Source of the DNA: Oscillospiraceae bacterium
Lineage (GTDB): Bacteria; Bacillota; Clostridia; Oscillospirales; Oscillospiraceae
Direction: 5' to 3'
DNA length: 59,376 nucleotides
NCBI GenBank assembly: GCA_017458335.1
Contig: JAFTFT010000011.1
Coordinates: 1-59,376, forward strand
Positions within the stretch are counted from its first letter, which is position 1, and each line of letters opens with the position of its first letter. Both the position numbers and the translations under genes were made by a program. The notes beneath the pieces were generated by a model. The model was not told the origin of the DNA. It saw nothing but the letters and a program-made list of their open reading frames with translations, and made no database searches. Positions 1 to 59,376 of the stretch are shown one piece after another.

Positions 1-1872
1 CTTCTTCGAGACGCTGCCCGCGACCTTGCCGCCGTTTGCCTCCACATAGGCCTTGAACTCGTCCCGGTTCTTGAACTGATGCACATCTCCCGTGATGACG
101 AAGGTGAGCCCGGCGCAGCTTCCCTTGACTTCCGTCACCGGTTCTGACGCTGCGATCTCGAGGATCTCCAGCAGCTCATAGAAAACGCTTCTGTTCTTTT
201 CCTCCGCATACCAGCTGCGGATACAGGCCGAGCGCTCCGGCCCCAGCCCGTTCACGCTGGCCAGGTCCGCTCCTTCCTCCAGGGCCTTGACAAACCCGGG
301 CCAGCCGTAAGCATCCACCAGCCTCTTGGCCGCATCGCCGCCGATCTGGGGGATGCTGAGCGCGGTGAGGAAGTGGACTGCGTCCGTCCCGGTGCGGGAC
401 TTTTCAATCGCCGCAAGCAGGTTGTCGCAGCTCTTCTGGCCGTAGCCTTCCAGTTCCCGGATCTCATCCGCATGGCGGGAGAGCCGGAAGACATCCGCAA
501 AGCTGTGGATGAAGCCAAGCCCCACGAAGTCCCGCATTCTCTCGATCGACAGGCCGTCGATATCCATTCCGTACTTGCTGACAAAACGTTCGAACTTTTT
601 CAGGTTCTTGGCCGGGCACTCCGGGTTGTCGCACTTCAGAGTCTGCGCTCCGCTCGGGCTTGTCGCCACAGTGACCGCTCCTTCGCAGGCCGGACAGTGC
701 TCCGGCAGGGTGTATCTGCCGATTGCTTTTGTGACGCCGATCACCTTGGGAATAATCTTGTTGGACTTGATTACCTCGATCTCTGTTTTTCCGTTCTCTC
801 CGATCCCGAGGCGCTCCATCTCACTGATGTTGACCAGGGAAGCCCGGGACACCGTGGTTCCTTCCAGTTGCACCGGATCAAAAATGGCGATCGGCGTGAT
901 CACGGTAGCGCCGCAGGACCATTCCACTTCCCGCAGGGTGGTCTGCGCCACCTCATCCTGCCACTTGAAGGCAAGGCCCGCTCGGGTGGCATGGTGGCCG
1001 GTCACGCTGCCTGTCGCGGCGTATTCGGTATCATCATAGGCAATCACCAGCCCGTCTACCGGGATCTGCATCTCGCCGCTCTCCACCCGGCGGGTCCATT
1101 CCGCAACGGTCTCGGGAAGATGCGCTGCGTCGGTCAGTTCCCGGTCAACCGTCGTAAAGCCGAGCCGATCCAGATAGTCCATGCGCCCGCCCCAGGAGAG
1201 GATCTCTTCATCCGTATGGACCAGCGTGAAGGCATTGAAGGTGACGTTGCGCTGCCGTACTTCCTCCAGGCGTTTTGCGTCCAGGCCCAGCGTGCCGGAG
1301 GCCAGGTTGCGGGGATTGGCATAGCGTTCTGCGGGGTCGGAGATGGTCGCATTCAGCTTTTCAAACTCCGGGTACGAGATGGTCGCCTCGCCGCGTACCA
1401 CCAGATGGCCGCGGTCCTCGACCTCCGGAGGGAAGCCCCTGATCGCTTCCTTCATAAAGGTGATGTTTGTCCCCACGCTGCCGTTTCCGCGGGTGAGGAT
1501 CTTCGTGAGGCGGCCGCCGTCATAGGTCAGTACCAGGGTCAGTCCGTCCAGCTTCCAGCTCAGCCAGACCGGGCGGTCTCCTGCCCATTCCTGCAGGTCT
1601 TCCACCTTTTTCGTCTTTGCCAGGGAGAGCGCGGGATATTCATGCGCTTCCTTTTCTCCGGCGATGTTGTCTTCCGCCGCGGCGTTGACCTTCTGGGTCG
1701 GGCTGTCCGGCAGGACCACTCCCGTTTCCGCCTCCAGCCGGGTCAGCTCATCGAAAAGCGCGTCCCATTCAAAGTTAGACATGATCTCATCCCGGCCGCC
1801 GTAATAAGCCTCTGAGGCCTCATTCAGCCGCCGGATCATCTCCTGCATTCTCTGCTGTTCGAGTTCTGTCAT
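1..1872 (-). CDS. ligA: NAD-dependent DNA ligase, divergent, C-terminus cut by window edge
   Basis: Seals nicks in duplex DNA using NAD+. The reading frame is open from an ATG at 1872-1870 to the left edge, about 624 residues without a stop; a GGGAG ribosome site lies 8 bases upstream. Visible in order: an N-terminal Ia-like segment, the adenylation motif KLDG with catalytic Lys107, an OB region, a four-Cys zinc finger (CPAC...CDNPEC), helix-hairpin-helix repeats (GLGP, GIGG-like) and the first part of a BRCT domain (FVITGD). Several usually invariant positions differ: the ELKLDG context is SWKLDG, the RGDGxxGED motif is RGNGSVGTN, and the Ia DAEYD motif is NFEWD. It therefore looks like a divergent clade of the family, perhaps a second ligase rather than the essential housekeeping copy. 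The family call is firm; the paralogue status is inference. Confidence 0.93.
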   Translation of the reverse strand, partial: MTELEQQRMQEMIRRLNEASEAYYGGRDEIMSNFEWDALFDELTRLEAETGVVLPDSPTQKVNAAAEDNIAGEKEAHEYPALSLAKTKKVEDLQEWAGDRPVWLSWKLDGLTLVLTYDGGRLTKILTRGNGSVGTNITFMKEAIRGFPPEVEDRGHLVVRGEATISYPEFEKLNATISDPAERYANPRNLASGTLGLDAKRLEEVRQRNVTFNAFTLVHTDEEILSWGGRMDYLDRLGFTTVDRELTDAAHLPETVAEWTRRVESGEMQIPVDGLVIAYDDTEYAATGSVTGHHATRAGLAFKWQDEVAQTTLREVEWSCGATVITPIAIFDPVQLEGTTVSRASLVNISEMERLGIGENGKTEIEVIKSNKIIPKVIGVTKAIGRYTLPEHCPACEGAVTVATSPSGAQTLKCDNPECPAKNLKKFERFVSKYGMDIDGLSIERMRDFVGLGFIHSFADVFRLSRHADEIRELEGYGQKSCDNLLAAIEKSRTGTDAVHFLTALSIPQIGGDAAKRLVDAYGWPGFVKALEEGADLASVNGLGPERSACIRSWYAEEKNRSVFYELLEILEIAASEPVTEVKGSCAGLTFVITGDVHQFKNRDEFKAYVEANGGKVAGSVSKK

Positions 1873-1942
1873 CTCTGTCGCTCCCAATTTTCAGTACTGT
1901 GTTTGATTTGCCTCTTAAAAAGATCCGCAACAAGGCATTCTT

Positions 1943-1971
1943 ATCATACCACAGGATCCTTCAATTCTCAA
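1943..1971 (-). promoter_or_regulatory. Probable promoter of the DNA ligase gene
   Basis: On the minus strand TTGAGA (1971-1966) and TATGAT (1948-1943) are separated by exactly 17 bases. It lies about 70 bases upstream of the ligase start. Confidence 0.5.
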
Positions 1972-2020
1972 ACATTTCTGATTCTTGTCCTCTGAAAAGC
2001 CGCTTTGGGAAAACCGATTC

Positions 2021-2049
2021 TGGACAGCGCAGCCGCTTCGTGTTAAGAT
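2021..2049 (+). promoter_or_regulatory. Probable promoter of the first iron-type ABC operon
   Basis: TGGACA (2021-2026) and TAAGAT (2044-2049) are spaced by 17 bases, about 40 bases before the binding-protein start codon. I see no clear iron box beside it. Confidence 0.45.
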
Positions 2050-2092
2050 AAGACAACATACAGTATTCAAAACCCGAAACGGAGGTATTCCT

Positions 2093-3172
2093 ATGAAAAA
2101 AATTCTGTCTCTCGTGCTCGTCCTTGTGCTGGTTTTCTCTCTGTGCCCGTCCGCGTTTGCGGTCAACGAGGACGTGGAGGGTGAAATTGTCATCTACTCC
2201 TCGATGTATCAGTTCGTCCTTGACATGCTGGACGAAGCGCTGAAAGAAGAGTTCCCCAACCTTGTCCCCGGCAACGACGGAAGCTTCTTTTTCTACGGCG
2301 GCACCAGCTCTCTGATCACCAAGATCTACGGTGAGATGGAGACCGGCACGCTCGACTGTGACATGATGCTGGTGGCCGAGCCTGCCCTCTCTCTGGAGCT
2401 CAAGGAAGCCGGTTATCTGGAGCCGGTCGAGATCGAGTCCCCGGACGAGCTTCTCCGCTTCCCCTACGACGAAGAGGGTTACTGGTATCCCGTCCGTGTC
2501 TGTAACATGGTTCTGGCCTACAGCCCCGAGATGGTCGACGACTGGGCCGCCAAAGGCGTGACCATTCCCCAGACCTTCGAGGCCTTCGCCAATGACCCCG
2601 CGCTCAAGGGCTACATCTCCATGGGCAACCCCATGTCGAGCGGCACCACCTTCGCCGCCGTGGCCTCTCTGACCCAGGACAACCACTACGGCGAGGATTA
2701 CCTGAAGGGTCTTGCCGCCAACAACGTCATGATTGAGTCCGGCTCCACCGCCATCACCAAGCTGCAGACCGGCGAGTGCGCCGCCATCATGATTCTGGAA
2801 GAGTCCATTCTCAAGGCCCTCAAAGATGCCGAAGACGCCGGCACGCCGCTCACCAATCTCGCATGCATCTATCCCGAGGACGGCGTGGTGCTGATCCCCT
2901 CCACCGTGATGACGGTCGCCGAAGAGCACAGCAAGAACGTCAACACCGAGGCCTGCGAGGCGGTTGAGCAGTGGTTTCTGAGTGAAGATGCCCAGAAGCT
3001 GATTCTTGAGGGTTTCATGCACTCCGTCTTCAAGGGTATGAAGGAGATCCCCCACGGCTCCATCGATACCGAGCAGCTTATCGAGAAGGATCTCGGCGTC
3101 GACTGGGAGAATGCCTATCACAACCGTGAGGCGATCAACACCGCCTGGACCGAGATCGTCACGACGAAATAA
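2093..3172 (+). CDS. Iron(III)-type ABC transporter substrate-binding protein
   Basis: Extracytoplasmic binding protein (359 residues) that delivers its ligand to the downstream permease. An ATG at 2093 is preceded by GGAGG at 2081-2085; a longer in-frame start at 1985 has no such site. Residues 1-23 form a signal peptide (MKKILSLVLVLV...SAFA) and the mature part starts with the strand pattern GEIVIYSSM typical of the AfuA/FbpA periplasmic family. No lipobox Cys is obvious at the cleavage site. It is the first gene of a three-gene importer operon with a fused permease and an FbpC-like ATPase. Ferric iron is the family's usual ligand, but relatives bind phosphonates, thiamine or polyamines, so the ligand is inferred. 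A strong hairpin follows the gene. Confidence 0.88.
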   Translation: MKKILSLVLVLVLVFSLCPSAFAVNEDVEGEIVIYSSMYQFVLDMLDEALKEEFPNLVPGNDGSFFFYGGTSSLITKIYGEMETGTLDCDMMLVAEPALSLELKEAGYLEPVEIESPDELLRFPYDEEGYWYPVRVCNMVLAYSPEMVDDWAAKGVTIPQTFEAFANDPALKGYISMGNPMSSGTTFAAVASLTQDNHYGEDYLKGLAANNVMIESGSTAITKLQTGECAAIMILEESILKALKDAEDAGTPLTNLACIYPEDGVVLIPSTVMTVAEEHSKNVNTEACEAVEQWFLSEDAQKLILEGFMHSVFKGMKEIPHGSIDTEQLIEKDLGVDWENAYHNREAINTAWTEIVTTK

Positions 3173-3210
3173 GCTCTCCCTATTCCAAACTCTCTCTGTT
3201 TTATCGTTTC

Positions 3211-3240
3211 GGGCAAAGGAGCAGGCCTGTTCCTTTGCCC
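3211..3240 (+). terminator. Intercistronic hairpin after the binding-protein gene
   Basis: A near-perfect inverted repeat has arms GGGCAAAGGA (3211-3220) and TCCTTTGCCC (3231-3240) around an inner CAGGCCTG palindrome, followed by TTTATC. It probably acts as a partial terminator or a 3' stabiliser, giving more binding protein than permease. Confidence 0.75.
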
Positions 3241-3261
3241 TTTATCAAAGAAGGTGCGCCT

Positions 3262-5748
3262 ATGCAATCATCACTGCCGTCCCGGAACCGCTCCGCCCTC
3301 GCGGGGAAGCTCCTGCTGCTGGGCTTCTTTCTGCTCGGCCTCTGGATCGTTTTCTACGGTCTGCGCGGCATGCGGGAATACGCGGCCTCCGGCTTCAGCT
3401 CGGAGACAGCGTATCAGGCAATCTATCACCTGCACCGGGAGACGGAAACCGCCTGGAACCGGAAGCTGTCACCCCAGCTGAAAGCTCTGTCCGGCGAGGA
3501 TCAGCTGCGCCTGCAGGAACTGACCGAACAGCTTGCCTCCTCCGCCTGGGAAAAGCAGAAGAAGGGCGGCGCCGCACTGGCGGACCTGCTCGCCGAAGAA
3601 GATGAAGACGAGCGCGAGGCGCTTGCGCAGAAGCTTCTCTATGCGGCCTATCTTGTAAACGGCCCCAAGGTGAGCACCGCAAACCGGAAGGCCGTCACAG
3701 CGCTGAGCGGCGACGAGGCCGGGGCCTTTCGTCTGCAGCTTCTCCGCTGTCTGTGCGACGAATCGGCCGAACTTCCGCCGACGGCGCAGAAGCTGGCCGG
3801 AGACTTAAGCGGAGAAGAACGTGCCGCCATGCTGATGCAGACCTGGTATGTCAGCAACGGCTCCGCCGACTCTGGTATAACCGAGCAGGTCAACACGCTG
3901 AAGAAGACTGTCCGGGACAAGTCGGCCCAGCTTGACGCCTTCCGCATGATCGCCCGCGGTGAGGTCTCCGTGACGGATCAGCTGGTGGTCGGACACAGCC
4001 GGACGGCGATTCTGATCGGCGTGATCATCGCCTTCAACGCGCTGCTCCTGGCTGTTCTGATGGCTGGCGATCGGACCTGGCAGCTGGATGTCAAGTGGCT
4101 GATCATTCTGCTGATCGTGGACTTCCTGCTCCTGTTTCAGCTCATGCCGCTGGTCTACATGCTGGTCAAGGCCTTCTTCCCGGAGGGCAGTTTCTCCCTC
4201 GAAACCATCCGCCGCCTGCACACCTACCCGCTGAATCTGGACGCGGTGAAAAACACGCTTATCGCAGCGAGCGCGACCATGGTGTTCGGAACGCTGCTCG
4301 CCTTCCCGCTGGCCTGGCTTGTGGGCCGCACGAATCTGTACGGTCGGAAGTTTTTCCGCGCGCTCTTTGTGCTCACCTACATGGTTCCGCCCTATGTCGG
4401 CGCCATGGCCTGGCTCCGCCTGCTCAATCCCAACGTCGGCACGGTCAATCAGTGGCTGCGCGCCCTTCTCCGCCTCAGCGACGCCCCGGGCCCCCTGAAC
4501 GTCTACAGTCTGCCCGGGATGATCTGGGTGCTGACCAGCTTCTACTATCCCTACGCCTTCATCACCATCAGCCGCGCCATGGAGAAGATGGATCCCTCTC
4601 TGGAGGAGGCCAGCCGTGTCAGCGGGGCCTCTCCGCTCAAGACCGTGTTCACCGTGACGCTGCCCATGATGCTGCCCTCGCTGATCTCCGGTGCGCTGCT
4701 GGTTTTCGTGAGCGCCATGAGCTGCTACGGCATTCCCTCGATCATCGGCAGTCCCGGGCGCGTACACACCGTCACCACGCGCATTGTGGAATATGTCTCT
4801 CTGGGCCAGCAGGGGCTTAACGACGCCACCGGCATGGCGGTGTTCCTGATGCTGCTGGCGGTGATCATTCTGTTCCTCTCGGATGTGGTTCTGGCAAAGC
4901 GGCAGTATATCACCGTGTCCGGCAAGTCCGTTCAGCCCGCCCTGGTGGAGCTGCGCCGCTGGAGAGTTCCGCTCACCGTGCTGGTCTCGCTCTTCGCGGT
5001 GATCGTCATCCTGATCCCCTTCACCACGATCCTGCTCACTTCCTTCAAGATCGATGTCGGCAAAAGTGCCCTGCAGGCCGGCAACTTCACCCTCAACAAC
5101 TGGAAGACGGTCTTCGGCCGGGTGGAAACCGTCAACAGTCTGAAGAACTCTTTTGTCTTCGCTTCCGTCGCGGCCACCGTCGGCATCGTCATCGCCTGCA
5201 CCATGAGCTATCTGCTGCAGCGCACACGCATCCGCGGACGCAAGGTCCCGGATTTCCTCATTACCCTGGGCTCCGGCACGCCCTCGGTCGTCATCGCCCT
5301 GGGTCTCATCATGACGATGAAGGGGAACTTCGGCATCAACATCTACAACACCGCCTATATCATGATCATCGCCTACCTGATCAAATACCTGATGATGGGC
5401 ATGCGCACCGTGGTCTCCGCCATGAGCCAGATTCATGTTTCCCTCGAGGAGAGCAGCCAGGTCTCCGGCGCGAGCTGGACCCGCACGATGTTCCGGATCA
5501 CGGGGCCGCTGATCTTTCCCTCCATCGCGGCGGGCTGGTTTCTCATCTTCATTCCCAGCTTCTATGAGCTCTCCATGACGACCCTGCTCTACTCCAGCAC
5601 GACCAAAACCATCGGCTTCCAGCTCTATGAGTACTGGACCTTTACCAGCCAGCCGATGAGCTGTGCGATGGCCTTCGGCATTCTGCTGATCGTCATGCTC
5701 ATCAACTTCATTCTCCACCGCCTGACGAAGGGCGAGTTCTCCATCTGA
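3262..5748 (+). CDS. Fused iron-type ABC permease with an extra N-terminal extracytoplasmic domain
   Basis: Membrane part of the importer (828 residues). Two permease halves are fused, each with an EAA loop for ATPase docking: EEASRVSGASPL near residue 448 and EESSQVSGASWT near 730. The likely start is the ATG at 3262 with GAAGG upstream. Unlike a standard FbpB, the protein opens with one membrane segment (about 17-34), followed by about 200 hydrophilic, Glu/Lys/Ala-rich residues, before the next segment near 248-270. That stretch should lie outside the cytoplasm and I recognise no domain in it. It sits between the binding protein and the ATPase in one operon. The permease call is firm; a role for the extra domain (receptor docking or sensing) is only a guess. 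Confidence 0.9.
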   Translation: MQSSLPSRNRSALAGKLLLLGFFLLGLWIVFYGLRGMREYAASGFSSETAYQAIYHLHRETETAWNRKLSPQLKALSGEDQLRLQELTEQLASSAWEKQKKGGAALADLLAEEDEDEREALAQKLLYAAYLVNGPKVSTANRKAVTALSGDEAGAFRLQLLRCLCDESAELPPTAQKLAGDLSGEERAAMLMQTWYVSNGSADSGITEQVNTLKKTVRDKSAQLDAFRMIARGEVSVTDQLVVGHSRTAILIGVIIAFNALLLAVLMAGDRTWQLDVKWLIILLIVDFLLLFQLMPLVYMLVKAFFPEGSFSLETIRRLHTYPLNLDAVKNTLIAASATMVFGTLLAFPLAWLVGRTNLYGRKFFRALFVLTYMVPPYVGAMAWLRLLNPNVGTVNQWLRALLRLSDAPGPLNVYSLPGMIWVLTSFYYPYAFITISRAMEKMDPSLEEASRVSGASPLKTVFTVTLPMMLPSLISGALLVFVSAMSCYGIPSIIGSPGRVHTVTTRIVEYVSLGQQGLNDATGMAVFLMLLAVIILFLSDVVLAKRQYITVSGKSVQPALVELRRWRVPLTVLVSLFAVIVILIPFTTILLTSFKIDVGKSALQAGNFTLNNWKTVFGRVETVNSLKNSFVFASVAATVGIVIACTMSYLLQRTRIRGRKVPDFLITLGSGTPSVVIALGLIMTMKGNFGINIYNTAYIMIIAYLIKYLMMGMRTVVSAMSQIHVSLEESSQVSGASWTRTMFRITGPLIFPSIAAGWFLIFIPSFYELSMTTLLYSSTTKTIGFQLYEYWTFTSQPMSCAMAFGILLIVMLINFILHRLTKGEFSI

Positions 5749-5762
5749 AAGGGGAAAGACCG

Positions 5763-6836
5763 ATGGCAACCGTGAATATTCAGAACGTCACCAAAGCATT
5801 CGGGGACAACGTGGTGCTCCGTGAGTTCAGCGCGACCTTCCGTGACGGCGAATTCATCACGCTTCTCGGCCCGTCCGGCTGCGGAAAGACGACCATGCTC
5901 CGCATCATCGCGGGCTTTGAAAAGCCCACCTCGGGTGAGGTATTCATCGACGGAACGCTGGTCTCGGGCGGCAAAACCTTCATTCCGCCGGAAAAGCGCG
6001 GCATCGGCATGGTTTTCCAGAGCTACGCCGTCTGGCCGCATATGAACGTGTTTGACAACGTGGCCTATCCCCTGACCATCCGGCATGTGCCCAGGGCCGA
6101 GATCAGAACCAGTGTGGAGCGCGTCCTCGGCATCGTGCATCTGAGCCGGTACGCCGATCGTTTCCCCAGCCAGCTCTCCGGAGGCCAGCAGCAGCGTGTT
6201 GCGCTGGCCCGCGCCCTGATAGCGGAACCGAAGCTTCTGCTGCTGGATGAGCCGCTGAGCAACCTCGACGCCAAGCTGCGCGAGTCCATGCGCTTTGAGA
6301 TCAAGGAGATCCAGCGCAGGCTGGGCATCACCGTGGTCTACGTGACCCATGACCAGACCGAAGCCATGACCATGAGCGACCGGATCTTCCTCATCAACCG
6401 CGGCGAGATTCAGCAGTGCGGCACGCCGCAGGAGATCTACAACAATCCTGTCAACCAGTTTGTCGCGGATTTTCTGGGCAAGGTGGACTTCTTCAAAGGC
6501 GAGGCAAAAGACGGCAGAATCGTCTTCCCTGCCATGGGCGGACAGAGCATCCCCTACGCCGGTCCCAGGACGGGAAAGGTCGACGTTGCCATCCGGCCGG
6601 AGAATCTTTTCTTCGCGGAGGACGGCGTCCTGCAGGGCGTTCTGGAAACCCAGTACTATCTCGGTGATGTGGACGACTGCCGCGTGCGTGTGGGTGATAC
6701 TCTGGTGCGCGTCATTACCAACGGCTATGACCACCAGAGTCTCCGGGACGGTCAGGCCGTCAGCCTCGGCGTACGGGACTTTATGGTTTTCGAAGATGAC
6801 GGACTTCTGGAACAGATGCTGGAGATCAACACCTGA
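5763..6836 (+). CDS. Iron-type ABC transporter ATP-binding protein (FbpC/AfuC-like)
   Basis: Cytoplasmic ATPase of 357 residues that powers the preceding permease; the start lies 14 bases after the permease stop, with AAAGGGGAAAG upstream. Walker A is GPSGCGKTT, the signature is LSGGQQQRV, Walker B is LLLLDEPLSNLD, and the switch His is in VTHDQTEAM. The C-terminal 120 residues form a TOBE-like regulatory domain (for example VAIRPENLFF). The length matches the FbpC/PotA/MalK group. The context of an iron-type binding protein and a fused permease favours ferric uptake, but this ATPase group serves several substrates. Confidence 0.93.
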   Translation: MATVNIQNVTKAFGDNVVLREFSATFRDGEFITLLGPSGCGKTTMLRIIAGFEKPTSGEVFIDGTLVSGGKTFIPPEKRGIGMVFQSYAVWPHMNVFDNVAYPLTIRHVPRAEIRTSVERVLGIVHLSRYADRFPSQLSGGQQQRVALARALIAEPKLLLLDEPLSNLDAKLRESMRFEIKEIQRRLGITVVYVTHDQTEAMTMSDRIFLINRGEIQQCGTPQEIYNNPVNQFVADFLGKVDFFKGEAKDGRIVFPAMGGQSIPYAGPRTGKVDVAIRPENLFFAEDGVLQGVLETQYYLGDVDDCRVRVGDTLVRVITNGYDHQSLRDGQAVSLGVRDFMVFEDDGLLEQMLEINT

Positions 6837-6854
6837 TTTCGATTTTCTTAGAGA

Positions 6855-6881
6855 AAATGCCACCCCGAAGGGTGGCACTTT
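6855..6881. terminator. Bidirectional terminator between the ABC operon and the phosphatase gene
   Basis: The arms TGCCACCC and GGGTGGCA (6858-6865, 6870-6877) enclose a CGAA loop. A-rich sequence precedes it and T-rich sequence follows, so it can stop the two convergent genes. Confidence 0.85.
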
Positions 6882-8690
6882 CTATTTCTGTTTACTATTG
6901 GGTCCTTTATACGTCAGGCACAGCATGGTCATGTCGTCGAACTGTTCCGCATCGCCGACGAAAGCATCTACGGCGTCCTTCACCCCGGTGAGAATCTCCC
7001 GCGGCGAGGCGTTCGCAAATGCGTTCAGTGCCCCAAGCATTCTTTCGGTTCCGAACAGTTCTCCCTTTTCGTCGGTTGCCTCCGGGACGCCATCGGTGTA
7101 CAGGAAGAGTTTATCGCCTTTCTCCAGCTGCAGTTCATACTCCCGATAGCGTACGTCGGCAAGGCCTCCGACCACGAAACTGTGCCTGTCCCTGCACAGC
7201 CGGAAACAGCCGTCCTGCATCACCGCCGGATACTCGTGCCCGGCATTTGCCGCTCTGATTGTTCCGGTGCTGATCTCCAGAATTCCCATCCAGACCGTCA
7301 CAAACATCTCCATCTGGTTGTTCGCGCAGATCAGATCATTCGTCATCGCAAGGATCTCTCCGACCGGCTTGCCGAGCATGGCGTTGTTTTTCAGGATCAC
7401 TTTGGACACCATCATGAACAATGCGCCCGGTACGCCTTTTCCGCTCACATCCGCCATCACCAAAGCCAGATGATCCTCGTCGATCATGAAAAAGTCGTAG
7501 AAATCCCCGCCGACTTCTCTGGCCGGTCTCATGCTCGCGTACAGATCGAATTCTTCTCTCTCCGGGAAAGGGGGAAAGATGTTGGGGAGCATACTGTTCT
7601 GAATCCGGGTCGCCATGTTCAATTCGGTTTTGATCCGTTCTTTTTCTGACGTCAGTGTTCTGAGGTTCTCGGTGTTTTCCACGATCCGGATCTGCATCGA
7701 ACGAATTTCCCGGCTGAGATCGCCGAGCTCATTCTGAGCCGGGATCTCAACCCGGCTGATTCTGTCCGCGGGCAGGGTTCCGTCTTCCTCCGGCGCAAAC
7801 TCCGTCGCCGCCTGCGAGAGCGCAGCGATCGGCTTTGTGATATGACGCCGCAACAGGTAGATGCAGACGACCGACGCCACTGCTGTCAGAGCAAGGACGT
7901 ACAGGATGCCCCGTATCACAAATCCGCGAAACTCCTTCACCGCCTCTGTCATATCATATTCCAGCCAGAGCCGGCCTTCCGCACCGTCCAGATCAAAAAG
8001 CACACAGCGCAGGAGCTGGTAGTTCGAAAGGACCTTCATCATGCGAGGAGTCTCAAATTCTGTCGGCGGCAGTTCGAAGAAGCTTTCTTTGAGGCCGAAG
8101 TCGTCAAGCCAGTCGCTGTCGTTGTTGCCCTTTTCATCGTAGGATACCCGGTATACGGTTCCGTCCTTGAGCACTTCGACACCGACTGCATCCAGATCGA
8201 TGGCCTCCATCGCATCTCTGACCGACAGGTCATAGGCGATGATATCGAAGAAAAGGCTCTCTCTGCCATATACGGGATCATTGCCCGTGAAGGACGGCGT
8301 CTCATCCATCCAGTCCAGGAAATGGTCATCTTCCGTAAAATGAGATTCCCGTGCCGCCTGCATTTCTTCCGTACCGAAAAGCTCTGCAAAGTAGGACAGA
8401 TATGGCGTAAAGTCTTCTGCCTTCACTTCATATTCCGACAGTTTTTTTGTAAACGGATCCAGGATCGCCCTGCGATAATTCACAGCGCTGATTGCCACCA
8501 GCAGCAGGGAGATACCAAGCGTGATTGCAACAATCAGGAGGTTTACCTGAACAGCCAGAGACATCCGGCGGCGCCTGTGCGTTGATTTTCTGTTCTCTGA
8601 TTCTATCTCAGTATATTGAATCTTCATACCGTTTTCTGATTCACGATCTCTGCTTCTTTCCCTGCAGACCTCGTGTTTCCCATCCTTCAT
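6882..8690 (-). CDS. Membrane-bound SpoIIE/RsbU-type PP2C phosphatase with HAMP domain
   Basis: Likely a signal-controlled serine phosphatase acting on an anti-sigma antagonist or a similar STAS partner. From the longest start: membrane segment about 48-70, an extracytoplasmic sensor of about 180 residues, a second segment about 255-277, a HAMP-like linker, a short coiled coil, then a SpoIIE phosphatase domain to the end. Seen motifs are [25 protein letters not shown] and [14 protein letters not shown], which carry the metal-binding Asp/Gly residues. The true start is uncertain: ATG at 8690 or the in-frame ATG at 8627, neither with a strong ribosome site. No partner anti-sigma kinase or STAS gene is visible nearby, so the target is unknown. 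It converges on the iron importer operon. Confidence 0.88.
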
Positions 8691-8754
8691 GAATATATGC
8701 TCTGCATTTCAATGTATAACCGGTTTTCGGCAGGTTCCCTGGTTATATTTACCG

Positions 8755-8783
8755 ATTATACAGCATAATATTCCTCTTTTCAA
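8755..8783 (-). promoter_or_regulatory. Probable promoter of the phosphatase gene
   Basis: TTGAAA (8783-8778) and consensus TATAAT (8760-8755) on the minus strand are spaced by 17 bases, about 65 bases before the ATG at 8690. Confidence 0.65.
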
Positions 8784-9028
8784 TTCCGGCAGCCTGTTCC
8801 TTTCATGCTGAGGATGGTTCTCAACATCTTAGATGATTACAGAAGGTACAGGAAGTCACAGGTAGCTTCCTGACGTTTTACAAGATGTCAAAGGAAGTGC
8901 CGAAAATGATACTTTCACAGTTATCCGCATGAATATATAATATGAGTAAAATGTTTCACTTTGCGCCATTTTCTCTCCTTGGTTGCCCTCTGAAGAGTTT
9001 TCTCGGCCAACAAACTGCTTTTATAAAA
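8784..9028. other. Non-coding stretch between the phosphatase promoter and the tRNA terminator
   Basis: No convincing gene is seen. The stretch is AT-rich, with a weak hairpin (CAGGAAG at 8849-8855 and CTTCCTG at 8866-8872) and a TATAAT-like run near 8937-8942 that leads to no gene. Confidence 0.5.
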
Positions 9029-9079
9029 AAGATAAGAAGCCCTGACTCCTGTTATTAAGGGGGGTGGGCTTCCTATCTT
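9029..9079 (-). terminator. Terminator of the tRNA-Leu gene
   Basis: The arms GATAAGAAGCCC (9031-9042) and GGGCTTCCTATC (9066-9077) pair with one mismatch. Read on the minus strand the hairpin is followed by a run of six T. Confidence 0.8.
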
Positions 9080-9102
9080 TATGAGGACAAATTCTATACT
9101 TT

Positions 9103-9188
9103 TGGTGCCGGCGGCCCGACTCGAACGGGTACGCAGTTGCCTGCAAGGGATTTTAAGTCCCTGGTGTCTACCATTCCACCACGCCGGC
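9103..9188 (-). tRNA. tRNA-Leu (anticodon UAA)
   Basis: The minus strand folds as a class II tRNA. The acceptor stem is GCCGGCG paired with CGCCGGC, the anticodon loop ACTTAAAAT carries TAA, a long variable arm follows, the T loop is GTTCGAGTC, and A plus CCA are encoded at the 3' end (9106-9103). It has its own consensus promoter and terminator. Confidence 0.96.
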
Positions 9189-9207
9189 AGATGTTTTGTC
9201 GCTGTTC

Positions 9208-9236
9208 AATTTATCACCTTCGGAGGAATGTGTCAA
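9208..9236 (-). promoter_or_regulatory. Promoter of tRNA-Leu
   Basis: TTGACA (9236-9231) and TAAATT (9213-9208) on the minus strand are spaced by 17 bases and end 20 bases before the mature tRNA. Confidence 0.8.
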
Positions 9237-9260
9237 GCGAAAGCGCACTTTTCTCCCCGA

Positions 9261-10121
9261 CTATTTTACGGCGTTCAGCAGCAGGTCCACATTCTCCGTG
9301 CTGTATTCGATCTGTTCCGACCATCGCCGCAGATGCTCCGGATCCTCACCGCAAAGCGCATCCTGCAGCGCGACAAAGCTGACGCCTTCCCGGGCATAGC
9401 ACAGCACGGCCGGCCATCCGGCGGACTCCGCGTGCTCAATGCTGCGGTAGACGATGTACTGCAGCATGCGGTCATAGCGCGGTCCGTTCGGAAGCGCGGG
9501 AACAGCTCCGGCTTTCACGGCTTCCCGCAAGCGGCACAGGTTCTCCGTCCAGGCTTCATCGATGGGTTCGGTCCGTTCCAGGTGCAGAAGCATTCCGCTG
9601 AGATCCTCCGCCGGAATAAACCGCAGCGCCTCCTCTGCGTTCTTGCAGCCAAGGCTTTTCAGCAAAAGGGATAGGGTAATCTTCTTCCCCGTCTCCTCAC
9701 ACCGGAGTGTCAGCTCCCCCTCTTCTGCCAGAAGCAGGTCGCAGACCGCCTCACAGCTCAGGCCCAGTCCCGCCAGTTCATAAGAATCGACGACTTCGTA
9801 GAAACGCGGATGCAGGGCACAGATATCGCACAGCGCATCCTCGCCGAAGGCACAGATCAGTTCGCAGAGGCCGTCCTCCCGCAGGAAGGGGCAGCGCTCG
9901 TCCTCCGTCAGACGAAAGTGAGCGCCGGAATCATCGCAAACGATAGCCGCGTCCATTTTGTCTTTCCAGCTGCCGCTCAGGTTCTGATAGAGCTCCAGCG
10001 TGTTTTCATCAATATCGATTTCCCAGCCTTTGCAGCAGCTGTGCCGGCAGGCGGACGCCCTGCAGCGGAATCGCCCGTAAAAATCCGGCTGCAGATGCCG
10101 CGGTTTTCCTTCCTCCATCAT
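9261..10121 (-). CDS. FliB-like lysine-N-methylase / Cys-cluster protein
   Basis: A 286-residue cytoplasmic protein related to FliB, the flagellin lysine-N-methylase family. The diagnostic Cys-rich N-terminal half is present: FRCRASACRHSCCKGW near residues 17-32, then CPFL, GLCELICAFG and LCDICALHPR, which together resemble an iron-sulfur-binding cluster set. It starts at ATG 10121 or the adjacent ATG at 10118. No flagellin or other motility gene occurs in this window, so the methylated substrate, if any, is unknown; many non-flagellated Clostridia carry such genes. It is monocistronic with its own promoter, and its 3' end abuts the tRNA promoter. Confidence 0.82.
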   Translation of the reverse strand: MMEEGKPRHLQPDFYGRFRCRASACRHSCCKGWEIDIDENTLELYQNLSGSWKDKMDAAIVCDDSGAHFRLTEDERCPFLREDGLCELICAFGEDALCDICALHPRFYEVVDSYELAGLGLSCEAVCDLLLAEEGELTLRCEETGKKITLSLLLKSLGCKNAEEALRFIPAEDLSGMLLHLERTEPIDEAWTENLCRLREAVKAGAVPALPNGPRYDRMLQYIVYRSIEHAESAGWPAVLCYAREGVSFVALQDALCGEDPEHLRRWSEQIEYSTENVDLLLNAVK

Positions 10122-10150
10122 CTGTCTCCCATCCGGTCCGTTTTATCCGC

Positions 10151-10179
10151 ATCTTATCCCCTTCTCATGTCGGTGTCAA
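10151..10179 (-). promoter_or_regulatory. Promoter of the FliB-like gene
   Basis: Consensus TTGACA (10179-10174) and TAAGAT (10156-10151) on the minus strand, spaced by 17 bases. Confidence 0.7.
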
Positions 10180-10270
10180 GCATGGATTCTTTCTCTTCCC
10201 GCGTGCTTCGGATCTGGGCATCCGTCTGTCAAAAAGCCGCATTTTATCCTGTCATCGCTTGCAGCGACTA

Positions 10271-10299
10271 TTGTAAAACCAGATCAAAAATGCTATAAT
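10271..10299 (+). promoter_or_regulatory. Promoter of the surface-acylation operon
   Basis: TTGTAA (10271-10276) and consensus TATAAT (10294-10299) spaced by 17 bases. The leader to the first start codon is about 40 bases. Confidence 0.75.
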
Positions 10300-10348
10300 A
10301 GATTAGTTAAACTATTTTGATCATCCGGAGCGGAAGGAGGAAGATTGT

Positions 10349-11755
10349 TTGGTATTCAGCTCTGCGATTTTCCTCTTCTGCTTTCTGCCCGCGGTCTTTC
10401 TGCTGTACCGGCTCCCTTTCGGCCGCCGGTATCAGAATGTACTGCTGGCCGCGGCCAGTCTGGTCTTCTACGCCTTTGGGAATCTGCGCTATGTTCCGCT
10501 GTTTCTGGGCTCGATTCTGCTCAACTATCTGACCGGGGTCCTGCTCGGGACGCGTTTTCGACGCAGCCGGGCGGTCATCACGCTCAACATTCTGCTGAAT
10601 CTCGGAATTCTCTGTGTCTACAAGTACACCGACTTTCTGATCTTAAACCTCAACACCGTCGCGGGCCTTTCCCTGAAACCCGTGGGCCTGGTTCTCCCCA
10701 TCGGCATCTCCTTTTTCACCTTCCAGGGACTGAGCTATACCATCGACGTTTATCGCCGTCCGGAGGATTACAGCCGGAGTTTTTTGAAGCTTCTGCTCTA
10801 TATCTCCTTCTTCCCGCAGCTGATTGCCGGACCCATCGTCCGCTGGGGCGATATCTCGGCGCAGATTGACGATCGCAGCTGTACGGCCGCGAAGACCTCT
10901 TCCGGAATCCGCCGCTTCATCGTCGGCCTCAGTAAGAAGCTTCTCCTGGCCGATGCCGCCGCGGTCGTGGTTGACGCGGTCTTCGGCTCGGCGGTGGTGG
11001 ATTCGCGCCTTGCCTGGCTCGGCGGAATCTGCTACACGCTGCAGATTTATTTTGACTTCTCCGGCTACAGCGACATGGCCATCGGCATGGGCAGGATGTT
11101 CGGCTTCTCCATCCGAGAGAATTTTCTCTTTCCCTATACGGCGTCCTCCATCCGCGACTTCTGGCGCAGGTGGCATATCTCCCTCTCCTCCTGGTTCCGG
11201 GAGTATCTGTATTTCCCCCTCGGCGGCAACCGCCGCGGCCGCGGACGTGCCGCGCTGAACCGTCTGCTCGTCTTCTTCTGCACCGGCCTGTGGCACGGGG
11301 CGAACTGGACCTTCGTGCTCTGGGGGCTGGGCCACGGTCTGCTCTCCAGTCTGGAGAGCAGCGGGATCATTCCGGTCGACCGTCTGCAGAAAAGTCTCCC
11401 CGGGAGGCTTCTCTGCCGGGTCTATACCCTGCTGAGCGTCATGCTGCTCTTCACCTTGTTCCGCGCCGATACGGTCGCCCAGGGTTTTGGGATGATCGCG
11501 GCCATGTTCCGTTTTCAGGCGCTTCCCGCCGCCGCGCCGCTGCTGGCAAAGCTCTCCACGCCCGCAGCTTCCGCGACGCTCTGCGCGGCGCTGGCCCTCG
11601 TGCTCAGTTCCGACGGTGGGCGTATCCATGCCTTTCTGACGGAGGAGCGCGCGGCGGAGCTGGTTCCGGATCTTTGTTGTCTGCTGCTTCTGGTGCTGAG
11701 CGTGATGTCGCTGGCCCAGAGCGGTTTCCACCCCTTTATCTATTTTCAGTTCTGA
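10349..11755 (+). CDS. MBOAT-family O-acyltransferase (AlgI/DltB-like)
   Basis: A polytopic membrane acyltransferase of 468 residues that moves acyl (usually acetyl) groups across the membrane for transfer to an extracellular polymer. The start is TTG at 10349 with GGAGG at 10336-10340. Family motifs are LPIGISFFTFQ, FFPQLIAGPIVR, FDFSGYSDMAIG, FWRRWHISLSSW and the active-site block TGLWHGANWTFVLWG with His316. It is the first gene of an operon, four bases ahead of an AlgX/AlgJ-like gene, the same pairing that O-acetylates alginate or secondary wall polymers in other bacteria. The acceptor is probably a surface glycan; this is inferred. Confidence 0.93.
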   Translation: MVFSSAIFLFCFLPAVFLLYRLPFGRRYQNVLLAAASLVFYAFGNLRYVPLFLGSILLNYLTGVLLGTRFRRSRAVITLNILLNLGILCVYKYTDFLILNLNTVAGLSLKPVGLVLPIGISFFTFQGLSYTIDVYRRPEDYSRSFLKLLLYISFFPQLIAGPIVRWGDISAQIDDRSCTAAKTSSGIRRFIVGLSKKLLLADAAAVVVDAVFGSAVVDSRLAWLGGICYTLQIYFDFSGYSDMAIGMGRMFGFSIRENFLFPYTASSIRDFWRRWHISLSSWFREYLYFPLGGNRRGRGRAALNRLLVFFCTGLWHGANWTFVLWGLGHGLLSSLESSGIIPVDRLQKSLPGRLLCRVYTLLSVMLLFTLFRADTVAQGFGMIAAMFRFQALPAAAPLLAKLSTPAASATLCAALALVLSSDGGRIHAFLTEERAAELVPDLCCLLLLVLSVMSLAQSGFHPFIYFQF

Positions 11756-11759
11756 TGCC

Positions 11760-12824
11760 ATGATGAAACGAAGCTTATCTGTTCTGTTTATCGGGGTTTT
11801 CTTCCTGCTCTGTCTGATTCCGTCGGTCGGCATGCTGATTGCCGGCCCTTCCCCGCTGCTGGCCAACGAGAGCGCGCCGCGTACTCCTGCGCTTCTGGAC
11901 CGGGACGGGAATGTGAATCCGGCGGTTCTCGCCGACACGACGGACTACATCGGCACGCGCTTTGCGCTGCGTCCCCTGCTGGTCTCCGCACGCTCCTTTC
12001 TCTATGAGAGGCTGCTGCAGACTTCCGCGGAAGAGCAGGTCACGCTCGGCGAGGACGGTGAACTCTATTACAGCTCCACCCTGGACGACTACTGCGGCAT
12101 CGGCCTCTCGGATGATGAGCTGCGTCGGATCGCGGCGCACCTCGCCGACGTTCAGGCCCAGGTGGAACAGGAGGGCGGACAGTTTCTCTTTGCCGTCGCG
12201 CCGAACAAGAACGCCGTGATTCCAGAGCGGATGCCCGCCCGTTTTCCCGCCGGCCGGGAGAGTTCCAATTACGCCCGGCTGCTCCCACTGCTGCAGGAGG
12301 CCGGGGTGAACTGTGTCGACCTCCATCCCCTGCTCTCGGGTCAGCCCGAACTCTACTACCGGACCGATTCTCACTGGACTCCGGAGGGCGCCGCCCTCGC
12401 GGCGGACGCGCTGCTTGCGGCGCTTGGCCGTGACACCGGCTTTGCGGCCGGTCCGTTTTCCGAAGCCGGCAGGCATATCGGCGACCTCTATCAGATGCTC
12501 TACCCTCTGGGAAAGGGACGGGAAGCCGAGACGGTGTATTCCCCCGGCTTCACCTATGAGACCGCCTCTGATCCCCGCGGCGGAAATGCCATCACCATCC
12601 GCACCTCCTCCCGGGACCGCTCCGGCAGTCTCTACTGTCGGCGTGATTCTTTCGGGATCGCCCTCTATCCCTATCTGGCCGAAGCGTTCGGTACCGCGGA
12701 GTTTTCGCGCTCGACGGATTATTCCGTGGAGGCCTTCTCGGGTCTCGGCGCCGATGCGGTAATCCTGGAGATTGTGGAACGGAACCTTCCGCTCCTTCTT
12801 CCGGATGAGGAGGTGAGCGCATGA
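11760..12824 (+). CDS. AlgX/AlgJ-like SGNH O-acetyltransferase
   Basis: An extracytoplasmic 354-residue partner of the MBOAT protein, expected to accept its acyl group and transfer it to a glycan. One N-terminal membrane anchor or uncleaved signal spans about 6-27. Catalytic features follow the permuted AlgX order: TDSHW with Asp203 and His205, later RRDSFG with candidate nucleophile Ser297. FAVAPNKNAVIPERMP matches the conserved strand of this family. It starts at ATG 11760 (ATG also at 11763), and the last four bases overlap the next start (ATGA), suggesting coupled translation. Confidence 0.85.
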   Translation: MMKRSLSVLFIGVFFLLCLIPSVGMLIAGPSPLLANESAPRTPALLDRDGNVNPAVLADTTDYIGTRFALRPLLVSARSFLYERLLQTSAEEQVTLGEDGELYYSSTLDDYCGIGLSDDELRRIAAHLADVQAQVEQEGGQFLFAVAPNKNAVIPERMPARFPAGRESSNYARLLPLLQEAGVNCVDLHPLLSGQPELYYRTDSHWTPEGAALAADALLAALGRDTGFAAGPFSEAGRHIGDLYQMLYPLGKGREAETVYSPGFTYETASDPRGGNAITIRTSSRDRSGSLYCRRDSFGIALYPYLAEAFGTAEFSRSTDYSVEAFSGLGADAVILEIVERNLPLLLPDEEVSA

Positions 12825-14605
12825 GCGAACCCGATCTTCGTCAGCACCGCGAGCGCCAGGAGCGCGCAGCCCGCGGCCGCAGAGCCGACGCTCCGCCTCC
12901 TGTCAGGCTTCCCGCCGGTGCGGCTTCGCGCCGGGGGCAGGAAAAGGATCGTCCCCCTTCCCCCTTCCGGCGCTTTCTCTCTGCGCTCGGCAGAGTGCCC
13001 TGGTGGTCGATCTTCTTCTGGGCTGCTTTTCTGGCCCTGCTTGGGCTTCAGGTCATTCTGGTCTCCAACGGACTGAAACAGAAGCAGGCCCGTGAACAGG
13101 AGCTTCTGGATGCTCAGGTCCGGACAGAGGCGCTGGAACAGCACATCCAGGAACTGGAAGACGCCGCCCCGGACACGATGGAACTCCGCTACCTGGTTCC
13201 GAACCGGGATGACATCGTGGAACATATTCCCTACGGTGCCCCCGTGATTCTTCACGACCCCGTTGCGCTCGAGGGCTACACGTTCCTCTGCTGGGAAGAC
13301 GCCGAGGGGAACCCGGAAACCCGCAGTACCTTTCCGATTTTTGAAGATATGGTTCTGATTGCGCGCTACACCCTCCCTCTGGAGACGACGGAGCACATTC
13401 CCTATCTCAGCGCCGATAAAAACGGCGTCGTGGATGTGGACGCGAAGGTGACGATCCGCGACTTTGTCAAGATCCTCTACAAGCTGTTGAACATCGACCT
13501 GGTGGGCAGCGGCACTTTCCTCGATGTTGGGGAGAAGGACAGCTGCTACAAAGCCGCCGCCACCCTGAAGGACATCGGCATTCTGGAGGGGAATGAACTC
13601 TATCCGGATGAAATTCTCAGGTTCCAGGAAATGCTGGAGCTGCTGGAGCGCTTCTATCCCGCGTCGGATCAGACCTTTGACTTCCCCGGCCTTGAGCCGG
13701 CGGATGAAGCCTATGCCGTCTACTGCACCGCCGCTGCCTACGGCTGGATCGATCCCGGTGAAACAACGGAACCCTTTGCCGTCGTCACCCGCGGTCTGAT
13801 GGCCCACGTGGTCAACCGCGTTCTCGGCCGGGCGTCAAGCCGTCCGGCGGAGCCCTCGGTCGGCATGATCCTCGATGTCGGTCCTCAGCATCCCTATTAC
13901 GCCGATGTCGCCGAGGCCGTGATCCCGCACAGCTATGTGCGCCAGGACAACCTCGAGGTCTGGACCGGAAGCATTCCCCTGCCTGTGCATGAGCCCGGCC
14001 AGTTCTTCGCCGGCGTCCGGCTCCACTGCATTCTGGAGGACGGGACGCCCCTGCGCAGCACCACTTACGGCGCTCAGACCTACAACATGAACGGGGAACT
14101 CACCACCGGAGACGCGGATCTCGACCGCAGGCTTTGGGCCATTCTCAAAGAAAATGTGGACCCGGCCGTCATGACCCAGGAAGAGATGCTCTACCAGCTG
14201 TATGACTGGATCTGCAGGAACTTCTCCCCCTGTGAAGACACCCTGTACCCGGTCGGCGCGCAGGGCTGGGCCGTGAAGGAAGCCACGCGCATTCTCGACA
14301 ACGGGGAAGCCAGCAGCTACGGCTATGCCGCGCTGTTCTATGAGCTGGCCTACATGATCGGCTACCAGCCGGTCCTGATCAGCGGAAGCATCTACGGGAC
14401 ACAGACGTACTTTGAGTCCGAAGACGGTGAGTATATCGAAGCCCATGCCGGTTACAAACCCTACGCCTGGGTGGAGATCAAATTTGACGGCATCTCCTTC
14501 ATCTTTGACACCGCGGGTGAATCCCAGTTCGACACCTATCGCATGTACTATAAACGCAACGATCCCGTCCGCTGGCAGCGCGGGTATCGCAGCGATGTAT
14601 TCTGA
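12821..14605 (+). CDS. Membrane-anchored SLH-like/transglutaminase-like protein with lost catalytic residues
   Basis: A 594-residue surface protein. Basic, Pro/Arg-rich residues 1-60 precede a single membrane segment (about 64-84) and a short coiled coil. Then come an InlB-B-like repeat (EGYTFLCWEDAEG), a degenerate SLH-like region (about 190-350), and a C-terminal transglutaminase-like domain. Aligned by eye with the paralogue two genes on, the nucleophile Cys is Ser499 (EASSYGYAALF) and the His is Tyr548 (KPYAWVEI), while the Asp motif FDTAGE survives. It therefore looks like a pseudoenzyme kept for binding or scaffolding. It is coupled to the upstream acetyltransferase gene by a four-base overlap. 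The function is unknown. Confidence 0.82.
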   Translation: MSEPDLRQHRERQERAARGRRADAPPPVRLPAGAASRRGQEKDRPPSPFRRFLSALGRVPWWSIFFWAAFLALLGLQVILVSNGLKQKQAREQELLDAQVRTEALEQHIQELEDAAPDTMELRYLVPNRDDIVEHIPYGAPVILHDPVALEGYTFLCWEDAEGNPETRSTFPIFEDMVLIARYTLPLETTEHIPYLSADKNGVVDVDAKVTIRDFVKILYKLLNIDLVGSGTFLDVGEKDSCYKAAATLKDIGILEGNELYPDEILRFQEMLELLERFYPASDQTFDFPGLEPADEAYAVYCTAAAYGWIDPGETTEPFAVVTRGLMAHVVNRVLGRASSRPAEPSVGMILDVGPQHPYYADVAEAVIPHSYVRQDNLEVWTGSIPLPVHEPGQFFAGVRLHCILEDGTPLRSTTYGAQTYNMNGELTTGDADLDRRLWAILKENVDPAVMTQEEMLYQLYDWICRNFSPCEDTLYPVGAQGWAVKEATRILDNGEASSYGYAALFYELAYMIGYQPVLISGSIYGTQTYFESEDGEYIEAHAGYKPYAWVEIKFDGISFIFDTAGESQFDTYRMYYKRNDPVRWQRGYRSDVF

Positions 14606-14625
14606 ATCCAGGAAGTGAATGCAAC

Positions 14626-15099
14626 ATGAAAAAGAATCTGATGCTTGCAGGCCTCTGCCTGCTCTGTGCCCTGCTGCTCATCGGCTGCGGCAGCTCCACC
14701 CCGGCCGCAACACCCGCCCCGGCGGAAACCTCGGCTCCCGCTGAAACCGAAGCTCCTGCCCCCGAGGCTTCTCCCGCCCCTTCGGCGGAAGCATCCGTGA
14801 CCACTGAGTCCCCTGAACCCAGTGCCGAGCCGGAAGCAAAGCTCCCGGACGCAGGTCTGGTCCATGACACAGAGGTCACCCCTTCTCCTTCCGAGACTCT
14901 CTTTGAGCTCGCAAAGAGCTTTGTGGACAAACCACTGTCCGAACTGCAGGCAGAGATCGGCGAGCCGGTCTCCTCCTCCTATGTCTCCAGCTGCCTGATT
15001 CCCGGCGGCGAAGACGGTGAACTCCATTATGACGGTTTCACGGTCTATACCGTGAAGAGCGGCGACTCGGAGACCGTGCAGGATGTCCTCGCGGATTGA
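14626..15099 (+). CDS. Small Ala/Pro/Glu-rich lipoprotein
   Basis: A 157-residue predicted lipoprotein: the signal MKKNLMLAGLCLLCALL is followed by the lipobox LIGC with Cys22. The mature N-terminal half is an Ala/Pro/Glu/Ser-rich linker, expected to be flexible and wall-spanning. The C-terminal 60 residues form a small domain (SSSYVSSCLIPGGEDGEL, YDGFTVYTVKSG) with no family I recognise; it resembles small beta-rich lipoprotein tails. It lies between the two transglutaminase-like paralogues, and its last 17 bases overlap the next gene. A structural role in the same surface complex is likely but unproven. Confidence 0.8.
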   Translation: MKKNLMLAGLCLLCALLLIGCGSSTPAATPAPAETSAPAETEAPAPEASPAPSAEASVTTESPEPSAEPEAKLPDAGLVHDTEVTPSPSETLFELAKSFVDKPLSELQAEIGEPVSSSYVSSCLIPGGEDGELHYDGFTVYTVKSGDSETVQDVLAD

Positions 15100-16801
15100 T
15101 TCGTCTCACCGCGAACGGCAGGGCCGCGCGCTGAGAAACCGGAACAGGCCCCGGAAGAAGATCCCGGTCCGTCCCCCGCTTCCTTCTGACGCGGAGGGCG
15201 CGGCGAAGCTTGCTTCCTCTGAAGCCGCCGTTGAAAAGCGAAAGCGGCCCTGGCTGCTCTGGCTCCTGGTTCTCGTGCAGGCGGCGCTTCTCGCGGCGGT
15301 CGTCTGGCTGATCCGCCTGCCGCAGCCCGAGCTCCCTTCCGATCCCGACCGGCGTTCGATGGAAGTGCGCTGGCAGGTCGCCGGACAGGAGGACCGCGTC
15401 GAATCCGTATATTACGGCGAACAGGTCGTTCTGCCCGAGAGCGTGGACACAGAGGGCTTTACCTTTCTTGGCTGGCTGGATGCCGACGGAAGGCTGGAGG
15501 AGCACCGCTCGATTCCCGTTTACCGGGACATGGTCTTTACCGCCAGGCTCATCCCTGCCTTTGAGACGAAGAAGCATATCCCCTACATGGAAACCGACGC
15601 GGAAGCGGTTCTCGATGTGGACGGTCCCATCACGATGCGTGAATTTGTGAACATCCTCTATCTGCTCCTGGACACGGAAGAAACCGGCAGCGGGAGCTTC
15701 GTGGATGTCCCGGAAGATGACGCGTGTTACGAGGCCGCCGCTTACCTGAAGGAAATCGGCATTCTTTCCGGAACCCGCCTGCATCCGGATACAAACCTGA
15801 GCTGCGGTGAGCTGCTGGAGATTCTCTGCCGCTTTTTCCCGGCGTCTGAGGAGCGCGGCTTCCTCTTTCAGGATCTGGATGCCGACAGTGTTTACTATCC
15901 TTATTTCTGTACCGCCGCCGCAAAGGGCTGGATCCCTTGCGGCAAGATGGTCCGCGCCGGAGCGACGGATGACATCAGCCGCGGGCGCTTTGCCCGGATC
16001 ATGAACCATGTTCTGCAGCGTGACGCCGAACGGCATCTCGATCAGGAGGATGTCGGGACGATTCTGGATGTGCCGCCCTCCGGCGACTACTACGACGATG
16101 TTGTGGAAGCGGTCATCCCCCATGAATACCGCCTGAAAGGCGGCGAAGAGGTCTGGACCTCCAGCGAGGCCCTTCCGGTCCATGAACCCGGTTTCTTCTT
16201 TGCCGGTGTCCGGCTGCACTATATCGGCGAAGACGGCGTCCCCGCCGTGAACGGGAATGTCGGCGGTCTGGACTATAACCGCAACGGCGAAGTCACCACG
16301 GGCGATGCTTGGCTGGACCGCGAGCTCTGGTCCATCCTGGAGGAGAACGTCGATCCGAAGACCATGGACCGCGAGGAGATGCTGCGGGTCGTCTATGACT
16401 ATGTGGTGGACAACTTCACCTACCGCTACGGCAGCATGTATGCTTTCGGCGCGGAGGGCTGGGCCGTAAGGGAAGCCCGCCGCATGCTGGAATACGGCAG
16501 CGGCAACTGCTACTGCTTCGCGGCGCTGTTTTATGAGCTGGCCCGTTTTGTGGGCTATGACGCGAAGCTCTACAGCGGCCGGGCCTACGGCGAGCAGTAT
16601 GAGTACCGCAGCTACGACACCGACCTCGTTTACGCCCCCATCGGCTATACGCCCCACGGCTGGGTGGAAATCGAGTTTGACGGCGTGCCCTATATCTTCG
16701 ATACGGAATACGAATACCGCAGCTACGGTCTGCGCGACATGTTCATGGGCGACGAGACTGTCCGCGGCCAGTACGGCTACGTCAAGGCCGAAACGCCCTG
16801 A
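15083..16801 (+). CDS. Membrane-anchored SLH-like/transglutaminase-like protein with intact triad
   Basis: A 572-residue paralogue of the protein encoded at 12821. It has a basic N-terminus, one membrane segment (about 53-75), an InlB-B-like repeat (EGFTFLGWLDADG), a degenerate SLH-like region and a C-terminal transglutaminase-like domain. The triad is complete: Cys476 in SGNCYCFAALFYEL, His525 in PHGWVEI and Asp540 in FDTEYE. Family members cleave or cross-link peptide and amide bonds, and wall peptides or surface proteins are plausible substrates. The start overlaps the lipoprotein gene and lacks a strong ribosome site, so coupled translation is likely. It closes the operon before a strong terminator. 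Confidence 0.87.
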   Translation: MSSRIDSSHRERQGRALRNRNRPRKKIPVRPPLPSDAEGAAKLASSEAAVEKRKRPWLLWLLVLVQAALLAAVVWLIRLPQPELPSDPDRRSMEVRWQVAGQEDRVESVYYGEQVVLPESVDTEGFTFLGWLDADGRLEEHRSIPVYRDMVFTARLIPAFETKKHIPYMETDAEAVLDVDGPITMREFVNILYLLLDTEETGSGSFVDVPEDDACYEAAAYLKEIGILSGTRLHPDTNLSCGELLEILCRFFPASEERGFLFQDLDADSVYYPYFCTAAAKGWIPCGKMVRAGATDDISRGRFARIMNHVLQRDAERHLDQEDVGTILDVPPSGDYYDDVVEAVIPHEYRLKGGEEVWTSSEALPVHEPGFFFAGVRLHYIGEDGVPAVNGNVGGLDYNRNGEVTTGDAWLDRELWSILEENVDPKTMDREEMLRVVYDYVVDNFTYRYGSMYAFGAEGWAVREARRMLEYGSGNCYCFAALFYELARFVGYDAKLYSGRAYGEQYEYRSYDTDLVYAPIGYTPHGWVEIEFDGVPYIFDTEYEYRSYGLRDMFMGDETVRGQYGYVKAETP

Positions 16802-16883
16802 TCCGGATTCGCTTCTTCCGTTCTGTTCCCGATCCTTTCCCCGGTCATTCCGGATTGCCTGTTACATAACAGTCTGCGTGCAA

Positions 16884-16920
16884 AAGGAGCGGCGCCCAAT
16901 CGGGTGCCGCTCCTTCTTCA
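16884..16920. terminator. Terminator closing the surface operon
   Basis: The arms AAGGAGCGGCGCCC (16884-16897) and GGGTGCCGCTCCTT (16902-16915) pair with one G-T wobble around an AATC loop. They lie between two convergent genes. Confidence 0.85.
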
Positions 16921-16943
16921 TGCTCTGAACAGATTCGCCGGGA

Positions 16944-18500
16944 TTATTCTGTTTTCTCTCCGTCCGCTTCCGTCTCTTCGGCGGCCGTCTCATTCTCCGG
17001 CTTCTCTGCCGGCAGGGGTTCTGTCCGGCGGAAGGTCTCGGTATAGAGCCGGAGCTTCGCCGCGAGGTCCTCCGTGACAGCCCCGGGCAGCATGCGCCAC
17101 TGCCAGTTGCCGGAGTCGGAACCCGGCCGGTTCATCCGTGCGCTGCCGTCCAGCTCCAGCAGATCCTGCATCTGCACCACAAAGAGGACGGAGGACGTCG
17201 CCATGCCGCTGCGGATCATGCCCCAGTTCCAGCCCTCGTCCGGAGTAATGTGCATGTAGCGCCGGGCGAAGTCCAGATCTTCCTCTCCGGTAGTCTCGAG
17301 CCATCCCCGAACCGTGTCGTTGTCATGGGTGCCGAGGTAACAGACGCTGTTTTCATTGCAGCGGTGCGGCAGATAGTCCGACTCGCCGTGGGCGTCGAAG
17401 GCAAACTCCATTACCCGCATGCCGGGCAGACCGGAATCCTTCAGCAGTTGCCGGACTTCCGGCGTCAGATAACCCAGATCCTCCGCGATGAAGCTCGTTC
17501 CGTGGAACCAGCTGGTCAGTACGCCCACCAGGCTCATTCCCGGTCCCTGGCGCCACTTGCCGTTCTTTGCCGTCGTGTCGCCGTAGGGCACGGCCCAGTA
17601 GCTCTCCATCCCGCGGAAATGATCGATCCGCAGCACGTCGAAGAGCTTTGTCGCGCCCTCGATTCTGCGAATCCACCAGCCGTAGCCGTCTGCTTTCATT
17701 TTCTCCCAGTCATACAGGGGATTCCCCCAGAGCTGACCGTCCGCCGTGAAGGGATCGGGCGGGACGCCGGCGACCTCTTTGGGAAAGCCGTCTGAGTCCA
17801 GCTGGAAGAACTGAGGTTCTGCCCAGATGTCCGCCGAATCCATCGCCACATAGATCGGAATGTCTCCGATGAAGAGCACGCCCTTTTCCTGCGCGTAAGC
17901 CTTCAGGGCCTTCCACTGGCGGAAGAACAGGAACTGGACAAAGCGATAGAACTCCACCTCATCCCGCAGCAGCTCCTGATAGCGGCGGACCGCTTCAGGC
18001 TGGTGTCTGCGGATGCCTTCATCCGGCCAGGCATTCCAGCTCTTCATCTCAAAATGCGCCTTGACCGCGGTATATAAAGTATAGTTCTCGAGCCAGCCCG
18101 CGTTTTCCTGACGGAAGGCTTCCACCTCCGCCCGCAGCGCTTCCCGGCCCCGCTCGAAGGCCTTCCTCAGAAGCGGATACCGTCCCTCATAGAGCCTGCC
18201 GTAATCCGTTCTGGCCGGATCTGTGCCCCAGTCGACCGCGTCCACTTCTTCCTGTGTCAGAAGCCCTTCCTCAATCAGCAGATCCAGGTCGATCAGATAG
18301 GGGTTTCCGGCAAAGCTGGAAGTAGAGGAATAGGGGCTGTCACCATATCCGGTAGGCCCCAGAGGCAGCAGCTGCCAGTACTTCTGTCCCGCTGCCGCGA
18401 GAAAATCAACAAAACGGAAAGCTTCCTTTCCCATGGTTCCGACCCCATAGGGGGACGGCAAAGACGTCATCGGCATCAGAATGCCGCTTGAACGCTCCAC
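16944..18500 (-). CDS. malQ: 4-alpha-glucanotransferase (amylomaltase)
   Basis: A cytoplasmic GH77 enzyme of 518 residues that disproportionates maltodextrins. Recognisable blocks are GILMPMTSLPSPYGVGTMG, YWQLLPLGPTGYGDSPY, FAGNPYLIDLD, FIGDIPIYVAMDSADIW, DVLRIDHFRGMESYW (nucleophile Asp region), FIAEDLGYLTPEV and LGTHDNDT. The start is GTG at 18500. A Glu-rich, low-complexity tail of about 25 residues extends the usual C-terminus. It follows the sugar importer and LacI genes in the same direction, separated from them by two hairpins, so the imported sugar is probably a maltodextrin-type alpha-glucan. Confidence 0.96.
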   Translation of the reverse strand: MERSSGILMPMTSLPSPYGVGTMGKEAFRFVDFLAAAGQKYWQLLPLGPTGYGDSPYSSTSSFAGNPYLIDLDLLIEEGLLTQEEVDAVDWGTDPARTDYGRLYEGRYPLLRKAFERGREALRAEVEAFRQENAGWLENYTLYTAVKAHFEMKSWNAWPDEGIRRHQPEAVRRYQELLRDEVEFYRFVQFLFFRQWKALKAYAQEKGVLFIGDIPIYVAMDSADIWAEPQFFQLDSDGFPKEVAGVPPDPFTADGQLWGNPLYDWEKMKADGYGWWIRRIEGATKLFDVLRIDHFRGMESYWAVPYGDTTAKNGKWRQGPGMSLVGVLTSWFHGTSFIAEDLGYLTPEVRQLLKDSGLPGMRVMEFAFDAHGESDYLPHRCNENSVCYLGTHDNDTVRGWLETTGEEDLDFARRYMHITPDEGWNWGMIRSGMATSSVLFVVQMQDLLELDGSARMNRPGSDSGNWQWRMLPGAVTEDLAAKLRLYTETFRRTEPLPAEKPENETAAEETEADGEKTE

Positions 18501-18527
18501 TCAAATCAACTCTTTTCTCTTTGATTC

Positions 18528-18556
18528 ATTCATCCCCCGCGCTGCGGGGGATGAAT
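18528..18556 (-). terminator. Hairpin just upstream of malQ
   Basis: Arms ATTCATCCCCCGC (18528-18540) and GCGGGGGATGAAT (18544-18556) with a three-base loop. There is no T run on the minus strand, so it may act as an RNA processing or stability element rather than a full stop. Confidence 0.6.
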
Positions 18557-18612
18557 CAGTTTAACCCTTCGCCGCCCGCTGCCATACCCTTGAGGCGGTT
18601 TCGGGCTTCCGA

Positions 18613-18635
18613 CCTCCCCGCCGAAGGCGGGGAGG
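18613..18635 (-). terminator. Hairpin after the MalG-type permease gene
   Basis: Perfect arms CCTCCCCGCC (18613-18622) and GGCGGGGAGG (18626-18635) with a three-base loop, 8 bases after the permease stop. It lacks a T tract and probably attenuates rather than ends transcription. Confidence 0.6.
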
Positions 18636-18642
18636 CCTGTTA

Positions 18643-19503
18643 TTAGCCTTTGACTGCGCCGGCCGCGACACCCTTGATAATGTACTTCTGGCACGCCAGG
18701 TAGAAGATGATCACCGGGACGATGCTCAGCAGGATCAGCGCCATGGTCGCGCCGAGGTCGACCGTGCCGTAGCTTCCCTTCAGATACTGGATATGGATCG
18801 GGATGGTCCGGTACTTGTTGATGTCCAGCACCAGATAGGGCAGAAGGTAGTCGTTCCACACCCACATGATCTCCAGAATGCCCACCGAGATCATCGTCGG
18901 CTTCAGCATCGGAAACACCACGGAGAAGTAGGTCCTCACCGGGCCGCAGCCGTCAATCGAGGCCGCTTCCTCGATCTCCAGCGGGATCGACTTGACGAAG
19001 CCCACAAACATGAAGATCGCAAGTCCCGCGCCGAAGCCCAGATAGACGATGGGGATCGTCCAGGGCGTATTCAGGTGCAGGCTGTCCGCGGTCTTGGAGA
19101 GTGTGAACATGACCATCTGGAAGGGCACCACCATGGAGAACACGCACAGGTAATAGATCACCTTGCACAGCAGCGAGTTCACCCGTGCGATGTACCAGGC
19201 CGCCATGGAAGTGAAGAGGATGATGAGCGCGGTGGACAGCACCGTGATGACGACGCTGTACTTGACGCTGTTCCAGAACGGGTAGTTGCCGAAGGTCATG
19301 CCCTTGATGAAGTTCTGGAAGCCCGCCCACATCTCACCGGTCGGGATGGCAAAGGTGTCGGTCTTGACAAAGGTGTTGACCTTGAAGGAGTTGATGACCA
19401 CCGCCAGCACCGGCAGCACATAGATGACGCAGATGACCGCGAGGACCACCGACAGGATCGTCTTTCTGCGGCGCTCGGCGGCAATGCTTTCCTGTTTGCT
19501 CAT
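18643..19503 (-). CDS. Carbohydrate ABC transporter permease, MalG type
   Basis: A six-span inner-membrane subunit of 286 residues. It carries the CUT1 permease EAA loop EEAASIDGCGPVRTYFSVV and a C-terminal VAAGAVKG tail that is common in MalG-like proteins. Its start codon overlaps the stop of the MalF-type gene (TAATG), so the two are translationally coupled. The substrate is set by the binding protein at 20541; the MalQ and LacI context suggests an alpha-glucan. No ATPase gene is present in the operon, so a shared MsmK/UgpC-type ATPase encoded elsewhere is expected. Confidence 0.93.
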   Translation of the reverse strand: MSKQESIAAERRRKTILSVVLAVICVIYVLPVLAVVINSFKVNTFVKTDTFAIPTGEMWAGFQNFIKGMTFGNYPFWNSVKYSVVITVLSTALIILFTSMAAWYIARVNSLLCKVIYYLCVFSMVVPFQMVMFTLSKTADSLHLNTPWTIPIVYLGFGAGLAIFMFVGFVKSIPLEIEEAASIDGCGPVRTYFSVVFPMLKPTMISVGILEIMWVWNDYLLPYLVLDINKYRTIPIHIQYLKGSYGTVDLGATMALILLSIVPVIIFYLACQKYIIKGVAAGAVKG

Positions 19504-20387
19504 TACTGCTGCACCTCCCTCTTGCGGGTGTAACTGAGCTGGGCAAGGCCAAGGCCTGCTACCAGAATAAAGAACAGAACGGCCTTCGCCTGGCCGACGC
19601 CCTTGGAGGCAGAGTTCTGGCCGTAGAAGGTGTTATAGATGTTCAGGGCCATCATTTCCGTTGTCTTGATCGTCGAGCCGTCGGGCTGGATGATGAAGGG
19701 CTGGCCGGCGGTCAGGGCAAGGTTCTGGTCAAAGAGCTTGAAGCCGTTGGTGAGGCTCAGGAAGGTGCAGATCGTGATGGACGGCATCACGTTCGGGATC
19801 GTGACCCGGAAAAGCGTCTGGGTCTTGGTGGCGCCGTCGATCTTCGCCGCCTCCAGCATGTCTTCCGGCACCGACTGAAGTCCCGCGATATAGATGATCA
19901 TGACATATCCGATCTGTTGCCAGCACATCAGGATCAGCAGGCCCCAGAAGCCGTACTTGCTCTCCAGCAGGATGGATGTGCCGTAGCGGGAGAGAATGCC
20001 GTCAAAGATCATGGACCAGAGATAACCCAGGACGATACCGCCGATCAGGTTCGGCATGAAGAAGACCGTGCGGTAGAGGTTGCTGCCCCGGATGCCCTGC
20101 GTCAGGACATAGGCCACTGCAAAGCCCAGGACATTGATGAACACGAGGCTCACGATGGCAAACAGCGCCGTGTACCAGAAGGAATGCATGAAGCTCGCAT
20201 CCTTCAGCGCCGAGACATAGTTGTCAAAGCCGACCCAGGTGGTCTTGGAGATCAGCTTGAATTTGCAGAAGGAAAGATAGATGCCCTGAATAAAGGGCCA
20301 GACGAAGCCGATGCAGAAGGCCGCCGTCACCGGGCCGAGGAAGAGCCAGCCCCAGCGCCGCATCGGGTTCTTGAACATGCCTTTCAA
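19503..20387 (-). CDS. Carbohydrate ABC transporter permease, MalF type
   Basis: The partner membrane subunit, about 294 residues, with the EAA loop EAAKIDGATKTQTLFRVTIP. I chose a TTG start at 20387 because GGGAG lies exactly 8 bases upstream; the in-frame ATG at 20378 and the longer frame opening at 20474 lack good spacing. The N-terminus is short and basic (KNPMRRWGW) before the first membrane span. It follows the binding-protein gene after an intercistronic terminator-like hairpin, and overlaps the MalG-type gene by one base. Confidence 0.92.
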   Translation of the reverse strand: MKGMFKNPMRRWGWLFLGPVTAAFCIGFVWPFIQGIYLSFCKFKLISKTTWVGFDNYVSALKDASFMHSFWYTALFAIVSLVFINVLGFAVAYVLTQGIRGSNLYRTVFFMPNLIGGIVLGYLWSMIFDGILSRYGTSILLESKYGFWGLLILMCWQQIGYVMIIYIAGLQSVPEDMLEAAKIDGATKTQTLFRVTIPNVMPSITICTFLSLTNGFKLFDQNLALTAGQPFIIQPDGSTIKTTEMMALNIYNTFYGQNSASKGVGQAKAVLFFILVAGLGLAQLSYTRKREVQQ

Positions 20388-20470
20388 TCGTTCCACTCCC
20401 TTATCATGAATACTCCTGACGGGAATCCCGCCCGCGGGACGGGGATTCCTGTTCTGGCGATACAAGGTAT

Positions 20471-20502
20471 ACAAAACGGGGCGGACGAACAGGTCCGCCC
20501 CG
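20471..20502 (-). terminator. Intercistronic terminator-like hairpin of the sugar importer operon
   Basis: Perfect arms CGGGGCGGAC (20477-20486) and GTCCGCCCCG (20493-20502); on the minus strand a TTTTGT tract follows. It separates the binding-protein gene from the permeases. Confidence 0.8.
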
Positions 20503-20540
20503 CTTCCTGGTTCATTTTGCTGTTGGGACAGAATCAGGGA

Positions 20541-21818
20541 TCAGCCGTTGGCAGCCGCGTACTGGGTGGCCCAGCCGTCGATGGCGGCGGTCTTTACCAG
20601 CTCCCAGTTGGCGTCGCTCTGGTCGGCGCAGTATTGGTTCAGCGCGGAGACGAGACCGGCACGGTACTCATCCACGTTGGGCTGATAGTTGGTGGCCCAA
20701 TCCATCACGTAGCAGCCGTCAGCGGTATAGGCGGCAGCATCGTTCAGGAAGCCGTTGGAGGACTCGGCAGCGGATTTGTAGGGCATGATGCCGAGCTGCT
20801 CCACCATCATGGCAGAGGCTTCGGGATCGGTGACCAGCCACACCATGAAGTCCATGGTGGCCTGTTTGTCGGCGTCGGAAGCGGTGTCGTTGATGGCCCA
20901 GCAGTTTTCGGTGCCGCAGTTCAGACCGGCCTTCTCTTCACCTTCCACACCGCAGTAGTACGGGATCATGGTGGCGTTGGGGACATCGGCGGAGACAGCC
21001 GCATACTCCCAGGAGCCGTTCACAAAGAAGGCCGCCTTGCCGGACTTGAACTCGGCTTCGGCATCGTGGCCGCCGGTGGCGAGATCCTTCGGATCGGTCA
21101 GGCTGTTGTTGATGCAGAGGTCAAACAGGTTCTTGTAGTTGTCCATGTAGTTGCCGGTGAGGCTTGCGGGGCACTCGGTCCAGACGCCGCCGGCTTCGCG
21201 CTCTTCATAGACATACTCGAGGTTGATCATGTGGCCGGTGAAGCGCCAGCTGGAGGAACCGTCCATGTCGCTGGAGGAGAAGGCATCGAAGCCCAGTTCG
21301 TCGGCGCGGGCGTGGATGTCCTCGGCGACAGCCTTCAGGCCTTCAAAGTTCTTGATCTCGTCCATGCTGTGGCCGGCCTTCTCGATGAGGTCGGGGTTGA
21401 CGATGATGCCGTAGCACTCATAGCAGTAGCCGATGGAGACCAGGCGGCCGTCCTCATCATAGAGGTTGTAGGCGTCGGTGTTCAGCTCGTTGGCGATCGG
21501 GGTGTCGGTCAGGTCCATGGCGAACTCGCCCCAGTCCTTCACGCCGGCCTGGTTGCCGATGACGAAGAGGGTCGGTGCGGCCTTCTTGTCCATCTCGGAG
21601 GTCAGGGTCTGCTGATAGCTGCCGGAAGCGGCGGTGACGACCTTGACTTCGACGCCGGTGGCCTCGGTGTACTTTGCGGCGAGAGCCTGTGCGGTCTCAT
21701 CCAGCTCCGGCTTGAAGTTCAGCCAGTAGACGGAGCCGTCGTTTGCTGCGGATGCAGCGGGAACTGCCAACGCAAAGATCATGACCAGCGTCAGCGCAAG
21801 TGCGAGAATCTTTTTCAT
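20541..21818 (-). CDS. Carbohydrate ABC transporter substrate-binding protein
   Basis: An extracytoplasmic family 1 solute-binding protein of 425 residues. The start is ATG 21818 with GGGAG 7 bases upstream; an in-frame ATG at 21836 is too close to the spacer hairpin. The signal MKKILALALTLVMIFALAVP ends at about AASAA. Mature features include VYWLNFKPELDETAQALA and GKAAFFVNGSWEYA, both typical of maltose/oligosaccharide binders. It lies between the LacI-type regulator gene and the two permeases. The Trp/Tyr-rich sequence fits a sugar ligand; the exact sugar is not readable from the sequence. Confidence 0.93.
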   Translation of the reverse strand: MKKILALALTLVMIFALAVPAASAANDGSVYWLNFKPELDETAQALAAKYTEATGVEVKVVTAASGSYQQTLTSEMDKKAAPTLFVIGNQAGVKDWGEFAMDLTDTPIANELNTDAYNLYDEDGRLVSIGYCYECYGIIVNPDLIEKAGHSMDEIKNFEGLKAVAEDIHARADELGFDAFSSSDMDGSSSWRFTGHMINLEYVYEEREAGGVWTECPASLTGNYMDNYKNLFDLCINNSLTDPKDLATGGHDAEAEFKSGKAAFFVNGSWEYAAVSADVPNATMIPYYCGVEGEEKAGLNCGTENCWAINDTASDADKQATMDFMVWLVTDPEASAMMVEQLGIMPYKSAAESSNGFLNDAAAYTADGCYVMDWATNYQPNVDEYRAGLVSALNQYCADQSDANWELVKTAAIDGWATQYAAANG

Positions 21819-21877
21819 GTTTTTTCTCCCTTTCATAAGAATAGAATATTTATTTTCAAACCCTTCGGGCTTAAAAA

Positions 21878-22900
21878 TCAGATGCTTCTCACCGAGGCGC
21901 CCTCTCTCAGCGGCGCGTTCAGGAGCTTATGCCGGGTGTAGCCCGGATCCTTCAGCATGTTCATGAGGATGCGGACGCTCTCGCTTCCCATCTCCTCCGC
22001 CGGCTGGATCATCGTCGTGAGCGTCGGGATGGCGTACTCCGACACGTTCAGCCCGTCGATGGCAATCACCGAGACATCCTGCGGGATGCGTTTTCCGTGA
22101 TCCTCCAGTGCCTTCATGGCCGCCATCGCCGTCGTATCCGACAGCATAAGCAGGGCGGTAAAGTCCTCTGTCCGCTTCAGCAGCCTTTTGGTTCCCTCAT
22201 AGGCTTCCGGCATCTCAAAGCAGCCGCCGGTCTCCTCGATCAGGGTCTCATCCGGCTCGATGCCGTTTGCCCGCATCGCGTCCTCAAAGCCCCGGTACCG
22301 CAGTTCGCTGATGGAGCGGTCGTTTCGGCTGGGGATCACGGCGGCGATGCGCCGGTGGCCCCGCCGGATCAGCTCTTCCATCGCCCGCCAGGCCGTGGCA
22401 TAGTCGTCGATGGAGACGGAGGAATAGTCCTTCTCGTCCAGGCTTCCGAAGTAATTGGTGTAGCTGCAGCAGACAAAGGGGATCCCGATCACCGAGAGCT
22501 CCGCGGGGGTATAGTCAAAGCGTCCGCCCAGGAAGAGCAGCCCCTGCAGCTTCTTTTCCCTCTCAAGGATGGCCCCGGCCTTGACCTCGTCCGCATCCGA
22601 GCCGATATAATGCAGCACCATGGTATAGCCGCAGCGCTCGATCTCATCCGAGACCGTCTTCAGCACGGAGGAGAAGAACAGATTCCCGTTTCCCCGCACA
22701 ATCACGCCGATGGCGTCGGACCGGGTCTTCACCAGATCCCGCGCACTGTTGTTCGGGATATAGGCGCAGCGCTCTACCTCGTCCAGCACACGCTGACGCA
22801 CTTCCTCACTCACGTCCGGGTGATGATTCAGCACACGGGAAACCGTACTCACACTCACACTGCAGTTTTTTGCAATGTCCTTGATCGTCATATCCCTCAC
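21878..22900 (-). CDS. LacI-family transcriptional repressor
   Basis: A DNA-binding repressor of 340 residues. Its N-terminal helix-turn-helix TIKDIAKNCSVSVSTVSRVL and hinge (NNSARDLVKTRSDAIGV) precede a periplasmic-binding-protein-like effector domain. The frame opens with GTG at 22900; the ATG at 22891 is an alternative, and neither has a strong ribosome site. A perfect GGAAACGTTTCC operator lies in its leader, so it very likely represses itself and the downstream importer. Its effector is presumably the imported sugar or a derivative. Confidence 0.95.
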   Translation of the reverse strand: MRDMTIKDIAKNCSVSVSTVSRVLNHHPDVSEEVRQRVLDEVERCAYIPNNSARDLVKTRSDAIGVIVRGNGNLFFSSVLKTVSDEIERCGYTMVLHYIGSDADEVKAGAILEREKKLQGLLFLGGRFDYTPAELSVIGIPFVCCSYTNYFGSLDEKDYSSVSIDDYATAWRAMEELIRRGHRRIAAVIPSRNDRSISELRYRGFEDAMRANGIEPDETLIEETGGCFEMPEAYEGTKRLLKRTEDFTALLMLSDTTAMAAMKALEDHGKRIPQDVSVIAIDGLNVSEYAIPTLTTMIQPAEEMGSESVRILMNMLKDPGYTRHKLLNAPLREGASVRSI

Positions 22901-22946
22901 CCGATTATTCTCAAATCGACCTTGAAATCATTCTGAAAACGATACC

Positions 22947-22958
22947 GGAAACGTTTCC
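22947..22958. promoter_or_regulatory. LacI-type operator GGAAACGTTTCC
   Basis: A perfect 12-base palindrome with the central CG typical of LacI-family sites. It sits about 9 to 20 bases downstream of the predicted transcription start, where a bound repressor would block elongation. A degenerate second copy (GAAAACGATACC) adjoins it at 22935-22946. Confidence 0.85.
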
Positions 22959-22973
22959 AGCCTCTTTATGCAC

Positions 22974-23002
22974 AGTTTAGCAGTCACTTTTGTTCTTGTC
23001 AA
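22974..23002 (-). promoter_or_regulatory. Promoter of the lacI-importer operon
   Basis: TTGACA (23002-22997) and TAAACT (22979-22974) on the minus strand, spaced by 17 bases, just upstream of the LacI-type operator. Confidence 0.8.
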
Positions 23003-23010
23003 CGAAAACA

Positions 23011-23040
23011 AGGCGCCGAAGAAAAACTTCGGCGCTTTGT
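23011..23040 (-). terminator. Terminator of the peptide-importer operon
   Basis: Perfect arms GCGCCGAAG (23013-23021) and CTTCGGCGC (23027-23035); the minus strand continues with TTGTTTTC. It overlaps the -35 region of the neighbouring lacI promoter. Confidence 0.8.
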
Positions 23041-23085
23041 CTATTTTTCAGCTTAATTTTTTGTGCATTTTGCTCAGATTCAGAC

Positions 23086-24690
23086 TTACTCCGTGAGGTC
23101 CGCGCAGCGGTACATCGGCTCTCCCTTCTCGTTGATGCTTACATTTGTGAGGCGGGGATTCCACAGGCAGATATACACCTGGGTGGTGACCGGGATCACA
23201 TAGAAGTTCTCCCCGACCAGCAGCCGCTCGGCCTGATGGAGCAGGTCGTTGCGCTCGTTCTGGTCCGTCGTCTCATTGGAGGCCTCGATCAGCGCGTCGT
23301 ATTCAGGGCTGTTGACGCCGTTGTAGTTGCCGCCGGAGTAGGAGGTGTAGAGGTCGAGGTAGTTGATCGGGTCGTTGAAGTCGGCGGTCCAGCTGTGGCG
23401 GATCAGGTCGTAGGTTCCGTCCGCGCGGGTGCTGGAATAGACCTGGTCCTCCACACCGTTGAGCTCGATGCTGATGCCGAGGTTCTGCTTCAGCTGTGCC
23501 TGGATCGCCTGAGCCAGCAGGGCGTCCTTGTCGCTGTTGGGATAGGTGTAGGTCAGCGTCGGGAAGCCCTCGCCGCCGGGGAAGCCCGCCTCGGCCAGGA
23601 GCTCCTGCGCCTTCGCGACATCCTCGGTGAAGAGAGGCTCGCGCTCTTTGGAGAAATACTCGGAGGAGGCGTTGGACATCATGAACTCCGCCACATAGGA
23701 GGTGGAGGGGATGTAATCCGCGCCGATGACCGCACAGATCTCCTCACGGTTCAATCCGAGGGCGATGGCCTCACGCACGCGCACGTCGTCCAGCGGAGCC
23801 ACGCTCAGGTTCGGGAGGATGAACTTCGAGGTCAGCATGTTCCAGATGAAGAGCTCGTCGGAGCCGGCATAGGCCTCGCCGATGTAGTCGGGCAGCCCCG
23901 TCGCCACGTCGACCTCGCCGGTCTGGTACGCGGCCAGAAGCGCCTGCTGGTCATAGATGAGATAGACGTTCACGGTGTCGATGTTCACCGCGTCGGCATT
24001 CCAGTAGTTGGGGTTCTTCTTCAGGAAGTAGTGATCGCCGTCGGCATACTCCGTAAGGTAATAGGCGCCGTTGCCGAGGCTGGTCTCGGGGTTCTTCCAC
24101 CAGGAGGGATCCTCCAGCGTGGCAAGCCCCGCCTTGGAGGGATAGAACGGGCCCACGGTCAGCAGGCTCGTGAAGTAGGTGCAGGGGGCTTTCAGCGTGA
24201 ACTGCAGGGTATGGTCGTCCAGCGCCACCGCCGCCACATCCTCAAGGCTGCCCTCGCCGCTGCGCGCTTCCTGGGCGCCCACGATGGGATAGAGAACGCT
24301 GGCGTAGATGGACATGCCGTTGTCCGGGTTCAGGGCGCGCTGAATGGTGTTGATGAAATCCGCCGCCGTCACCGGGGACCCGTCGGACCACTTGCCGTTT
24401 TCCCGCAGGTGGAAGGTCCAGGTGAGGCTGTCCTCAGAGACCTCATAGCTCTCCGCGGCCTCATAGACCACGTTTCCGTCCGCGTCGAAGCGGATCAGCG
24501 GATCGACGCACATCTTGCAGTACTCGGTCCACATGTCGATGGCGATGCCCGCCGGATCGAGATCGCCCGCACCGGAAAAGGTCGCGATGTTCAGGACCTT
24601 CTCCGTACCCTCGGCCGAGGCGCAGGTCATCGGCACCGCGGCCAGAGTCAGAACCAGCAGAACCGCAAGGATTTTTCTGACACTTTTCAT
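23086..24690 (-). CDS. Oligopeptide-type ABC transporter substrate-binding protein
   Basis: A family 5 extracytoplasmic binding protein (534 residues, OppA/DppA class). The start is ATG 24690 with GGAGG upstream; a longer frame to 24741 has no site. The signal is MKSVRKILAVLLVLTLAA to about CASAEG; a Cys near the signal end (MTCAS) leaves a lipoprotein possible. Family blocks include WSDGSPVTAADF, VREAIALGLNREEI and LNIATFSGAGDLDP. Members bind peptides, nickel, glutathione or opines. It is the last gene of a co-directional set with OppBCDF-type components, a ferredoxin and a flavoprotein. Confidence 0.92.
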   Translation of the reverse strand: MKSVRKILAVLLVLTLAAVPMTCASAEGTEKVLNIATFSGAGDLDPAGIAIDMWTEYCKMCVDPLIRFDADGNVVYEAAESYEVSEDSLTWTFHLRENGKWSDGSPVTAADFINTIQRALNPDNGMSIYASVLYPIVGAQEARSGEGSLEDVAAVALDDHTLQFTLKAPCTYFTSLLTVGPFYPSKAGLATLEDPSWWKNPETSLGNGAYYLTEYADGDHYFLKKNPNYWNADAVNIDTVNVYLIYDQQALLAAYQTGEVDVATGLPDYIGEAYAGSDELFIWNMLTSKFILPNLSVAPLDDVRVREAIALGLNREEICAVIGADYIPSTSYVAEFMMSNASSEYFSKEREPLFTEDVAKAQELLAEAGFPGGEGFPTLTYTYPNSDKDALLAQAIQAQLKQNLGISIELNGVEDQVYSSTRADGTYDLIRHSWTADFNDPINYLDLYTSYSGGNYNGVNSPEYDALIEASNETTDQNERNDLLHQAERLLVGENFYVIPVTTQVYICLWNPRLTNVSINEKGEPMYRCADLTE

Positions 24691-24741
24691 TTTGTTTACC
24701 TCCGTTTCTAATATGCCAGCGGGGTTTCCCCCGATGAACAC

Positions 24742-25704
24742 TCACAGGAAACAAGCCACCTGCCTGTCCCCCACGTCCTTCAGCGGCGGCACCAGCTCCC
24801 GGCACTGCTTTGTCGCATGCGGGCAGCGCGGCGCGAAGGGACAGCCTTTCGGGAGATCAATGGGGCTCGGCACTTCCCCCTCCGTCAGCTGCGGACGCTG
24901 CAGGCGGGCCTGTACCGGGTCCGGGATCGGGACCGCCGACATCAGCAGCTTCGTATAGGGGTGGACCGGGTGCTCGCAGACCTCGTCCGCCGGTCCGATC
25001 TCTACCAGCTCGCCCATATACATCACGCCGATGCGGTGGCTGATATGCCGCACCATGGTCAGGTCATGGGCGATGAAGAGATAGGAGAGCTTCTTCTCGT
25101 CCTGGATTCGCTCCAGGAGGCTCACGATCTGCGCCTGGATGGAGACATCCAGCGCCGAGATCGGCTCGTCACAGACGATGAACTCCGGCTCCAGCGCCAG
25201 CGCCCGGGCGATGCCGATGCGCTGTCTCTGCCCGCCGGAAAACTCATGCGGATAACGCCGGATGTGGTCCGGCTTCAGGCCGACAATCTGCAGCAGCTCC
25301 TGCACTCTCTCCCGCTGCTCCGCTTCGCCGTGGGTCCGGTAGATCGCCATCGGCTCCGCGATCAGCTCTCCCACCGTAAAACGCGGGTTCAGGGAGGCGT
25401 ACGGATCCTGGAAGATCATCTGCATGCGCCGTCTCCAGGGCCGCATCTGACGGCGGCTGAAGCCGGTAATGTCGGTCCCGTCGCACCAGATGTGCCCGGC
25501 ATCCGGCTCCAGGACCTTCAGGATCGTCCTGCCCAGCGTGCTTTTGCCGCAGCCGGATTCCCCCACGATGCCGAGGGTTTCGCCCTTCGCGATCTCCAGC
25601 GAGACGCCGTTGACCGCGTGGATCAGCATCTTGCGGCCGAGGCCTCCCGTCCGGATCTGAAAATGCTTCTCCAGGCCCTCCACCCGAATGATGGGCTCAG
25701 CCAT
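24742..25704 (-). CDS. Oligopeptide-type ABC transporter ATP-binding protein (OppF/DppF type)
   Basis: An ATPase subunit of 320 residues. It shows Walker A GESGCGKSTLG, signature [15 protein letters not shown], Walker B FIVCDEPISALDV and the C-terminal peptide-ABC tail PKGCPFAPRCPHA with clustered Cys. ATG 25704 overlaps the end of the OppD-type gene by 8 bases; a GTG at 25713 is an alternative. The Cys-rich tail (CPFAPRCPHATKQC) is typical of this class and can hold an iron-sulfur cluster. It forms a heterodimer with the preceding ATPase. Confidence 0.94.
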   Translation of the reverse strand: MAEPIIRVEGLEKHFQIRTGGLGRKMLIHAVNGVSLEIAKGETLGIVGESGCGKSTLGRTILKVLEPDAGHIWCDGTDITGFSRRQMRPWRRRMQMIFQDPYASLNPRFTVGELIAEPMAIYRTHGEAEQRERVQELLQIVGLKPDHIRRYPHEFSGGQRQRIGIARALALEPEFIVCDEPISALDVSIQAQIVSLLERIQDEKKLSYLFIAHDLTMVRHISHRIGVMYMGELVEIGPADEVCEHPVHPYTKLLMSAVPIPDPVQARLQRPQLTEGEVPSPIDLPKGCPFAPRCPHATKQCRELVPPLKDVGDRQVACFL

Positions 25705-26767
25705 GGCGCTCACCCCGCTCTCTGTCCTGCGCTTCCGTGAGCTCCGCCGCCTTCTCTCTGCACCAGAGCCAGCAGGCCGCGCTGTGCTCCCCGCCGAAGG
25801 CGGTCTCCGCCGGGTAATAATCCCGGCAGATCTTCATGGCCTCGCCGCAGCGCGCCGCGAAGGGGCACCCGCTCCCCAGGTGCAGCAGATCGGGCGGTGT
25901 GCCTGGGATGGACTGGAGCGTGCCCCGGGCGGTCTTTCCGCCGGAAGCAGCCCGGCGGGAGACGCTCCTGAGCAGGCCCGCGGTATACGGGTGTTTCGTT
26001 TCATAAAAAATCTCATCCGCGGTTCCGGTCTCACAGACTTTCCCGCCGTAGAGAACCGCGATGCGGTCGCAGAGCGACGCCACCACGCCCAGGTCATGGG
26101 TGATCATGATGACCGCGGTCCCGTTTTCCCGGGCCAGGCGCCGGATGAGCTCCAGGATCTGCGCCTGCACGGTGACATCCAGGGCCGTGGTGGGCTCGTC
26201 GGCGATCAGCAGCTGCGGCTCACAGGCCAGGGCAGAGGCGATGATCATACGCTGACGCTGTCCGCCGGAAAACTCGTAGGGATACTGTTTCATGCGCCGC
26301 TCGGGCTCGGAAATGCCGACTTTGCGCAGCATCTCAACCGCGCGCTGCCAGGCCTCCTGCCGGCTGCATGTTCCGTGTGCCGTGAGGCCCTCCGTCAGCT
26401 GCGTCCCGATTGTGAGCACCGGGTTCAGATAAGTCATCGGATCCTGAAAGATCATGCCGATGCGGTTGCCGCGGATGGAGCGCAGCATGGCCTCGTGCTG
26501 CCGCAGCGCGCCGCGCCCCGTGAGGCCGACGGGCGAGAGCTCCTGCCCGTCAAAAAGAATGCTGCCGTTATCGATCCGTCCGTTTGCCGGGAGCAGGCCC
26601 AGGCACGAAAGCATGCTGACGCTCTTGCCCGAGCCGCTCTCCCCCACAAGGCCGAGGATCTCTCCCCGGTTCACGTGGAAGCTCACATCCCGCAGGGCAC
26701 GGACGGTTCCCTGCGCCGTATCGAAGGACACCGACAGGTTCCGGATCTCCAGGAGACGTTCGCTCAT
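25697..26767 (-). CDS. Oligopeptide-type ABC transporter ATP-binding protein (OppD/DppD type)
   Basis: An ATPase subunit of 356 residues with Walker [13 protein letters not shown], signature [15 protein letters not shown], Walker [14 protein letters not shown] and tail [14 protein letters not shown]. The true start is ATG 26767 with GGAGGAG upstream, giving an ATGA overlap with the preceding permease gene. An open frame continues upstream to 26860, but that part runs inside the permease gene and is a shadow. It pairs with the OppF-type subunit encoded next. Confidence 0.94.
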
Positions 26768-27681
26768 GCTCTCCTCCCCCTCGGATTCAGGGCCGTCTCC
26801 AGCCCCTCTCCGATGAAATTCAGCGAGAAGATCACGATGCAGATCACCAGCACCGGCCACACCATCTGCATGGGATAGACGTTCATGAGCATCCTGGCGT
26901 CCTGGGCAAGCGTTCCAAGGCTCGCCATCGGGGCGGAAATGCCGATGCCGATGAAGCTGAGAAAGGCTTCGTTGAAAATCGCCTGGGGGATCATCAGCGT
27001 GACCGTGACGATCACCGGCCCGAGGCAGTTAAGCAGCAGATGGCGGAAGAGAATCCGCTTCCGGTCCGCGCCGATGACGAAGGCCGCCACGGCAAATTCC
27101 TGCTCCTTCAGGGTCATGACCTGGGACCTCACGATCCGCGCCATGTTGACCCAGCCGTTGACGCAGATGCCCAGCATCACGCTGTAGACGTTCGAGCCGA
27201 AAATCAGCATCAGCAGAATCATGTAGATCATGGCCGGCACGGCATAGATCACGTCGACAATGCGCATCATGATCATATCCGTCCGTCCGCCGACATAGCC
27301 CGCGATCCCGCCGTAGAGCACCCCGATCACGAGGTTCAGCGCCGTGGAGGCAAAGCCCACCATCAGGCTGACCCTCGTCCCGTACAGGACCCGGGTAAAG
27401 ATGTCCCGCCCCATCTGGTCGGTGCCGAAGAGATGGGCGGCTGAGCTCCCCTGGTTGCGGGCCATGGCGTCCATCCCGTCATAGGGATAGGGCGAGAGCA
27501 GCGGCCCGATCAGGGCCGTCAGCACAACCAGCGCGAGACAGATCAGGCCGATCAGGGCCAGGCGGTTTTTTGAAAACGTGTCCCACACGTTCCGTCCGAA
27601 GGATCTGGATTCCATCGCGATGAACTCCGTATCCCGGTCCTCCGGCGGCAGCGGGTCAAAGTATTCCTCGGGTTTCAGCAT
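26764..27681 (-). CDS. Oligopeptide-type ABC transporter permease (OppC/DppC type)
   Basis: A 305-residue membrane subunit. The N-terminal soluble segment (about 1-35) precedes the OppC_N motif NRLALIGLICLALVV, then HLFGTDQMGRDIFTRVLYG, which is diagnostic for DppC/OppC. The EAA-like loop is ARIVRSQVMTLKEQEFAVAA. It overlaps the OppD-type gene by four bases and follows the OppB-type gene by 18. Confidence 0.94.
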   Translation of the reverse strand: MLKPEEYFDPLPPEDRDTEFIAMESRSFGRNVWDTFSKNRLALIGLICLALVVLTALIGPLLSPYPYDGMDAMARNQGSSAAHLFGTDQMGRDIFTRVLYGTRVSLMVGFASTALNLVIGVLYGGIAGYVGGRTDMIMMRIVDVIYAVPAMIYMILLMLIFGSNVYSVMLGICVNGWVNMARIVRSQVMTLKEQEFAVAAFVIGADRKRILFRHLLLNCLGPVIVTVTLMIPQAIFNEAFLSFIGIGISAPMASLGTLAQDARMLMNVYPMQMVWPVLVICIVIFSLNFIGEGLETALNPRGRRA

Positions 27682-27699
27682 TTTCCTTGTTCTTCCCGT

Positions 27700-28617
27700 T
27701 CATTCTGTCAGTTTGATTCTGGGGTCGATGAGGGCGCAGAGCAGATCCGCGATCAGGTTGCAGAAGATGATCAGCGCCCCGATGAAGATCGTGAGCCCCA
27801 TGACCACCGTATAGTCGCGGTTGGACACCGCCGTGACGAACTCCCGGCCGATGCCCGGAATGGTGAAGATCGTCTCCACCACGAAGCTTCCCGTCAGAAG
27901 GAAGGCGATCATCGGCCCGGAAGCGGTGATCACCGGGATCATCGCGTTCTTCAGCACGTGCAGCATGGTGATGCGCCCGGGGGCGATGCCCTTGGCTTTC
28001 GCCATCACGACATAGTCCTGCTGCATGGCCTCGGAGAAGCTGGACTTCACCAGCCTTGCGATCTGGGCCAGCGGGTACACCGCCAGCGCCGTCACCGGCA
28101 GCACATAGTGCATCGGCGTTCCCAGCCCCAGCACCGGAAACAGCTTGAAGCGAACGCCGAAGACTAGCATCAGGATCAGGGCCAGCACATAGTTCGGCAC
28201 GCTGATGCCCAGCGTCGTGAAAGACAGAATGGAGCCCCGGACGAAGTCCCTTCCGGTCACCGCCATGTGAATCCCGAGCAGCGTCCCGAGGATCAGCGCC
28301 GCGAGAAACGCGATGCCGCCCAGACGCATGGTCGCCGGCGCCTTCTCGACGATCAGCTCGCTCACCGAGACGCCGGACTTCTTGAACGAAATGCCGAAGT
28401 CGCCGTGCAGCAGGTTCACCAGATACTGCCCCAGCTGCTGAGTCACCGGCCGGTCAAGGCCGTAGTGGTGCATCATCTCCTCCTGATTGGAGGGGGTGAG
28501 ATTGGCGATGTCAAAGGGGTTGCCCGGCATCAGGTGCACCAGCAGGAAGGTCACCACGATCAGCGCCAGCAGGGTTACCAGTCCAACGCCGATGCGCTTG
28601 AACACATACCTCAGCAT
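27700..28617 (-). CDS. Oligopeptide-type ABC transporter permease (OppB/DppB type)
   Basis: A 305-residue membrane subunit starting MLRYVFKRIGVGLVTLLALI, with the characteristic block HLMPGNPFD and the EAA-like region ARLVKSSFSEAMQQDYVVMA. Its start codon lies inside the last codons of the ferredoxin gene (overlap 28611-28617), so importer and redox genes appear to be one transcript. That coupling is the main reason to link transport with the flavoprotein. Confidence 0.94.
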   Translation of the reverse strand: MLRYVFKRIGVGLVTLLALIVVTFLLVHLMPGNPFDIANLTPSNQEEMMHHYGLDRPVTQQLGQYLVNLLHGDFGISFKKSGVSVSELIVEKAPATMRLGGIAFLAALILGTLLGIHMAVTGRDFVRGSILSFTTLGISVPNYVLALILMLVFGVRFKLFPVLGLGTPMHYVLPVTALAVYPLAQIARLVKSSFSEAMQQDYVVMAKAKGIAPGRITMLHVLKNAMIPVITASGPMIAFLLTGSFVVETIFTIPGIGREFVTAVSNRDYTVVMGLTIFIGALIIFCNLIADLLCALIDPRIKLTE

Positions 28618-28916
28618 GTGCCGTCACACTCCGGCCGTTTCACCGGGACAAACTTCGCCTGGTTCATCAGCGGATGGCTCAGGCGGATCGCGCCCTCCTT
28701 CTGCTTCGGGCAGACCATCACGCAGCTTCCGCAGTAGTAGCATTCGCCGGGATAGAGCACAATCGGCGGCTTGCCCTTTTCCGGGTTCGGGATAAAAATA
28801 TCCACCTGGCAGATGTTCATGCAGCGGTTGCAGCCCACGCACACCGCCTCATCAAAGGTGATGGGACGCGCGCTGGAAGGGATCTTCACCGCGGCCAGTG
28901 TAAAGTCATAGTCCAT
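28611..28916 (-). CDS. Two-cluster [4Fe-4S] ferredoxin-like electron carrier subunit
   Basis: A 101-residue iron-sulfur protein with two canonical motifs, CVGCNRCMNICQ and CYYCGSCVMVCP, each predicted to hold a [4Fe-4S] cluster. The arrangement and the C-terminal tail resemble AprB-like small subunits that pass electrons to an AprA/fumarate-reductase-type flavoprotein, which is encoded 3 bases upstream. No signal peptide is present, so it is cytoplasmic. It overlaps the OppB-type permease start by 7 bases. The physiological electron donor is unknown. Confidence 0.88.
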   Translation of the reverse strand: MDYDFTLAAVKIPSSARPITFDEAVCVGCNRCMNICQVDIFIPNPEKGKPPIVLYPGECYYCGSCVMVCPKQKEGAIRLSHPLMNQAKFVPVKRPECDGTC

Positions 28917-28919
28917 TGC

Positions 28920-30875
28920 TTACCGCTCTCCGTATGTTTCATTGCGGGCGGCGACATAGTCTCCGTTCCGCTTCAGGTATTCCGTCTCCAGATCGCCGAA
29001 GTAGCCCTGCGGGACCTCTCCGCGCACGATCCTGTCGCCCTCACGCCGGATGGTGATGAAGCAGCGGTCCCGCTCCGGGTCGGTCTCGGGAAAGTCGCTC
29101 CGCTCAAAGCAAAGCGGCTTCGAGGAGGACTTTCGGAGCAGGCAGGCGTTCAGGATCAGCTTGGACACCTCGAGGATGTCCAGCACCTCATGGGTACGCA
29201 TCAGCTCGTGGGGATTCCGGCAGGAAAGCGCCGGCACCGCCTCGCGCTCATAGCTCTCCAGCAGGTCCAGGCCCTCCCGCAGCAGCTCCTCGCATTTGAC
29301 TTCGCCGCAGTAGTTCTGCATGCACTTGCTGATGGCCATGTTGAGCTCGCGCCAGTCCATTCCGTCCTCGACGGCCATGGGGGCGTAGAGCCGCTTCTCC
29401 TCCGCGTCGATCTCGGCCGGATCCGGCTCGGTCAGGGATACCGTCCCGGCCCACTCGGCCGCCTTCCGCCCGGCGTAGTAGCCGGTGGCGCAGGCATATC
29501 CGCAGCAGTCCGAGGCAAAGAGCTGATCCCCCGCGGCATAGATGCCGTCCAGGTTTGTCTTCAGATCCCAGTCGTGCATAATGCCGCCGGGCGCGCCGAA
29601 GAGCTGCCGCTCCTGTCCAAGGAAGGCCGCCGACTGCCAGCCGGTGCCGTAGCTCTGCAGCATGTGCTTCGCGGGGTCAAAGCCCCGCTCGGTGTAGTTC
29701 TGCAGAATCGGGATCTTGGTCTTCCCCTCTTCGCCCACCATCAGGCCCCAGATGGCCCGCCGCTCGGTATCCGGCATGCGGGACAGATCCGCGTAGAAGG
29801 GAAGCTTATATCCCCGGCGCATCAGCTCGTCAAACGGAAGCGTCTCCGGCCCGCGGTATTCGTACTTCGCCTCGTCGATCACGCCGCCCTTGAGAAAGAA
29901 CTTCTGTCCCGGCGCGGGGTAATAGCGCTCCGAAACGGTTTTCAGTTCTCGCCCGTCCCGGTCGACATAGGGGATCTCGACGCCCCGGGCATCCACCATC
30001 GTGGCGGCGTACCAGGTGTTATGGTTGTTGCCGGTGCCGTAGGGCGGAAAGCTTCTGCCCGAGGCCGAAAACTCGCCCCGCACCGACTTCTCCATCATCG
30101 TGAATTCGATCCCCGCTCTCCAGCCCATCGCGTGGCCGGAGCCCACCGACTGCATCGGGCGGAACTCGCAGAGGCCCACCAGGTCCGGATTGAAGAGCCA
30201 GACCCGCGCCGGGCGCGACATGGCGAGGACCGTGGCCTTCGCCTTGAAGATCATCAGCTTTCCCGTGCGCACGTTCATGCCCACGGCGCCGACGCCCCGC
30301 TTTTTTCCGTCCACCGTCTTCGTCAGCAGCGCGGTGGCCTCCACGCGGTCGAAGACACGCACGCCCAGGCGGCGGAGTTCCCGGTAGAGCGCCGGCTTGA
30401 AGGTGGAGCCCCAGACCCGCAGAGTGAAGCGGTTCTGATAGTCATAGGCAAACAGGAGTCCGGTCTTCTCGTCCCGGAACTCCGCGCCGGCGAATTCCCC
30501 TTCGCTGTCCCGGATCTTTCCGCCGAAGTCCTCCAGGTCGAGCAGCCGGTCATAGCCCTCACGGCATTCGATGTAATGCGCAATGCCGTTGGAGTAGCCG
30601 TCCTGCTCCTCCACATAGGCCTCGGCGATCTCCTTCGGCGTCACGCGCGAGCAGGGGTTGCTGCAGGCCGATTCCCAGTGGTCAAAGCCGCTCCCGGCCG
30701 AGCCGCTGCGCTCCGTCGCGCCTTTCTCGACCAGCGTGACGCGCTGTCCCCGCCGAGCCGCCGCGATCGCCGCAAAGCATCCGGCGAGGCCGCCGCCCAG
30801 GACCAGCAGATCGCTCTCTATCGTCTCCCTCATGCCGAATTCATTCGGATAGGGCCATTCGTAATTGTTCTTCAT
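28920..30875 (-). CDS. FAD-dependent oxidoreductase of the AprA/fumarate-reductase superfamily
   Basis: A 651-residue cytoplasmic flavoprotein. The dinucleotide motif LVLGGGLAGCFAAIAAARRG with LVEKGA follows at about residues 20-50, and the second FAD block GIYAAGDQLFASDCCGYA is near 490. The C-terminal helical domain is typical of SdhA/FrdA/AprA proteins. I chose ATG 30875, which GGGGGAG precedes; upstream in-frame codons to 30977 include the promoter. There is no signal peptide and no FMN-binding domain, so it is unlike the secreted flavin reductases of gut bacteria. With the adjacent ferredoxin it should form a two-subunit oxidoreductase acting on a compound brought in by the co-transcribed importer. 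The substrate is unknown; sulfate reduction is not suggested by any neighbour. Confidence 0.85.
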   Translation of the reverse strand: MKNNYEWPYPNEFGMRETIESDLLVLGGGLAGCFAAIAAARRGQRVTLVEKGATERSGSAGSGFDHWESACSNPCSRVTPKEIAEAYVEEQDGYSNGIAHYIECREGYDRLLDLEDFGGKIRDSEGEFAGAEFRDEKTGLLFAYDYQNRFTLRVWGSTFKPALYRELRRLGVRVFDRVEATALLTKTVDGKKRGVGAVGMNVRTGKLMIFKAKATVLAMSRPARVWLFNPDLVGLCEFRPMQSVGSGHAMGWRAGIEFTMMEKSVRGEFSASGRSFPPYGTGNNHNTWYAATMVDARGVEIPYVDRDGRELKTVSERYYPAPGQKFFLKGGVIDEAKYEYRGPETLPFDELMRRGYKLPFYADLSRMPDTERRAIWGLMVGEEGKTKIPILQNYTERGFDPAKHMLQSYGTGWQSAAFLGQERQLFGAPGGIMHDWDLKTNLDGIYAAGDQLFASDCCGYACATGYYAGRKAAEWAGTVSLTEPDPAEIDAEEKRLYAPMAVEDGMDWRELNMAISKCMQNYCGEVKCEELLREGLDLLESYEREAVPALSCRNPHELMRTHEVLDILEVSKLILNACLLRKSSSKPLCFERSDFPETDPERDRCFITIRREGDRIVRGEVPQGYFGDLETEYLKRNGDYVAARNETYGER

Positions 30876-30936
30876 TCTCTCCCCCGTAGCCCACATCTTG
30901 CGGAGCTGCCATGTCTGTTCTGAAAAAAGCTTTTTC

Positions 30937-30965
30937 ATTCTACTGCAATCCGTTTCGGAATGCAA
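30937..30965 (-). promoter_or_regulatory. Promoter of the flavoprotein-importer operon with embedded inverted repeat
   Basis: TTGCAT (30965-30960) and TAGAAT (30942-30937) on the minus strand are spaced by 17 bases. The spacer is largely filled by a 19-base inverted repeat (30945-30963) of the form GCAnTCCG-NNN-CGGAnTGC, an obvious candidate operator. Confidence 0.7.
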
Positions 30966-31027
30966 GGCTTTAATCATTTAAATCGTCGAAGATTTTTACG
31001 TACAGATACGCCTCTTCAAAAGCAAAA

Positions 31028-31067
31028 ACAGAAGGAGCCTCCCATCTTCCGGGTATTCTCCTTCTGT
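31028..31067 (-). terminator. Terminator after the PfkB kinase gene
   Basis: Perfect arms ACAGAAGGAG (31028-31037) and CTCCTTCTGT (31058-31067); on the minus strand a TTTTTGC tract follows. It separates the kinase from the flavoprotein operon. Confidence 0.8.
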
Positions 31068-31145
31068 CTGATGATGGTTTTTTCGCTCTTTTGTCTGATC
31101 GGATCCGTCGCCGCGGCACAGCCGGTTCGGCCCGCTTCCGTCTGT

Positions 31146-32069
31146 TCAGCGGGCGTCCAGGCCCAGCTCCTGCGGCTGAAACCGCGGGCAGACGCTCTCG
31201 GGCACGGTGATGGTGGCGGACGCCAGCCTTGTCCCGATTACGCAGGCCTCGTCCAGGGTCTTTCCGTAGCTCAGGCCGATGCTGACCCCGGCGCAGAAGG
31301 CATCCCCCGCGCCCGAGGTGTCCACCACATGGACCGGAACCGGCGGGCACACGCCGCAGCTCCCCCTGGCCTCAGCCCAGACGGCGCCCTGGCTTCCCAT
31401 CGTCACGACCATGGAGTTGAGTCCCGCCGCCTGAATCCGGCTGTGAAGCTCCTGCGCCATCTGCTCCGGTTCCAGCTCCATGAAGTCGTCGGCAAAGAAC
31501 AGGCCCGCCTCCTGCTGGTTGCAGATGAAGCAGTGGGTTCTCATGATCAGGTCCCGCCGCTGCAGCGCGATGCTCATGTTCGCCACCAGCGCATAGGTCG
31601 GGACGCCGTATTTTTCCGTATATCGGAAGGTCTCCTTTGCGACCTCCTTGTCGATGTCGATCTCGATGACACAGCTGGTCGCGTCGGCGAAGATCTCGTC
31701 CCCGTGCTCCTGAAGCAGCTTCAGCATGGGCTCCATTCTGGGCCGCTTGGAGATGGAGCCCACCACGTCGCCCCTGTGGTCCATCACCGCGAGCCAGATG
31801 CCCATGCCGTCCGGCACCACGGAGATGAACTTGGTGTCCACCTTGTGATTCTGCAGCTTGCGCAGCACCTCCGCGCCCTGGGCGGTGTTGTCCACCATGC
31901 TCACAAAGCGCGGCCTGAGCTCGACATTCGCGATGTCCTCCGCCACGTTCCGGCCGACGCCGCCGTGGACGATCTCTACCCGTCCGGCGTTTCGTCCAGC
32001 GGGGATATACGTTCCCTCCGGGAATCCCTTGAAATCCACAAACACATTTCCGACCACGACAATCGGCAT
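31146..32069 (-). CDS. PfkB-family carbohydrate/nucleoside kinase
   Basis: A cytoplasmic ribokinase-like kinase of 307 residues. The N-terminal GNVFVDF and GGVGRNVAEDIA match the first PfkB signature (a Gly-rich substrate site), and the C-terminal VVDTSGAGDAFCAGV carries the second signature with the catalytic Asp. AAAGGAG lies upstream of ATG 32069. Pseudouridine and 2-keto-3-deoxygluconate kinases share the GGVGRNVAE pattern; the pattern slightly favours a pseudouridine-kinase-like enzyme, but no pseudouridine glycosidase gene is nearby. It lies downstream of, and co-directional with, the AraC regulator. Confidence 0.87.
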   Translation of the reverse strand: MPIVVVGNVFVDFKGFPEGTYIPAGRNAGRVEIVHGGVGRNVAEDIANVELRPRFVSMVDNTAQGAEVLRKLQNHKVDTKFISVVPDGMGIWLAVMDHRGDVVGSISKRPRMEPMLKLLQEHGDEIFADATSCVIEIDIDKEVAKETFRYTEKYGVPTYALVANMSIALQRRDLIMRTHCFICNQQEAGLFFADDFMELEPEQMAQELHSRIQAAGLNSMVVTMGSQGAVWAEARGSCGVCPPVPVHVVDTSGAGDAFCAGVSIGLSYGKTLDEACVIGTRLASATITVPESVCPRFQPQELGLDAR

Positions 32070-32194
32070 AATGAGCTTCTCCTTTTCTCTTTCGAATTCA
32101 TGGATTCAGCTTGTTTCAGTTTATCATACGTGCCGGGTTTCGGCAACCATTTCTTTCGGGTTCGTTTCTCTCCGGTTTTCCTCCGGTACAGCGC

Positions 32195-33061
32195 TCATTT
32201 CAGTGCGCCCGGGCTCACGCCGAAGCTCTGCCGGAACGCGCGGTAAAACGCCGAGTAGTCCGTGAAGCCGGCCTCAGACGCGGCCCGGTTCGCCGGCTCC
32301 CCTTCGCGGATGAGCCTCGCCGCGTAGAGAAGCCTCTTCTGACGGATGTAGGCATGGACCGTCTCGCCGGTCTGCACCTTGAACAGGCGCATGAAGTGAT
32401 AGCGGCTCAAGTATACCCGCTCGGCCAGTTCGCCTACCGAGAGCTCCTCTCCCAGATGTTCGTTGATATACGAGAGCGTCTCGCGAATCTTGGGGTCATA
32501 GCGCTTCTCCTCCGCTTCCGGTTCCGGGCTGATCCGCCCGATCTGTACCAGGAGCTGGACGATATACGTGTCGCACATTGTCTGCGCGCCGAAGCGCCCG
32601 TCCTTCTGTGCGCGCTCAAAGGCCCGGAGCGTCTCCTCCAGTTCCCGCCTCTGCTCCTCGTCCGGCACCAGGCGGTACTCCCCTCTCCGGTCCGCCTCGT
32701 CAAAGCAGCCGGTCAGCCTCGCCTCCGGAAGCAGCTGCTCATAGTAGCCTCCGTCCAGATACAGAATGATCCGCTCATAGGGTTCGGACTTGTCGATCAT
32801 CGCCTTGTGGATCGCGTGGTGCTTCACCAGAAGGATGTCCCAGGGCTTCAGGTCATATGCACTTCCCTCCACGGCGTATTCCACCCGGCCGGACAGCAGC
32901 AGCACGATCTTGTCGAACTCGTGGAAATGGAAGTCCCGTTCCTGGCCGGCGGTATCCCGCAGATGGAAATAGTGATAGTTCTCCTCCAGATAGCCTTCCC
33001 GGCTGTAGGCCTTCTTCCCGGCTGTATTCCCGTTTGTGTTTCCGTTCACTGCCGCGCTCAC
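32195..33061 (-). CDS. AraC-family regulator with N-terminal cupin domain
   Basis: A 288-residue transcription factor. The N-terminal cupin-like sensor (HFHEFDKIVLLLSGRVEYAV) should bind a small ligand. The C-terminal two helix-turn-helix units include LSVGELAERVYLSRYHFMRL and AGFTDYSAFYRAFRQSFGVSPG, the classic AraC signature. The start is GTG 33061 with a GGAAAGG/GGGGG run upstream. It may control the kinase gene immediately downstream or the flavoprotein operon after that; no cognate direct repeats could be fixed by eye. Confidence 0.93.
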   Translation of the reverse strand: MSAAVNGNTNGNTAGKKAYSREGYLEENYHYFHLRDTAGQERDFHFHEFDKIVLLLSGRVEYAVEGSAYDLKPWDILLVKHHAIHKAMIDKSEPYERIILYLDGGYYEQLLPEARLTGCFDEADRRGEYRLVPDEEQRRELEETLRAFERAQKDGRFGAQTMCDTYIVQLLVQIGRISPEPEAEEKRYDPKIRETLSYINEHLGEELSVGELAERVYLSRYHFMRLFKVQTGETVHAYIRQKRLLYAARLIREGEPANRAASEAGFTDYSAFYRAFRQSFGVSPGALK

Positions 33062-33154
33062 CGCTGCCCGCCCCCTTTCCTTTTCGAGAAGTGTCGCTTT
33101 TCATTGTTGTTTTTTCGCCGGAACAAACAAAAGAAGACTGCCCATGGCGAAAAA

Positions 33155-34018
33155 TCAGCAATCGGAAGCCCTCCACGCCTTGCGCAGCACGGCGCTTCCG
33201 TGCAGGTCACAGACCGGCATGGGCAGCAGCCCCCGCTCTTTGCAGAATTCCCGCACGGCTTTTCCCGCGCCGGAGAACTGCGTGCTGTTTACATCGTGTA
33301 CAAGCAGCACACCGCCCGGCGACAGACGGTCGAAGAATCGCGGCAGCGCCGCCGCGGTCGGCGCGTAAAGATCCGCGTCGACGGAGACAAAAGCAAAGGT
33401 CATCTCTGTGCAGCCGTCGAAGCTGTCCGGGAAGTATCCCTTGTGAAACACCGCCCGCTCCCGGTACGGCAGGCGCTTTTCCACCGTCTCCATGGCGGTG
33501 TCTTTGAAGTCGCCCGTCTTCGCCCGGGACAGCCCCTGGGCCTGTTCGATCTCCACATCCCGCGCCGGGAAGCCCTCGAAGGTGTCGAACAGGTGAATGG
33601 TTCTGTCGGAAAACGCGGCGTTAATGAGCGCGGCGAAGTCGCCCCGAAACACGCCCAGCTCCGCCACATCGCCCGGGATGTTTTCCTCCCGGATCTGCTC
33701 GGCCAGAAGGCGCATGGTCGCCGCCCGCGCATCGAAGGTCTTCAGCGCGTCCGGGCGCAGGATCTCTCCCTTGAAGCCGAGGGCGCGGACCTGCTCTTCC
33801 ATCTCGCCGGCCCGCTCCGCGTCCAGGACGCAGAGGCAGACGCAATCCGGGTCACAGAGCAGGCTCTCCCGCGGGGAGACCACCGGGATTCCTGCCAGAG
33901 TCGTCCCCCACTTCCCCTCGTAATTATCCGCAAAACACGAGATTCGGTACGCCGTCCCCATCAGGCGTGAGAGCATTGCGCCGACCTGCCCCGCGCCGAA
34001 CAGCACCACCGTTTTCAT
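33155..34018 (-). CDS. TylF/MycF-type methyltransferase with N-terminal Rossmann-like domain
   Basis: A 287-residue protein of two parts. Residues 1-110 begin MKTVVLFGAGQVGAML and look like a nucleotide-binding Rossmann fold of the kind found in sugar-modifying PglD-like proteins. Residues 115-287 match macrocin O-methyltransferases: AELGVFRGDFA, LFDTFEGFP, SVDADLYAPTAAALPRF and GGVLLVHDVNS. The start is ATG 34018 with GGAAGGAG upstream. Such fused enzymes often modify surface or secondary-metabolite sugars. It follows the second iron-type importer in the same direction, but a terminator lies between them, so a functional link is weak. Confidence 0.85.
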   Translation of the reverse strand: MKTVVLFGAGQVGAMLSRLMGTAYRISCFADNYEGKWGTTLAGIPVVSPRESLLCDPDCVCLCVLDAERAGEMEEQVRALGFKGEILRPDALKTFDARAATMRLLAEQIREENIPGDVAELGVFRGDFAALINAAFSDRTIHLFDTFEGFPARDVEIEQAQGLSRAKTGDFKDTAMETVEKRLPYRERAVFHKGYFPDSFDGCTEMTFAFVSVDADLYAPTAAALPRFFDRLSPGGVLLVHDVNSTQFSGAGKAVREFCKERGLLPMPVCDLHGSAVLRKAWRASDC

Positions 34019-34052
34019 CCGTCCGTCTCCTTCCTGTTTCTCCGTTGAAAAT

Positions 34053-34077
34053 CGGCCCGGATGACTTGTCCGGGCCG
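34053..34077 (-). terminator. Terminator of the second iron-type importer operon
   Basis: Perfect arms CGGCCCGGA (34053-34061) and TCCGGGCCG (34069-34077), followed on the minus strand by ATTTTC. Confidence 0.8.
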
Positions 34078-34085
34078 GTTCTGCT

Positions 34086-35162
34086 TTACAGCACGTGGAC
34101 CGATCTCGGGTCGAACACCAGCGCGCAGCGCTCGCCGACCTGATAGATCTTCCTGTTCTTCGGGTTGTGCTCCTCAAGCTTGACCAGGGTGTTCCCGACC
34201 TTCACGTGATAGTTCTGGTACGAGCCCATGAAGCAGCTGAGCACCACCTCGCAGGGCAGGCCCCCTTCGTCCGCGAGAGACGCGGCTTCGGGCCGCAGCA
34301 CCAGGGTATAGTCCTTTCCGACCTCCATGTGCTCCGCCGCCTCGATCCTGAGGGGATTGCCCTCGATGTCCAGCTCCGCCAGGGCGCCGTCTTTCGCGGT
34401 CATCTTCCCCTTCAGGAAGTTGGCCTCGCCGATGAAGTCGGCCACGAACTCGTTCACCGGGTGATAGTAGATCTCCTGCGGGGTGCCCATCTGCGCCACG
34501 ACGCCCTTATTCATGATGATGATCTTGTCGGACAGGGCCATGGCCTCGGACTGGTCGTGGGTGACATAGATCGCCGTGATGCCGACCTCCTGCTGGATTC
34601 TTCGGATCTCGGTACGCATCGAGACACGGAGCTTCGCGTCGAGGTTACTCAGCGGCTCGTCGAAGAGCAGGACCGAAGGCTCAATGACCAGGGCCCTTGC
34701 CAGGGCGACGCGCTGCTGCTGGCCGCCGGAGAGCTGGTTGGTCATGCGCGCTTCCATCCCCGTGAGCTCCACCAGGTCCAGGATCCGCATCACGCGCTCC
34801 CGGATCTCGTCCTTCGGCACCTTGCGCAGCTTCAGGCCGTAGGCCACGTTGTCAAACACGTTGTAGTGCGGCAGCAGCGCATAGCTCTGGAACACCATGG
34901 CCGTGTCGCGCTTGTTCGGCGTGAGTTCGTTGATGGGCTCGTCGCCGAGATAGATTTCGCCCTCGTCGGGGCTCTCGAAGCCCGCGATCATGCGCAGCGT
35001 CGTCGTCTTGCCGCAGCCGGACGGTCCCAGCAGGGTCACAAAGGAACCCGGTTCGATGTCCAGCGAGGTATCCTTCACGGCGTAGAAGTCTTTCCCCGTC
35101 TTCGGATCCTGATAGATCTTGGAAATATGTTCCAGCCTTACGCCTTTTTTCGTCTTCTCCAT
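34086..35162 (-). CDS. ABC transporter ATP-binding protein (FbpC/PotA type)
   Basis: A 358-residue ATPase: Walker A GPSGCGKTTTL, signature LSGGQQQRVALARAL, Walker B LLFDEPLSNLDA, switch VTHDQSEAM, then a TOBE-like C-terminal domain (VLRPEAASLA). It lies three bases after the fused permease gene and serves it. Iron(III) or 2-aminoethylphosphonate uptake are the common roles of this three-gene layout; nothing here decides between them. Confidence 0.93.
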   Translation of the reverse strand: MEKTKKGVRLEHISKIYQDPKTGKDFYAVKDTSLDIEPGSFVTLLGPSGCGKTTTLRMIAGFESPDEGEIYLGDEPINELTPNKRDTAMVFQSYALLPHYNVFDNVAYGLKLRKVPKDEIRERVMRILDLVELTGMEARMTNQLSGGQQQRVALARALVIEPSVLLFDEPLSNLDAKLRVSMRTEIRRIQQEVGITAIYVTHDQSEAMALSDKIIIMNKGVVAQMGTPQEIYYHPVNEFVADFIGEANFLKGKMTAKDGALAELDIEGNPLRIEAAEHMEVGKDYTLVLRPEAASLADEGGLPCEVVLSCFMGSYQNYHVKVGNTLVKLEEHNPKNRKIYQVGERCALVFDPRSVHVL

Positions 35163-35165
35163 GGG

Positions 35166-36875
35166 TCAGTCCTCCTTGATCTGTTTGCTGGTGCCGAAGT
35201 GTTTGATGAACAGGTTCATCAGCAGGACGGCGCCGTAGGTGATGAGTATCAGGATGGTCGCAAACGCGCAGGCCAGGCTGAACGAGCCCTTCTCCGCGAA
35301 CTCGTTGATCTGCACGGTGATGAGCAGGTACTGCGGCGTCACCAGCAGGATGATCGCCGAAATGGCCGTGATGCTGCGGACAAAGGCCGTGACCAGGCCG
35401 CTGAGGAAGGAGTCCTTGATCAGCGGCAGCGTCACCGTCATGAAGACCTTGAAGCTGTCCGCGCCCATGTCATAGGCCGATTCCTCGATGGACTTGTCGA
35501 TCTGCCGCAGGGCGGAGATGCCGCTGCGCGTGCCGGTCGGGAGCGAGCGCACCACAAACACGATTACCAGAATGAGCCCCGTGCCGTAGATGCCCTGCAG
35601 GATGCCGGTGTGGAACAGGCCGCCGGAGAAGCCGCGGATGTATCCGACGCCGAGCACCGTGCCCGGCACCGCCATCGCCAGCATCGAGACCGCCTCGATA
35701 AAGCCCTTGGCCTTGAATTTGCGCTTGACCACCAGATAGGAGATGATCATGCTGAGCAGGGCCGTAATCGGCGCGGAGATGAACGACAGCACAAAGCTGT
35801 CCTTGAAGGCCTTGAACCCGTGATAGCGGGTGAAGACCAGCTTAAACCACTTGGTGGTCAACGGGAAGAACTTGTAGCCCCAGGTCGGGAACAGCGCTCC
35901 GATGGGGACGCAGATATACATGATGATGACGAACAGCGCCGCCAGCGAGCAGAAGATGGTGAGCGGAATCTTGACGCTTCTGTCCTCGATGAGCATTCTG
36001 GCCCGGGACGCCTTGCCCGTGAGGGTGGCGGCGGTCTTCGCCTCGAGGTAGTACTTCTGCACCGCGAACATCGCGAGCGTGATGCAGAGCAGCACCACGG
36101 CCATCGCCGCGGCGCCCGCCTTGTCATAGGCGCCCGTGATCTGCAGGTAGATCGTGGTCGCCAGCGTGTCGTAGGAACCGCCGATGATCATGGGGTTTGC
36201 GAAGTCCGCGATCGACTCGATAAAGGTCACAAGAAACGCGTTGCCCAGTCCCGGCAGCAGCAGCGGCAGCGTCACGTCCTGAAACACGCGCCAGCGCCCC
36301 GCGCCCATATCCCGCGCCGCCTCCTCCAGGGAGGGATCGATGTTCTTCAGCAGGCCCTTGAGCATCATGTAGCACACCGGGAAGAAGGTCAGCGTCTGGA
36401 CGATGACGATGCCCCAGTAGCCGTACACGCTGTTGTCATAGATGCCAAGCAGAAAACGCGTGATGATGCCCGCCTTGCCGAAGAGCATGATCATCGACAG
36501 GCTCAGGACAAACGGCGGCGACACCACCGGCAGCATGGACACGACCTTGAACAGGCCGCCCACGAAGCGGTTCATCCGCACATAGACTTCCACGTACGCA
36601 AACAGCAGGCCGATCAGGGCGGAGAGAATCCCCACCACGAAGCCGACCTTCAGCGTGTTCGTAATGGCGCGGGTAAAGCTCGGCATCGCGAAGATCCGTT
36701 TGAAGATGCCCAGGCCGAAGGTCCCGTCGCCCACAAAGCTGTCCACCAGCAGGATCGCCAGCGGATAGAGAATGAACAGAGTCAAAAAGGTGATCAGCAC
36801 GACAATGGTCGTCACCATGATCGGGTCCGCCATCAGCTTCTTTCGATCCAGTGCCGCGCCCTGGCTTTTCGCCAT
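35166..36875 (-). CDS. Fused iron-type ABC permease
   Basis: A 569-residue membrane protein made of two permease halves, with EAA loops EEAARDMGAGRWRVFQDVTL and EESAYDMGADSFKVFMTVTL. About twelve membrane spans are expected, the standard size for FbpB-like proteins. The start is ATG 36875 with GGAG upstream; frames open to 36932 run into the upstream terminator. Unlike the permease at 3262 it has no extra extracytoplasmic N-terminal domain, which makes the two systems useful to compare. Confidence 0.93.
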   Translation of the reverse strand: MAKSQGAALDRKKLMADPIMVTTIVVLITFLTLFILYPLAILLVDSFVGDGTFGLGIFKRIFAMPSFTRAITNTLKVGFVVGILSALIGLLFAYVEVYVRMNRFVGGLFKVVSMLPVVSPPFVLSLSMIMLFGKAGIITRFLLGIYDNSVYGYWGIVIVQTLTFFPVCYMMLKGLLKNIDPSLEEAARDMGAGRWRVFQDVTLPLLLPGLGNAFLVTFIESIADFANPMIIGGSYDTLATTIYLQITGAYDKAGAAAMAVVLLCITLAMFAVQKYYLEAKTAATLTGKASRARMLIEDRSVKIPLTIFCSLAALFVIIMYICVPIGALFPTWGYKFFPLTTKWFKLVFTRYHGFKAFKDSFVLSFISAPITALLSMIISYLVVKRKFKAKGFIEAVSMLAMAVPGTVLGVGYIRGFSGGLFHTGILQGIYGTGLILVIVFVVRSLPTGTRSGISALRQIDKSIEESAYDMGADSFKVFMTVTLPLIKDSFLSGLVTAFVRSITAISAIILLVTPQYLLITVQINEFAEKGSFSLACAFATILILITYGAVLLMNLFIKHFGTSKQIKED

Positions 36876-36907
36876 AAAAACAGCTCCTCTCTTTGCCGTC
36901 TGTGAAA

Positions 36908-36938
36908 AAGAGGATGGCGGGAAAACCGCCATCCTCTT
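36908..36938 (-). terminator. Intercistronic terminator between binding protein and permease
   Basis: Perfect 13-base arms AAGAGGATGGCGG (36908-36920) and CCGCCATCCTCTT (36926-36938), with a run of T on the minus strand. It is positioned to hold permease expression below that of the binding protein. Confidence 0.88.
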
Positions 36939-36987
36939 GCGGGTAGATGAAACTCAGGTCAGACGCAGACCTCTCTCGCCGGTCCGA

Positions 36988-38091
36988 TCAGGAGGTCTGG
37001 AAACGTCCCTCGCCGACATCGGCGCCGGAGTTCTCGATGGCCGTCATGACGTCCTCGACGTTCTGTGCGGTGTCCTTCACGGCCTTGGCGAAGTCATAGC
37101 CGTCCCACACCAGGCTGGGATCCAGGCCGAATTCCTCCGCGACAGCCGGCTGCTTGGCGTTGTCGATGACCAGGAACTGGTAAGAGCCGTTCTCGGCGGC
37201 CAGCTCCACGCAGTCCGGAGACAGCGCGTACTCGACAAAGAGCTTCGCGGCGTTCGGATGGGCCGCACCCTTGAAGATGGCGACCGGTCCGATCTCGCAG
37301 GTCGTGCCGTCCTGCGGAACGATCAGCTGGACATTGTCATAGCCGTTGTCGACGATCTGGGTGATGCCGTCATGCAGGAAGCCGATGCCGATGACGCACT
37401 CACCGGTGCCGACGTTCTTGGACGGGCCGGAGCCGGACTTGGTGTAGACTTCGATGTTCTTGTCCAGGTCGACGAGGTACTGGATGCCTTCATCATGGCC
37501 CTTGAGCTGGATCATGAGGTTGGCGACCAGTTTCGGGGTGCCGGCGGTCTTATAGTTGGAGAGCCAGATCAGGCCCTTGTACTCGGGCTTGAGCAGGTCG
37601 TCCCAGGTCTGGGGCGCCTCGAGGCCCATGCGCTCGAGCTCGTCACGGTTGACCATGAAGCCCAGCAGGCCCGTGTAGATGCCGTACCAGTAACCGTTGG
37701 GATCCTTGTACATGTCCTTGGTCAGGTGGCTGGCATTGATGGCGTCGTACTGATCCAGCAGGCCCTTCGCGGCCGCGTCGTCATAGGGGTTGTTGGTGCC
37801 GCCGAACCAGACGTCGGCAGAGGGCTTGCCGTTCTCTTCCTCGATCTTCGCGGGAACCTCGCCGGTGGAAAGGCGCTGATAGTCGGTCTTGATCCCGTAG
37901 AGCTTCTGGAAGTTCTGGCAGGCCGCGGCCAGGTATTCTTCCTCGCAGGAGCCGTAGACGACCAGGGTGCCTTCTTCCTTGGCGGCCGCGATCAACTCGT
38001 CCATGGCGGCGGTGTTGTCCTCCGCGTACGCGGTGACGCCCAGGCAGAAGACCATCACCAGGGCAAGCAGCAGTGCAAACAGTTTCTTCAT
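36988..38091 (-). CDS. Iron/phosphonate-type ABC transporter substrate-binding protein
   Basis: A 367-residue extracytoplasmic binding protein with signal MKKLFALLLALVMVFCLGVT cleaved near AYAED. The mature start AAKEEGTLVVYGSCEEEYL and DVWFGGTNNPYDDAAAKGLL are typical of the AfuA/FbpA and 2-aminoethylphosphonate group. GGAGG lies 9 bases before ATG 38091. It is the first gene of the importer operon, driven by a consensus promoter with a palindrome at the likely transcription start. It is clearly diverged from the binding protein at 2093, so the ligands may differ. Confidence 0.92.
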   Translation of the reverse strand: MKKLFALLLALVMVFCLGVTAYAEDNTAAMDELIAAAKEEGTLVVYGSCEEEYLAAACQNFQKLYGIKTDYQRLSTGEVPAKIEEENGKPSADVWFGGTNNPYDDAAAKGLLDQYDAINASHLTKDMYKDPNGYWYGIYTGLLGFMVNRDELERMGLEAPQTWDDLLKPEYKGLIWLSNYKTAGTPKLVANLMIQLKGHDEGIQYLVDLDKNIEVYTKSGSGPSKNVGTGECVIGIGFLHDGITQIVDNGYDNVQLIVPQDGTTCEIGPVAIFKGAAHPNAAKLFVEYALSPDCVELAAENGSYQFLVIDNAKQPAVAEEFGLDPSLVWDGYDFAKAVKDTAQNVEDVMTAIENSGADVGEGRFQTS

Positions 38092-38165
38092 TCTTGGTTT
38101 CCTCCTTACAGTAAAAGTTTCGTTATTATCGCACGCCGAAGCGTGTAATAAACCGATTACGTCTC

Positions 38166-38181
38166 AAATGCTTCAGCATTT
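38166..38181. promoter_or_regulatory. Candidate operator AAATGCT-TC-AGCATTT
   Basis: A perfect 7-base inverted repeat lies just downstream of the -10 box at 38193-38198, over or next to the transcription start. A second hairpin (38132-38147, GCACGCC and GCGTGT-like arms) follows in the leader. The cognate regulator is unknown. Confidence 0.5.
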
Positions 38182-38192
38182 TGAACAAACAA

Positions 38193-38221
38193 ATTATACC
38201 GCTGTGTCCGGATATTGTCAA
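38193..38221 (-). promoter_or_regulatory. Consensus promoter of the second iron-type importer
   Basis: TTGACA (38221-38216) and TATAAT (38198-38193) on the minus strand, spaced by exactly 17 bases. It gives a leader of about 95 bases. Confidence 0.88.
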
Positions 38222-38349
38222 TCATTCATCAGGCTTTTTTTGTCCCGTCTCCGGATTCACTTGGTCTCCCTTCTCATTTTGCCTCTTTCCCTGTTCTCTC
38301 TTCTCCTTCCGGACGGTTTCCCGCTGCTTCTCCAAAGTTGTCATAATAT

Positions 38350-38392
38350 CGTCATTTTGATTTCGATATGGATACTTTTTGGCGTCATTTTG
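38350..38392. repeat. Pair of CGTCATTTTG direct repeats upstream of the surface-protein promoter
   Basis: Identical 10-base copies at 38350-38359 and 38383-38392 lie 33 bases apart (three helical turns) and 30 bases upstream of the -35 box at 38423, as activator sites might. The 38222-38420 stretch otherwise shows no convincing gene. Confidence 0.4.
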
Positions 38393-38422
38393 GCACCAAA
38401 TCTTGTGTTTTTCCGCTTTCAA

Positions 38423-38451
38423 TTGACAAGATCCTGTGTTTATGGTATGTT
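38423..38451 (+). promoter_or_regulatory. Promoter of the large surface-protein gene
   Basis: TTGACA (38423-38428) and TATGTT (38446-38451), spaced by 17 bases, about 45 bases upstream of the start codon. Confidence 0.75.
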
Positions 38452-38494
38452 AACGTAAAGTCTTTATGAAATTATTATAAAGAGGTTGAAGACA

Positions 38495-41400
38495 ATGAAA
38501 AAACTGAAAGTCCTGTTGTCCGTACTTCTGGTCGTCTGCATGGTGGCGGGCTTTGCCCCCCTGCATGCCACGGCCAGTGCCGACTGGGGAGACTGGGTGT
38601 GGTACTGGAGCGAAGAGTACCGCAACGGCCGGTATTGGAACGGCTGGCGCTACAACGACGGCTGGTACGAGCTTTCCGACAAGTGGTACCAGGTCGACTT
38701 CAGCCCGGTGAAGATTCCCGTGGAGGTCAACACCCCGGGCACCGCCTCCAACGCCGCCGCGAAAGCCGCCGGAACCACCGTCCAGATGGTCGACACCAGC
38801 TTCTCTTATTTCTACAACGAGTGGGCCGGTGTCCTGATCATCCGCGGCACCGGCGAGATGCCCTCCTTCAGCAAGGAGTATCCCGCTCCCTGGGCCAACC
38901 TGAAGGACAAGGCGGTCCGCGTGATTATCGAGCGCAACATCACGAAGATCTCCTCCAACGCCTTTGTGGACTTTTCCAGGCTGAAGAGCGTGATTCTCCC
39001 CGCGACGCTGAAGGCCATCGATCCGGACGCCTTCGTGTGGAGTGAGGAAACCCGCGCCCTGAAGACCTTCCGTCCGCTGGAGCGCCTGGAGTTCTCCGGT
39101 GATCTCGACACCCTCGACAAGATCCTCAAGGCCGCCAACATCAAGGATCTTCTGGATGCCAGGATCGTGAAAGTCACCGAAAAGGACATCCAGGATGAGA
39201 TCTGGCAGCTCACCTGGTACCGGATCCGCAGGCCCGTCCGCGTCAAATACGACAAGGCCGGCCGCCCGATTCTGATTGAGCGCGTCGAGGACGGAAAGTT
39301 CTTCCGCACCGCCATCACCTGGGACGACACGCTGGCCGACGGGAATGTGCACAGTCCCTCACAGCCGCTGAGTGAAGATACAAAGAAGATTTCAGGGAAA
39401 GACTTTACCCGTGATGTCGTCGAAAAACGCGAGACCTATTCCGTCAACCAAAACGGCGTTGAGAACCTGTACGAGTTTGAAAAGAACGACCTCGGTCAGA
39501 CGACCTATTTTGCCGCTTTCCATCTGGACAACGGCGTGATCACCGGCGGATCACAGGTCATTTCCGATGAAACCGGCGTCACTAAGACTGGCACGATCAA
39601 GTCCATCTCCAAGGTGGGCGAGGAAACGCAGAGGCAGTGGGAAAATGTTCTTGTCAGCGGTGGCAGCACAGAGCAGATGCTTGAGGTCTTAGATAAGTTT
39701 GGTCGTCTCTCCAGGATCGAGGTCAACGGTAATCCTGTTCTGGTAAATAATTACTATGACGACGGTCGTCTGAAAACGCGAGAGGTAACTGACGACGGGA
39801 TCAAAACAGTTTATCAGTATAACTACAACGCATACAATCAGCTTCAGGATATTACAACTGACAAAGGCAACACGATTTCCTACACCTATACAGATATAAA
39901 CGGTGAGAGCGTCCTGTCTACCAAGGTGCAGACCCAGGGGAACACAACCGTCACCTCTTACTACACGCTCTATAACAGAGTCGCACAAGAGGTCTTCACA
40001 GACAATACGAATGCAATCCAGTACATCTACAGCTATGAATACGACAGCAACGGGGTCGTGTCCAAGCGGATCATTACGGATGAGAACGGGAAGCTGCTCG
40101 GAACCGACACCTTCAACTCTGCCGGCGTCCTTATCAGTTCAGAACGCACGGATTCGGTTCCCCTTCCCCCCCTCAAGAGCGTCAGACCGAAGCCTGGCGC
40201 GAGAATGATGACCGCCGCTGATCCTCTCACGGACGGGGTTCAGCTGACGGATACCGCGCTTTCCGGCGACACCTTGACCGTCGCGGCCGACAGCCTCGTG
40301 ACCGAGGGCGAACCCGCCGGCGACGCGCTGCTGCCGCTGATGACCACAATGGTCAGGACGACCTACGATCCGGAGACCGGCAGCAAACTCTCCGAGACCG
40401 TGGAAACCACCGACGGAATCACCACCAGCAAGACCGCTTATACCTTCAACAATCTCGGCCTGCTGACGGATATCTCCTCCAGCTTCACCGATGAAGAGGG
40501 CAAGACCAGCGACTTCAGCCTGAAGTCCTCCTACGACGCGGACGGCAACATCGCCACCCAGACCGAAGAGACCTCCGACTTTGACAACAATTCCAAGGTT
40601 TCGAAGTACATCTTCGGCAAGCTGAGCAAGCCTCTGTCTCTCGATGTGACCGAATCCGGTGAAGACGGCGCTCTCACCGCTCGCAGCTTCTCTACCTTCC
40701 TCTATCGCAGTGACGGCAGCATTCTTGAGACCGTGACGGAAATGGACGCCGACGGAATGGTTGCCAATTCCTACTTCATCAACCATGACGCCCAGGTCGA
40801 CGACGAGGACGAACTCCCCGCTGAGGACGAAGAAGTCACCGACGAGGACGAAGAAGTCACCGACGAGGACGAAGAGGTCACCGACGAGGACGAAGCTGTC
40901 GTCGAAGAAGACGAAAAGGTCACCAAAGAAGACAAAGACGTCACCGACGAAGAGGACGAAGAGATTGAGGCTGGCAAGGTTCCTCTCGCCGAAACTCCCG
41001 CTGCTGAGGATGACGAAGACAAAGGCGGCGCCGATCCCGCTGACGACGAAGACGAAGACGAAGTTGGCACCGATCCCGCTGACGACGAGGACGAAGTTGG
41101 CACCGATCCCGCCGACGACGATGATGAAGGCGGCGCCGACCCCGCCGATGACGAAGACGATGGCGACACCGATCCCGCCGATGACGAAAACGTAGTCGGC
41201 ACCGATCCTGCCGATGACGAAGACGAAGTTGGCACCGATCCCGCTGACGACGATGACGAAGTTGGCACCGACCCCGCCGATGACGAAGACGTAGTCGGCA
41301 CCGATCCCGCCGACGACGATGATGAAGGCGGCGCCGACCCCGCCGATGACGAAGACGATGGCGACACCGATCCCGCCGATGACGAAAACGTAGTCGGCAC

Positions 41401-41821
41401 CGATCCTGCCGATGACGAAGACGCCAATGGCGCCGGCGACGAGCTCACCGAAGCAGAAAAGGAAAAGCTGAGAAAGCTCAAGGAAAAAGAACTGGAAGAG
41501 GAAAGACAGAGAAAGCTCAAGGCACTGGAAGAAGCCGAAAAGGCCAAGGCTGCGGAGGCTTCTCAGAAGTCCGAAACTCCTGCCGCTGAGACCAAGCCCG
41601 CTGCTGAGACCAAGCCCGCTGCCGAGTCCAAGCCCGTTGCCGAGTCCAAGCCCGTTGCCGAGACCAAGCCCGCTGCCGAACCCGCAGCTCCGGCTCAGGC
41701 GCCCGCTCCTGTGGCTCCAGCCCCCGCTCCTGTGGCCCCGGCTCCGGCGCCCGTTGTGGAAGTGCCGGTAACTCCTGTTGAAGAGCCCGCGGCACAGGAT
41801 GTGGCGGAAGAAGCCGCCTGA
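38495..41821 (+). CDS. Large secreted mosaic protein: LRR, YD-like repeats, acidic tandem repeats, PAETK tail
   Basis: A 1108-residue secreted protein. ATG 38495 has AGAGG 9 bases upstream and a signal peptide of about 28 residues. In order: an aromatic-rich segment (WYWSEEYRNGRYWNGW), a BspA-like leucine-rich stretch near 95-185 (GTGEMPSFS, ITKISSNAFVDFSRLKSV), YD-like repeats near 250-560 (YDKAGRPILIERV, YDDGRLKTREV), further beta-rich repeats to about 765, and a highly acidic tandem-repeat block (about 769-978) built on DPADDEDE-type units. It ends with a charged coiled coil and an Ala/Pro/Lys/Glu tail (AAETKP, APAPVAPAP). There is no LPXTG motif. The YD-like stretch is visibly more AT-rich than its flanks, a sign of mosaic origin. 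Adhesion or cell-surface display is plausible; the function is not known. Confidence 0.85.
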   Translation: MKKLKVLLSVLLVVCMVAGFAPLHATASADWGDWVWYWSEEYRNGRYWNGWRYNDGWYELSDKWYQVDFSPVKIPVEVNTPGTASNAAAKAAGTTVQMVDTSFSYFYNEWAGVLIIRGTGEMPSFSKEYPAPWANLKDKAVRVIIERNITKISSNAFVDFSRLKSVILPATLKAIDPDAFVWSEETRALKTFRPLERLEFSGDLDTLDKILKAANIKDLLDARIVKVTEKDIQDEIWQLTWYRIRRPVRVKYDKAGRPILIERVEDGKFFRTAITWDDTLADGNVHSPSQPLSEDTKKISGKDFTRDVVEKRETYSVNQNGVENLYEFEKNDLGQTTYFAAFHLDNGVITGGSQVISDETGVTKTGTIKSISKVGEETQRQWENVLVSGGSTEQMLEVLDKFGRLSRIEVNGNPVLVNNYYDDGRLKTREVTDDGIKTVYQYNYNAYNQLQDITTDKGNTISYTYTDINGESVLSTKVQTQGNTTVTSYYTLYNRVAQEVFTDNTNAIQYIYSYEYDSNGVVSKRIITDENGKLLGTDTFNSAGVLISSERTDSVPLPPLKSVRPKPGARMMTAADPLTDGVQLTDTALSGDTLTVAADSLVTEGEPAGDALLPLMTTMVRTTYDPETGSKLSETVETTDGITTSKTAYTFNNLGLLTDISSSFTDEEGKTSDFSLKSSYDADGNIATQTEETSDFDNNSKVSKYIFGKLSKPLSLDVTESGEDGALTARSFSTFLYRSDGSILETVTEMDADGMVANSYFINHDAQVDDEDELPAEDEEVTDEDEEVTDEDEEVTDEDEAVVEEDEKVTKEDKDVTDEEDEEIEAGKVPLAETPAAEDDEDKGGADPADDEDEDEVGTDPADDEDEVGTDPADDDDEGGADPADDEDDGDTDPADDENVVGTDPADDEDEVGTDPADDDDEVGTDPADDEDVVGTDPADDDDEGGADPADDEDDGDTDPADDENVVGTDPADDEDANGAGDELTEAEKEKLRKLKEKELEEERQRKLKALEEAEKAKAAEASQKSETPAAETKPAAETKPAAESKPVAESKPVAETKPAAEPAAPAQAPAPVAPAPAPVAPAPAPVVEVPVTPVEEPAAQDVAEEAA
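41099..41423 (+). repeat. 127-bp exact direct repeat inside the acidic tandem block
   Basis: The sequence at 41099-41225 recurs without change at 41297-41423, offset 198 bases (66 codons). It lies within a longer array of shorter GATCCCGCCGA-type units from about 41030. In-frame repeats of this kind expand and contract, so the copy number probably varies between strains. Confidence 0.9.
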
Positions 41822-41866
41822 GTTCTTCCCTGACCGCATCAGACTTCAAACACCATAAAGCACACA

Positions 41867-41906
41867 AACCGGCAGTCAGCTCCGAAAGGAGCCGGCTGCC
41901 GGTTTT
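41867..41906. terminator. Terminator of the large surface-protein gene
   Basis: The arms AACCGGCAG (41867-41875) and CTGCCGGTT (41896-41904) extend inward through GCTCC-GAAA-GGAGC, followed by TTTTC. The hairpin can also stop the convergent gene at 41939. Confidence 0.88.
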
Positions 41907-41938
41907 CATGCCGATCTTTGGCTTGATTTTATTCCGAG

Positions 41939-42943
41939 CTATGTGTCTTTGCTGTATCTGCGCTTCAGTTCATTGTACTCCTTGCGGTCGATCAGCCCGT
42001 TCTTCAGCCATACATCAAGCTCTGCAATTCGGTTTCTGCGATCTCTCTGAAAATGGTCTTCCTGCTTAATGTCATACCCTGAATCCGCGGTCCTGTTGAC
42101 AGCTCCTTTCTGTCGGGCGGGTGCTCCGTACTTCTCTTCGCGGACGGAAGCGATTCCGTTTTTCACCGTCAGGAACAGGCCTGCCAAGACGAAGAAGAAC
42201 ATCAGCTTCGGCAGGATATCCTCCAGCAGCGCAAAGATCCTGCTCACTGTCCTTTTCTCCGGAGCAGTCGGAACGGGAGCCGGCGGAGCAGGAATTTCTT
42301 CCGTCGGAGCCGGAGTTTCGCTTCCTGCGGCAATTCTCAGCTTTTCCTGAAAGTCCGCGGTTTGATTCATGGTGAGTTTACCGCCGAAACGGTTGATGTT
42401 TTGCCTTCCGAAGACATCTGTCAGGATCATCTCTCCTGTGTTTTCAATATGGCCGGGGATGCGGGCGGTTGTTTCGATTTTCCCTTCCGCCCAGTCCGCG
42501 GACAGATCCTGCTGGATGATTGTGCCGTGGTTTTCAAGCGTGCCCTCTACCGTCAGCCCATAGGTGTAAATCTCCGCCTGTTCCGTGATGGTAAAGGTGA
42601 TCCCTTCGGGCACCGTAAAGTGCCGGAGCGTGATCACGGTACCCGTCGGAAGCGTGAAGTCTTCGGAAATTACCAGGTCGTCTTCCGTGCATAGAAGCCC
42701 TCCGCCTGAGAGCACAGCTGCGTCGGCGCACGCAGCCTTCAGATCCTCAAACACGGCAATGGAAACCTCGGATTCCGCCGTCGCCGGACTCGCAAAAGCA
42801 TAAGCAAGCAGCAGGATCAGGAGGATGCACAGGCTCCGCTGTCTCACCGGTCTGTTCTTCACAATGGACCACTTCTCCTTTTCAGCGCTTTGATCTGCGA
42901 GGCGACGGTTTCCTGATCGAATGCGTTTCCGATCATTCTTCAT
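41939..42943 (-). CDS. Signal-anchored membrane protein with SHOCT-like C-terminal motif
   Basis: Up to 334 residues. A basic N-terminus leads to a signal or anchor (about 36-57), then a beta-rich extracytoplasmic part whose strands recur (GTVITLRHFTVPEG, TYGLTVEGTLENHG). A Pro/Thr-rich linker and a second membrane span (about 240-260) follow. The cytoplasmic end is RIAELDVWLKNGLIDRKEYN, which matches the SHOCT pattern seen in short oligomerisation tails. The start may instead be GTG 42862, since AAGGAG lies upstream and the signal peptide would have a normal length. It is divergent from the zinc-peptidase-like gene, with back-to-back consensus promoters. The function is unknown. Confidence 0.7.
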   Translation of the reverse strand: MKNDRKRIRSGNRRLADQSAEKEKWSIVKNRPVRQRSLCILLILLLAYAFASPATAESEVSIAVFEDLKAACADAAVLSGGGLLCTEDDLVISEDFTLPTGTVITLRHFTVPEGITFTITEQAEIYTYGLTVEGTLENHGTIIQQDLSADWAEGKIETTARIPGHIENTGEMILTDVFGRQNINRFGGKLTMNQTADFQEKLRIAAGSETPAPTEEIPAPPAPVPTAPEKRTVSRIFALLEDILPKLMFFFVLAGLFLTVKNGIASVREEKYGAPARQKGAVNRTADSGYDIKQEDHFQRDRRNRIAELDVWLKNGLIDRKEYNELKRRYSKDT

Positions 42944-42968
42944 CGTGATTCACCTGCCTTCAGCATCA

Positions 42969-42997
42969 ACATTACTTGAGTCTGCCTGCTTTGTCAA
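42969..42997 (-). promoter_or_regulatory. Promoter of the SHOCT-tailed membrane protein gene
   Basis: TTGACA (42997-42992) and TAATGT (42974-42969) on the minus strand, spaced by 17 bases. Confidence 0.75.
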
Positions 42998-43021
42998 GGG
43001 TGTTCCGATCTCTCGCCGATA

Positions 43022-43050
43022 TTGTCATATCAGCTTCTCGATGCTATAAT
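43022..43050 (+). promoter_or_regulatory. Promoter of the HExxH protein gene
   Basis: TTGTCA (43022-43027) and consensus TATAAT (43045-43050), spaced by 17 bases. Its -35 box lies 24 bases from the -35 box of the divergent gene, so one regulator could control both. Confidence 0.82.
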
Positions 43051-43077
43051 ACGCTTAAAAGAAAGGGGGATCGGCGC

Positions 43078-44052
43078 ATGGTGGATTATTTGCTCTCCAT
43101 TTTGGTAAGCGTAGTGGTATGCCTGCTTCTCAACGGACTGATCAGGCTCTTTCGGAAGAAACCTCAGCCTGTATACCGTCAGCCTGATGAGCAGCGGATA
43201 AAACGCCTGTTCACCATTGCCTCCGGAAAGCTGAAGGAGAGGGGCATGGACTGGCTCATGCTGCAGGATTACCGCTTCCGCACGACCATCTCCAAGCCCG
43301 GTACCGTCCCTCTGGAGGAGACCCAGCAGCAGCTTCAGAGCGCCCTGATGGAGATTCTGAGTCATGCGCATATCATACCGGATGTCAGACTGGAAGTGAC
43401 TGACAACCCTGCCGATCTCTCCGGATCCAACGCGGCGGGAGAATACGATTTCGCAAAGGTCATCCGGGTGCTGGTCCGCAACTCGCAAACCGCCGAGGAT
43501 CTGCTGTATGTGCTGTGCCATGAGGCAACCCATTACATCCGGCATGTCGGGTATCTGTCCATCTCAGGTGAGGATACGGATATGAACGAGGGGCTCACGG
43601 AAGTCACCGCCTGTCTGCTGGGGTTCAGTGAAGTGATCATTGCCGCAAACAGCAACCGCGATCTGCCTTATCTCAGCAAGCCGGAGTTTCAGCTCGTGCG
43701 CAAATTGCTGCTGGAGCGCCGGGCCATTCTCAAAAAGCAGACGGATCGGACTGCCGAGCTCCGCGAGGCAAGGGCGCAGCTGCGCAAAAATCTCGACGCT
43801 GCCCGCACGATGCTGGAGCAGACCCGGGCCATCATGGCCGTGAACAGGGCGCCCTCCACCGGGCGCATGTCCAAAGCCTCCTTCACCCGTCTGCAGCAGG
43901 CTATGCTCTCCTTGGAAAACGGCAGCTATGCCGAAACGCTCTCCAAGGCGGAGGCGGCGCTCAAGCGAGGACCGGACGAGGTCCACAAGGCCGATGAACA
44001 GGTACTCGGCATCTGCGGCGATCTGTTCCGGGTCATGCTGGCCTTTTCCTGA
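43078..44052 (+). CDS. Membrane-anchored HExxH zinc-peptidase-like protein
   Basis: A 324-residue protein with one N-terminal membrane span (about 4-22), a mixed domain, and the motif LLYVLCHEATHYIRHV, in which His148, Glu149 and His152 fit a zinc-peptidase site. The block MNEGLTEV (Glu171, Glu175) comes about 20 residues later and supplies a likely third ligand, as in gluzincins. The C-terminal 110 residues are predominantly helical, with a Leu/Arg/Glu-rich coiled coil (TAELREARAQLRKNL). The chosen start is ATG 43078 with GAAAGGGGG upstream and the promoter at 43022. The family is not one I can name. The substrate could be its divergent neighbour or the large surface protein, which is only a guess. 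Confidence 0.72.
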   Translation: MVDYLLSILVSVVVCLLLNGLIRLFRKKPQPVYRQPDEQRIKRLFTIASGKLKERGMDWLMLQDYRFRTTISKPGTVPLEETQQQLQSALMEILSHAHIIPDVRLEVTDNPADLSGSNAAGEYDFAKVIRVLVRNSQTAEDLLYVLCHEATHYIRHVGYLSISGEDTDMNEGLTEVTACLLGFSEVIIAANSNRDLPYLSKPEFQLVRKLLLERRAILKKQTDRTAELREARAQLRKNLDAARTMLEQTRAIMAVNRAPSTGRMSKASFTRLQQAMLSLENGSYAETLSKAEAALKRGPDEVHKADEQVLGICGDLFRVMLAFS

Positions 44053-44094
44053 CAGGTGAATTGGAACGATAGAAGATCATCGCATTTTCTTCTG

Positions 44095-44146
44095 AAAACA
44101 GCCGCATGGCTGCCGGATTCCGGTAAGCCGTGCGGCTGTTTTGTTT
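44095..44146. terminator. Bidirectional terminator after the HExxH protein gene
   Basis: Perfect arms AAAACAGCCGCA (44095-44106) and TGCGGCTGTTTT (44131-44142), with an inner CCGG-ATT-CCGG and a T-rich tail. Reversed, it also ends the MacB-like operon. Confidence 0.9.
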
Positions 44147-44175
44147 TGCGGATTGAGGCCCACACGCGGTGGGTC

Positions 44176-45267
44176 CTATTTTTCGTGCACGCCGTGTTTT
44201 CGCTCCCAGCGGCGTCTCTGCTGTTTGCGGATGGCCTCCTGGGTCTTTTCCGAGAGATCGGGCAGGATGTCGTCCTCCAGCTTTGTCTTGATCTGTTTGC
44301 CGCTCTGAAGCGCCACAATGATCAGCATCACCAGCGGGAAGAGCAGCAGCACCGTCCCCAGGAAGCAGCAGAGCGCCCCCCAGTCCTCGGTCATTCTGGC
44401 CGCGTTCTCCCAGTACGGAAGCACCGCGCCGCTGGTCTGGCTGCCCCGCGAGCCGAAGTGAATCACCTGGTCCATCATCTTCCCGTAGCCGTATCGCTCC
44501 GTGTTGCAGATGATCTCGCCGCGGCCGATCGGGAACTTGTCCTTCACGGCGTTCAGGGCGAAATTCTTGACCGGGTTCGCCATCAGCACCTCGTAGCAGT
44601 TGATCTTGGCGTCCGGGTTGATCGTCAGCAGCGTGTCATAACTCATGTAGAGATCCAGGCCGTCGCTGTTGGACTTTTTGCTTGCGCGATCCTGTTCCTG
44701 CTCCACCACGCCCGCGATGACATAGGGCGTGCCGTTGAGCTTCATCGTCATGCCCGCCAGATCCGTTCCGCCGAAGAGCAGCCAGGCCACTTCTTCCCCG
44801 AGAACAATCCGGTCCTTCATCAGATCCGACTGGCGGATATAGTCCCCGCTCAGCAGCTGCAGCGGGTGAAAGTCGAAGTAATCGCCGCCCACGGCGATGA
44901 CCGAGGCTTCCCCTCTTCCGTGCTCGCCGCTGGTATAGAGCTTCGCCGTCGTGCTCCAGGCATCCACCATCAGATGGCGGTTGTTCATCACGTCCAGCGC
45001 TGCGTCCTGCATCTTCTTCAGCGCCGCGTTCCGGAAGGTCGAAATTTCTTTCAGCCCGATCATCTGGTCCGCCGGCAGAAAGCAGCTGATCTGGCTGAAT
45101 TTCAGATCGCCGTCGCCCTGCCAGCGTTCAGCGGCTTTCTGAGAATCCAGCACATGGGCAAAGTATTGCCACGCGCCGAAGCAGAGCACCGCCGCGGCCA
45201 CCATCGACACACAGACGATCAGCAGGATGTACGACTGCCGTTTTCGTCTTTTCCCGGTCCGCTTCAT
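44176..45267 (-). CDS. MacB-like periplasmic-core protein with two membrane spans
   Basis: A 363-residue protein. An N-terminal span (about 12-35), an extracytoplasmic domain resembling the MacB periplasmic core (VIAVGGDYFDFHPLQLLSGD, IVLGEEVAWLLFGG, MTMKLNGTPYVIAGVV), a second span (about 305-327) and a charged tail ending in KHGVHEK. A full FtsX/MacB permease has four spans; here the last three-span module is missing, so it is a reduced form. It overlaps the HlyD-like gene by four bases (ATGA) and is the last gene of the operon. Without an ATPase it cannot pump alone; a role as a periplasmic sensor or clamp with the HlyD-like partner is inference. Confidence 0.72.
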   Translation of the reverse strand: MKRTGKRRKRQSYILLIVCVSMVAAAVLCFGAWQYFAHVLDSQKAAERWQGDGDLKFSQISCFLPADQMIGLKEISTFRNAALKKMQDAALDVMNNRHLMVDAWSTTAKLYTSGEHGRGEASVIAVGGDYFDFHPLQLLSGDYIRQSDLMKDRIVLGEEVAWLLFGGTDLAGMTMKLNGTPYVIAGVVEQEQDRASKKSNSDGLDLYMSYDTLLTINPDAKINCYEVLMANPVKNFALNAVKDKFPIGRGEIICNTERYGYGKMMDQVIHFGSRGSQTSGAVLPYWENAARMTEDWGALCCFLGTVLLLFPLVMLIIVALQSGKQIKTKLEDDILPDLSEKTQEAIRKQQRRRWERKHGVHEK

Positions 45268-47444
45268 GCACTCGTCGCCAGACGCACCAGCTCACCGTTC
45301 TTCAACGGGCTGCTGCTGCTTGTGATCACATAGTCTCCGTAACCGAGCTCTGCGCTCACGGCCGTGTTCGTGTCGTCCACCGCCAGGACCTCCACCGGCA
45401 CGCGCCGCGCGAGGTAGCGGTTTCCGAGCGGAGAGTTCTTCGACTCCAGCTTCAGGACATAGGTTCCGTTGGCATCCGTGCGGACGGAGCTGCTGGGGAT
45501 GATGACGTCATAGTTGGCGCTCTTCTGTCCCACGGAGAGGGTCAGCTCGGTTCCGCTGGTCACGTTGCCGTTCAGATCAAAGGTCAGGATCTTGTTGGTC
45601 TGGGGATTCTTCTGGTCGATCTTGATGGAGGTAAGGGTCGCGGTGATCTCGCTGCCCCAGTAGAAGTTCGACACCGTCGCCGTATCGCCCACACGAAGGC
45701 GGTTGGCCTGGTCGTTCGTCACCGAGAAGGACAAGGTGTAGCCCATGTCCGGCGCCTCGATGGTGGCGATCACGTCGTCTTTCTTCTTGGTGTCGCCGGG
45801 AGATGCGTCCAGCGTCTGGATGGTGCCGGCAACCTTCGCCGTCACCGTGGCCTCTTCCCCGCCGAGCAGATCGTCGAGCTTTTCCTGAGCCCGCTGGATC
45901 TGCTGCCAGAGGTTGGCAAGGTCTACGTTGTAACCGGCAAGAGTCGTTTCGTTGGAAGAAATTTTTTCGCGCAAAGATGCTTTTGCTGTTTCATAGTTAA
46001 GCTGGGCATTTCTGAGCGCTTCTTTTGCATACTGCAGTTCACTGTTCATTTTAGGATCCAGTGTTGCCCAGAGTGAATCAAATTCAGCCTGGCACTTTTC
46101 TAAATAAAGTATCGCTGCATCCAGGTCCTCTCTTGAGACACTTTTCAGATCGATTGCTAACTCTTCAAGCTGTGTATTGCTTATTCCCTGACTCACCAAG
46201 CTGGCTATTTCCGCATTGATTGCGATAATCTTTGTTTGTGGGTCTACCGGATACTGTCCTTCAATAGCAGCCTTTTCAGCTTCTTTCTCACTCTTTGCTG
46301 TCTCGATTGTTGTTTTTTCAGTTTCGTAATTTGACTTTTCCCATTCCTGCCCTGAAATCATCTGTTCCAGTTCGGCTTTTCGTTGTTCTTTCCCTGAAAA
46401 CTCAGCCTGCTTAGTATTAATCTCAGTCTGCTTTTCTGTAATCTGTTGGGTGACTATCTCATACTGTCTATTAATTTCTTTTGCATTGTCTTCATCCATC
46501 TGACCAGCTTGGAGATTATAACTTAAGCGATTCTGTTCATCAATTAGTGCCTGTAGATCCGCTTCAAGCGTTTCCATTGTTCCGGTGATTTCTCGGTTTA
46601 TTTCATCAATCTCATTTTGCGTGCTGTCGATTTCAGCCTGCTTTGCCGCAATTTGTTCGTTTTTACTTGTTATGTCAGAATCCAGTTGATTTATGGTTTC
46701 CTGAATGGCAGCAATCTCGGATTGTGCTGCATCATACTCCGCCTTTTCCTGCTTCGCAGCTTCGAGTTCCTCATTTTTCAGGTCAATCTGTTTCTGTACA
46801 TATTCAGGCTGGTTCTCCTTAGCCTGACGCAATTCGCTCTCCAACCCAGAAATATCGTCGTTATATATTTTTTCGATCGTATCTTTCAATAACTGAGCTG
46901 CAGCGAGCCGCTCTTTTGCCTGAGCGAGCTCAGTATCAGTATCTCTCTGTCTTGCTTCCAGTTCCTGGTTCAGTCTGTTTTCAATATCTTTAACCTTGTT
47001 TTCTGCATCTACATAAGCCTGACGATACGATTCAATTCTCAACTGATCGGCACTATAGCTGAAGTCCGGGATCGTGGCCGCCGTGCGGTTGTAGCTGGCC
47101 TGCAGGTTCTGGAGTTTCTCTTCCGCGGCGTCGATCTCTTCGCTGGCGCCTTCGCCGAGGGTGAAGAGCACGTCGCCCGCCTCAACCTTCTGGCCGACCT
47201 TCACCAGCACGCTGCGGATGACACGGGTCCGGTCCATCTTGACCTGGGTGTTGCTGTTGGCCTGGACGGTACCGGTGCCGCGCACGCGCGCGACGATGCT
47301 GCCGCTCTCGACCTCCTGGGTCGCGACCTCCGGCAGGCTGCGGTTCATGATGGTGTTGGAGAAGAAGGTAAGCACAAGAAGCACCACGAGGAAAATGATC
47401 GCGGCGTTCTTGACCCAGTCTCTGTTTCTCGGTTGTTCGTGCAT
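45264..47444 (-). CDS. Giant HlyD/MacA-like membrane-fusion protein with coiled-coil middle
   Basis: A 726-residue protein with a membrane anchor (about 14-32), a barrel-sandwich strand (GTGTVQANSNTQVKM, VLVKVGQKVEAGDVLFTLGE), a very long heptad-rich coiled coil (about 131-520), the returning lipoyl-like half (ATVTAKVAGTIQTLDASPGD) and beta-barrel parts (VGDTATVSNFYWGSEITATL). Standard MacA proteins have a hairpin of about 60-100 residues; here it is several times longer. The DNA for roughly residues 131-495 (about 45960-47050) is clearly more AT-rich, with different codon use from both flanks. That suggests the coiled coil was swapped in or evolves separately. It is third in the operon and four-base coupled to the MacB-like gene. 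Confidence 0.85.
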   Translation of the reverse strand: MHEQPRNRDWVKNAAIIFLVVLLVLTFFSNTIMNRSLPEVATQEVESGSIVARVRGTGTVQANSNTQVKMDRTRVIRSVLVKVGQKVEAGDVLFTLGEGASEEIDAAEEKLQNLQASYNRTAATIPDFSYSADQLRIESYRQAYVDAENKVKDIENRLNQELEARQRDTDTELAQAKERLAAAQLLKDTIEKIYNDDISGLESELRQAKENQPEYVQKQIDLKNEELEAAKQEKAEYDAAQSEIAAIQETINQLDSDITSKNEQIAAKQAEIDSTQNEIDEINREITGTMETLEADLQALIDEQNRLSYNLQAGQMDEDNAKEINRQYEIVTQQITEKQTEINTKQAEFSGKEQRKAELEQMISGQEWEKSNYETEKTTIETAKSEKEAEKAAIEGQYPVDPQTKIIAINAEIASLVSQGISNTQLEELAIDLKSVSREDLDAAILYLEKCQAEFDSLWATLDPKMNSELQYAKEALRNAQLNYETAKASLREKISSNETTLAGYNVDLANLWQQIQRAQEKLDDLLGGEEATVTAKVAGTIQTLDASPGDTKKKDDVIATIEAPDMGYTLSFSVTNDQANRLRVGDTATVSNFYWGSEITATLTSIKIDQKNPQTNKILTFDLNGNVTSGTELTLSVGQKSANYDVIIPSSSVRTDANGTYVLKLESKNSPLGNRYLARRVPVEVLAVDDTNTAVSAELGYGDYVITSSSSPLKNGELVRLATSA

Positions 47445-47480
47445 TCTTTGATACTCCTTTTGTCTGCGCCGGAGCGCACC

Positions 47481-48356
47481 TTAGCCCTTGACGCTGCCGG
47501 AGTTGGCGATGCCCTCCACCAGATACTCTTCACCGTGCAGGAAGAGCAGCAGGGACGGGATCATATACACCGTGGCCATCGCGAAGGCGAGGCCGATTTC
47601 CCCGGCGTTGATCTGGGAGAGGAAGACGGAGAGCGGCTGCGAATCGGCATCCTGCAGGAGGATGAGGGGCTGCTCCACCATGTTCCAGTAGTCGATGAAA
47701 ACAAGGATGGCAATGGAATAAAGGGCCGAGCGGCATTCCGGCAGGCAGATCTTTGTAAAGATCTCCCACTCCCCCGCGCCGTCCACCTTGGCCGCCTCGA
47801 TCAGCGAATACGGAATCCGCCGCATGAACTTGGTCAGCAGGAAGACGGAGAACGGGGCGAACATGCCCGGCAGGATGATGCTCCAGCGCGTGTTGAGGAT
47901 GCCGAGCCAGCTGCTGACCAGATAGTTCGGCACCAGCGTCACCTGATAGGGCATCAGCATCAGGATGACATAGAAGAAAAAGATACCGCTGCGGATCTTT
48001 CCGCGCCAGCGGGTGAAGCTGTAGGCAGCCACCGAGGCCACCCCCACCTGCAGCAGCACGATCGGCACCACCAGCAGGATGCTGTTCCACAGCTTCACAA
48101 GATAGTCCGGCGTCTTGATCAGGCCGGAGATATACTGGGAAAGCGTGACCTTGTCCGGAATGAACTTCAGGTTCACGGTCTTCGACACATAGCCGCCCGA
48201 GGTGGTCGAGAAGATCATACCGTAGTTGGACTTGATCTCCTCCTCCGACATGAAGGAGTTGGTGATGGTCAGCACCGTCGGCAGCAGGAACATCACCGCG
48301 AAGATCAGGCTCAGCAAAAACATGACGCCCCGGGAGAAGTAGCGTTTCTTCTTCAT
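47481..48356 (-). CDS. Carbohydrate-type ABC permease (MalG/YcjP type) in an atypical operon
   Basis: A 291-residue CUT1-type permease: about six spans, EAA loop EAAKVDGAGEWEIFTKICLP, the usual C-terminal GSVKG. It overlaps the MalF-type gene by four bases and precedes the HlyD-like gene by 36. The lumenal loop after the first span is enlarged (about residues 35-75: EEEIKSNYGMIFSTTSGG). No binding-protein gene and no ATPase gene accompany it here, so either both are encoded elsewhere or the pair has been co-opted for another role. Confidence 0.88.
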   Translation of the reverse strand: MKKKRYFSRGVMFLLSLIFAVMFLLPTVLTITNSFMSEEEIKSNYGMIFSTTSGGYVSKTVNLKFIPDKVTLSQYISGLIKTPDYLVKLWNSILLVVPIVLLQVGVASVAAYSFTRWRGKIRSGIFFFYVILMLMPYQVTLVPNYLVSSWLGILNTRWSIILPGMFAPFSVFLLTKFMRRIPYSLIEAAKVDGAGEWEIFTKICLPECRSALYSIAILVFIDYWNMVEQPLILLQDADSQPLSVFLSQINAGEIGLAFAMATVYMIPSLLLFLHGEEYLVEGIANSGSVKG

Positions 48357-49282
48357 CCCTCCACGTCCTTTCCGAACCAGTCCTCCACCTTGAACAGCAG
48401 CGCGATCAGCACCACCATCACGATGGCCATGATGACCGCGGCGGCCGAGAGCTTCTGATAATCCAGCGAGCGGAAGGTATTGTTCATGAAGTGCTGCAGC
48501 ATGTAGAGCTTCTCATACGGATAATCCCCCGCCAGCAGGTACACCTCGCGGAAGACCTTGAAGGAGTTGATGAGCGAGAGGATCGTCACGAACATCACCG
48601 TCGGCGAGAGATAGCGCAACTTGATGGCGAAGAACTTGTAGATCTCCGACGCGCCCTCCACGTCCGCCACTTCCAACAGCTCCTTCGGGATGTTCGCCAG
48701 GCCCGCCATGAACAGAATCATGTTGTAGCCCAGGTTCTTCCACAGAAAGAGCAGCATGACCACCCACTGACAGTGGTCGCTCTGCAGCCAGTCGATCTTC
48801 TCCCCGCCGAAGAGCAGCACAAGCTCGTTCACGGTGCCGTTATAGTTGAAGAGCACCTGCCAGATCAGCACCACCGAGGCCACCGGCACCATCATCGGGC
48901 TCAGGAAGAAGGTGCGGAACTGGCTCTTCAGCGGGATTCTGGCCTCCAGCATCAGCGCCATCAGGATCGCCAGCACCACCGCCAGCGGCACCGCGATCAC
49001 CGAGAACTGTAGCGTGTTCTTCGCCGCCATCAGGAAGGCGGAGTTCTGGAACAGCTTCGTGAAGTTCTGCAGGCCGACAAAGTTCTTCGAACCGACGCCG
49101 TCGATCAGGGAGTAGTACACCACCACGCCGAAGGGAATGATGAAGAACACGCCCACGCCGAGCAGGCTCGGCGAGAGGAAGCAGAGACTCCGGGCAAAGT
49201 CCTGTCGGCGCAGCCGGCGCTGAGCTCTTCTGCGCTGTCTGTCGACGTTCGCGCCTTGGTTTTGCCTCTTATTCTTCATCAA
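48353..49282 (-). CDS. Carbohydrate-type ABC permease (MalF/UgpA type) in an atypical operon
   Basis: A 309-residue CUT1-type permease with a long basic N-terminus (RQRRRAQRRLRRQDFARS) before the first span LCFLSPSLLGVGVFFIIPFG, and the EAA-like loop EVADVEGASEIYKFFAIKLR. It is the first gene of a four-gene operon (MalF-type, MalG-type, HlyD-like, MacB-like), driven from a promoter overlapping a large palindrome. The substrate is unknown. Confidence 0.88.
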   Translation of the reverse strand: MMKNKRQNQGANVDRQRRRAQRRLRRQDFARSLCFLSPSLLGVGVFFIIPFGVVVYYSLIDGVGSKNFVGLQNFTKLFQNSAFLMAAKNTLQFSVIAVPLAVVLAILMALMLEARIPLKSQFRTFFLSPMMVPVASVVLIWQVLFNYNGTVNELVLLFGGEKIDWLQSDHCQWVVMLLFLWKNLGYNMILFMAGLANIPKELLEVADVEGASEIYKFFAIKLRYLSPTVMFVTILSLINSFKVFREVYLLAGDYPYEKLYMLQHFMNNTFRSLDYQKLSAAAVIMAIVMVVLIALLFKVEDWFGKDVEG

Positions 49283-49344
49283 TTGTTTCCTTTTTGCCTG
49301 TTTATTGTCAATTCTCGTAACTTTTTACGCATTTTACTGAGGGT

Positions 49345-49380
49345 AGTATACACCACGCCGCGCTTGAAAACAAGCGCGGC
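49345..49380 (-). promoter_or_regulatory. Promoter overlapped by a 24-base palindrome
   Basis: TTGTTT (49373-49368) and TATACT (49350-49345) on the minus strand are spaced by 17 bases. A perfect palindrome, GCCGCGCTTG and CAAGCGCGGC (49357-49366, 49371-49380), covers the -35 box and part of the spacer. This is a strong candidate repressor site for the permease-HlyD operon. Confidence 0.62.
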
Positions 49381-49433
49381 GCTTCAAAGTTAATAAATAT
49401 TTTATGGGAAGCGGGAGGAGCGTTCCGTGCCGT

Positions 49434-50420
49434 TTACCAGGTTTCCTCCAGGCAGTATCTTTTCACAATATGGCGGTCCGATCCCTCCGTGAACCGGAAT
49501 CCTGCCGCGAAATAGCCGATATAAGGGTCGATCTCATACCAGACCGCCGCGCTGCACTTTTCACTGCGGATCAGGTCAAATGCCTTCTCCAGACTGGACC
49601 CGTAAAAGAAATGAACCAGCTCCAGCTCTGTTCCTTCCGAGTTGACCCAGGGATTTCTGTCCCAGATCACCTGATAGTCATTGATGCGTTCCAGATCGAG
49701 TCCGTCAAACTCCACGATGTAGAGCCCTTCGATATACTCGCCCGTCTCGGACGGGTAATAATAGAGGAAGGTATAGTGCTGCTTCGCCTTCGTGGTCTCG
49801 TCCAGATACTGTTTGAACGCGAGGCCCTGTTCCAGATCCGCTCCGTCATACTTTCTGTAAAAGGTGATGCGGATGTCCGAACCGCTGTATCGGTTTTCAT
49901 AGACATCCCTGCCTTCGCAGTAAAAGGTGGGAGCCCCGATCTCATTGGTCCGCTTCGAGACCTTGTAATAGCGCGTACCGCCCTCGCCCCAGGGTTCGAT
50001 GTAGTATCCTCCGGTACGGACGGTTTTCTCGTTCCGCCGGCCGGGTCCCTTGTCTCCCAGACCGGGATTGCCGTAATAGTCCAGGTACTCGTCCTTGATC
50101 CACCGGGCACGGCGCTGCGAATCGATGATGACACAGGCCATATCCTTCCGATATGCAAGAACCGTAACCGCCTCATGGTCATTCACGGTGTACCTTGACC
50201 CCTTGCGGTCTGCCGAACCGTAGCAGTACACGCTGTGTCCCCCCGGCGCCGCTACCGTTGCATAGACGTAAGAACTGAGGTATTCGCTGCTCTTCGGGTA
50301 TTCAATCTGAGAGCCGATTGCCCTCAGATCGGCCTCGCTCGGCGCACCGGCTGCGGATGCGGCAGGGAGCAGCGTCAGCATCATGACCAGTACACACAGC
50401 ATCGCGAGAGTTTTCTTCAT
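49434..50420 (-). CDS. Secreted protein, novel paralogous family with N-terminal SH3-like module
   Basis: A 328-residue secreted protein (signal about 1-23, SAAG). The N-terminal half (about 45-120) carries a small beta module, APGGHSVYCYGS with RARWIKDEYLD, shared with the protein at 55198. The C-terminal 200 residues match the proteins at 54083 and 56417: IRITFYRKYDG, NPWVNSEGTELEL and a closing block DRHIVKRYCLEETW. I recognise no known family. The AAAGGAG site is 12 bases from ATG 50420. It follows two YD-repeat genes co-directionally. The Tyr/Trp-rich sequence suggests binding to surface polymer or cell wall, but this is unproven. Confidence 0.75.
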   Translation of the reverse strand: MKKTLAMLCVLVMMLTLLPAASAAGAPSEADLRAIGSQIEYPKSSEYLSSYVYATVAAPGGHSVYCYGSADRKGSRYTVNDHEAVTVLAYRKDMACVIIDSQRRARWIKDEYLDYYGNPGLGDKGPGRRNEKTVRTGGYYIEPWGEGGTRYYKVSKRTNEIGAPTFYCEGRDVYENRYSGSDIRITFYRKYDGADLEQGLAFKQYLDETTKAKQHYTFLYYYPSETGEYIEGLYIVEFDGLDLERINDYQVIWDRNPWVNSEGTELELVHFFYGSSLEKAFDLIRSEKCSAAVWYEIDPYIGYFAAGFRFTEGSDRHIVKRYCLEETW

Positions 50421-50471
50421 TTTCCATCACCGCTCCTTTGTATTATTGTCACCACAGGTTCCGGGATCCGA

Positions 50472-50759
50472 TTACGCTTTTTCGTACTGATATTCCGTCT
50501 TCATCGTATATCCGGAAGCATCGGTCCTGATCATCGTGGTGACATTGCCGTGGCTGTCGTACGTATAGTCATAGCTGTACATCAGCTCTCCGTCATAGTA
50601 TTCACTCGCCAGCTTCCCGTTTTGATCGTAGTAATAGTCAAAGACGGTATCATACTGGTCTCTTCGCATCTCAATTCTGCCGCCTGCGCCGTATCGCTCT
50701 GTCACTTTACTGGTACCTTCAAGAAGCAGCAGGGCAATGATTCTTCTCATTTTACTCAT
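50472..50759 (-). CDS. Short YD-repeat protein, probably a deletion remnant
   Basis: A 95-residue reading frame with GGAG 10 bases upstream. Residues 1-14 look like the start of a signal peptide (MSKMRRIIALLLLEG), but the hydrophobic core is cut short and runs straight into YD repeats (YYYDQNGKLASEYYDGEL, YDYTYDSHGNVTTMIRTD). That join suggests an internal deletion in a longer secreted YD protein like its upstream neighbour. It could still be expressed; export is doubtful. Confidence 0.5.
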   Translation of the reverse strand: MSKMRRIIALLLLEGTSKVTERYGAGGRIEMRRDQYDTVFDYYYDQNGKLASEYYDGELMYSYDYTYDSHGNVTTMIRTDASGYTMKTEYQYEKA

Positions 50760-50831
50760 GTTTTACCGACTCCTTAAAATATGATTTCGTTTCCTGTCCG
50801 ACAGGACTGCTGAATGCAGTGGAAACAATGA

Positions 50832-51818
50832 TCATCGATAGGTATGTCTTTCCTCCCGCCACAGAGAAGGAGCAGAACCCCATCCGCTGTATTCGAAGCG
50901 CTGCATGTGCGTCATGTTGCCTCTGCCGTCATATTCGTAGTCTTTTCTTTCCGCGAGTTCCTCCATGCCGTTGTCGATCACCCAAGTCTCTTCTCTCAGA
51001 AGCAGACCGCTGTCATCATGGATTTTTCTGATCTCTCTGGTCTCGGAGAGTGCCAGTCCGCTGCCCTCATCCCTGTATTCCTTTATGGTCTCGACGGAGC
51101 CGTCCGAAGAATACTCATGGGTGGTTTCCGTAACGCCGTATTGATCGGAGCTTCTGCGCACGATACGGCCGGATCGGTCATATTCTTCCTGATACTTCTC
51201 TTCCCCCGAATCATATGGATTCCGCTCACCGTGTACGGTATAGCCGCCGTCTTTTCCATAAGTGAAGGTGAGATGGTAGTCAAACGGCTCTGTCGACTGC
51301 ACTTCAAGGATCCGTCCCGATTCGTCATACCTGTATGTGTATACCGTCTGATCTGCCTCCAGACGGGTCAGATTTCCCTTCAGATCATAATAGTGCTCGA
51401 TCTTGTCTTCATACCAGACCGTGCAGACTTCAAACGGAGCTGCCGGTTTTGGGCTGTCAATCTGGGTGCCGTATCGGTCGAAATGCTTCTCCGCCCCATG
51501 GCTTTGAATCATTCTGAGCGCTCCGTTGTCATAGTAGTCGTAGTGATCTGCCGACTCATAGGAAAGCATGGTGTGCTGTTCATCCGCATAGCACTGTGTT
51601 GTTTCCTCGATCAGGCGGCCGCTCTGATCGTATTGATACTCCACAGTCAAGAAGTACGGATCATACGACCAGTCGCTGATGCTTGACTCGACCCGCTGTG
51701 ATCCGGCGCTGTCCGCCAGTGCGTTCGTCGCTGTTGCTGCATTCAGGGCAGCCAGCAGCACAACTGCGGCCGACAGCCTCCTCAGCGAAGCGCCTCGGCT
51801 TCTCATCCTTTCTGTCAT
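50832..51818 (-). CDS. Secreted YD-repeat (RHS-like) protein
   Basis: A 328-residue protein with signal peptide (about 1-36, ending NALADSAG) and at least seven YD-type beta repeats: YQYDQSGRLIEETTQCY, YYDLKGNLTRLEADQTVYTY, YRYDESGRILEVQS, YDRSGRIVRRSSDQYGV, YEYDGRGNMTHMQRF. It is too short to be a full RHS toxin shell and has no C-terminal toxin domain, so it is probably a small surface or carbohydrate-binding repeat protein. GAGAG and AAAGG motifs precede ATG 51818. Confidence 0.75.
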   Translation of the reverse strand: MTERMRSRGASLRRLSAAVVLLAALNAATATNALADSAGSQRVESSISDWSYDPYFLTVEYQYDQSGRLIEETTQCYADEQHTMLSYESADHYDYYDNGALRMIQSHGAEKHFDRYGTQIDSPKPAAPFEVCTVWYEDKIEHYYDLKGNLTRLEADQTVYTYRYDESGRILEVQSTEPFDYHLTFTYGKDGGYTVHGERNPYDSGEEKYQEEYDRSGRIVRRSSDQYGVTETTHEYSSDGSVETIKEYRDEGSGLALSETREIRKIHDDSGLLLREETWVIDNGMEELAERKDYEYDGRGNMTHMQRFEYSGWGSAPSLWREERHTYR

Positions 51819-52205
51819 CCTTTTTCTCTCCTTTCAGCCCGTCGGTTCTCTGTATTCTGCCGCTTCCGCCGCTGCGTTCTTCTTTCATCGGGAGGATCTG
51901 CTCCCGCGGGATCACCGTTCCGGCCGTGGCTCCTGTTCATAGGACAGCGCCCACACATCCGAGTAGGCGCAGAGCGGGTCCTCGGACAGCATGCACATCA
52001 GCACGAAACATTCATAGGCATTCTGGACATACTGCGTTCCATGGATTCATTCTCTTCACCACAACACACAAGATTCTGTCCCATTTTATACTGTTTAACG
52101 GTATTCTTTGCCGTGTGAGGCATAGCATTTCGTTAATGAGTATAACATGATCGGCGGTCCGATACAATCCCAATCTCGCCCCTGAATCCCGCCGTAAAAT
52201 GTGTG
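51819..52205. other. Intergenic stretch with one gene fragment
   Basis: No intact gene is seen. A minus-strand coding fragment occupies about 51912-52040. The remaining sequence up to the peptide-gene promoter shows no clear promoter for the YD protein. Confidence 0.5.
51912..52040 (-). pseudogene. C-terminal fragment of an unidentified protein
   Basis: A minus-strand frame ending in TGA at 51914-51912 reads about 40 codons (…YVQNAYECFVLMCMLSED then PLCAYSDVWALSYEQEP…) with normal codon use but no start codon; a stop lies just upstream. It looks like the tail of a lost gene. The parent is unknown. Confidence 0.35.
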
Positions 52206-52234
52206 CTTGTTCTGTGACGGATCCCGTGCTATAC
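52206..52234 (+). promoter_or_regulatory. Promoter of the double-glycine peptide gene
   Basis: TTGTTC (52206-52211) and TATACT (52229-52234), spaced by 17 bases. Confidence 0.65.
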
Positions 52235-52302
52235 TGAGTCCGTAAACAGCAGGATACCGAAACACGACAGGTGCCGCCACCGAGCGGAGAAAGGAAGCAG
52301 CC

Positions 52303-52506
52303 ATGATCAAAGAAGTTACAAATGAAAAAGAGAGAGTGCTCTCCCTCGACGAGCTGGAAAACGTCAGCGGCGGAACGATCTTCCAGTCCACCGACCATTA
52401 CGGCCGTCCGATCTATAACGTCTACAACGACAGGACCAATCAGTTTGTCGCCAGCTTCTACAGCCTGTACGAGGCCGTAAACTGCAACCTGCGCACAAAC
52501 GGATAA
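52303..52506 (+). CDS. Double-glycine-leader secreted peptide (bacteriocin- or pheromone-like)
   Basis: A 67-residue peptide precursor. ATG 52303 has AAGGA 7 bases upstream and its own promoter and terminator. Residues 1-24 form a classic double-glycine leader, with the sequence LSLDELENVSGG immediately before the cleavage point, the type removed and exported by peptidase-containing ABC transporters. The predicted mature peptide is 43 residues, Tyr/Asn-rich, with one Cys (TIFQSTDHYGRPIYNVYN, then SLYEAVNCNLRTNG). No PCAT-type exporter, immunity gene or modification enzyme occurs in the window. The 3' end is duplicated at 53907-54013. It could be a bacteriocin or a signalling peptide. Confidence 0.75.
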   Translation: MIKEVTNEKERVLSLDELENVSGGTIFQSTDHYGRPIYNVYNDRTNQFVASFYSLYEAVNCNLRTNG

Positions 52507-52537
52507 GCAGAACGTTCCTCCATGCACAGTGCCCCGG
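52431..52537 (+). repeat. 107-bp direct repeat, copy A (peptide gene 3' end)
   Basis: Matches 53907-54013 with three single-base differences and no gaps. It covers the last 25 codons of the double-glycine peptide gene, its stop and the first terminator arm. Confidence 0.93.
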
Positions 52538-52560
52538 GGCCGAACCCGGGGCGCTTTTGT
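52531..52560 (+). terminator. Terminator of the double-glycine peptide gene
   Basis: Perfect arms GCCCCGGG (52531-52538) and CCCGGGGC (52545-52552), followed by GCTTTTGTCTTTC. Confidence 0.85.
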
Positions 52561-52663
52561 CTTTCACGGCGTCGCATTCTGCCTCTTCCCTTTTCCCGTA
52601 AATAATGGTATACTTTCAGCCAAAGAATGACATCCGGAAGAAGTCAGAAAGGAGGCCGCGGGA

Positions 52664-53956
52664 ATGGGGAAAAAGCTGCCGATCGGCATACAGAGCTTTG
52701 AAAGCCTGCGAGATGACGGATATGCCTATGTGGATAAAACTGCATACATCTACCGTCTGGCACATGAGGGAAAACCGTATTTCCTGAGTCGGCCGAGGCG
52801 ATTCGGAAAGAGCCTTCTTCTGTCTGCCATGAAGGCCTACTGGGAGGGGAAGAAAGGACTCTTCTCCGGCCTTGCCATCGAAGAGCTGGAAAAGGACAAC
52901 CCTGACGCATGGCGCAGCTATCCGGTATTCTACTTTGACTTTAACGGTGTGAACTATCGGCACATCGGCGCGCTGGAAGGGATTCTGGATGAGCAGTTGA
53001 GGCGGTGGGAAGCGGCATATCAGGTGCCTGCGGAAAAAGAAAACCTGGGCAAACGATTCCGAAACCTTCTGATTGCCGCAAAAGAGCAGACCGGTCTCCG
53101 CTGCGTTGTGCTGGTCGATGAATATGACAAGCCGCTCCTGGACGTCGTTGATCAGTCGGAACTGCAGGAGCACAACAAAGAGGTTTTTAAAGGCTTTTTC
53201 AGCACGCTGAAGAGCTTTGACGAGTATCTCCAGTTTGTCTTCATCACCGGTGTATCGAAATTTCACAAGGTCAGCATTTTCAGCGATCTGAATCAGCTCC
53301 GGGATATTTCCATGGTGGAGAATTACGCTGCGCTGTGCGGGATCACCGAGGCCGAGATTGATACGTACTTTTCTGAAGAGATCGCCGATTTTGCGGAGCG
53401 CAGAAAAATGTCGGTTCAGGAGTGCCGTGAAGCCCTGAAACGGCAGTATGACGGATATCATTTTCATCCGGAGGGAGAATCGGTATATAATCCGTTCAGC
53501 CTGCTTGGGGCGCTGATGGAGAAAGACTTCGGCTATTACTGGTTTGAGACCGGAACGCCGACCTTTCTGGTAAAAAAACTGAAGGACAGCGCTTTTGATA
53601 TCCGTAAATTTACGGATCGAACCCTGTATGCCAGCGAAGGGATGCTGAAAGACTATACCGGCGACAGTCTGGATCCGGTACCGTTGCTCTACCAGACAGG
53701 ATATCTGACCATCGTCGATTATGACAGCGTCGGACGTGAGTACACGCTTGGCTTCCCCAATGAAGAGGTCAAGTACGGCTTTGTTGAATGCCTGATGCCG
53801 GTATTTGTGACCGACTGCGGAGCCGGTTCCGGGAACGATATCTTCACCCTGAGAAGATACATTGAGCGCGGGGACCTGGATCACGTCAGGAAAGAGTTCC
53901 AAGCGCCAGGACCAATCAGTTTGTCGCCGGCTTCTACAGCCTGTACGAGGCCGTAA
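52664..53956 (+). CDS. AAA-ATPase-like / PD-(D/E)XK family protein, C-terminus lost by recombination
   Basis: GGAGG lies 8 bases before ATG 52664. Residues 1-414 match the AAA-ATPase-like proteins common in gut anaerobes: LPIGIQSFESLRDDGYAYVD, the P-loop variant RPRRFGKSLLLSAM, VVLVDEYDKPLLD, FVFITGVSKFHKVSIFS and YDGYHF. Intact members run to 500 or more residues with a C-terminal PD-(D/E)XK nuclease-like domain. Here the frame jumps at about 53907 into the 3' end of a second double-glycine peptide gene copy, read out of its native frame, and stops at residue 430. The nuclease half is missing. The gene is likely non-functional or reduced. Confidence 0.85.
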   Translation: MGKKLPIGIQSFESLRDDGYAYVDKTAYIYRLAHEGKPYFLSRPRRFGKSLLLSAMKAYWEGKKGLFSGLAIEELEKDNPDAWRSYPVFYFDFNGVNYRHIGALEGILDEQLRRWEAAYQVPAEKENLGKRFRNLLIAAKEQTGLRCVVLVDEYDKPLLDVVDQSELQEHNKEVFKGFFSTLKSFDEYLQFVFITGVSKFHKVSIFSDLNQLRDISMVENYAALCGITEAEIDTYFSEEIADFAERRKMSVQECREALKRQYDGYHFHPEGESVYNPFSLLGALMEKDFGYYWFETGTPTFLVKKLKDSAFDIRKFTDRTLYASEGMLKDYTGDSLDPVPLLYQTGYLTIVDYDSVGREYTLGFPNEEVKYGFVECLMPVFVTDCGAGSGNDIFTLRRYIERGDLDHVRKEFQAPGPISLSPASTACTRP

Positions 53957-54013
53957 ACTGCAACCTGCGCACAAACGGATAAGCAGGACGTTCCTCCATG
54001 CACAGCGCCCCGG
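53907..54013 (+). repeat. 107-bp direct repeat, copy B (orphan 3' end of a peptide gene)
   Basis: This copy has no leader-encoding part; it is joined directly to the truncated AAA-ATPase-like gene. The 25-codon mature-peptide tail would be intact in its own frame. Confidence 0.93.
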
Positions 54014-54029
54014 ACAGGTCCGGGAAGCC

Positions 54030-54077
54030 ACACGGCTCTTCCGAAGAGGAAGAGCCGTGTTCGTTATTGTCTTTTTT
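54030..54077 (+). terminator. Terminator after the truncated ATPase-like gene
   Basis: Perfect 13-base arms ACACGGCTCTTCC (54030-54042) and GGAAGAGCCGTGT (54048-54060), with a T-rich tail to 54077. Confidence 0.88.
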
Positions 54078-54082
54078 GCCGT

Positions 54083-54763
54083 TTAATCCCAGGTCTCGTA
54101 AACACAGTAGCGCCGGACGATATGCCTGTCGAAGCCTTCCGTAAAGATCATGCCAAAGGATGAATTCTCCGCTTTCGTATTCCCGTAAATTGTCAGCACC
54201 GCGCTGCATCCCTGGTTCCACAGTTCACGGAAACTGTCAGATCTCTCTCCCCAGTCGCCGTACTCCAGGTTAAGGGTTGTTCCGTTTGAATTGACAAACG
54301 GATTCCAGTCCCAGAGGCATTCAAAGTGATAATCCCAGCGGGGATTCAGGCCTTCAACCAGATAGACAATCGTTACCTTTTCCTCGTACCCGTACTGATT
54401 GGAGGTGGCGACATAGTATCCGGCGTGGCGCTGGGAAGCCGTGCTGTGATCCAGAAGATATCGATAGAAGGCATCGGCCTGCGCATTGCTGTGGATATTA
54501 TAAGAACGGAAAAATGTGATTCTCACGCCGTTTTCCGTATTCTTTGAATAGTAGACATCCCAGGGTGTTTTGATAAACGTCGGGGTTTCATCCAGTTCCG
54601 AACTGTTTTGATAGACATAGTAGTAGTCGTTGCCGTCCAGCGTTTCATGATGGATTTTATACGATGCTGCCTCTGCGGAGCCGAAAGGCAATCCTGAAAA
54701 GGCGGTCAGTAATAAAGCGACGATCAGCAGGATTCTGCCAGCGGTTTTAAAACGGTTTTTCAT
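54083..54763 (-). CDS. Secreted protein, novel paralogous family
   Basis: A 226-residue secreted protein with a signal peptide (about 1-31, ending SAEA). GGAGG lies 9 bases before ATG 54763. The mature part is almost entirely the unrecognised domain shared with the proteins at 49434 and 56417: DYYYVYQNSS, VRITFFRSYN, NPFVNSNGTTLNLEYGD and the ending DRHIVRRYCVYETWD, nearly the same as the C-terminus of the 49434 protein (DRHIVKRYCLEETW). Many Tyr, Trp and His residues are present. No catalytic motif is evident. It lies convergent to the truncated ATPase-like gene. Confidence 0.78.
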   Translation of the reverse strand: MKNRFKTAGRILLIVALLLTAFSGLPFGSAEAASYKIHHETLDGNDYYYVYQNSSELDETPTFIKTPWDVYYSKNTENGVRITFFRSYNIHSNAQADAFYRYLLDHSTASQRHAGYYVATSNQYGYEEKVTIVYLVEGLNPRWDYHFECLWDWNPFVNSNGTTLNLEYGDWGERSDSFRELWNQGCSAVLTIYGNTKAENSSFGMIFTEGFDRHIVRRYCVYETWD

Positions 54764-54888
54764 GATCGGTTCCTCCTTTTATTCTTTTCTTGATGGTTCC
54801 ACTATAACAGGTTTCGGAGTAAACGCAGAAGACAGTTGTTATTTTCGCGGGCAGGTTTTACTTGCGCTCTGTCTGATCCTTCTCACGC

Positions 54889-55053
54889 TTATTCCTTTTC
54901 GTTCCAACTGAATTGTTCCCCGCAGAATGCTATGAAAATGAATCGGATTTGACCGATCTGTATCTTATCGCGATTGACAAGGACCTCCAATCTGTCTGCT
55001 TCTCTCTCATTCACATAAACTGTTTCCGTATCGGAAAGAACATTAATGAAAAT
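54889..55053 (-). pseudogene. C-terminal fragment of an FHA-type protein gene
   Basis: The minus-strand frame from about 55053 to a TAA at 54891-54889 reads a coherent protein tail (ETVYVNEREADRLEVLV, RDKIQIGQIRFIFIAFCGEQ) that closely matches the end of the intact FHA-domain protein at 57818. There is no start. The upstream boundary coincides with the 79-bp repeat, so recombination at that repeat probably removed the rest. Confidence 0.8.
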
Positions 55054-55132
55054 AATGTATCATAGTTTCCCGTTTTCTACAAGCTTGCCTCCACGCGTTA
55101 TGCGGAAAACTCCTGCCCGGGTCGGCTGATCC
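55054..55132. repeat. 79-bp dispersed repeat, copy 1
   Basis: Matches 57326-57404 with a single difference. This copy contains the first arm of the terminator hairpin at 55109-55149. Confidence 0.93.
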
Positions 55133-55149
55133 GGCGCCCGGGCAGGAGT
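55109..55149 (-). terminator. Terminator of the secreted-protein gene at 55198
   Basis: Perfect 13-base arms ACTCCTGCCCGGG (55109-55121) and CCCGGGCAGGAGT (55137-55149), with TTTTCC following on the minus strand. Confidence 0.85.
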
Positions 55150-55197
55150 CTGAGTCTGTTTATACGCTTTTTCTCCGGCCGCTCCGCTTCCCCTTGC

Positions 55198-56049
55198 TCA
55201 CTGCTGAACGGACAGCTCCTGGATCTCCATGCGGGAGACAACATGGCCCGGCTCGTTGCAGGAGGCGATCACCGCAATTGCTTCCACCCGGGTCGCTTCC
55301 CTCAGATTGACGGTGACAAGAACCGTACCCTGCTCATCATACTCAAACTCGCCTGCCCGGACCCAGCCGTTTCCGTCATTGACGTATACGGTCCGCATGC
55401 CGAGCATGTCTTCAAAGCGCGCGCCGTCGGTATCCGTGACCTGATAGGCCAGCTTGATCTGTACACAGTTGGCCGCCGTTTCCTCGAGTACCGCGTACTT
55501 TTCAACGCTTCCGACAAAGCGATCCCTGCTCCAGGTGAGTGCCGGCGCTTCACAGGGGATGCCCGGAATACCGTTCCGGCCGACGGTTACTTCAGCGCCG
55601 GGGAATTCATCGGTCAGATAGCGGGTCTCGACCCAGCCCGCGTGCTGCACGAATTTGCTGTCCCGGTAGATGATGCAGCTCATGCCCTGTTCGCGGGCTA
55701 CTTCCAGGACCTTCAGGCCTTCATACGCAAACGGCATCAGGTATTCCGCTGCTTCCGGCTTATCGATGTCGGTGTCCAGGCCCTTGTAGACATAGACGCT
55801 GTGGTTTTTCGGCGCGTCGATATAACGGACCTGGGGAACATCAAAGTAGCTGCGGTAGTTCGGTTTCACGATCTCGTCCTGATCGCCGGTCTGCCGGATC
55901 AGTTCCATTCCGGATTCCCAGCCTGCGGCAGCCGGCTGTGTGTCGTTCATTCCCGCGATGACATTGACAATTCCGGTATCTGCGAACGCGGTGACAGAGA
56001 GGGATGCAATCAGGAGGATTGCAAAGAGGGTGGTAAAGATCTTTTTCAT
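55198..56049 (-). CDS. Secreted protein with SH3-like beta module
   Basis: A 283-residue secreted protein (signal MKKIFTTLFAILLIASLSVT to about AFAD). A middle module (about 70-150) reads APKNHSVYVYKGLD ... SCIIYRDSKFVQHAGW ... VETRYL, which parallels the N-terminal module of the protein at 49434. The C-terminal 110 residues are beta-rich (AVLEETAANCVQIKLAYQV, EFEYDEQGTVLVTV) without a recognised family. The terminator lies 48 bases downstream. The TATACT box upstream suggests independent transcription. It belongs to the same group of small secreted proteins, perhaps wall-associated. Confidence 0.75.
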   Translation of the reverse strand: MKKIFTTLFAILLIASLSVTAFADTGIVNVIAGMNDTQPAAAGWESGMELIRQTGDQDEIVKPNYRSYFDVPQVRYIDAPKNHSVYVYKGLDTDIDKPEAAEYLMPFAYEGLKVLEVAREQGMSCIIYRDSKFVQHAGWVETRYLTDEFPGAEVTVGRNGIPGIPCEAPALTWSRDRFVGSVEKYAVLEETAANCVQIKLAYQVTDTDGARFEDMLGMRTVYVNDGNGWVRAGEFEYDEQGTVLVTVNLREATRVEAIAVIASCNEPGHVVSRMEIQELSVQQ

Positions 56050-56125
56050 GGTTTTTTCTCCTTTTCTTTTTCGTTTCTGGTTTTGATTGAGTCGTTTCTG
56101 TCTTGTCTTCCGATCGACTGGCTAC

Positions 56126-56155
56126 AGTATACCGCCCGGATTTTGCATTCTGTAA
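56126..56155 (-). promoter_or_regulatory. Possible promoter of the gene at 55198
   Basis: TATACT (56131-56126) with a weaker TTACAG (56155-56150) on the minus strand, spaced by 18 bases. Confidence 0.45.
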
Positions 56156-56208
56156 TTTCGGTTTTACCCCTGCATGTGACAAGGGGGATGGTTCTCCCGG
56201 CATCGTAC

Positions 56209-56250
56209 ACAGCGCCCCGGGAATTGTTCCCGGGGCGCTGTGTATTTTAC
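56209..56250 (+). terminator. Orphan terminator
   Basis: Perfect 14-base arms ACAGCGCCCCGGGA (56209-56222) and TCCCGGGGCGCTGT (56228-56241), then GTATTTTA. No plus-strand gene precedes it. The 33 bases at 56190-56222 recur exactly at 57421-57453. Confidence 0.8.
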
Positions 56251-56339
56251 CGATCATGATATCGGTCCTGACCTCACTCACAGGCAAAGGAATTCCCGGG
56301 GCGAACGGACAGCATTTTCATAATAACCGCTGTGATCTG

Positions 56340-56368
56340 TTGACTTTCAGTTCGAATTTATTTACAAT
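56340..56368 (+). promoter_or_regulatory. Promoter of the secreted-protein gene at 56417
   Basis: TTGACT (56340-56345) and TACAAT (56363-56368), spaced by 17 bases. Confidence 0.72.
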
Positions 56369-56416
56369 GGAAATACTTCGATTTCATTCGACGTGGAAAG
56401 GAAGGAGAAAGGCACA

Positions 56417-57082
56417 ATGAAAAGAATCCTCGCATTTCTGCTGGCTGCGGTCTTGATTTTCGGGACGTTTCCCGCCGTTTTCGCCGTGGAAGCGTCCGCT
56501 GCTTCAAACTATACGGTTGAACAGTGGGGACATAACGGTACATACTATTATCTTGTTCACAATGCTTCATCCCCTGAGCAGGAATATACTTTCTTCAGAT
56601 GGGCATCTGATATTTACACGAGCAGGGACAAAAAAATAAAAATCACTTTTTACACTGCCGATTCCGTCTTGACAACCGACGGTCAGGCCGAAGCGTTCAC
56701 ACAGTACCTGACGGCGCATTCTAAAAACAAGTATTGCTACAGCGGTTATTATTGCAACCGCGTAGTTGTTTTCGGTGAGAGTGAGATGTACCATTTTGCT
56801 TTCAAGATCGAGGGCTGGGATCCGAAAGGTGATATCAAGAAACTCACCGGCCAGGTTTACAGGAATTCTGAAGGAGAAGAACTTCGTGTGAACTATATAG
56901 ACCGCGGTGATGTTGTTGCAGAGCAGTGGACGCAGGCGATCACCGAGTTGTATTCCAGTATCGTGCATCTGGATATTCCGAACCCCAAAGACGGGGTCAC
57001 TGTCGGCTTCCGTTTCCGGTACAACGGTTTTGATACCTATGAGTATTTTCTCGGCAGCGCCATTGAGACTTTCCCGTTCTAA
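56417..57082 (+). CDS. Secreted protein, novel paralogous family
   Basis: A 221-residue secreted protein. ATG 56417 follows a GGAAGGAGAAAGG stretch. The signal is MKRILAFLLAAVLIFGTFP to about AASN. The mature domain aligns with those at 49434 and 54083: TYYYLVHNASSPEQ, IKITFYTADS, YRNSEGEELRVNYIDRGDVV and GVTVGFRFRYNGFDTYEYF. The closing HIV-RYC-ETW block of the other two is absent, so this copy belongs to a second branch together with the fragment at 57468 (shared GVTVG-RF and GRGNV/DRGDV signatures). The function is unknown. Confidence 0.76.
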   Translation: MKRILAFLLAAVLIFGTFPAVFAVEASAASNYTVEQWGHNGTYYYLVHNASSPEQEYTFFRWASDIYTSRDKKIKITFYTADSVLTTDGQAEAFTQYLTAHSKNKYCYSGYYCNRVVVFGESEMYHFAFKIEGWDPKGDIKKLTGQVYRNSEGEELRVNYIDRGDVVAEQWTQAITELYSSIVHLDIPNPKDGVTVGFRFRYNGFDTYEYFLGSAIETFPF

Positions 57083-57162
57083 GTCCGGGCTGTGTTAAGG
57101 GTATTTCCCAGATTATCCCGTATTTTGCGTTCTCAAATAAAGGAATTGAAGATCCTGATAAA

Positions 57163-57194
57163 GAACAGAGCCAGATGATATTCCGGCTCTGTTC
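57163..57194 (+). terminator. Terminator after the gene at 56417
   Basis: Arms GAACAGAGCC (57163-57172) and GGCTCTGTTC (57185-57194), then CCGTTATTTCTT. Confidence 0.7.
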
Positions 57195-57467
57195 CCGTTA
57201 TTTCTTACGGATATTCTCCTTGACAATTCCGGATTTTCCCGGAATACGCTGATGTCCATCATCTGACTTGCCCCTTCCGCAATTCATTCATTCGTGTCTG
57301 TCGCGTCCAGCTTTGTTGTTATCTCAATGTATCATAGTTTTCCGTTTTCTACAAGCTTGCCTCCACGCGTTATGCGGAAAACTCCTGCCCGGGTCGGCTG
57401 ATCCCACGTAGCAAAGGGACGGTTCTCCCGGCATCGTACACAGCGCCCCGGGATTGCTCTCGGGGCG
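57195..57467. other. Recombination debris without a gene
   Basis: Contains the second copy of the 79-bp repeat (57326-57404), in which the terminator has lost its second arm, and a second copy of the 33-base terminator leader (57421-57453). I see no reading frame of its own. Confidence 0.7.
57326..57404. repeat. 79-bp dispersed repeat, copy 2
   Basis: Matches 55054-55132 with one difference. In this copy the sequence ends before the second hairpin arm. Confidence 0.93.
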
Positions 57468-57743
57468 CCTTACCATGTCTATAAGATTGAAGGCTGGAAC
57501 GGCAATCTTTCCGTAAACAAGCTCCTCAACGCAGGGCCTTTCTGGAATATCGACGGGGAGAAACTGGAAGTGCTCAACATTGGCCGCGGTAATGTGATCC
57601 ATGAGAAATGGAGCTACATCCGTAATACGCTGAAATGCTCCGTGGGACTCCATTTGAACACCAAAAATCCCAAAGTTGGCGTCACGGTCGGTCTCAGATT
57701 CACTGACGTCTATGGTCAGGTGAACACATCCGCCTACACCTGA
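57468..57743 (+). pseudogene. C-terminal fragment of a fourth member of the secreted family
   Basis: The plus-strand frame ending at 57741-57743 reads about 91 codons (YHVYKIEGWNGNLSVNKLL, ... GEKLEVLNIGRGNVIHEKW, ... NPKVGVTVGLRFTDVYGQV) that align with the second half of the protein at 56417 (KIEGWDPKGDIKKLT ... GVTVGFRF). There is no start codon or signal peptide; the 5' part is replaced by the terminator-like repeat. Confidence 0.82.
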
Positions 57744-57775
57744 TCTTCTGAAGCGCCGATCGATTTCGGTGTAAA

Positions 57776-57804
57776 GGGGCTGCCTCTTATTTTGAGGCAG
57801 CCCC
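57776..57804. terminator. Terminator between the fragment and the FHA-domain gene
   Basis: Perfect 11-base arms GGGGCTGCCTC (57776-57786) and GAGGCAGCCCC (57794-57804), flanked by T-rich sequence on both sides. Confidence 0.82.
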
Positions 57805-57817
57805 ACTGTTTCTGATC

Positions 57818-58363
57818 TCAAAATCGCTTGTAAGGCTCATAATCGTTTTCCTGTTCCCGGCCGTTTTCGTCCCACGTGAATTCTTCTCCGCAGAATGCTA
57901 TGAAAACGAACTGGATTTGACCTATTTGTATCTTATCGCGGTTCACAATGACCTCCAGACGGTTCACTTGTCTCTCGTTGACAAGAACTGTTTCCATATC
58001 TGAAGAAACTTCAAGAAGAAACGTTCGATCCGTTTCATCATACACAAGCATCAATCGTCTGGCACTGATCTGTGTCTTACTGACGACGAGTGTGCCCAGT
58101 TTCCAGGAAATATAATTGTACCCGGTTCTGAGCGTATAGGCTTCCCCTCTGTTCTCTCCGCTGATACATACAAGCCAGCCCACAACCGGTTCAGGATGTT
58201 CCAGGCTCCTCGGTGGGGGCGGTCCATATAACAACGGGATGACATCTATGTCATCTTCTTTCAATAAAGGCATCAAATCGACGAATGTGTCCTGCGTTGA
58301 CTGTATTTCCTCAATCAGATCCGGACCGTCATTTTCTCCGTTGAAATTGAAACGTCTTTTCAT
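57818..58363 (-). CDS. FHA-domain protein
   Basis: A 181-residue cytoplasmic protein. ATG 58363 is preceded by GGAG. The first 70 residues are acidic and unstructured (NGENDGPDLIEEIQS, LMPLLKEDDIDVIPLLYG). A forkhead-associated domain follows: VGWLVCISGENRGEAYTLRTG, ISARRLMLVYDE and VLVNERQVNRLEVIVNRDKI, with the strand pattern and the RDKIQIGQ tail typical of the family. It should bind phosphothreonine peptides. No Ser/Thr kinase is present in the window. It overlaps a 46-codon upstream ORF by ATGA. A fragment of a paralogue lies at 54889. Confidence 0.82.
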   Translation of the reverse strand: MKRRFNFNGENDGPDLIEEIQSTQDTFVDLMPLLKEDDIDVIPLLYGPPPPRSLEHPEPVVGWLVCISGENRGEAYTLRTGYNYISWKLGTLVVSKTQISARRLMLVYDETDRTFLLEVSSDMETVLVNERQVNRLEVIVNRDKIQIGQIQFVFIAFCGEEFTWDENGREQENDYEPYKRF

Positions 58364-58500
58364 ATCTTCACTCCTTCTGATTTTTCCCCGCCGGATGTTT
58401 CTCTCCATTTTACAAACTTTCTTTCTCCATTTACATCATGTACAGCGTCGCACACAACTTGTGATCTTTCAGATCGGCTCAGTCTGATTTGCGCTTTCAT
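58360..58500 (-). CDS. Small ORF translationally coupled to the FHA-domain gene
   Basis: 46 codons from ATG 58500 to TGA 58362-58360, with AGAGG upstream and a promoter at 58529-58557. The product is small and charged (MKAQIRLSRSERSQVVCD, then VNGERKFVKWRETSGG). Its stop overlaps the FHA start as ATGA, the layout of coupled genes. It may be a real small protein or a leader that controls FHA translation; I know no relative. Confidence 0.5.
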   Translation of the reverse strand: MKAQIRLSRSERSQVVCDAVHDVNGERKFVKWRETSGGEKSEGVKI

Positions 58501-58528
58501 ATACCTCTCATCAACATCTTCTTTTCAA

Positions 58529-58557
58529 ACTATAACATTGTTCAATCTGAAAAACAA
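58529..58557 (-). promoter_or_regulatory. Promoter of the small ORF/FHA operon
   Basis: TTGTTT (58557-58552) and TATAGT (58534-58529) on the minus strand, spaced by 17 bases. Confidence 0.65.
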
Positions 58558-58626
58558 GTTCAGCCGTCCGGCTCTTCTCTTTTTTATCCCCGTCGGACCG
58601 GTCGCTGAGATGTATGTTGGACATGT

Positions 58627-58998
58627 ATGGCAGATTTCAACTATGCCGAGCTCTGCCTCGCGATGGATCATCTCTATGGTCTGAAAGACATTCATCACAT
58701 AGACAGCTTCGATGCGCTGCTTTATCAGCTGGGGCTTCGGGAAATGATGAAAAGCACCAGCGCCGCCGACGCGGCGGTCTTTGTAATCTCGGCCGTTTTG
58801 GGCGACGGGTCTGTCAGCGCGCTGAATCCAATGACCGGGGCGATGGCAACTGCGGTTTATAACGTTGATCTGAACCTTGATCATCAGTACGGTCAGTATG
58901 ACATCGATCAGGGGTCCGTACCCGATTTTACGATTTCGAAGTATATGTCCTTCTACGACCGTGAACGCCTGACGGAGTATATCGACAGCCTGTTGTAA
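58627..58998 (+). CDS. Uncharacterised small protein
   Basis: A 123-residue reading frame with no signal peptide or membrane span and no recognised domain (NYAELCLAMDHLYGLKDI, AADAAVFVISAVLGDGSVSA, VDLNLDHQYGQYD). The start is doubtful: no ribosome site is seen before ATG 58627 and the frame is only open for seven codons upstream. Normal codon use argues for a real gene or a 5'-truncated one. It converges on the holin gene. Confidence 0.5.
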   Translation: MADFNYAELCLAMDHLYGLKDIHHIDSFDALLYQLGLREMMKSTSAADAAVFVISAVLGDGSVSALNPMTGAMATAVYNVDLNLDHQYGQYDIDQGSVPDFTISKYMSFYDRERLTEYIDSLL

Positions 58999-59029
58999 AA
59001 ACAGCTTTCTGACGGAACCGTGAAATAAG

Positions 59030-59075
59030 AAAAAAGCAGCCCGCTGCGGGAGCATTTCGCGCCCCGCTGCGGGCT
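59030..59075 (-). terminator. Terminator of the holin gene
   Basis: The arms AGCCCGCTGCGGG (59038-59050) and CCCGCTGCGGGCT (59063-59075) pair with one mismatch. On the minus strand a run of six T follows. Confidence 0.8.
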
Positions 59076-59092
59076 GGCAGTTTCGTTACCTA

Positions 59093-59376
59093 TTACATTG
59101 GGCTTTGAGCTGATTTTTGATCTCTATTATGCAGCTGTTCAAGCACCGCTTTCAGCTGGTCGGGGACCGGCAGGCCGAGGTGAGCGGCGTTCTCCAGGAT
59201 GGAGAGGCCGTTGTTGGCGATCGCCCAGAAGATCACGGCGGTACGCAGGACGCCGGGCTGGTTCAGGACGTGCACGTCCAGAACCTGGGCGATGCCCACC
59301 AGAAGGAAGGTCAGCACCTTCCGGCAGAGGCCGCGGAAGCCAACCGCAGAACTGAGCTTATGGTCCTCGATGGCGC
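59093..59376 (-). CDS. Phage-type holin, N-terminus beyond window edge
   Basis: The frame is open from the right edge (last full codon at 59374) to TAA at 59095-59093, 93 visible codons. Two membrane spans (about LTFLLVGIAQVLDV and TAVIFWAIANNGLSIL) and the end ENAAHLGLPVPDQLKAVLEQ match the toxin-secretion/phage-lysis holin family found in Firmicutes prophages. An amidase would usually neighbour it, presumably off-window. It could mark a prophage remnant or a domesticated lysis gene. Confidence 0.82.
   Translation of the reverse strand, partial: AIEDHKLSSAVGFRGLCRKVLTFLLVGIAQVLDVHVLNQPGVLRTAVIFWAIANNGLSILENAAHLGLPVPDQLKAVLEQLHNRDQKSAQSPM

Follow-up and report, generated by a model that had tools for sequence, protein, structure and literature searches.

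What does a short gene with a double-glycine (GG) leader do in a genome in which no exporter for such leaders is visible? The window, that is, the whole 59,376-nt stretch analysed here, is contig C41 of the Oscillospiraceae assembly G000 (2.95 Mb, 44 contigs, 83.7% complete). It carries one such gene, and a preliminary description had proposed that it encodes an undescribed bacteriocin or signal peptide. Judging from sequence comparisons, we consider instead, with a probability of roughly 0.63, that its product is a small folded, GG-tagged exported protein from a jointly regulated group whose exported members often bind the cell wall. The features of the locus are as follows.

52202-52235, forward strand: regulon box, with half-site TGTGCT at 52202-52207, half-site TGTGAC at 52213-52218, an 11-nt spacer and the -10 element TATACT at 52230-52235
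52290-52297, forward strand: ribosome-binding site (RBS) AAAGGAAG, five bases 5′ of the ATG (from the sequence)
52303-52506, forward strand: peptide ORF, 67 aa (from the translated sequence)
52303-52374, forward strand: double-glycine leader of 24 codons, ending in LSLDELENVSGG (from the sequence)
52375-52503, forward strand: mature peptide, 43 aa, predicted beta-beta-beta-alpha (AlphaFold2 single-sequence model)
52528-52555, forward strand: intrinsic terminator hairpin of 11 pairs (9 G-C), strong (sequence scan)
52664-53956, forward strand: ORF with an AAA-ATPase_like domain (PF09820, residues 6-206; Pfam)
53904-54013, forward strand: partial second copy of the 3′ end and 3′ UTR of the peptide gene, 106 of 110 positions identical (96%)

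The peptide gene and its surroundings

The ORF at 52303-52506 is exactly as first described, with a GG leader and a mature part of 43 residues that contains a single Cys. Leaders of this type end in two Gly and are hydrophobic at positions -4 and -7, with acidic residues ahead of these. The full 24-residue leader, MIKEVTNEKERVLSLDELENVSGG, has this motif by its sequence (VLSLDELENVSGG). The mature part has 6 Asn, 5 Tyr and 1 Cys; with 3 Arg, no Lys, 3 Asp/Glu and 1 His it is not cationic. Pfam gave no match to the ORF. Of its five sub-threshold NCBIfam matches, four were to GG-leader, RiPP or bacteriocin models; the sub-threshold matches included NF038167 (17.2 of 32 bits, E 0.0044), TIGR01847 (12.9 of 15.7 bits) and TIGR03949. 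TIGR03793 and TIGR03798 were absent among the NCBIfam matches at E <= 1, and the leader is not the long nitrile-hydratase- or Nif11-like leader of NHLP/N11P precursors. A near-identical leader, ALSLDELENVSGG, is found on a LysM-like protein of Eubacteriales bacterium S32M (locus L035; LysM score 4.9e-6, just below the cut-off), the mature domain of which is unrelated to the window peptide.

The mature sequence had been called unfamiliar, and it stayed so: it belongs to no family recognised in Pfam or NCBIfam, and searches of phage, plasmid and viral-contig sequences with the peptide found no relative. A single-sequence search of 393 other genomes of the order returned no convincing homologue of the mature part; the lone match (35% identity, E 0.0017) falls within an ORF of 763 aa and was judged to be due to chance.

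Modeled by AlphaFold2 without an alignment, the peptide forms strands at residues 25-30, 36-42 and 47-52 followed by a helix at 55-66, with pLDDT values of 77 to 91 by ten-residue block from residue 21 onward. A Foldseek search of the PDB with this model returned nothing significant. UPF0339/YegP-like domains ranked 4th (2k7i, E 0.53) and 44th (3bid, E 2.4), neither significant; we take both entries to be UPF0339 proteins. UPF0339 domains have the beta-beta-beta-alpha order predicted for the window peptide, but Pfam shows no sequence match between them.

Other GG peptides look similar. We built a profile from the window peptide and two look-alikes that had been picked for their apparent similarity to it. 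This profile retrieved a GG peptide on contig C11 of G000 (E 1.4e-19), a score probably driven by the look-alikes. It also retrieved a frame on C30 of G000 and, in G274, two peptides encoded next to a radical SAM enzyme. The C30 frame (locus L121, 4986-5183, reverse strand) is beta-beta-beta-alpha-like, contains NGGYIYD and has no evident start codon; it lies directly 3′ of a gene at 5174-8083, also on the reverse strand, that looks NRPS-like by eye. The look-alike set comprised loci L103, L037, L117, L119, L115 and L118, to which L162 and L171 were later added. Profiles of four subsets from which the window peptide had been left out gave its mature part E values of 0.0018, 0.13, 2 and 87 (13,238 sequences searched), and with two of the four it outscored all 2000 shuffles. 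The kinship of the window peptide to the similar beta-beta-beta-alpha GG peptides is thus no more than suggestive.

The locus bears traces of rearrangement. The second copy at 53904-54013, a direct repeat that the preliminary description did not mention, lacks the start, the leader and the box, and is therefore a fragment. The last codons of the PF09820 ORF run into this duplicated 3′ end and the ORF has no second domain over threshold, so it looks 3′-truncated by rearrangement; it is probably context, outside the peptide system. Another partial duplication is seen in the short ORF at 54889-55014 on the reverse strand, which repeats the C terminus (RLEVxVNRDKIQIGQI) of an ORF that appears FHA-domain-like by eye (57818-58408, reverse strand).

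The gene had also been placed amid genes for secreted proteins, and our reading bears this out: five neighboring ORFs, at 49434, 50832, 54083, 55198 and 56393, have signal-peptide-like N termini. Three of them (49434-50420, 54083-54763 and 56393-57082) share by eye the motifs ITFYRKY, ITFFRSY and ITFYTAD and are apparently paralogous secreted proteins; no NCBIfam family passed its cut-off for any of the three, nor did a Pfam family for the first two. Among the flanking ORFs scanned with Pfam and NCBIfam, no immunity-like or dedicated exporter gene was recognised and none matched Radical_SAM. A HlyD-like/MacB-like pair at 44176-47444 was considered as the cognate exporter and rejected, as it has no peptidase C39 match and appears to be another type of transporter.

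A tandem-repeat promoter box and the genes behind it

By-eye alignment of upstream regions revealed that the GG genes of the window, C11 and C25 share TGTGAC followed by TATACT eleven bases on. At locus L037 of G024, TGTGAC similarly stands eleven bases before TATCTT, and in most GG ORFs with this arrangement another TGTGAC-like hexamer lies eleven bases 5′ of the first. The box thus has the form TGTG(AC)-N5-TGTGAC-N11-TATACT. In the window, the second half-site and the -10 element are perfect, the first half-site (TGTGCT) matches at 4 of 6 positions, the 11-nt spacer ends in the TG-N of an extended -10, and 67 nt separate the box from the ATG. A scan for sigma-70 consensus promoters near the gene found none. 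The proposal that the gene has its own promoter and terminator thus held for the hairpin at 52528-52555 and, on the promoter side, for a box with a perfect -10 rather than for a consensus sigma-70 promoter.

We searched whole genomes with a pattern that is independent of GG genes, TGTGNNNNNNNTGTGAYN11TANNNT, and counted as regulon boxes those within about 250 nt upstream of a start, as is the case for the window gene. The pattern occurs at 16 sites in G000, against 0 for the reversed-pattern control, and at 179 sites in 17 of 41 genomes of the genus, against a single reversed-pattern match; 15 of the 41 have at least two boxes. With a score of at least 11.5, the box precedes 41 of 71 GG-leader ORFs (almost all from this genus, a few from others; one boxed gene, L074/L102, is counted twice), compared with 1 of 1420 mononucleotide shuffles. 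It also precedes 5 of 232 control ORFs, two of which turned out to be GG ORFs missed by the motif. The association of the box with GG genes is beyond chance. The consensus of 110 sites, gTGTGAC-aSTTS-TGTGAY-n6-TGTG-n-TATacT, corresponds to an extended -10; this logo is biased because many loci were chosen for a GG gene or a box, whereas the whole-genome counts are unbiased.

Beyond the genus, 200 genomes of the family (four of them of this genus) yielded five non-genus genomes with one box match each, compared with five reversed-pattern matches in total, so that the box is near chance level there, except perhaps in G585 and G594. The G585 copy (C250, 577-610; TGTGACACTTCTGTGATACTTCGTGTGTTATGAT) is apparently a genuine box in another genus of the family, and is apparently the result of transfer or of a contaminating contig.

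What stands behind the boxes is varied. The preliminary description had suggested a search for sister peptides, and this was fruitful: in G000, 11 of the 16 boxes are followed by a GG-leader ORF, the window gene and ten others (first ORF read by eye). By-eye counts gave 9 of 20 boxes for G024. For G009 the count was 2 of 8, with one further ORF ending in Gly-Ala. No GG gene follows 5 of the 16 boxes of G000, 11 of the 20 of G024 and 5 or 6 of the 8 of G009; several of these precede ORFs that by eye have a signal peptide or membrane segment, including TlpA-like secreted proteins, and two in G000 have no downstream ORF under the ORF rule used. When 109 boxes were sorted by a strict motif, 57 had GG ORFs, 19 Sec/TM-like ORFs, 26 other ORFs and 7 no ORF, against 36 GG per 1000 random positions; the “other” class includes GG ORFs missed by the strict motif, and many of these loci were chosen for a GG gene or a box, so we give more weight to the whole-genome counts. 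The definition of the GG motif differs between these counts, those for G000, G024 and G009 having been made by eye. Irrespective of the box, a DNA pattern for the end of the GG leader matched in 28 of the 41 genus genomes. Short GG-leader ORFs were separated from chance matches in long proteins by reading the ORFs: pattern matches in long or antisense frames were rejected, as were ELxGVWGG matches inside a conserved protein of roughly 817 aa.

Several boxed genes encode recognizable wall-binding modules. Pfam identified LysM (8.6e-18) and GW (3.3e-4, over the cut-off) in box-controlled cargo of G000, with SH3_3 at 1.5e-4 below the cut-off, and CW_7 (1.2e-30) in that of G009. The eleven boxed GG genes of G000 include three for LysM proteins (C4 and C33 by Pfam, C43 by eye) and two for SH3/GW-like proteins (C35 and C31), and two further boxed peptides, on C11 and C31, look beta-beta-beta-alpha. 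Other mature parts behind GG leaders are PP-binding-like (4.3e-7), cysteine-rich ribbons (by eye) or unnamed, and most are dissimilar to one another. At locus L080 (G010:C100, reverse strand), the leader LSLDQLENVSGG stands on a PP-binding (carrier protein) domain (E 4e-7) whose usual attachment Ser is apparently replaced (by eye); this ORF has no RBS under the RBS rule used. As box-controlled cargo includes LysM, CW_7 and GW/SH3 modules, GG looks like a general export tag here for small, often wall-binding proteins.

A regulator that tracks the box, and the exporter

Response regulators adjoin several exporters of the genus. Pfam found a receiver domain in all six that we scanned, and Trans_reg_C over the cut-off in one, just below it in four and not at all in one. 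One type of regulator tracks the box and adjoins LysM GG genes in the loci read. Its orthologues (>= 66% identity) occur in 13 genomes, all of them among the 15 that have two or more boxes; the 26 others have none (Fisher 6e-9). All 13 also have a peptidase C39 domain (Fisher 3e-5); since the genomes are related, both Fisher values overstate independence. In 9 of the 13, regulator and C39 gene lie on one contig, 1.5 to 7.2 kb apart. In Pfam this regulator shows a receiver domain and a weak Trans_reg_C match (E 0.018), with no match to BTA; in our reading it is putatively SARP-like.

Exporters with a C39 domain are present in 22 of the 41 genus genomes, among which G000 is counted. Exporter typing by NCBIfam covered two genomes, G007 and G062. 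The G007 exporter reached 943 bits with TIGR03796 (cut-off 853) and 716 bits with TIGR03797 (cut-off 709), and that of G062 912 bits with TIGR03796, over its cut-off. Two NHLM loci (L099, 14265-14696; L103, 398-829) encode a HlyD-like partner of about 143 aa whose match to TIGR03794 covers the N-terminal part alone. Nine genomes have C39 and fewer than two boxes, so the exporter can occur independently of the box.

In G000, including the window, PF03412 (C39) had no match at E <= 0.001, while the same search was positive in 8 of 14 genomes as a control. A full-length exporter of a congener found at best a 28% identical full-length match in G000; among the matches listed, the alignments start at residue 168 or later, past the peptidase part. 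The gene had been described as lacking a visible exporter, which these searches uphold, and the preliminary description had named the absence of a C39 exporter from the genome as a finding that would refute it. Taken literally, that absence is what the PF03412 search shows. We give it no decisive weight, since completeness of the assembly is 84% and C39 occurs in more than half of the genus genomes and in every genome with the regulator. On C11, a 702-aa ABC exporter ends 71 nt before a GG peptide and was considered as a C39-less exporter. We rejected it: only ABC_membrane and ABC_tran are over their cut-offs, and the peptide has its own box, so that their adjacency is probably incidental.

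The box-tracking regulator likewise has no orthologue in G000, where the best matches are 35% and 29% identical. This genome (84% complete) and G009 (65%) both have boxes and GG genes with neither the regulator nor C39. Contig C18 of G000 (locus L207, 26001-45000) carries, without an intervening exporter, a sensor kinase, a second SARP-like regulator with 57% identity to one of G013, and a secreted protein of a kind typical of exporter neighborhoods. Where its alignments exceed 300 residues, the secreted protein is about 41 to 59% identical to its counterparts, several of which lie beside LysM GG genes in other genomes. An NRPS-like gene and a MATE-type protein gene, both by eye, adjoin this group. 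The contig end on C33, next to a LysM GG gene, was considered as the site of the missing regulator and rejected, as it carries an apparent ribosomal protein L20.

As regulator and exporter often form one locus, a single missing contig could explain both absences, and we think it probable that both genes lie in the missing part of the G000 assembly. The C18 neighborhood without an exporter argues for a real loss; that the cassette was lost and the GG genes left stranded seems to us the less likely course, because eleven GG genes keep their leaders and boxes. Otherwise, another transporter would serve the GG genes of G000.

Proposed role, alternatives and known systems

We propose the following mechanism. 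A SARP-like response regulator would bind the tandem TGTGAC repeats, 11 bp apart, and activate the set of genes behind the box. A C39 exporter, of NHLM type (TIGR03796 with TIGR03797) where typed, would recognize the leader and cut after GG. The 43-residue mature domain would then have an extracellular role, most likely in or close to the envelope together with the LysM, CW_7 and GW/SH3 proteins; it is the co-regulated genes that suggest envelope action for it, and a domain of 43 aa without a known family may have another function. More broadly, and with slightly less assurance than for the peptide itself, we think it likely that in part of the genus a SARP-like regulator drives a secretion regulon through these boxes. 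This regulon would send unlike small GG-tagged proteins (LysM, CW_7, GW/SH3, zinc-ribbon-like, beta-beta-beta-alpha) to an NHLM-type C39 transporter alongside Sec-type proteins, and would amount to regulated surface remodelling.

The initial idea of a bacteriocin or signal peptide agrees in outline with an exported GG peptide, and it is the specific role that is unsupported. An unmodified class II-type bacteriocin, exported as a 43-mer that kills related bacteria, would fit the small size, the lack of a convincing homologue of the mature part in the order, and a leader that resembles class II leaders (the sub-threshold TIGR01847 and TIGR03949 matches). We hold it to be unlikely, as the mature part is not cationic and is predicted to fold as beta-beta-beta-alpha, the flanking ORFs scanned contain no recognised immunity or dedicated exporter gene, and the gene is co-regulated with LysM, CW_7 and GW proteins. 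A pheromone sensed by histidine kinase/SARP-like regulator pairs, inducing the box regulon, is somewhat less probable still. GG peptides are classic inducers of kinase-regulator pairs in streptococci, and here such pairs adjoin exporters, with one pair in G000. A pheromone would be expected to track its receptor, however, whereas the mature part is poorly conserved, with one weak match, in the 763-aa ORF, among the 393 other genomes of the order, and many unlike cargos stand behind the box.

A precursor of a radical-SAM-modified RiPP is very improbable. Loci L123 (G274) and L103 (G062) do combine related-looking beta-beta-beta-alpha GG peptides with a Radical_SAM enzyme, but the window's flanking ORFs that were scanned have no such match, no radical SAM enzyme was recognised by eye beside the G000 look-alikes on C11 and C31, and the relatedness of the mature parts is no more than suggestive. 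The gene might instead be stranded, that is, still transcribed after loss of the exporter cassette, its product unexported and drifting. The missing C39 match and box-tracking regulator in G000, the C18 neighborhood minus the cassette and the broken partial copy adjoining the peptide gene all fit this picture. We nevertheless consider it doubtful, though the likeliest of the four alternatives, since eleven GG ORFs retain leaders and boxes, the assembly is rated incomplete, and the one further genome that combines two or more boxes with a lack of C39 has a completeness of 65%. Our preferred reading thus remains that of an exported member of the box-controlled, often wall-binding set.

If the proposed regulon is real, part of the genus has a surface-remodelling program that relies on an exporter family known from natural-product precursors. 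GG-leader ORFs are readily taken for bacteriocins; since the same tag is found on folded wall-binding domains and uncharacterized mini-proteins under one box, envelope proteins may be hidden among the “orphan bacteriocins” of this and similar bacteria. With the box as a DNA marker, all members of the set can easily be listed in any genome of the genus, as with the 16 sites of G000, and regulator, exporter and cargo can be tested together.

The individual parts are of known kinds; their combination, i.e., box, SARP-like regulator and wall-module cargo, was not met in searches of the open-licence literature, of which titles and the beginnings of abstracts held no recognised description of such a box or of LysM/CW_7 GG cargo. 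The main text of a survey of rumen bacteriocins does not mention LysM or SH3 (PMC13289728). Small-protein type I secretion, as outlined in PMC10231218, likewise exports diverse small proteins, in that case recombinant ones in Gram-negative bacteria.

In promoters of SARP activators such as AfsR, by published account, direct repeats recur at 11 or 22 bp, and 8 bp lie between the final repeat and the -10 (PMC10936776). In line with that account, the genus boxes have repeats with an 11-bp period just upstream of the -10 and a weak or absent -35, and the genus regulators have a receiver and an OmpR-like C-terminal domain. In contrast to it, the repeat is TGTGAC and 11 nt rather than 8 separate the hexamer from the -10. 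Unlike Streptomyces SARPs, the genus proteins are response regulators, and their binding to the box is putative.

The NHLM/NHLP export system is defined by TIGR03796, TIGR03797 and TIGR03794 (Haft et al. 2010, PMC2887384). Compared with its outline there, the typed genus exporters similarly match TIGR03796, cargo genes are often distant from the exporter, and the leaders end in Gly-Gly. The differences are that the window leader has 24 aa and is not a long NHase or Nif11 leader, that in place of Cys/Ser/Thr-rich cores several genus cargos have folded wall-binding domains, and that two genus loci have a short HlyD-like partner covering only the N-terminal part of TIGR03794.

A parallel for the cargo is MAM of Faecalibacterium, presented as a GG-leader envelope protein, not a bacteriocin, for which C39 ABC export has been proposed (PMC8836110, PMC12184118). 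According to these descriptions, mature MAM has 12.1 kDa and is very abundant, and in certain strains its gene is close to that of a C39 transporter. MAM is larger than the window peptide, and we draw the parallel from the descriptions rather than from sequence.
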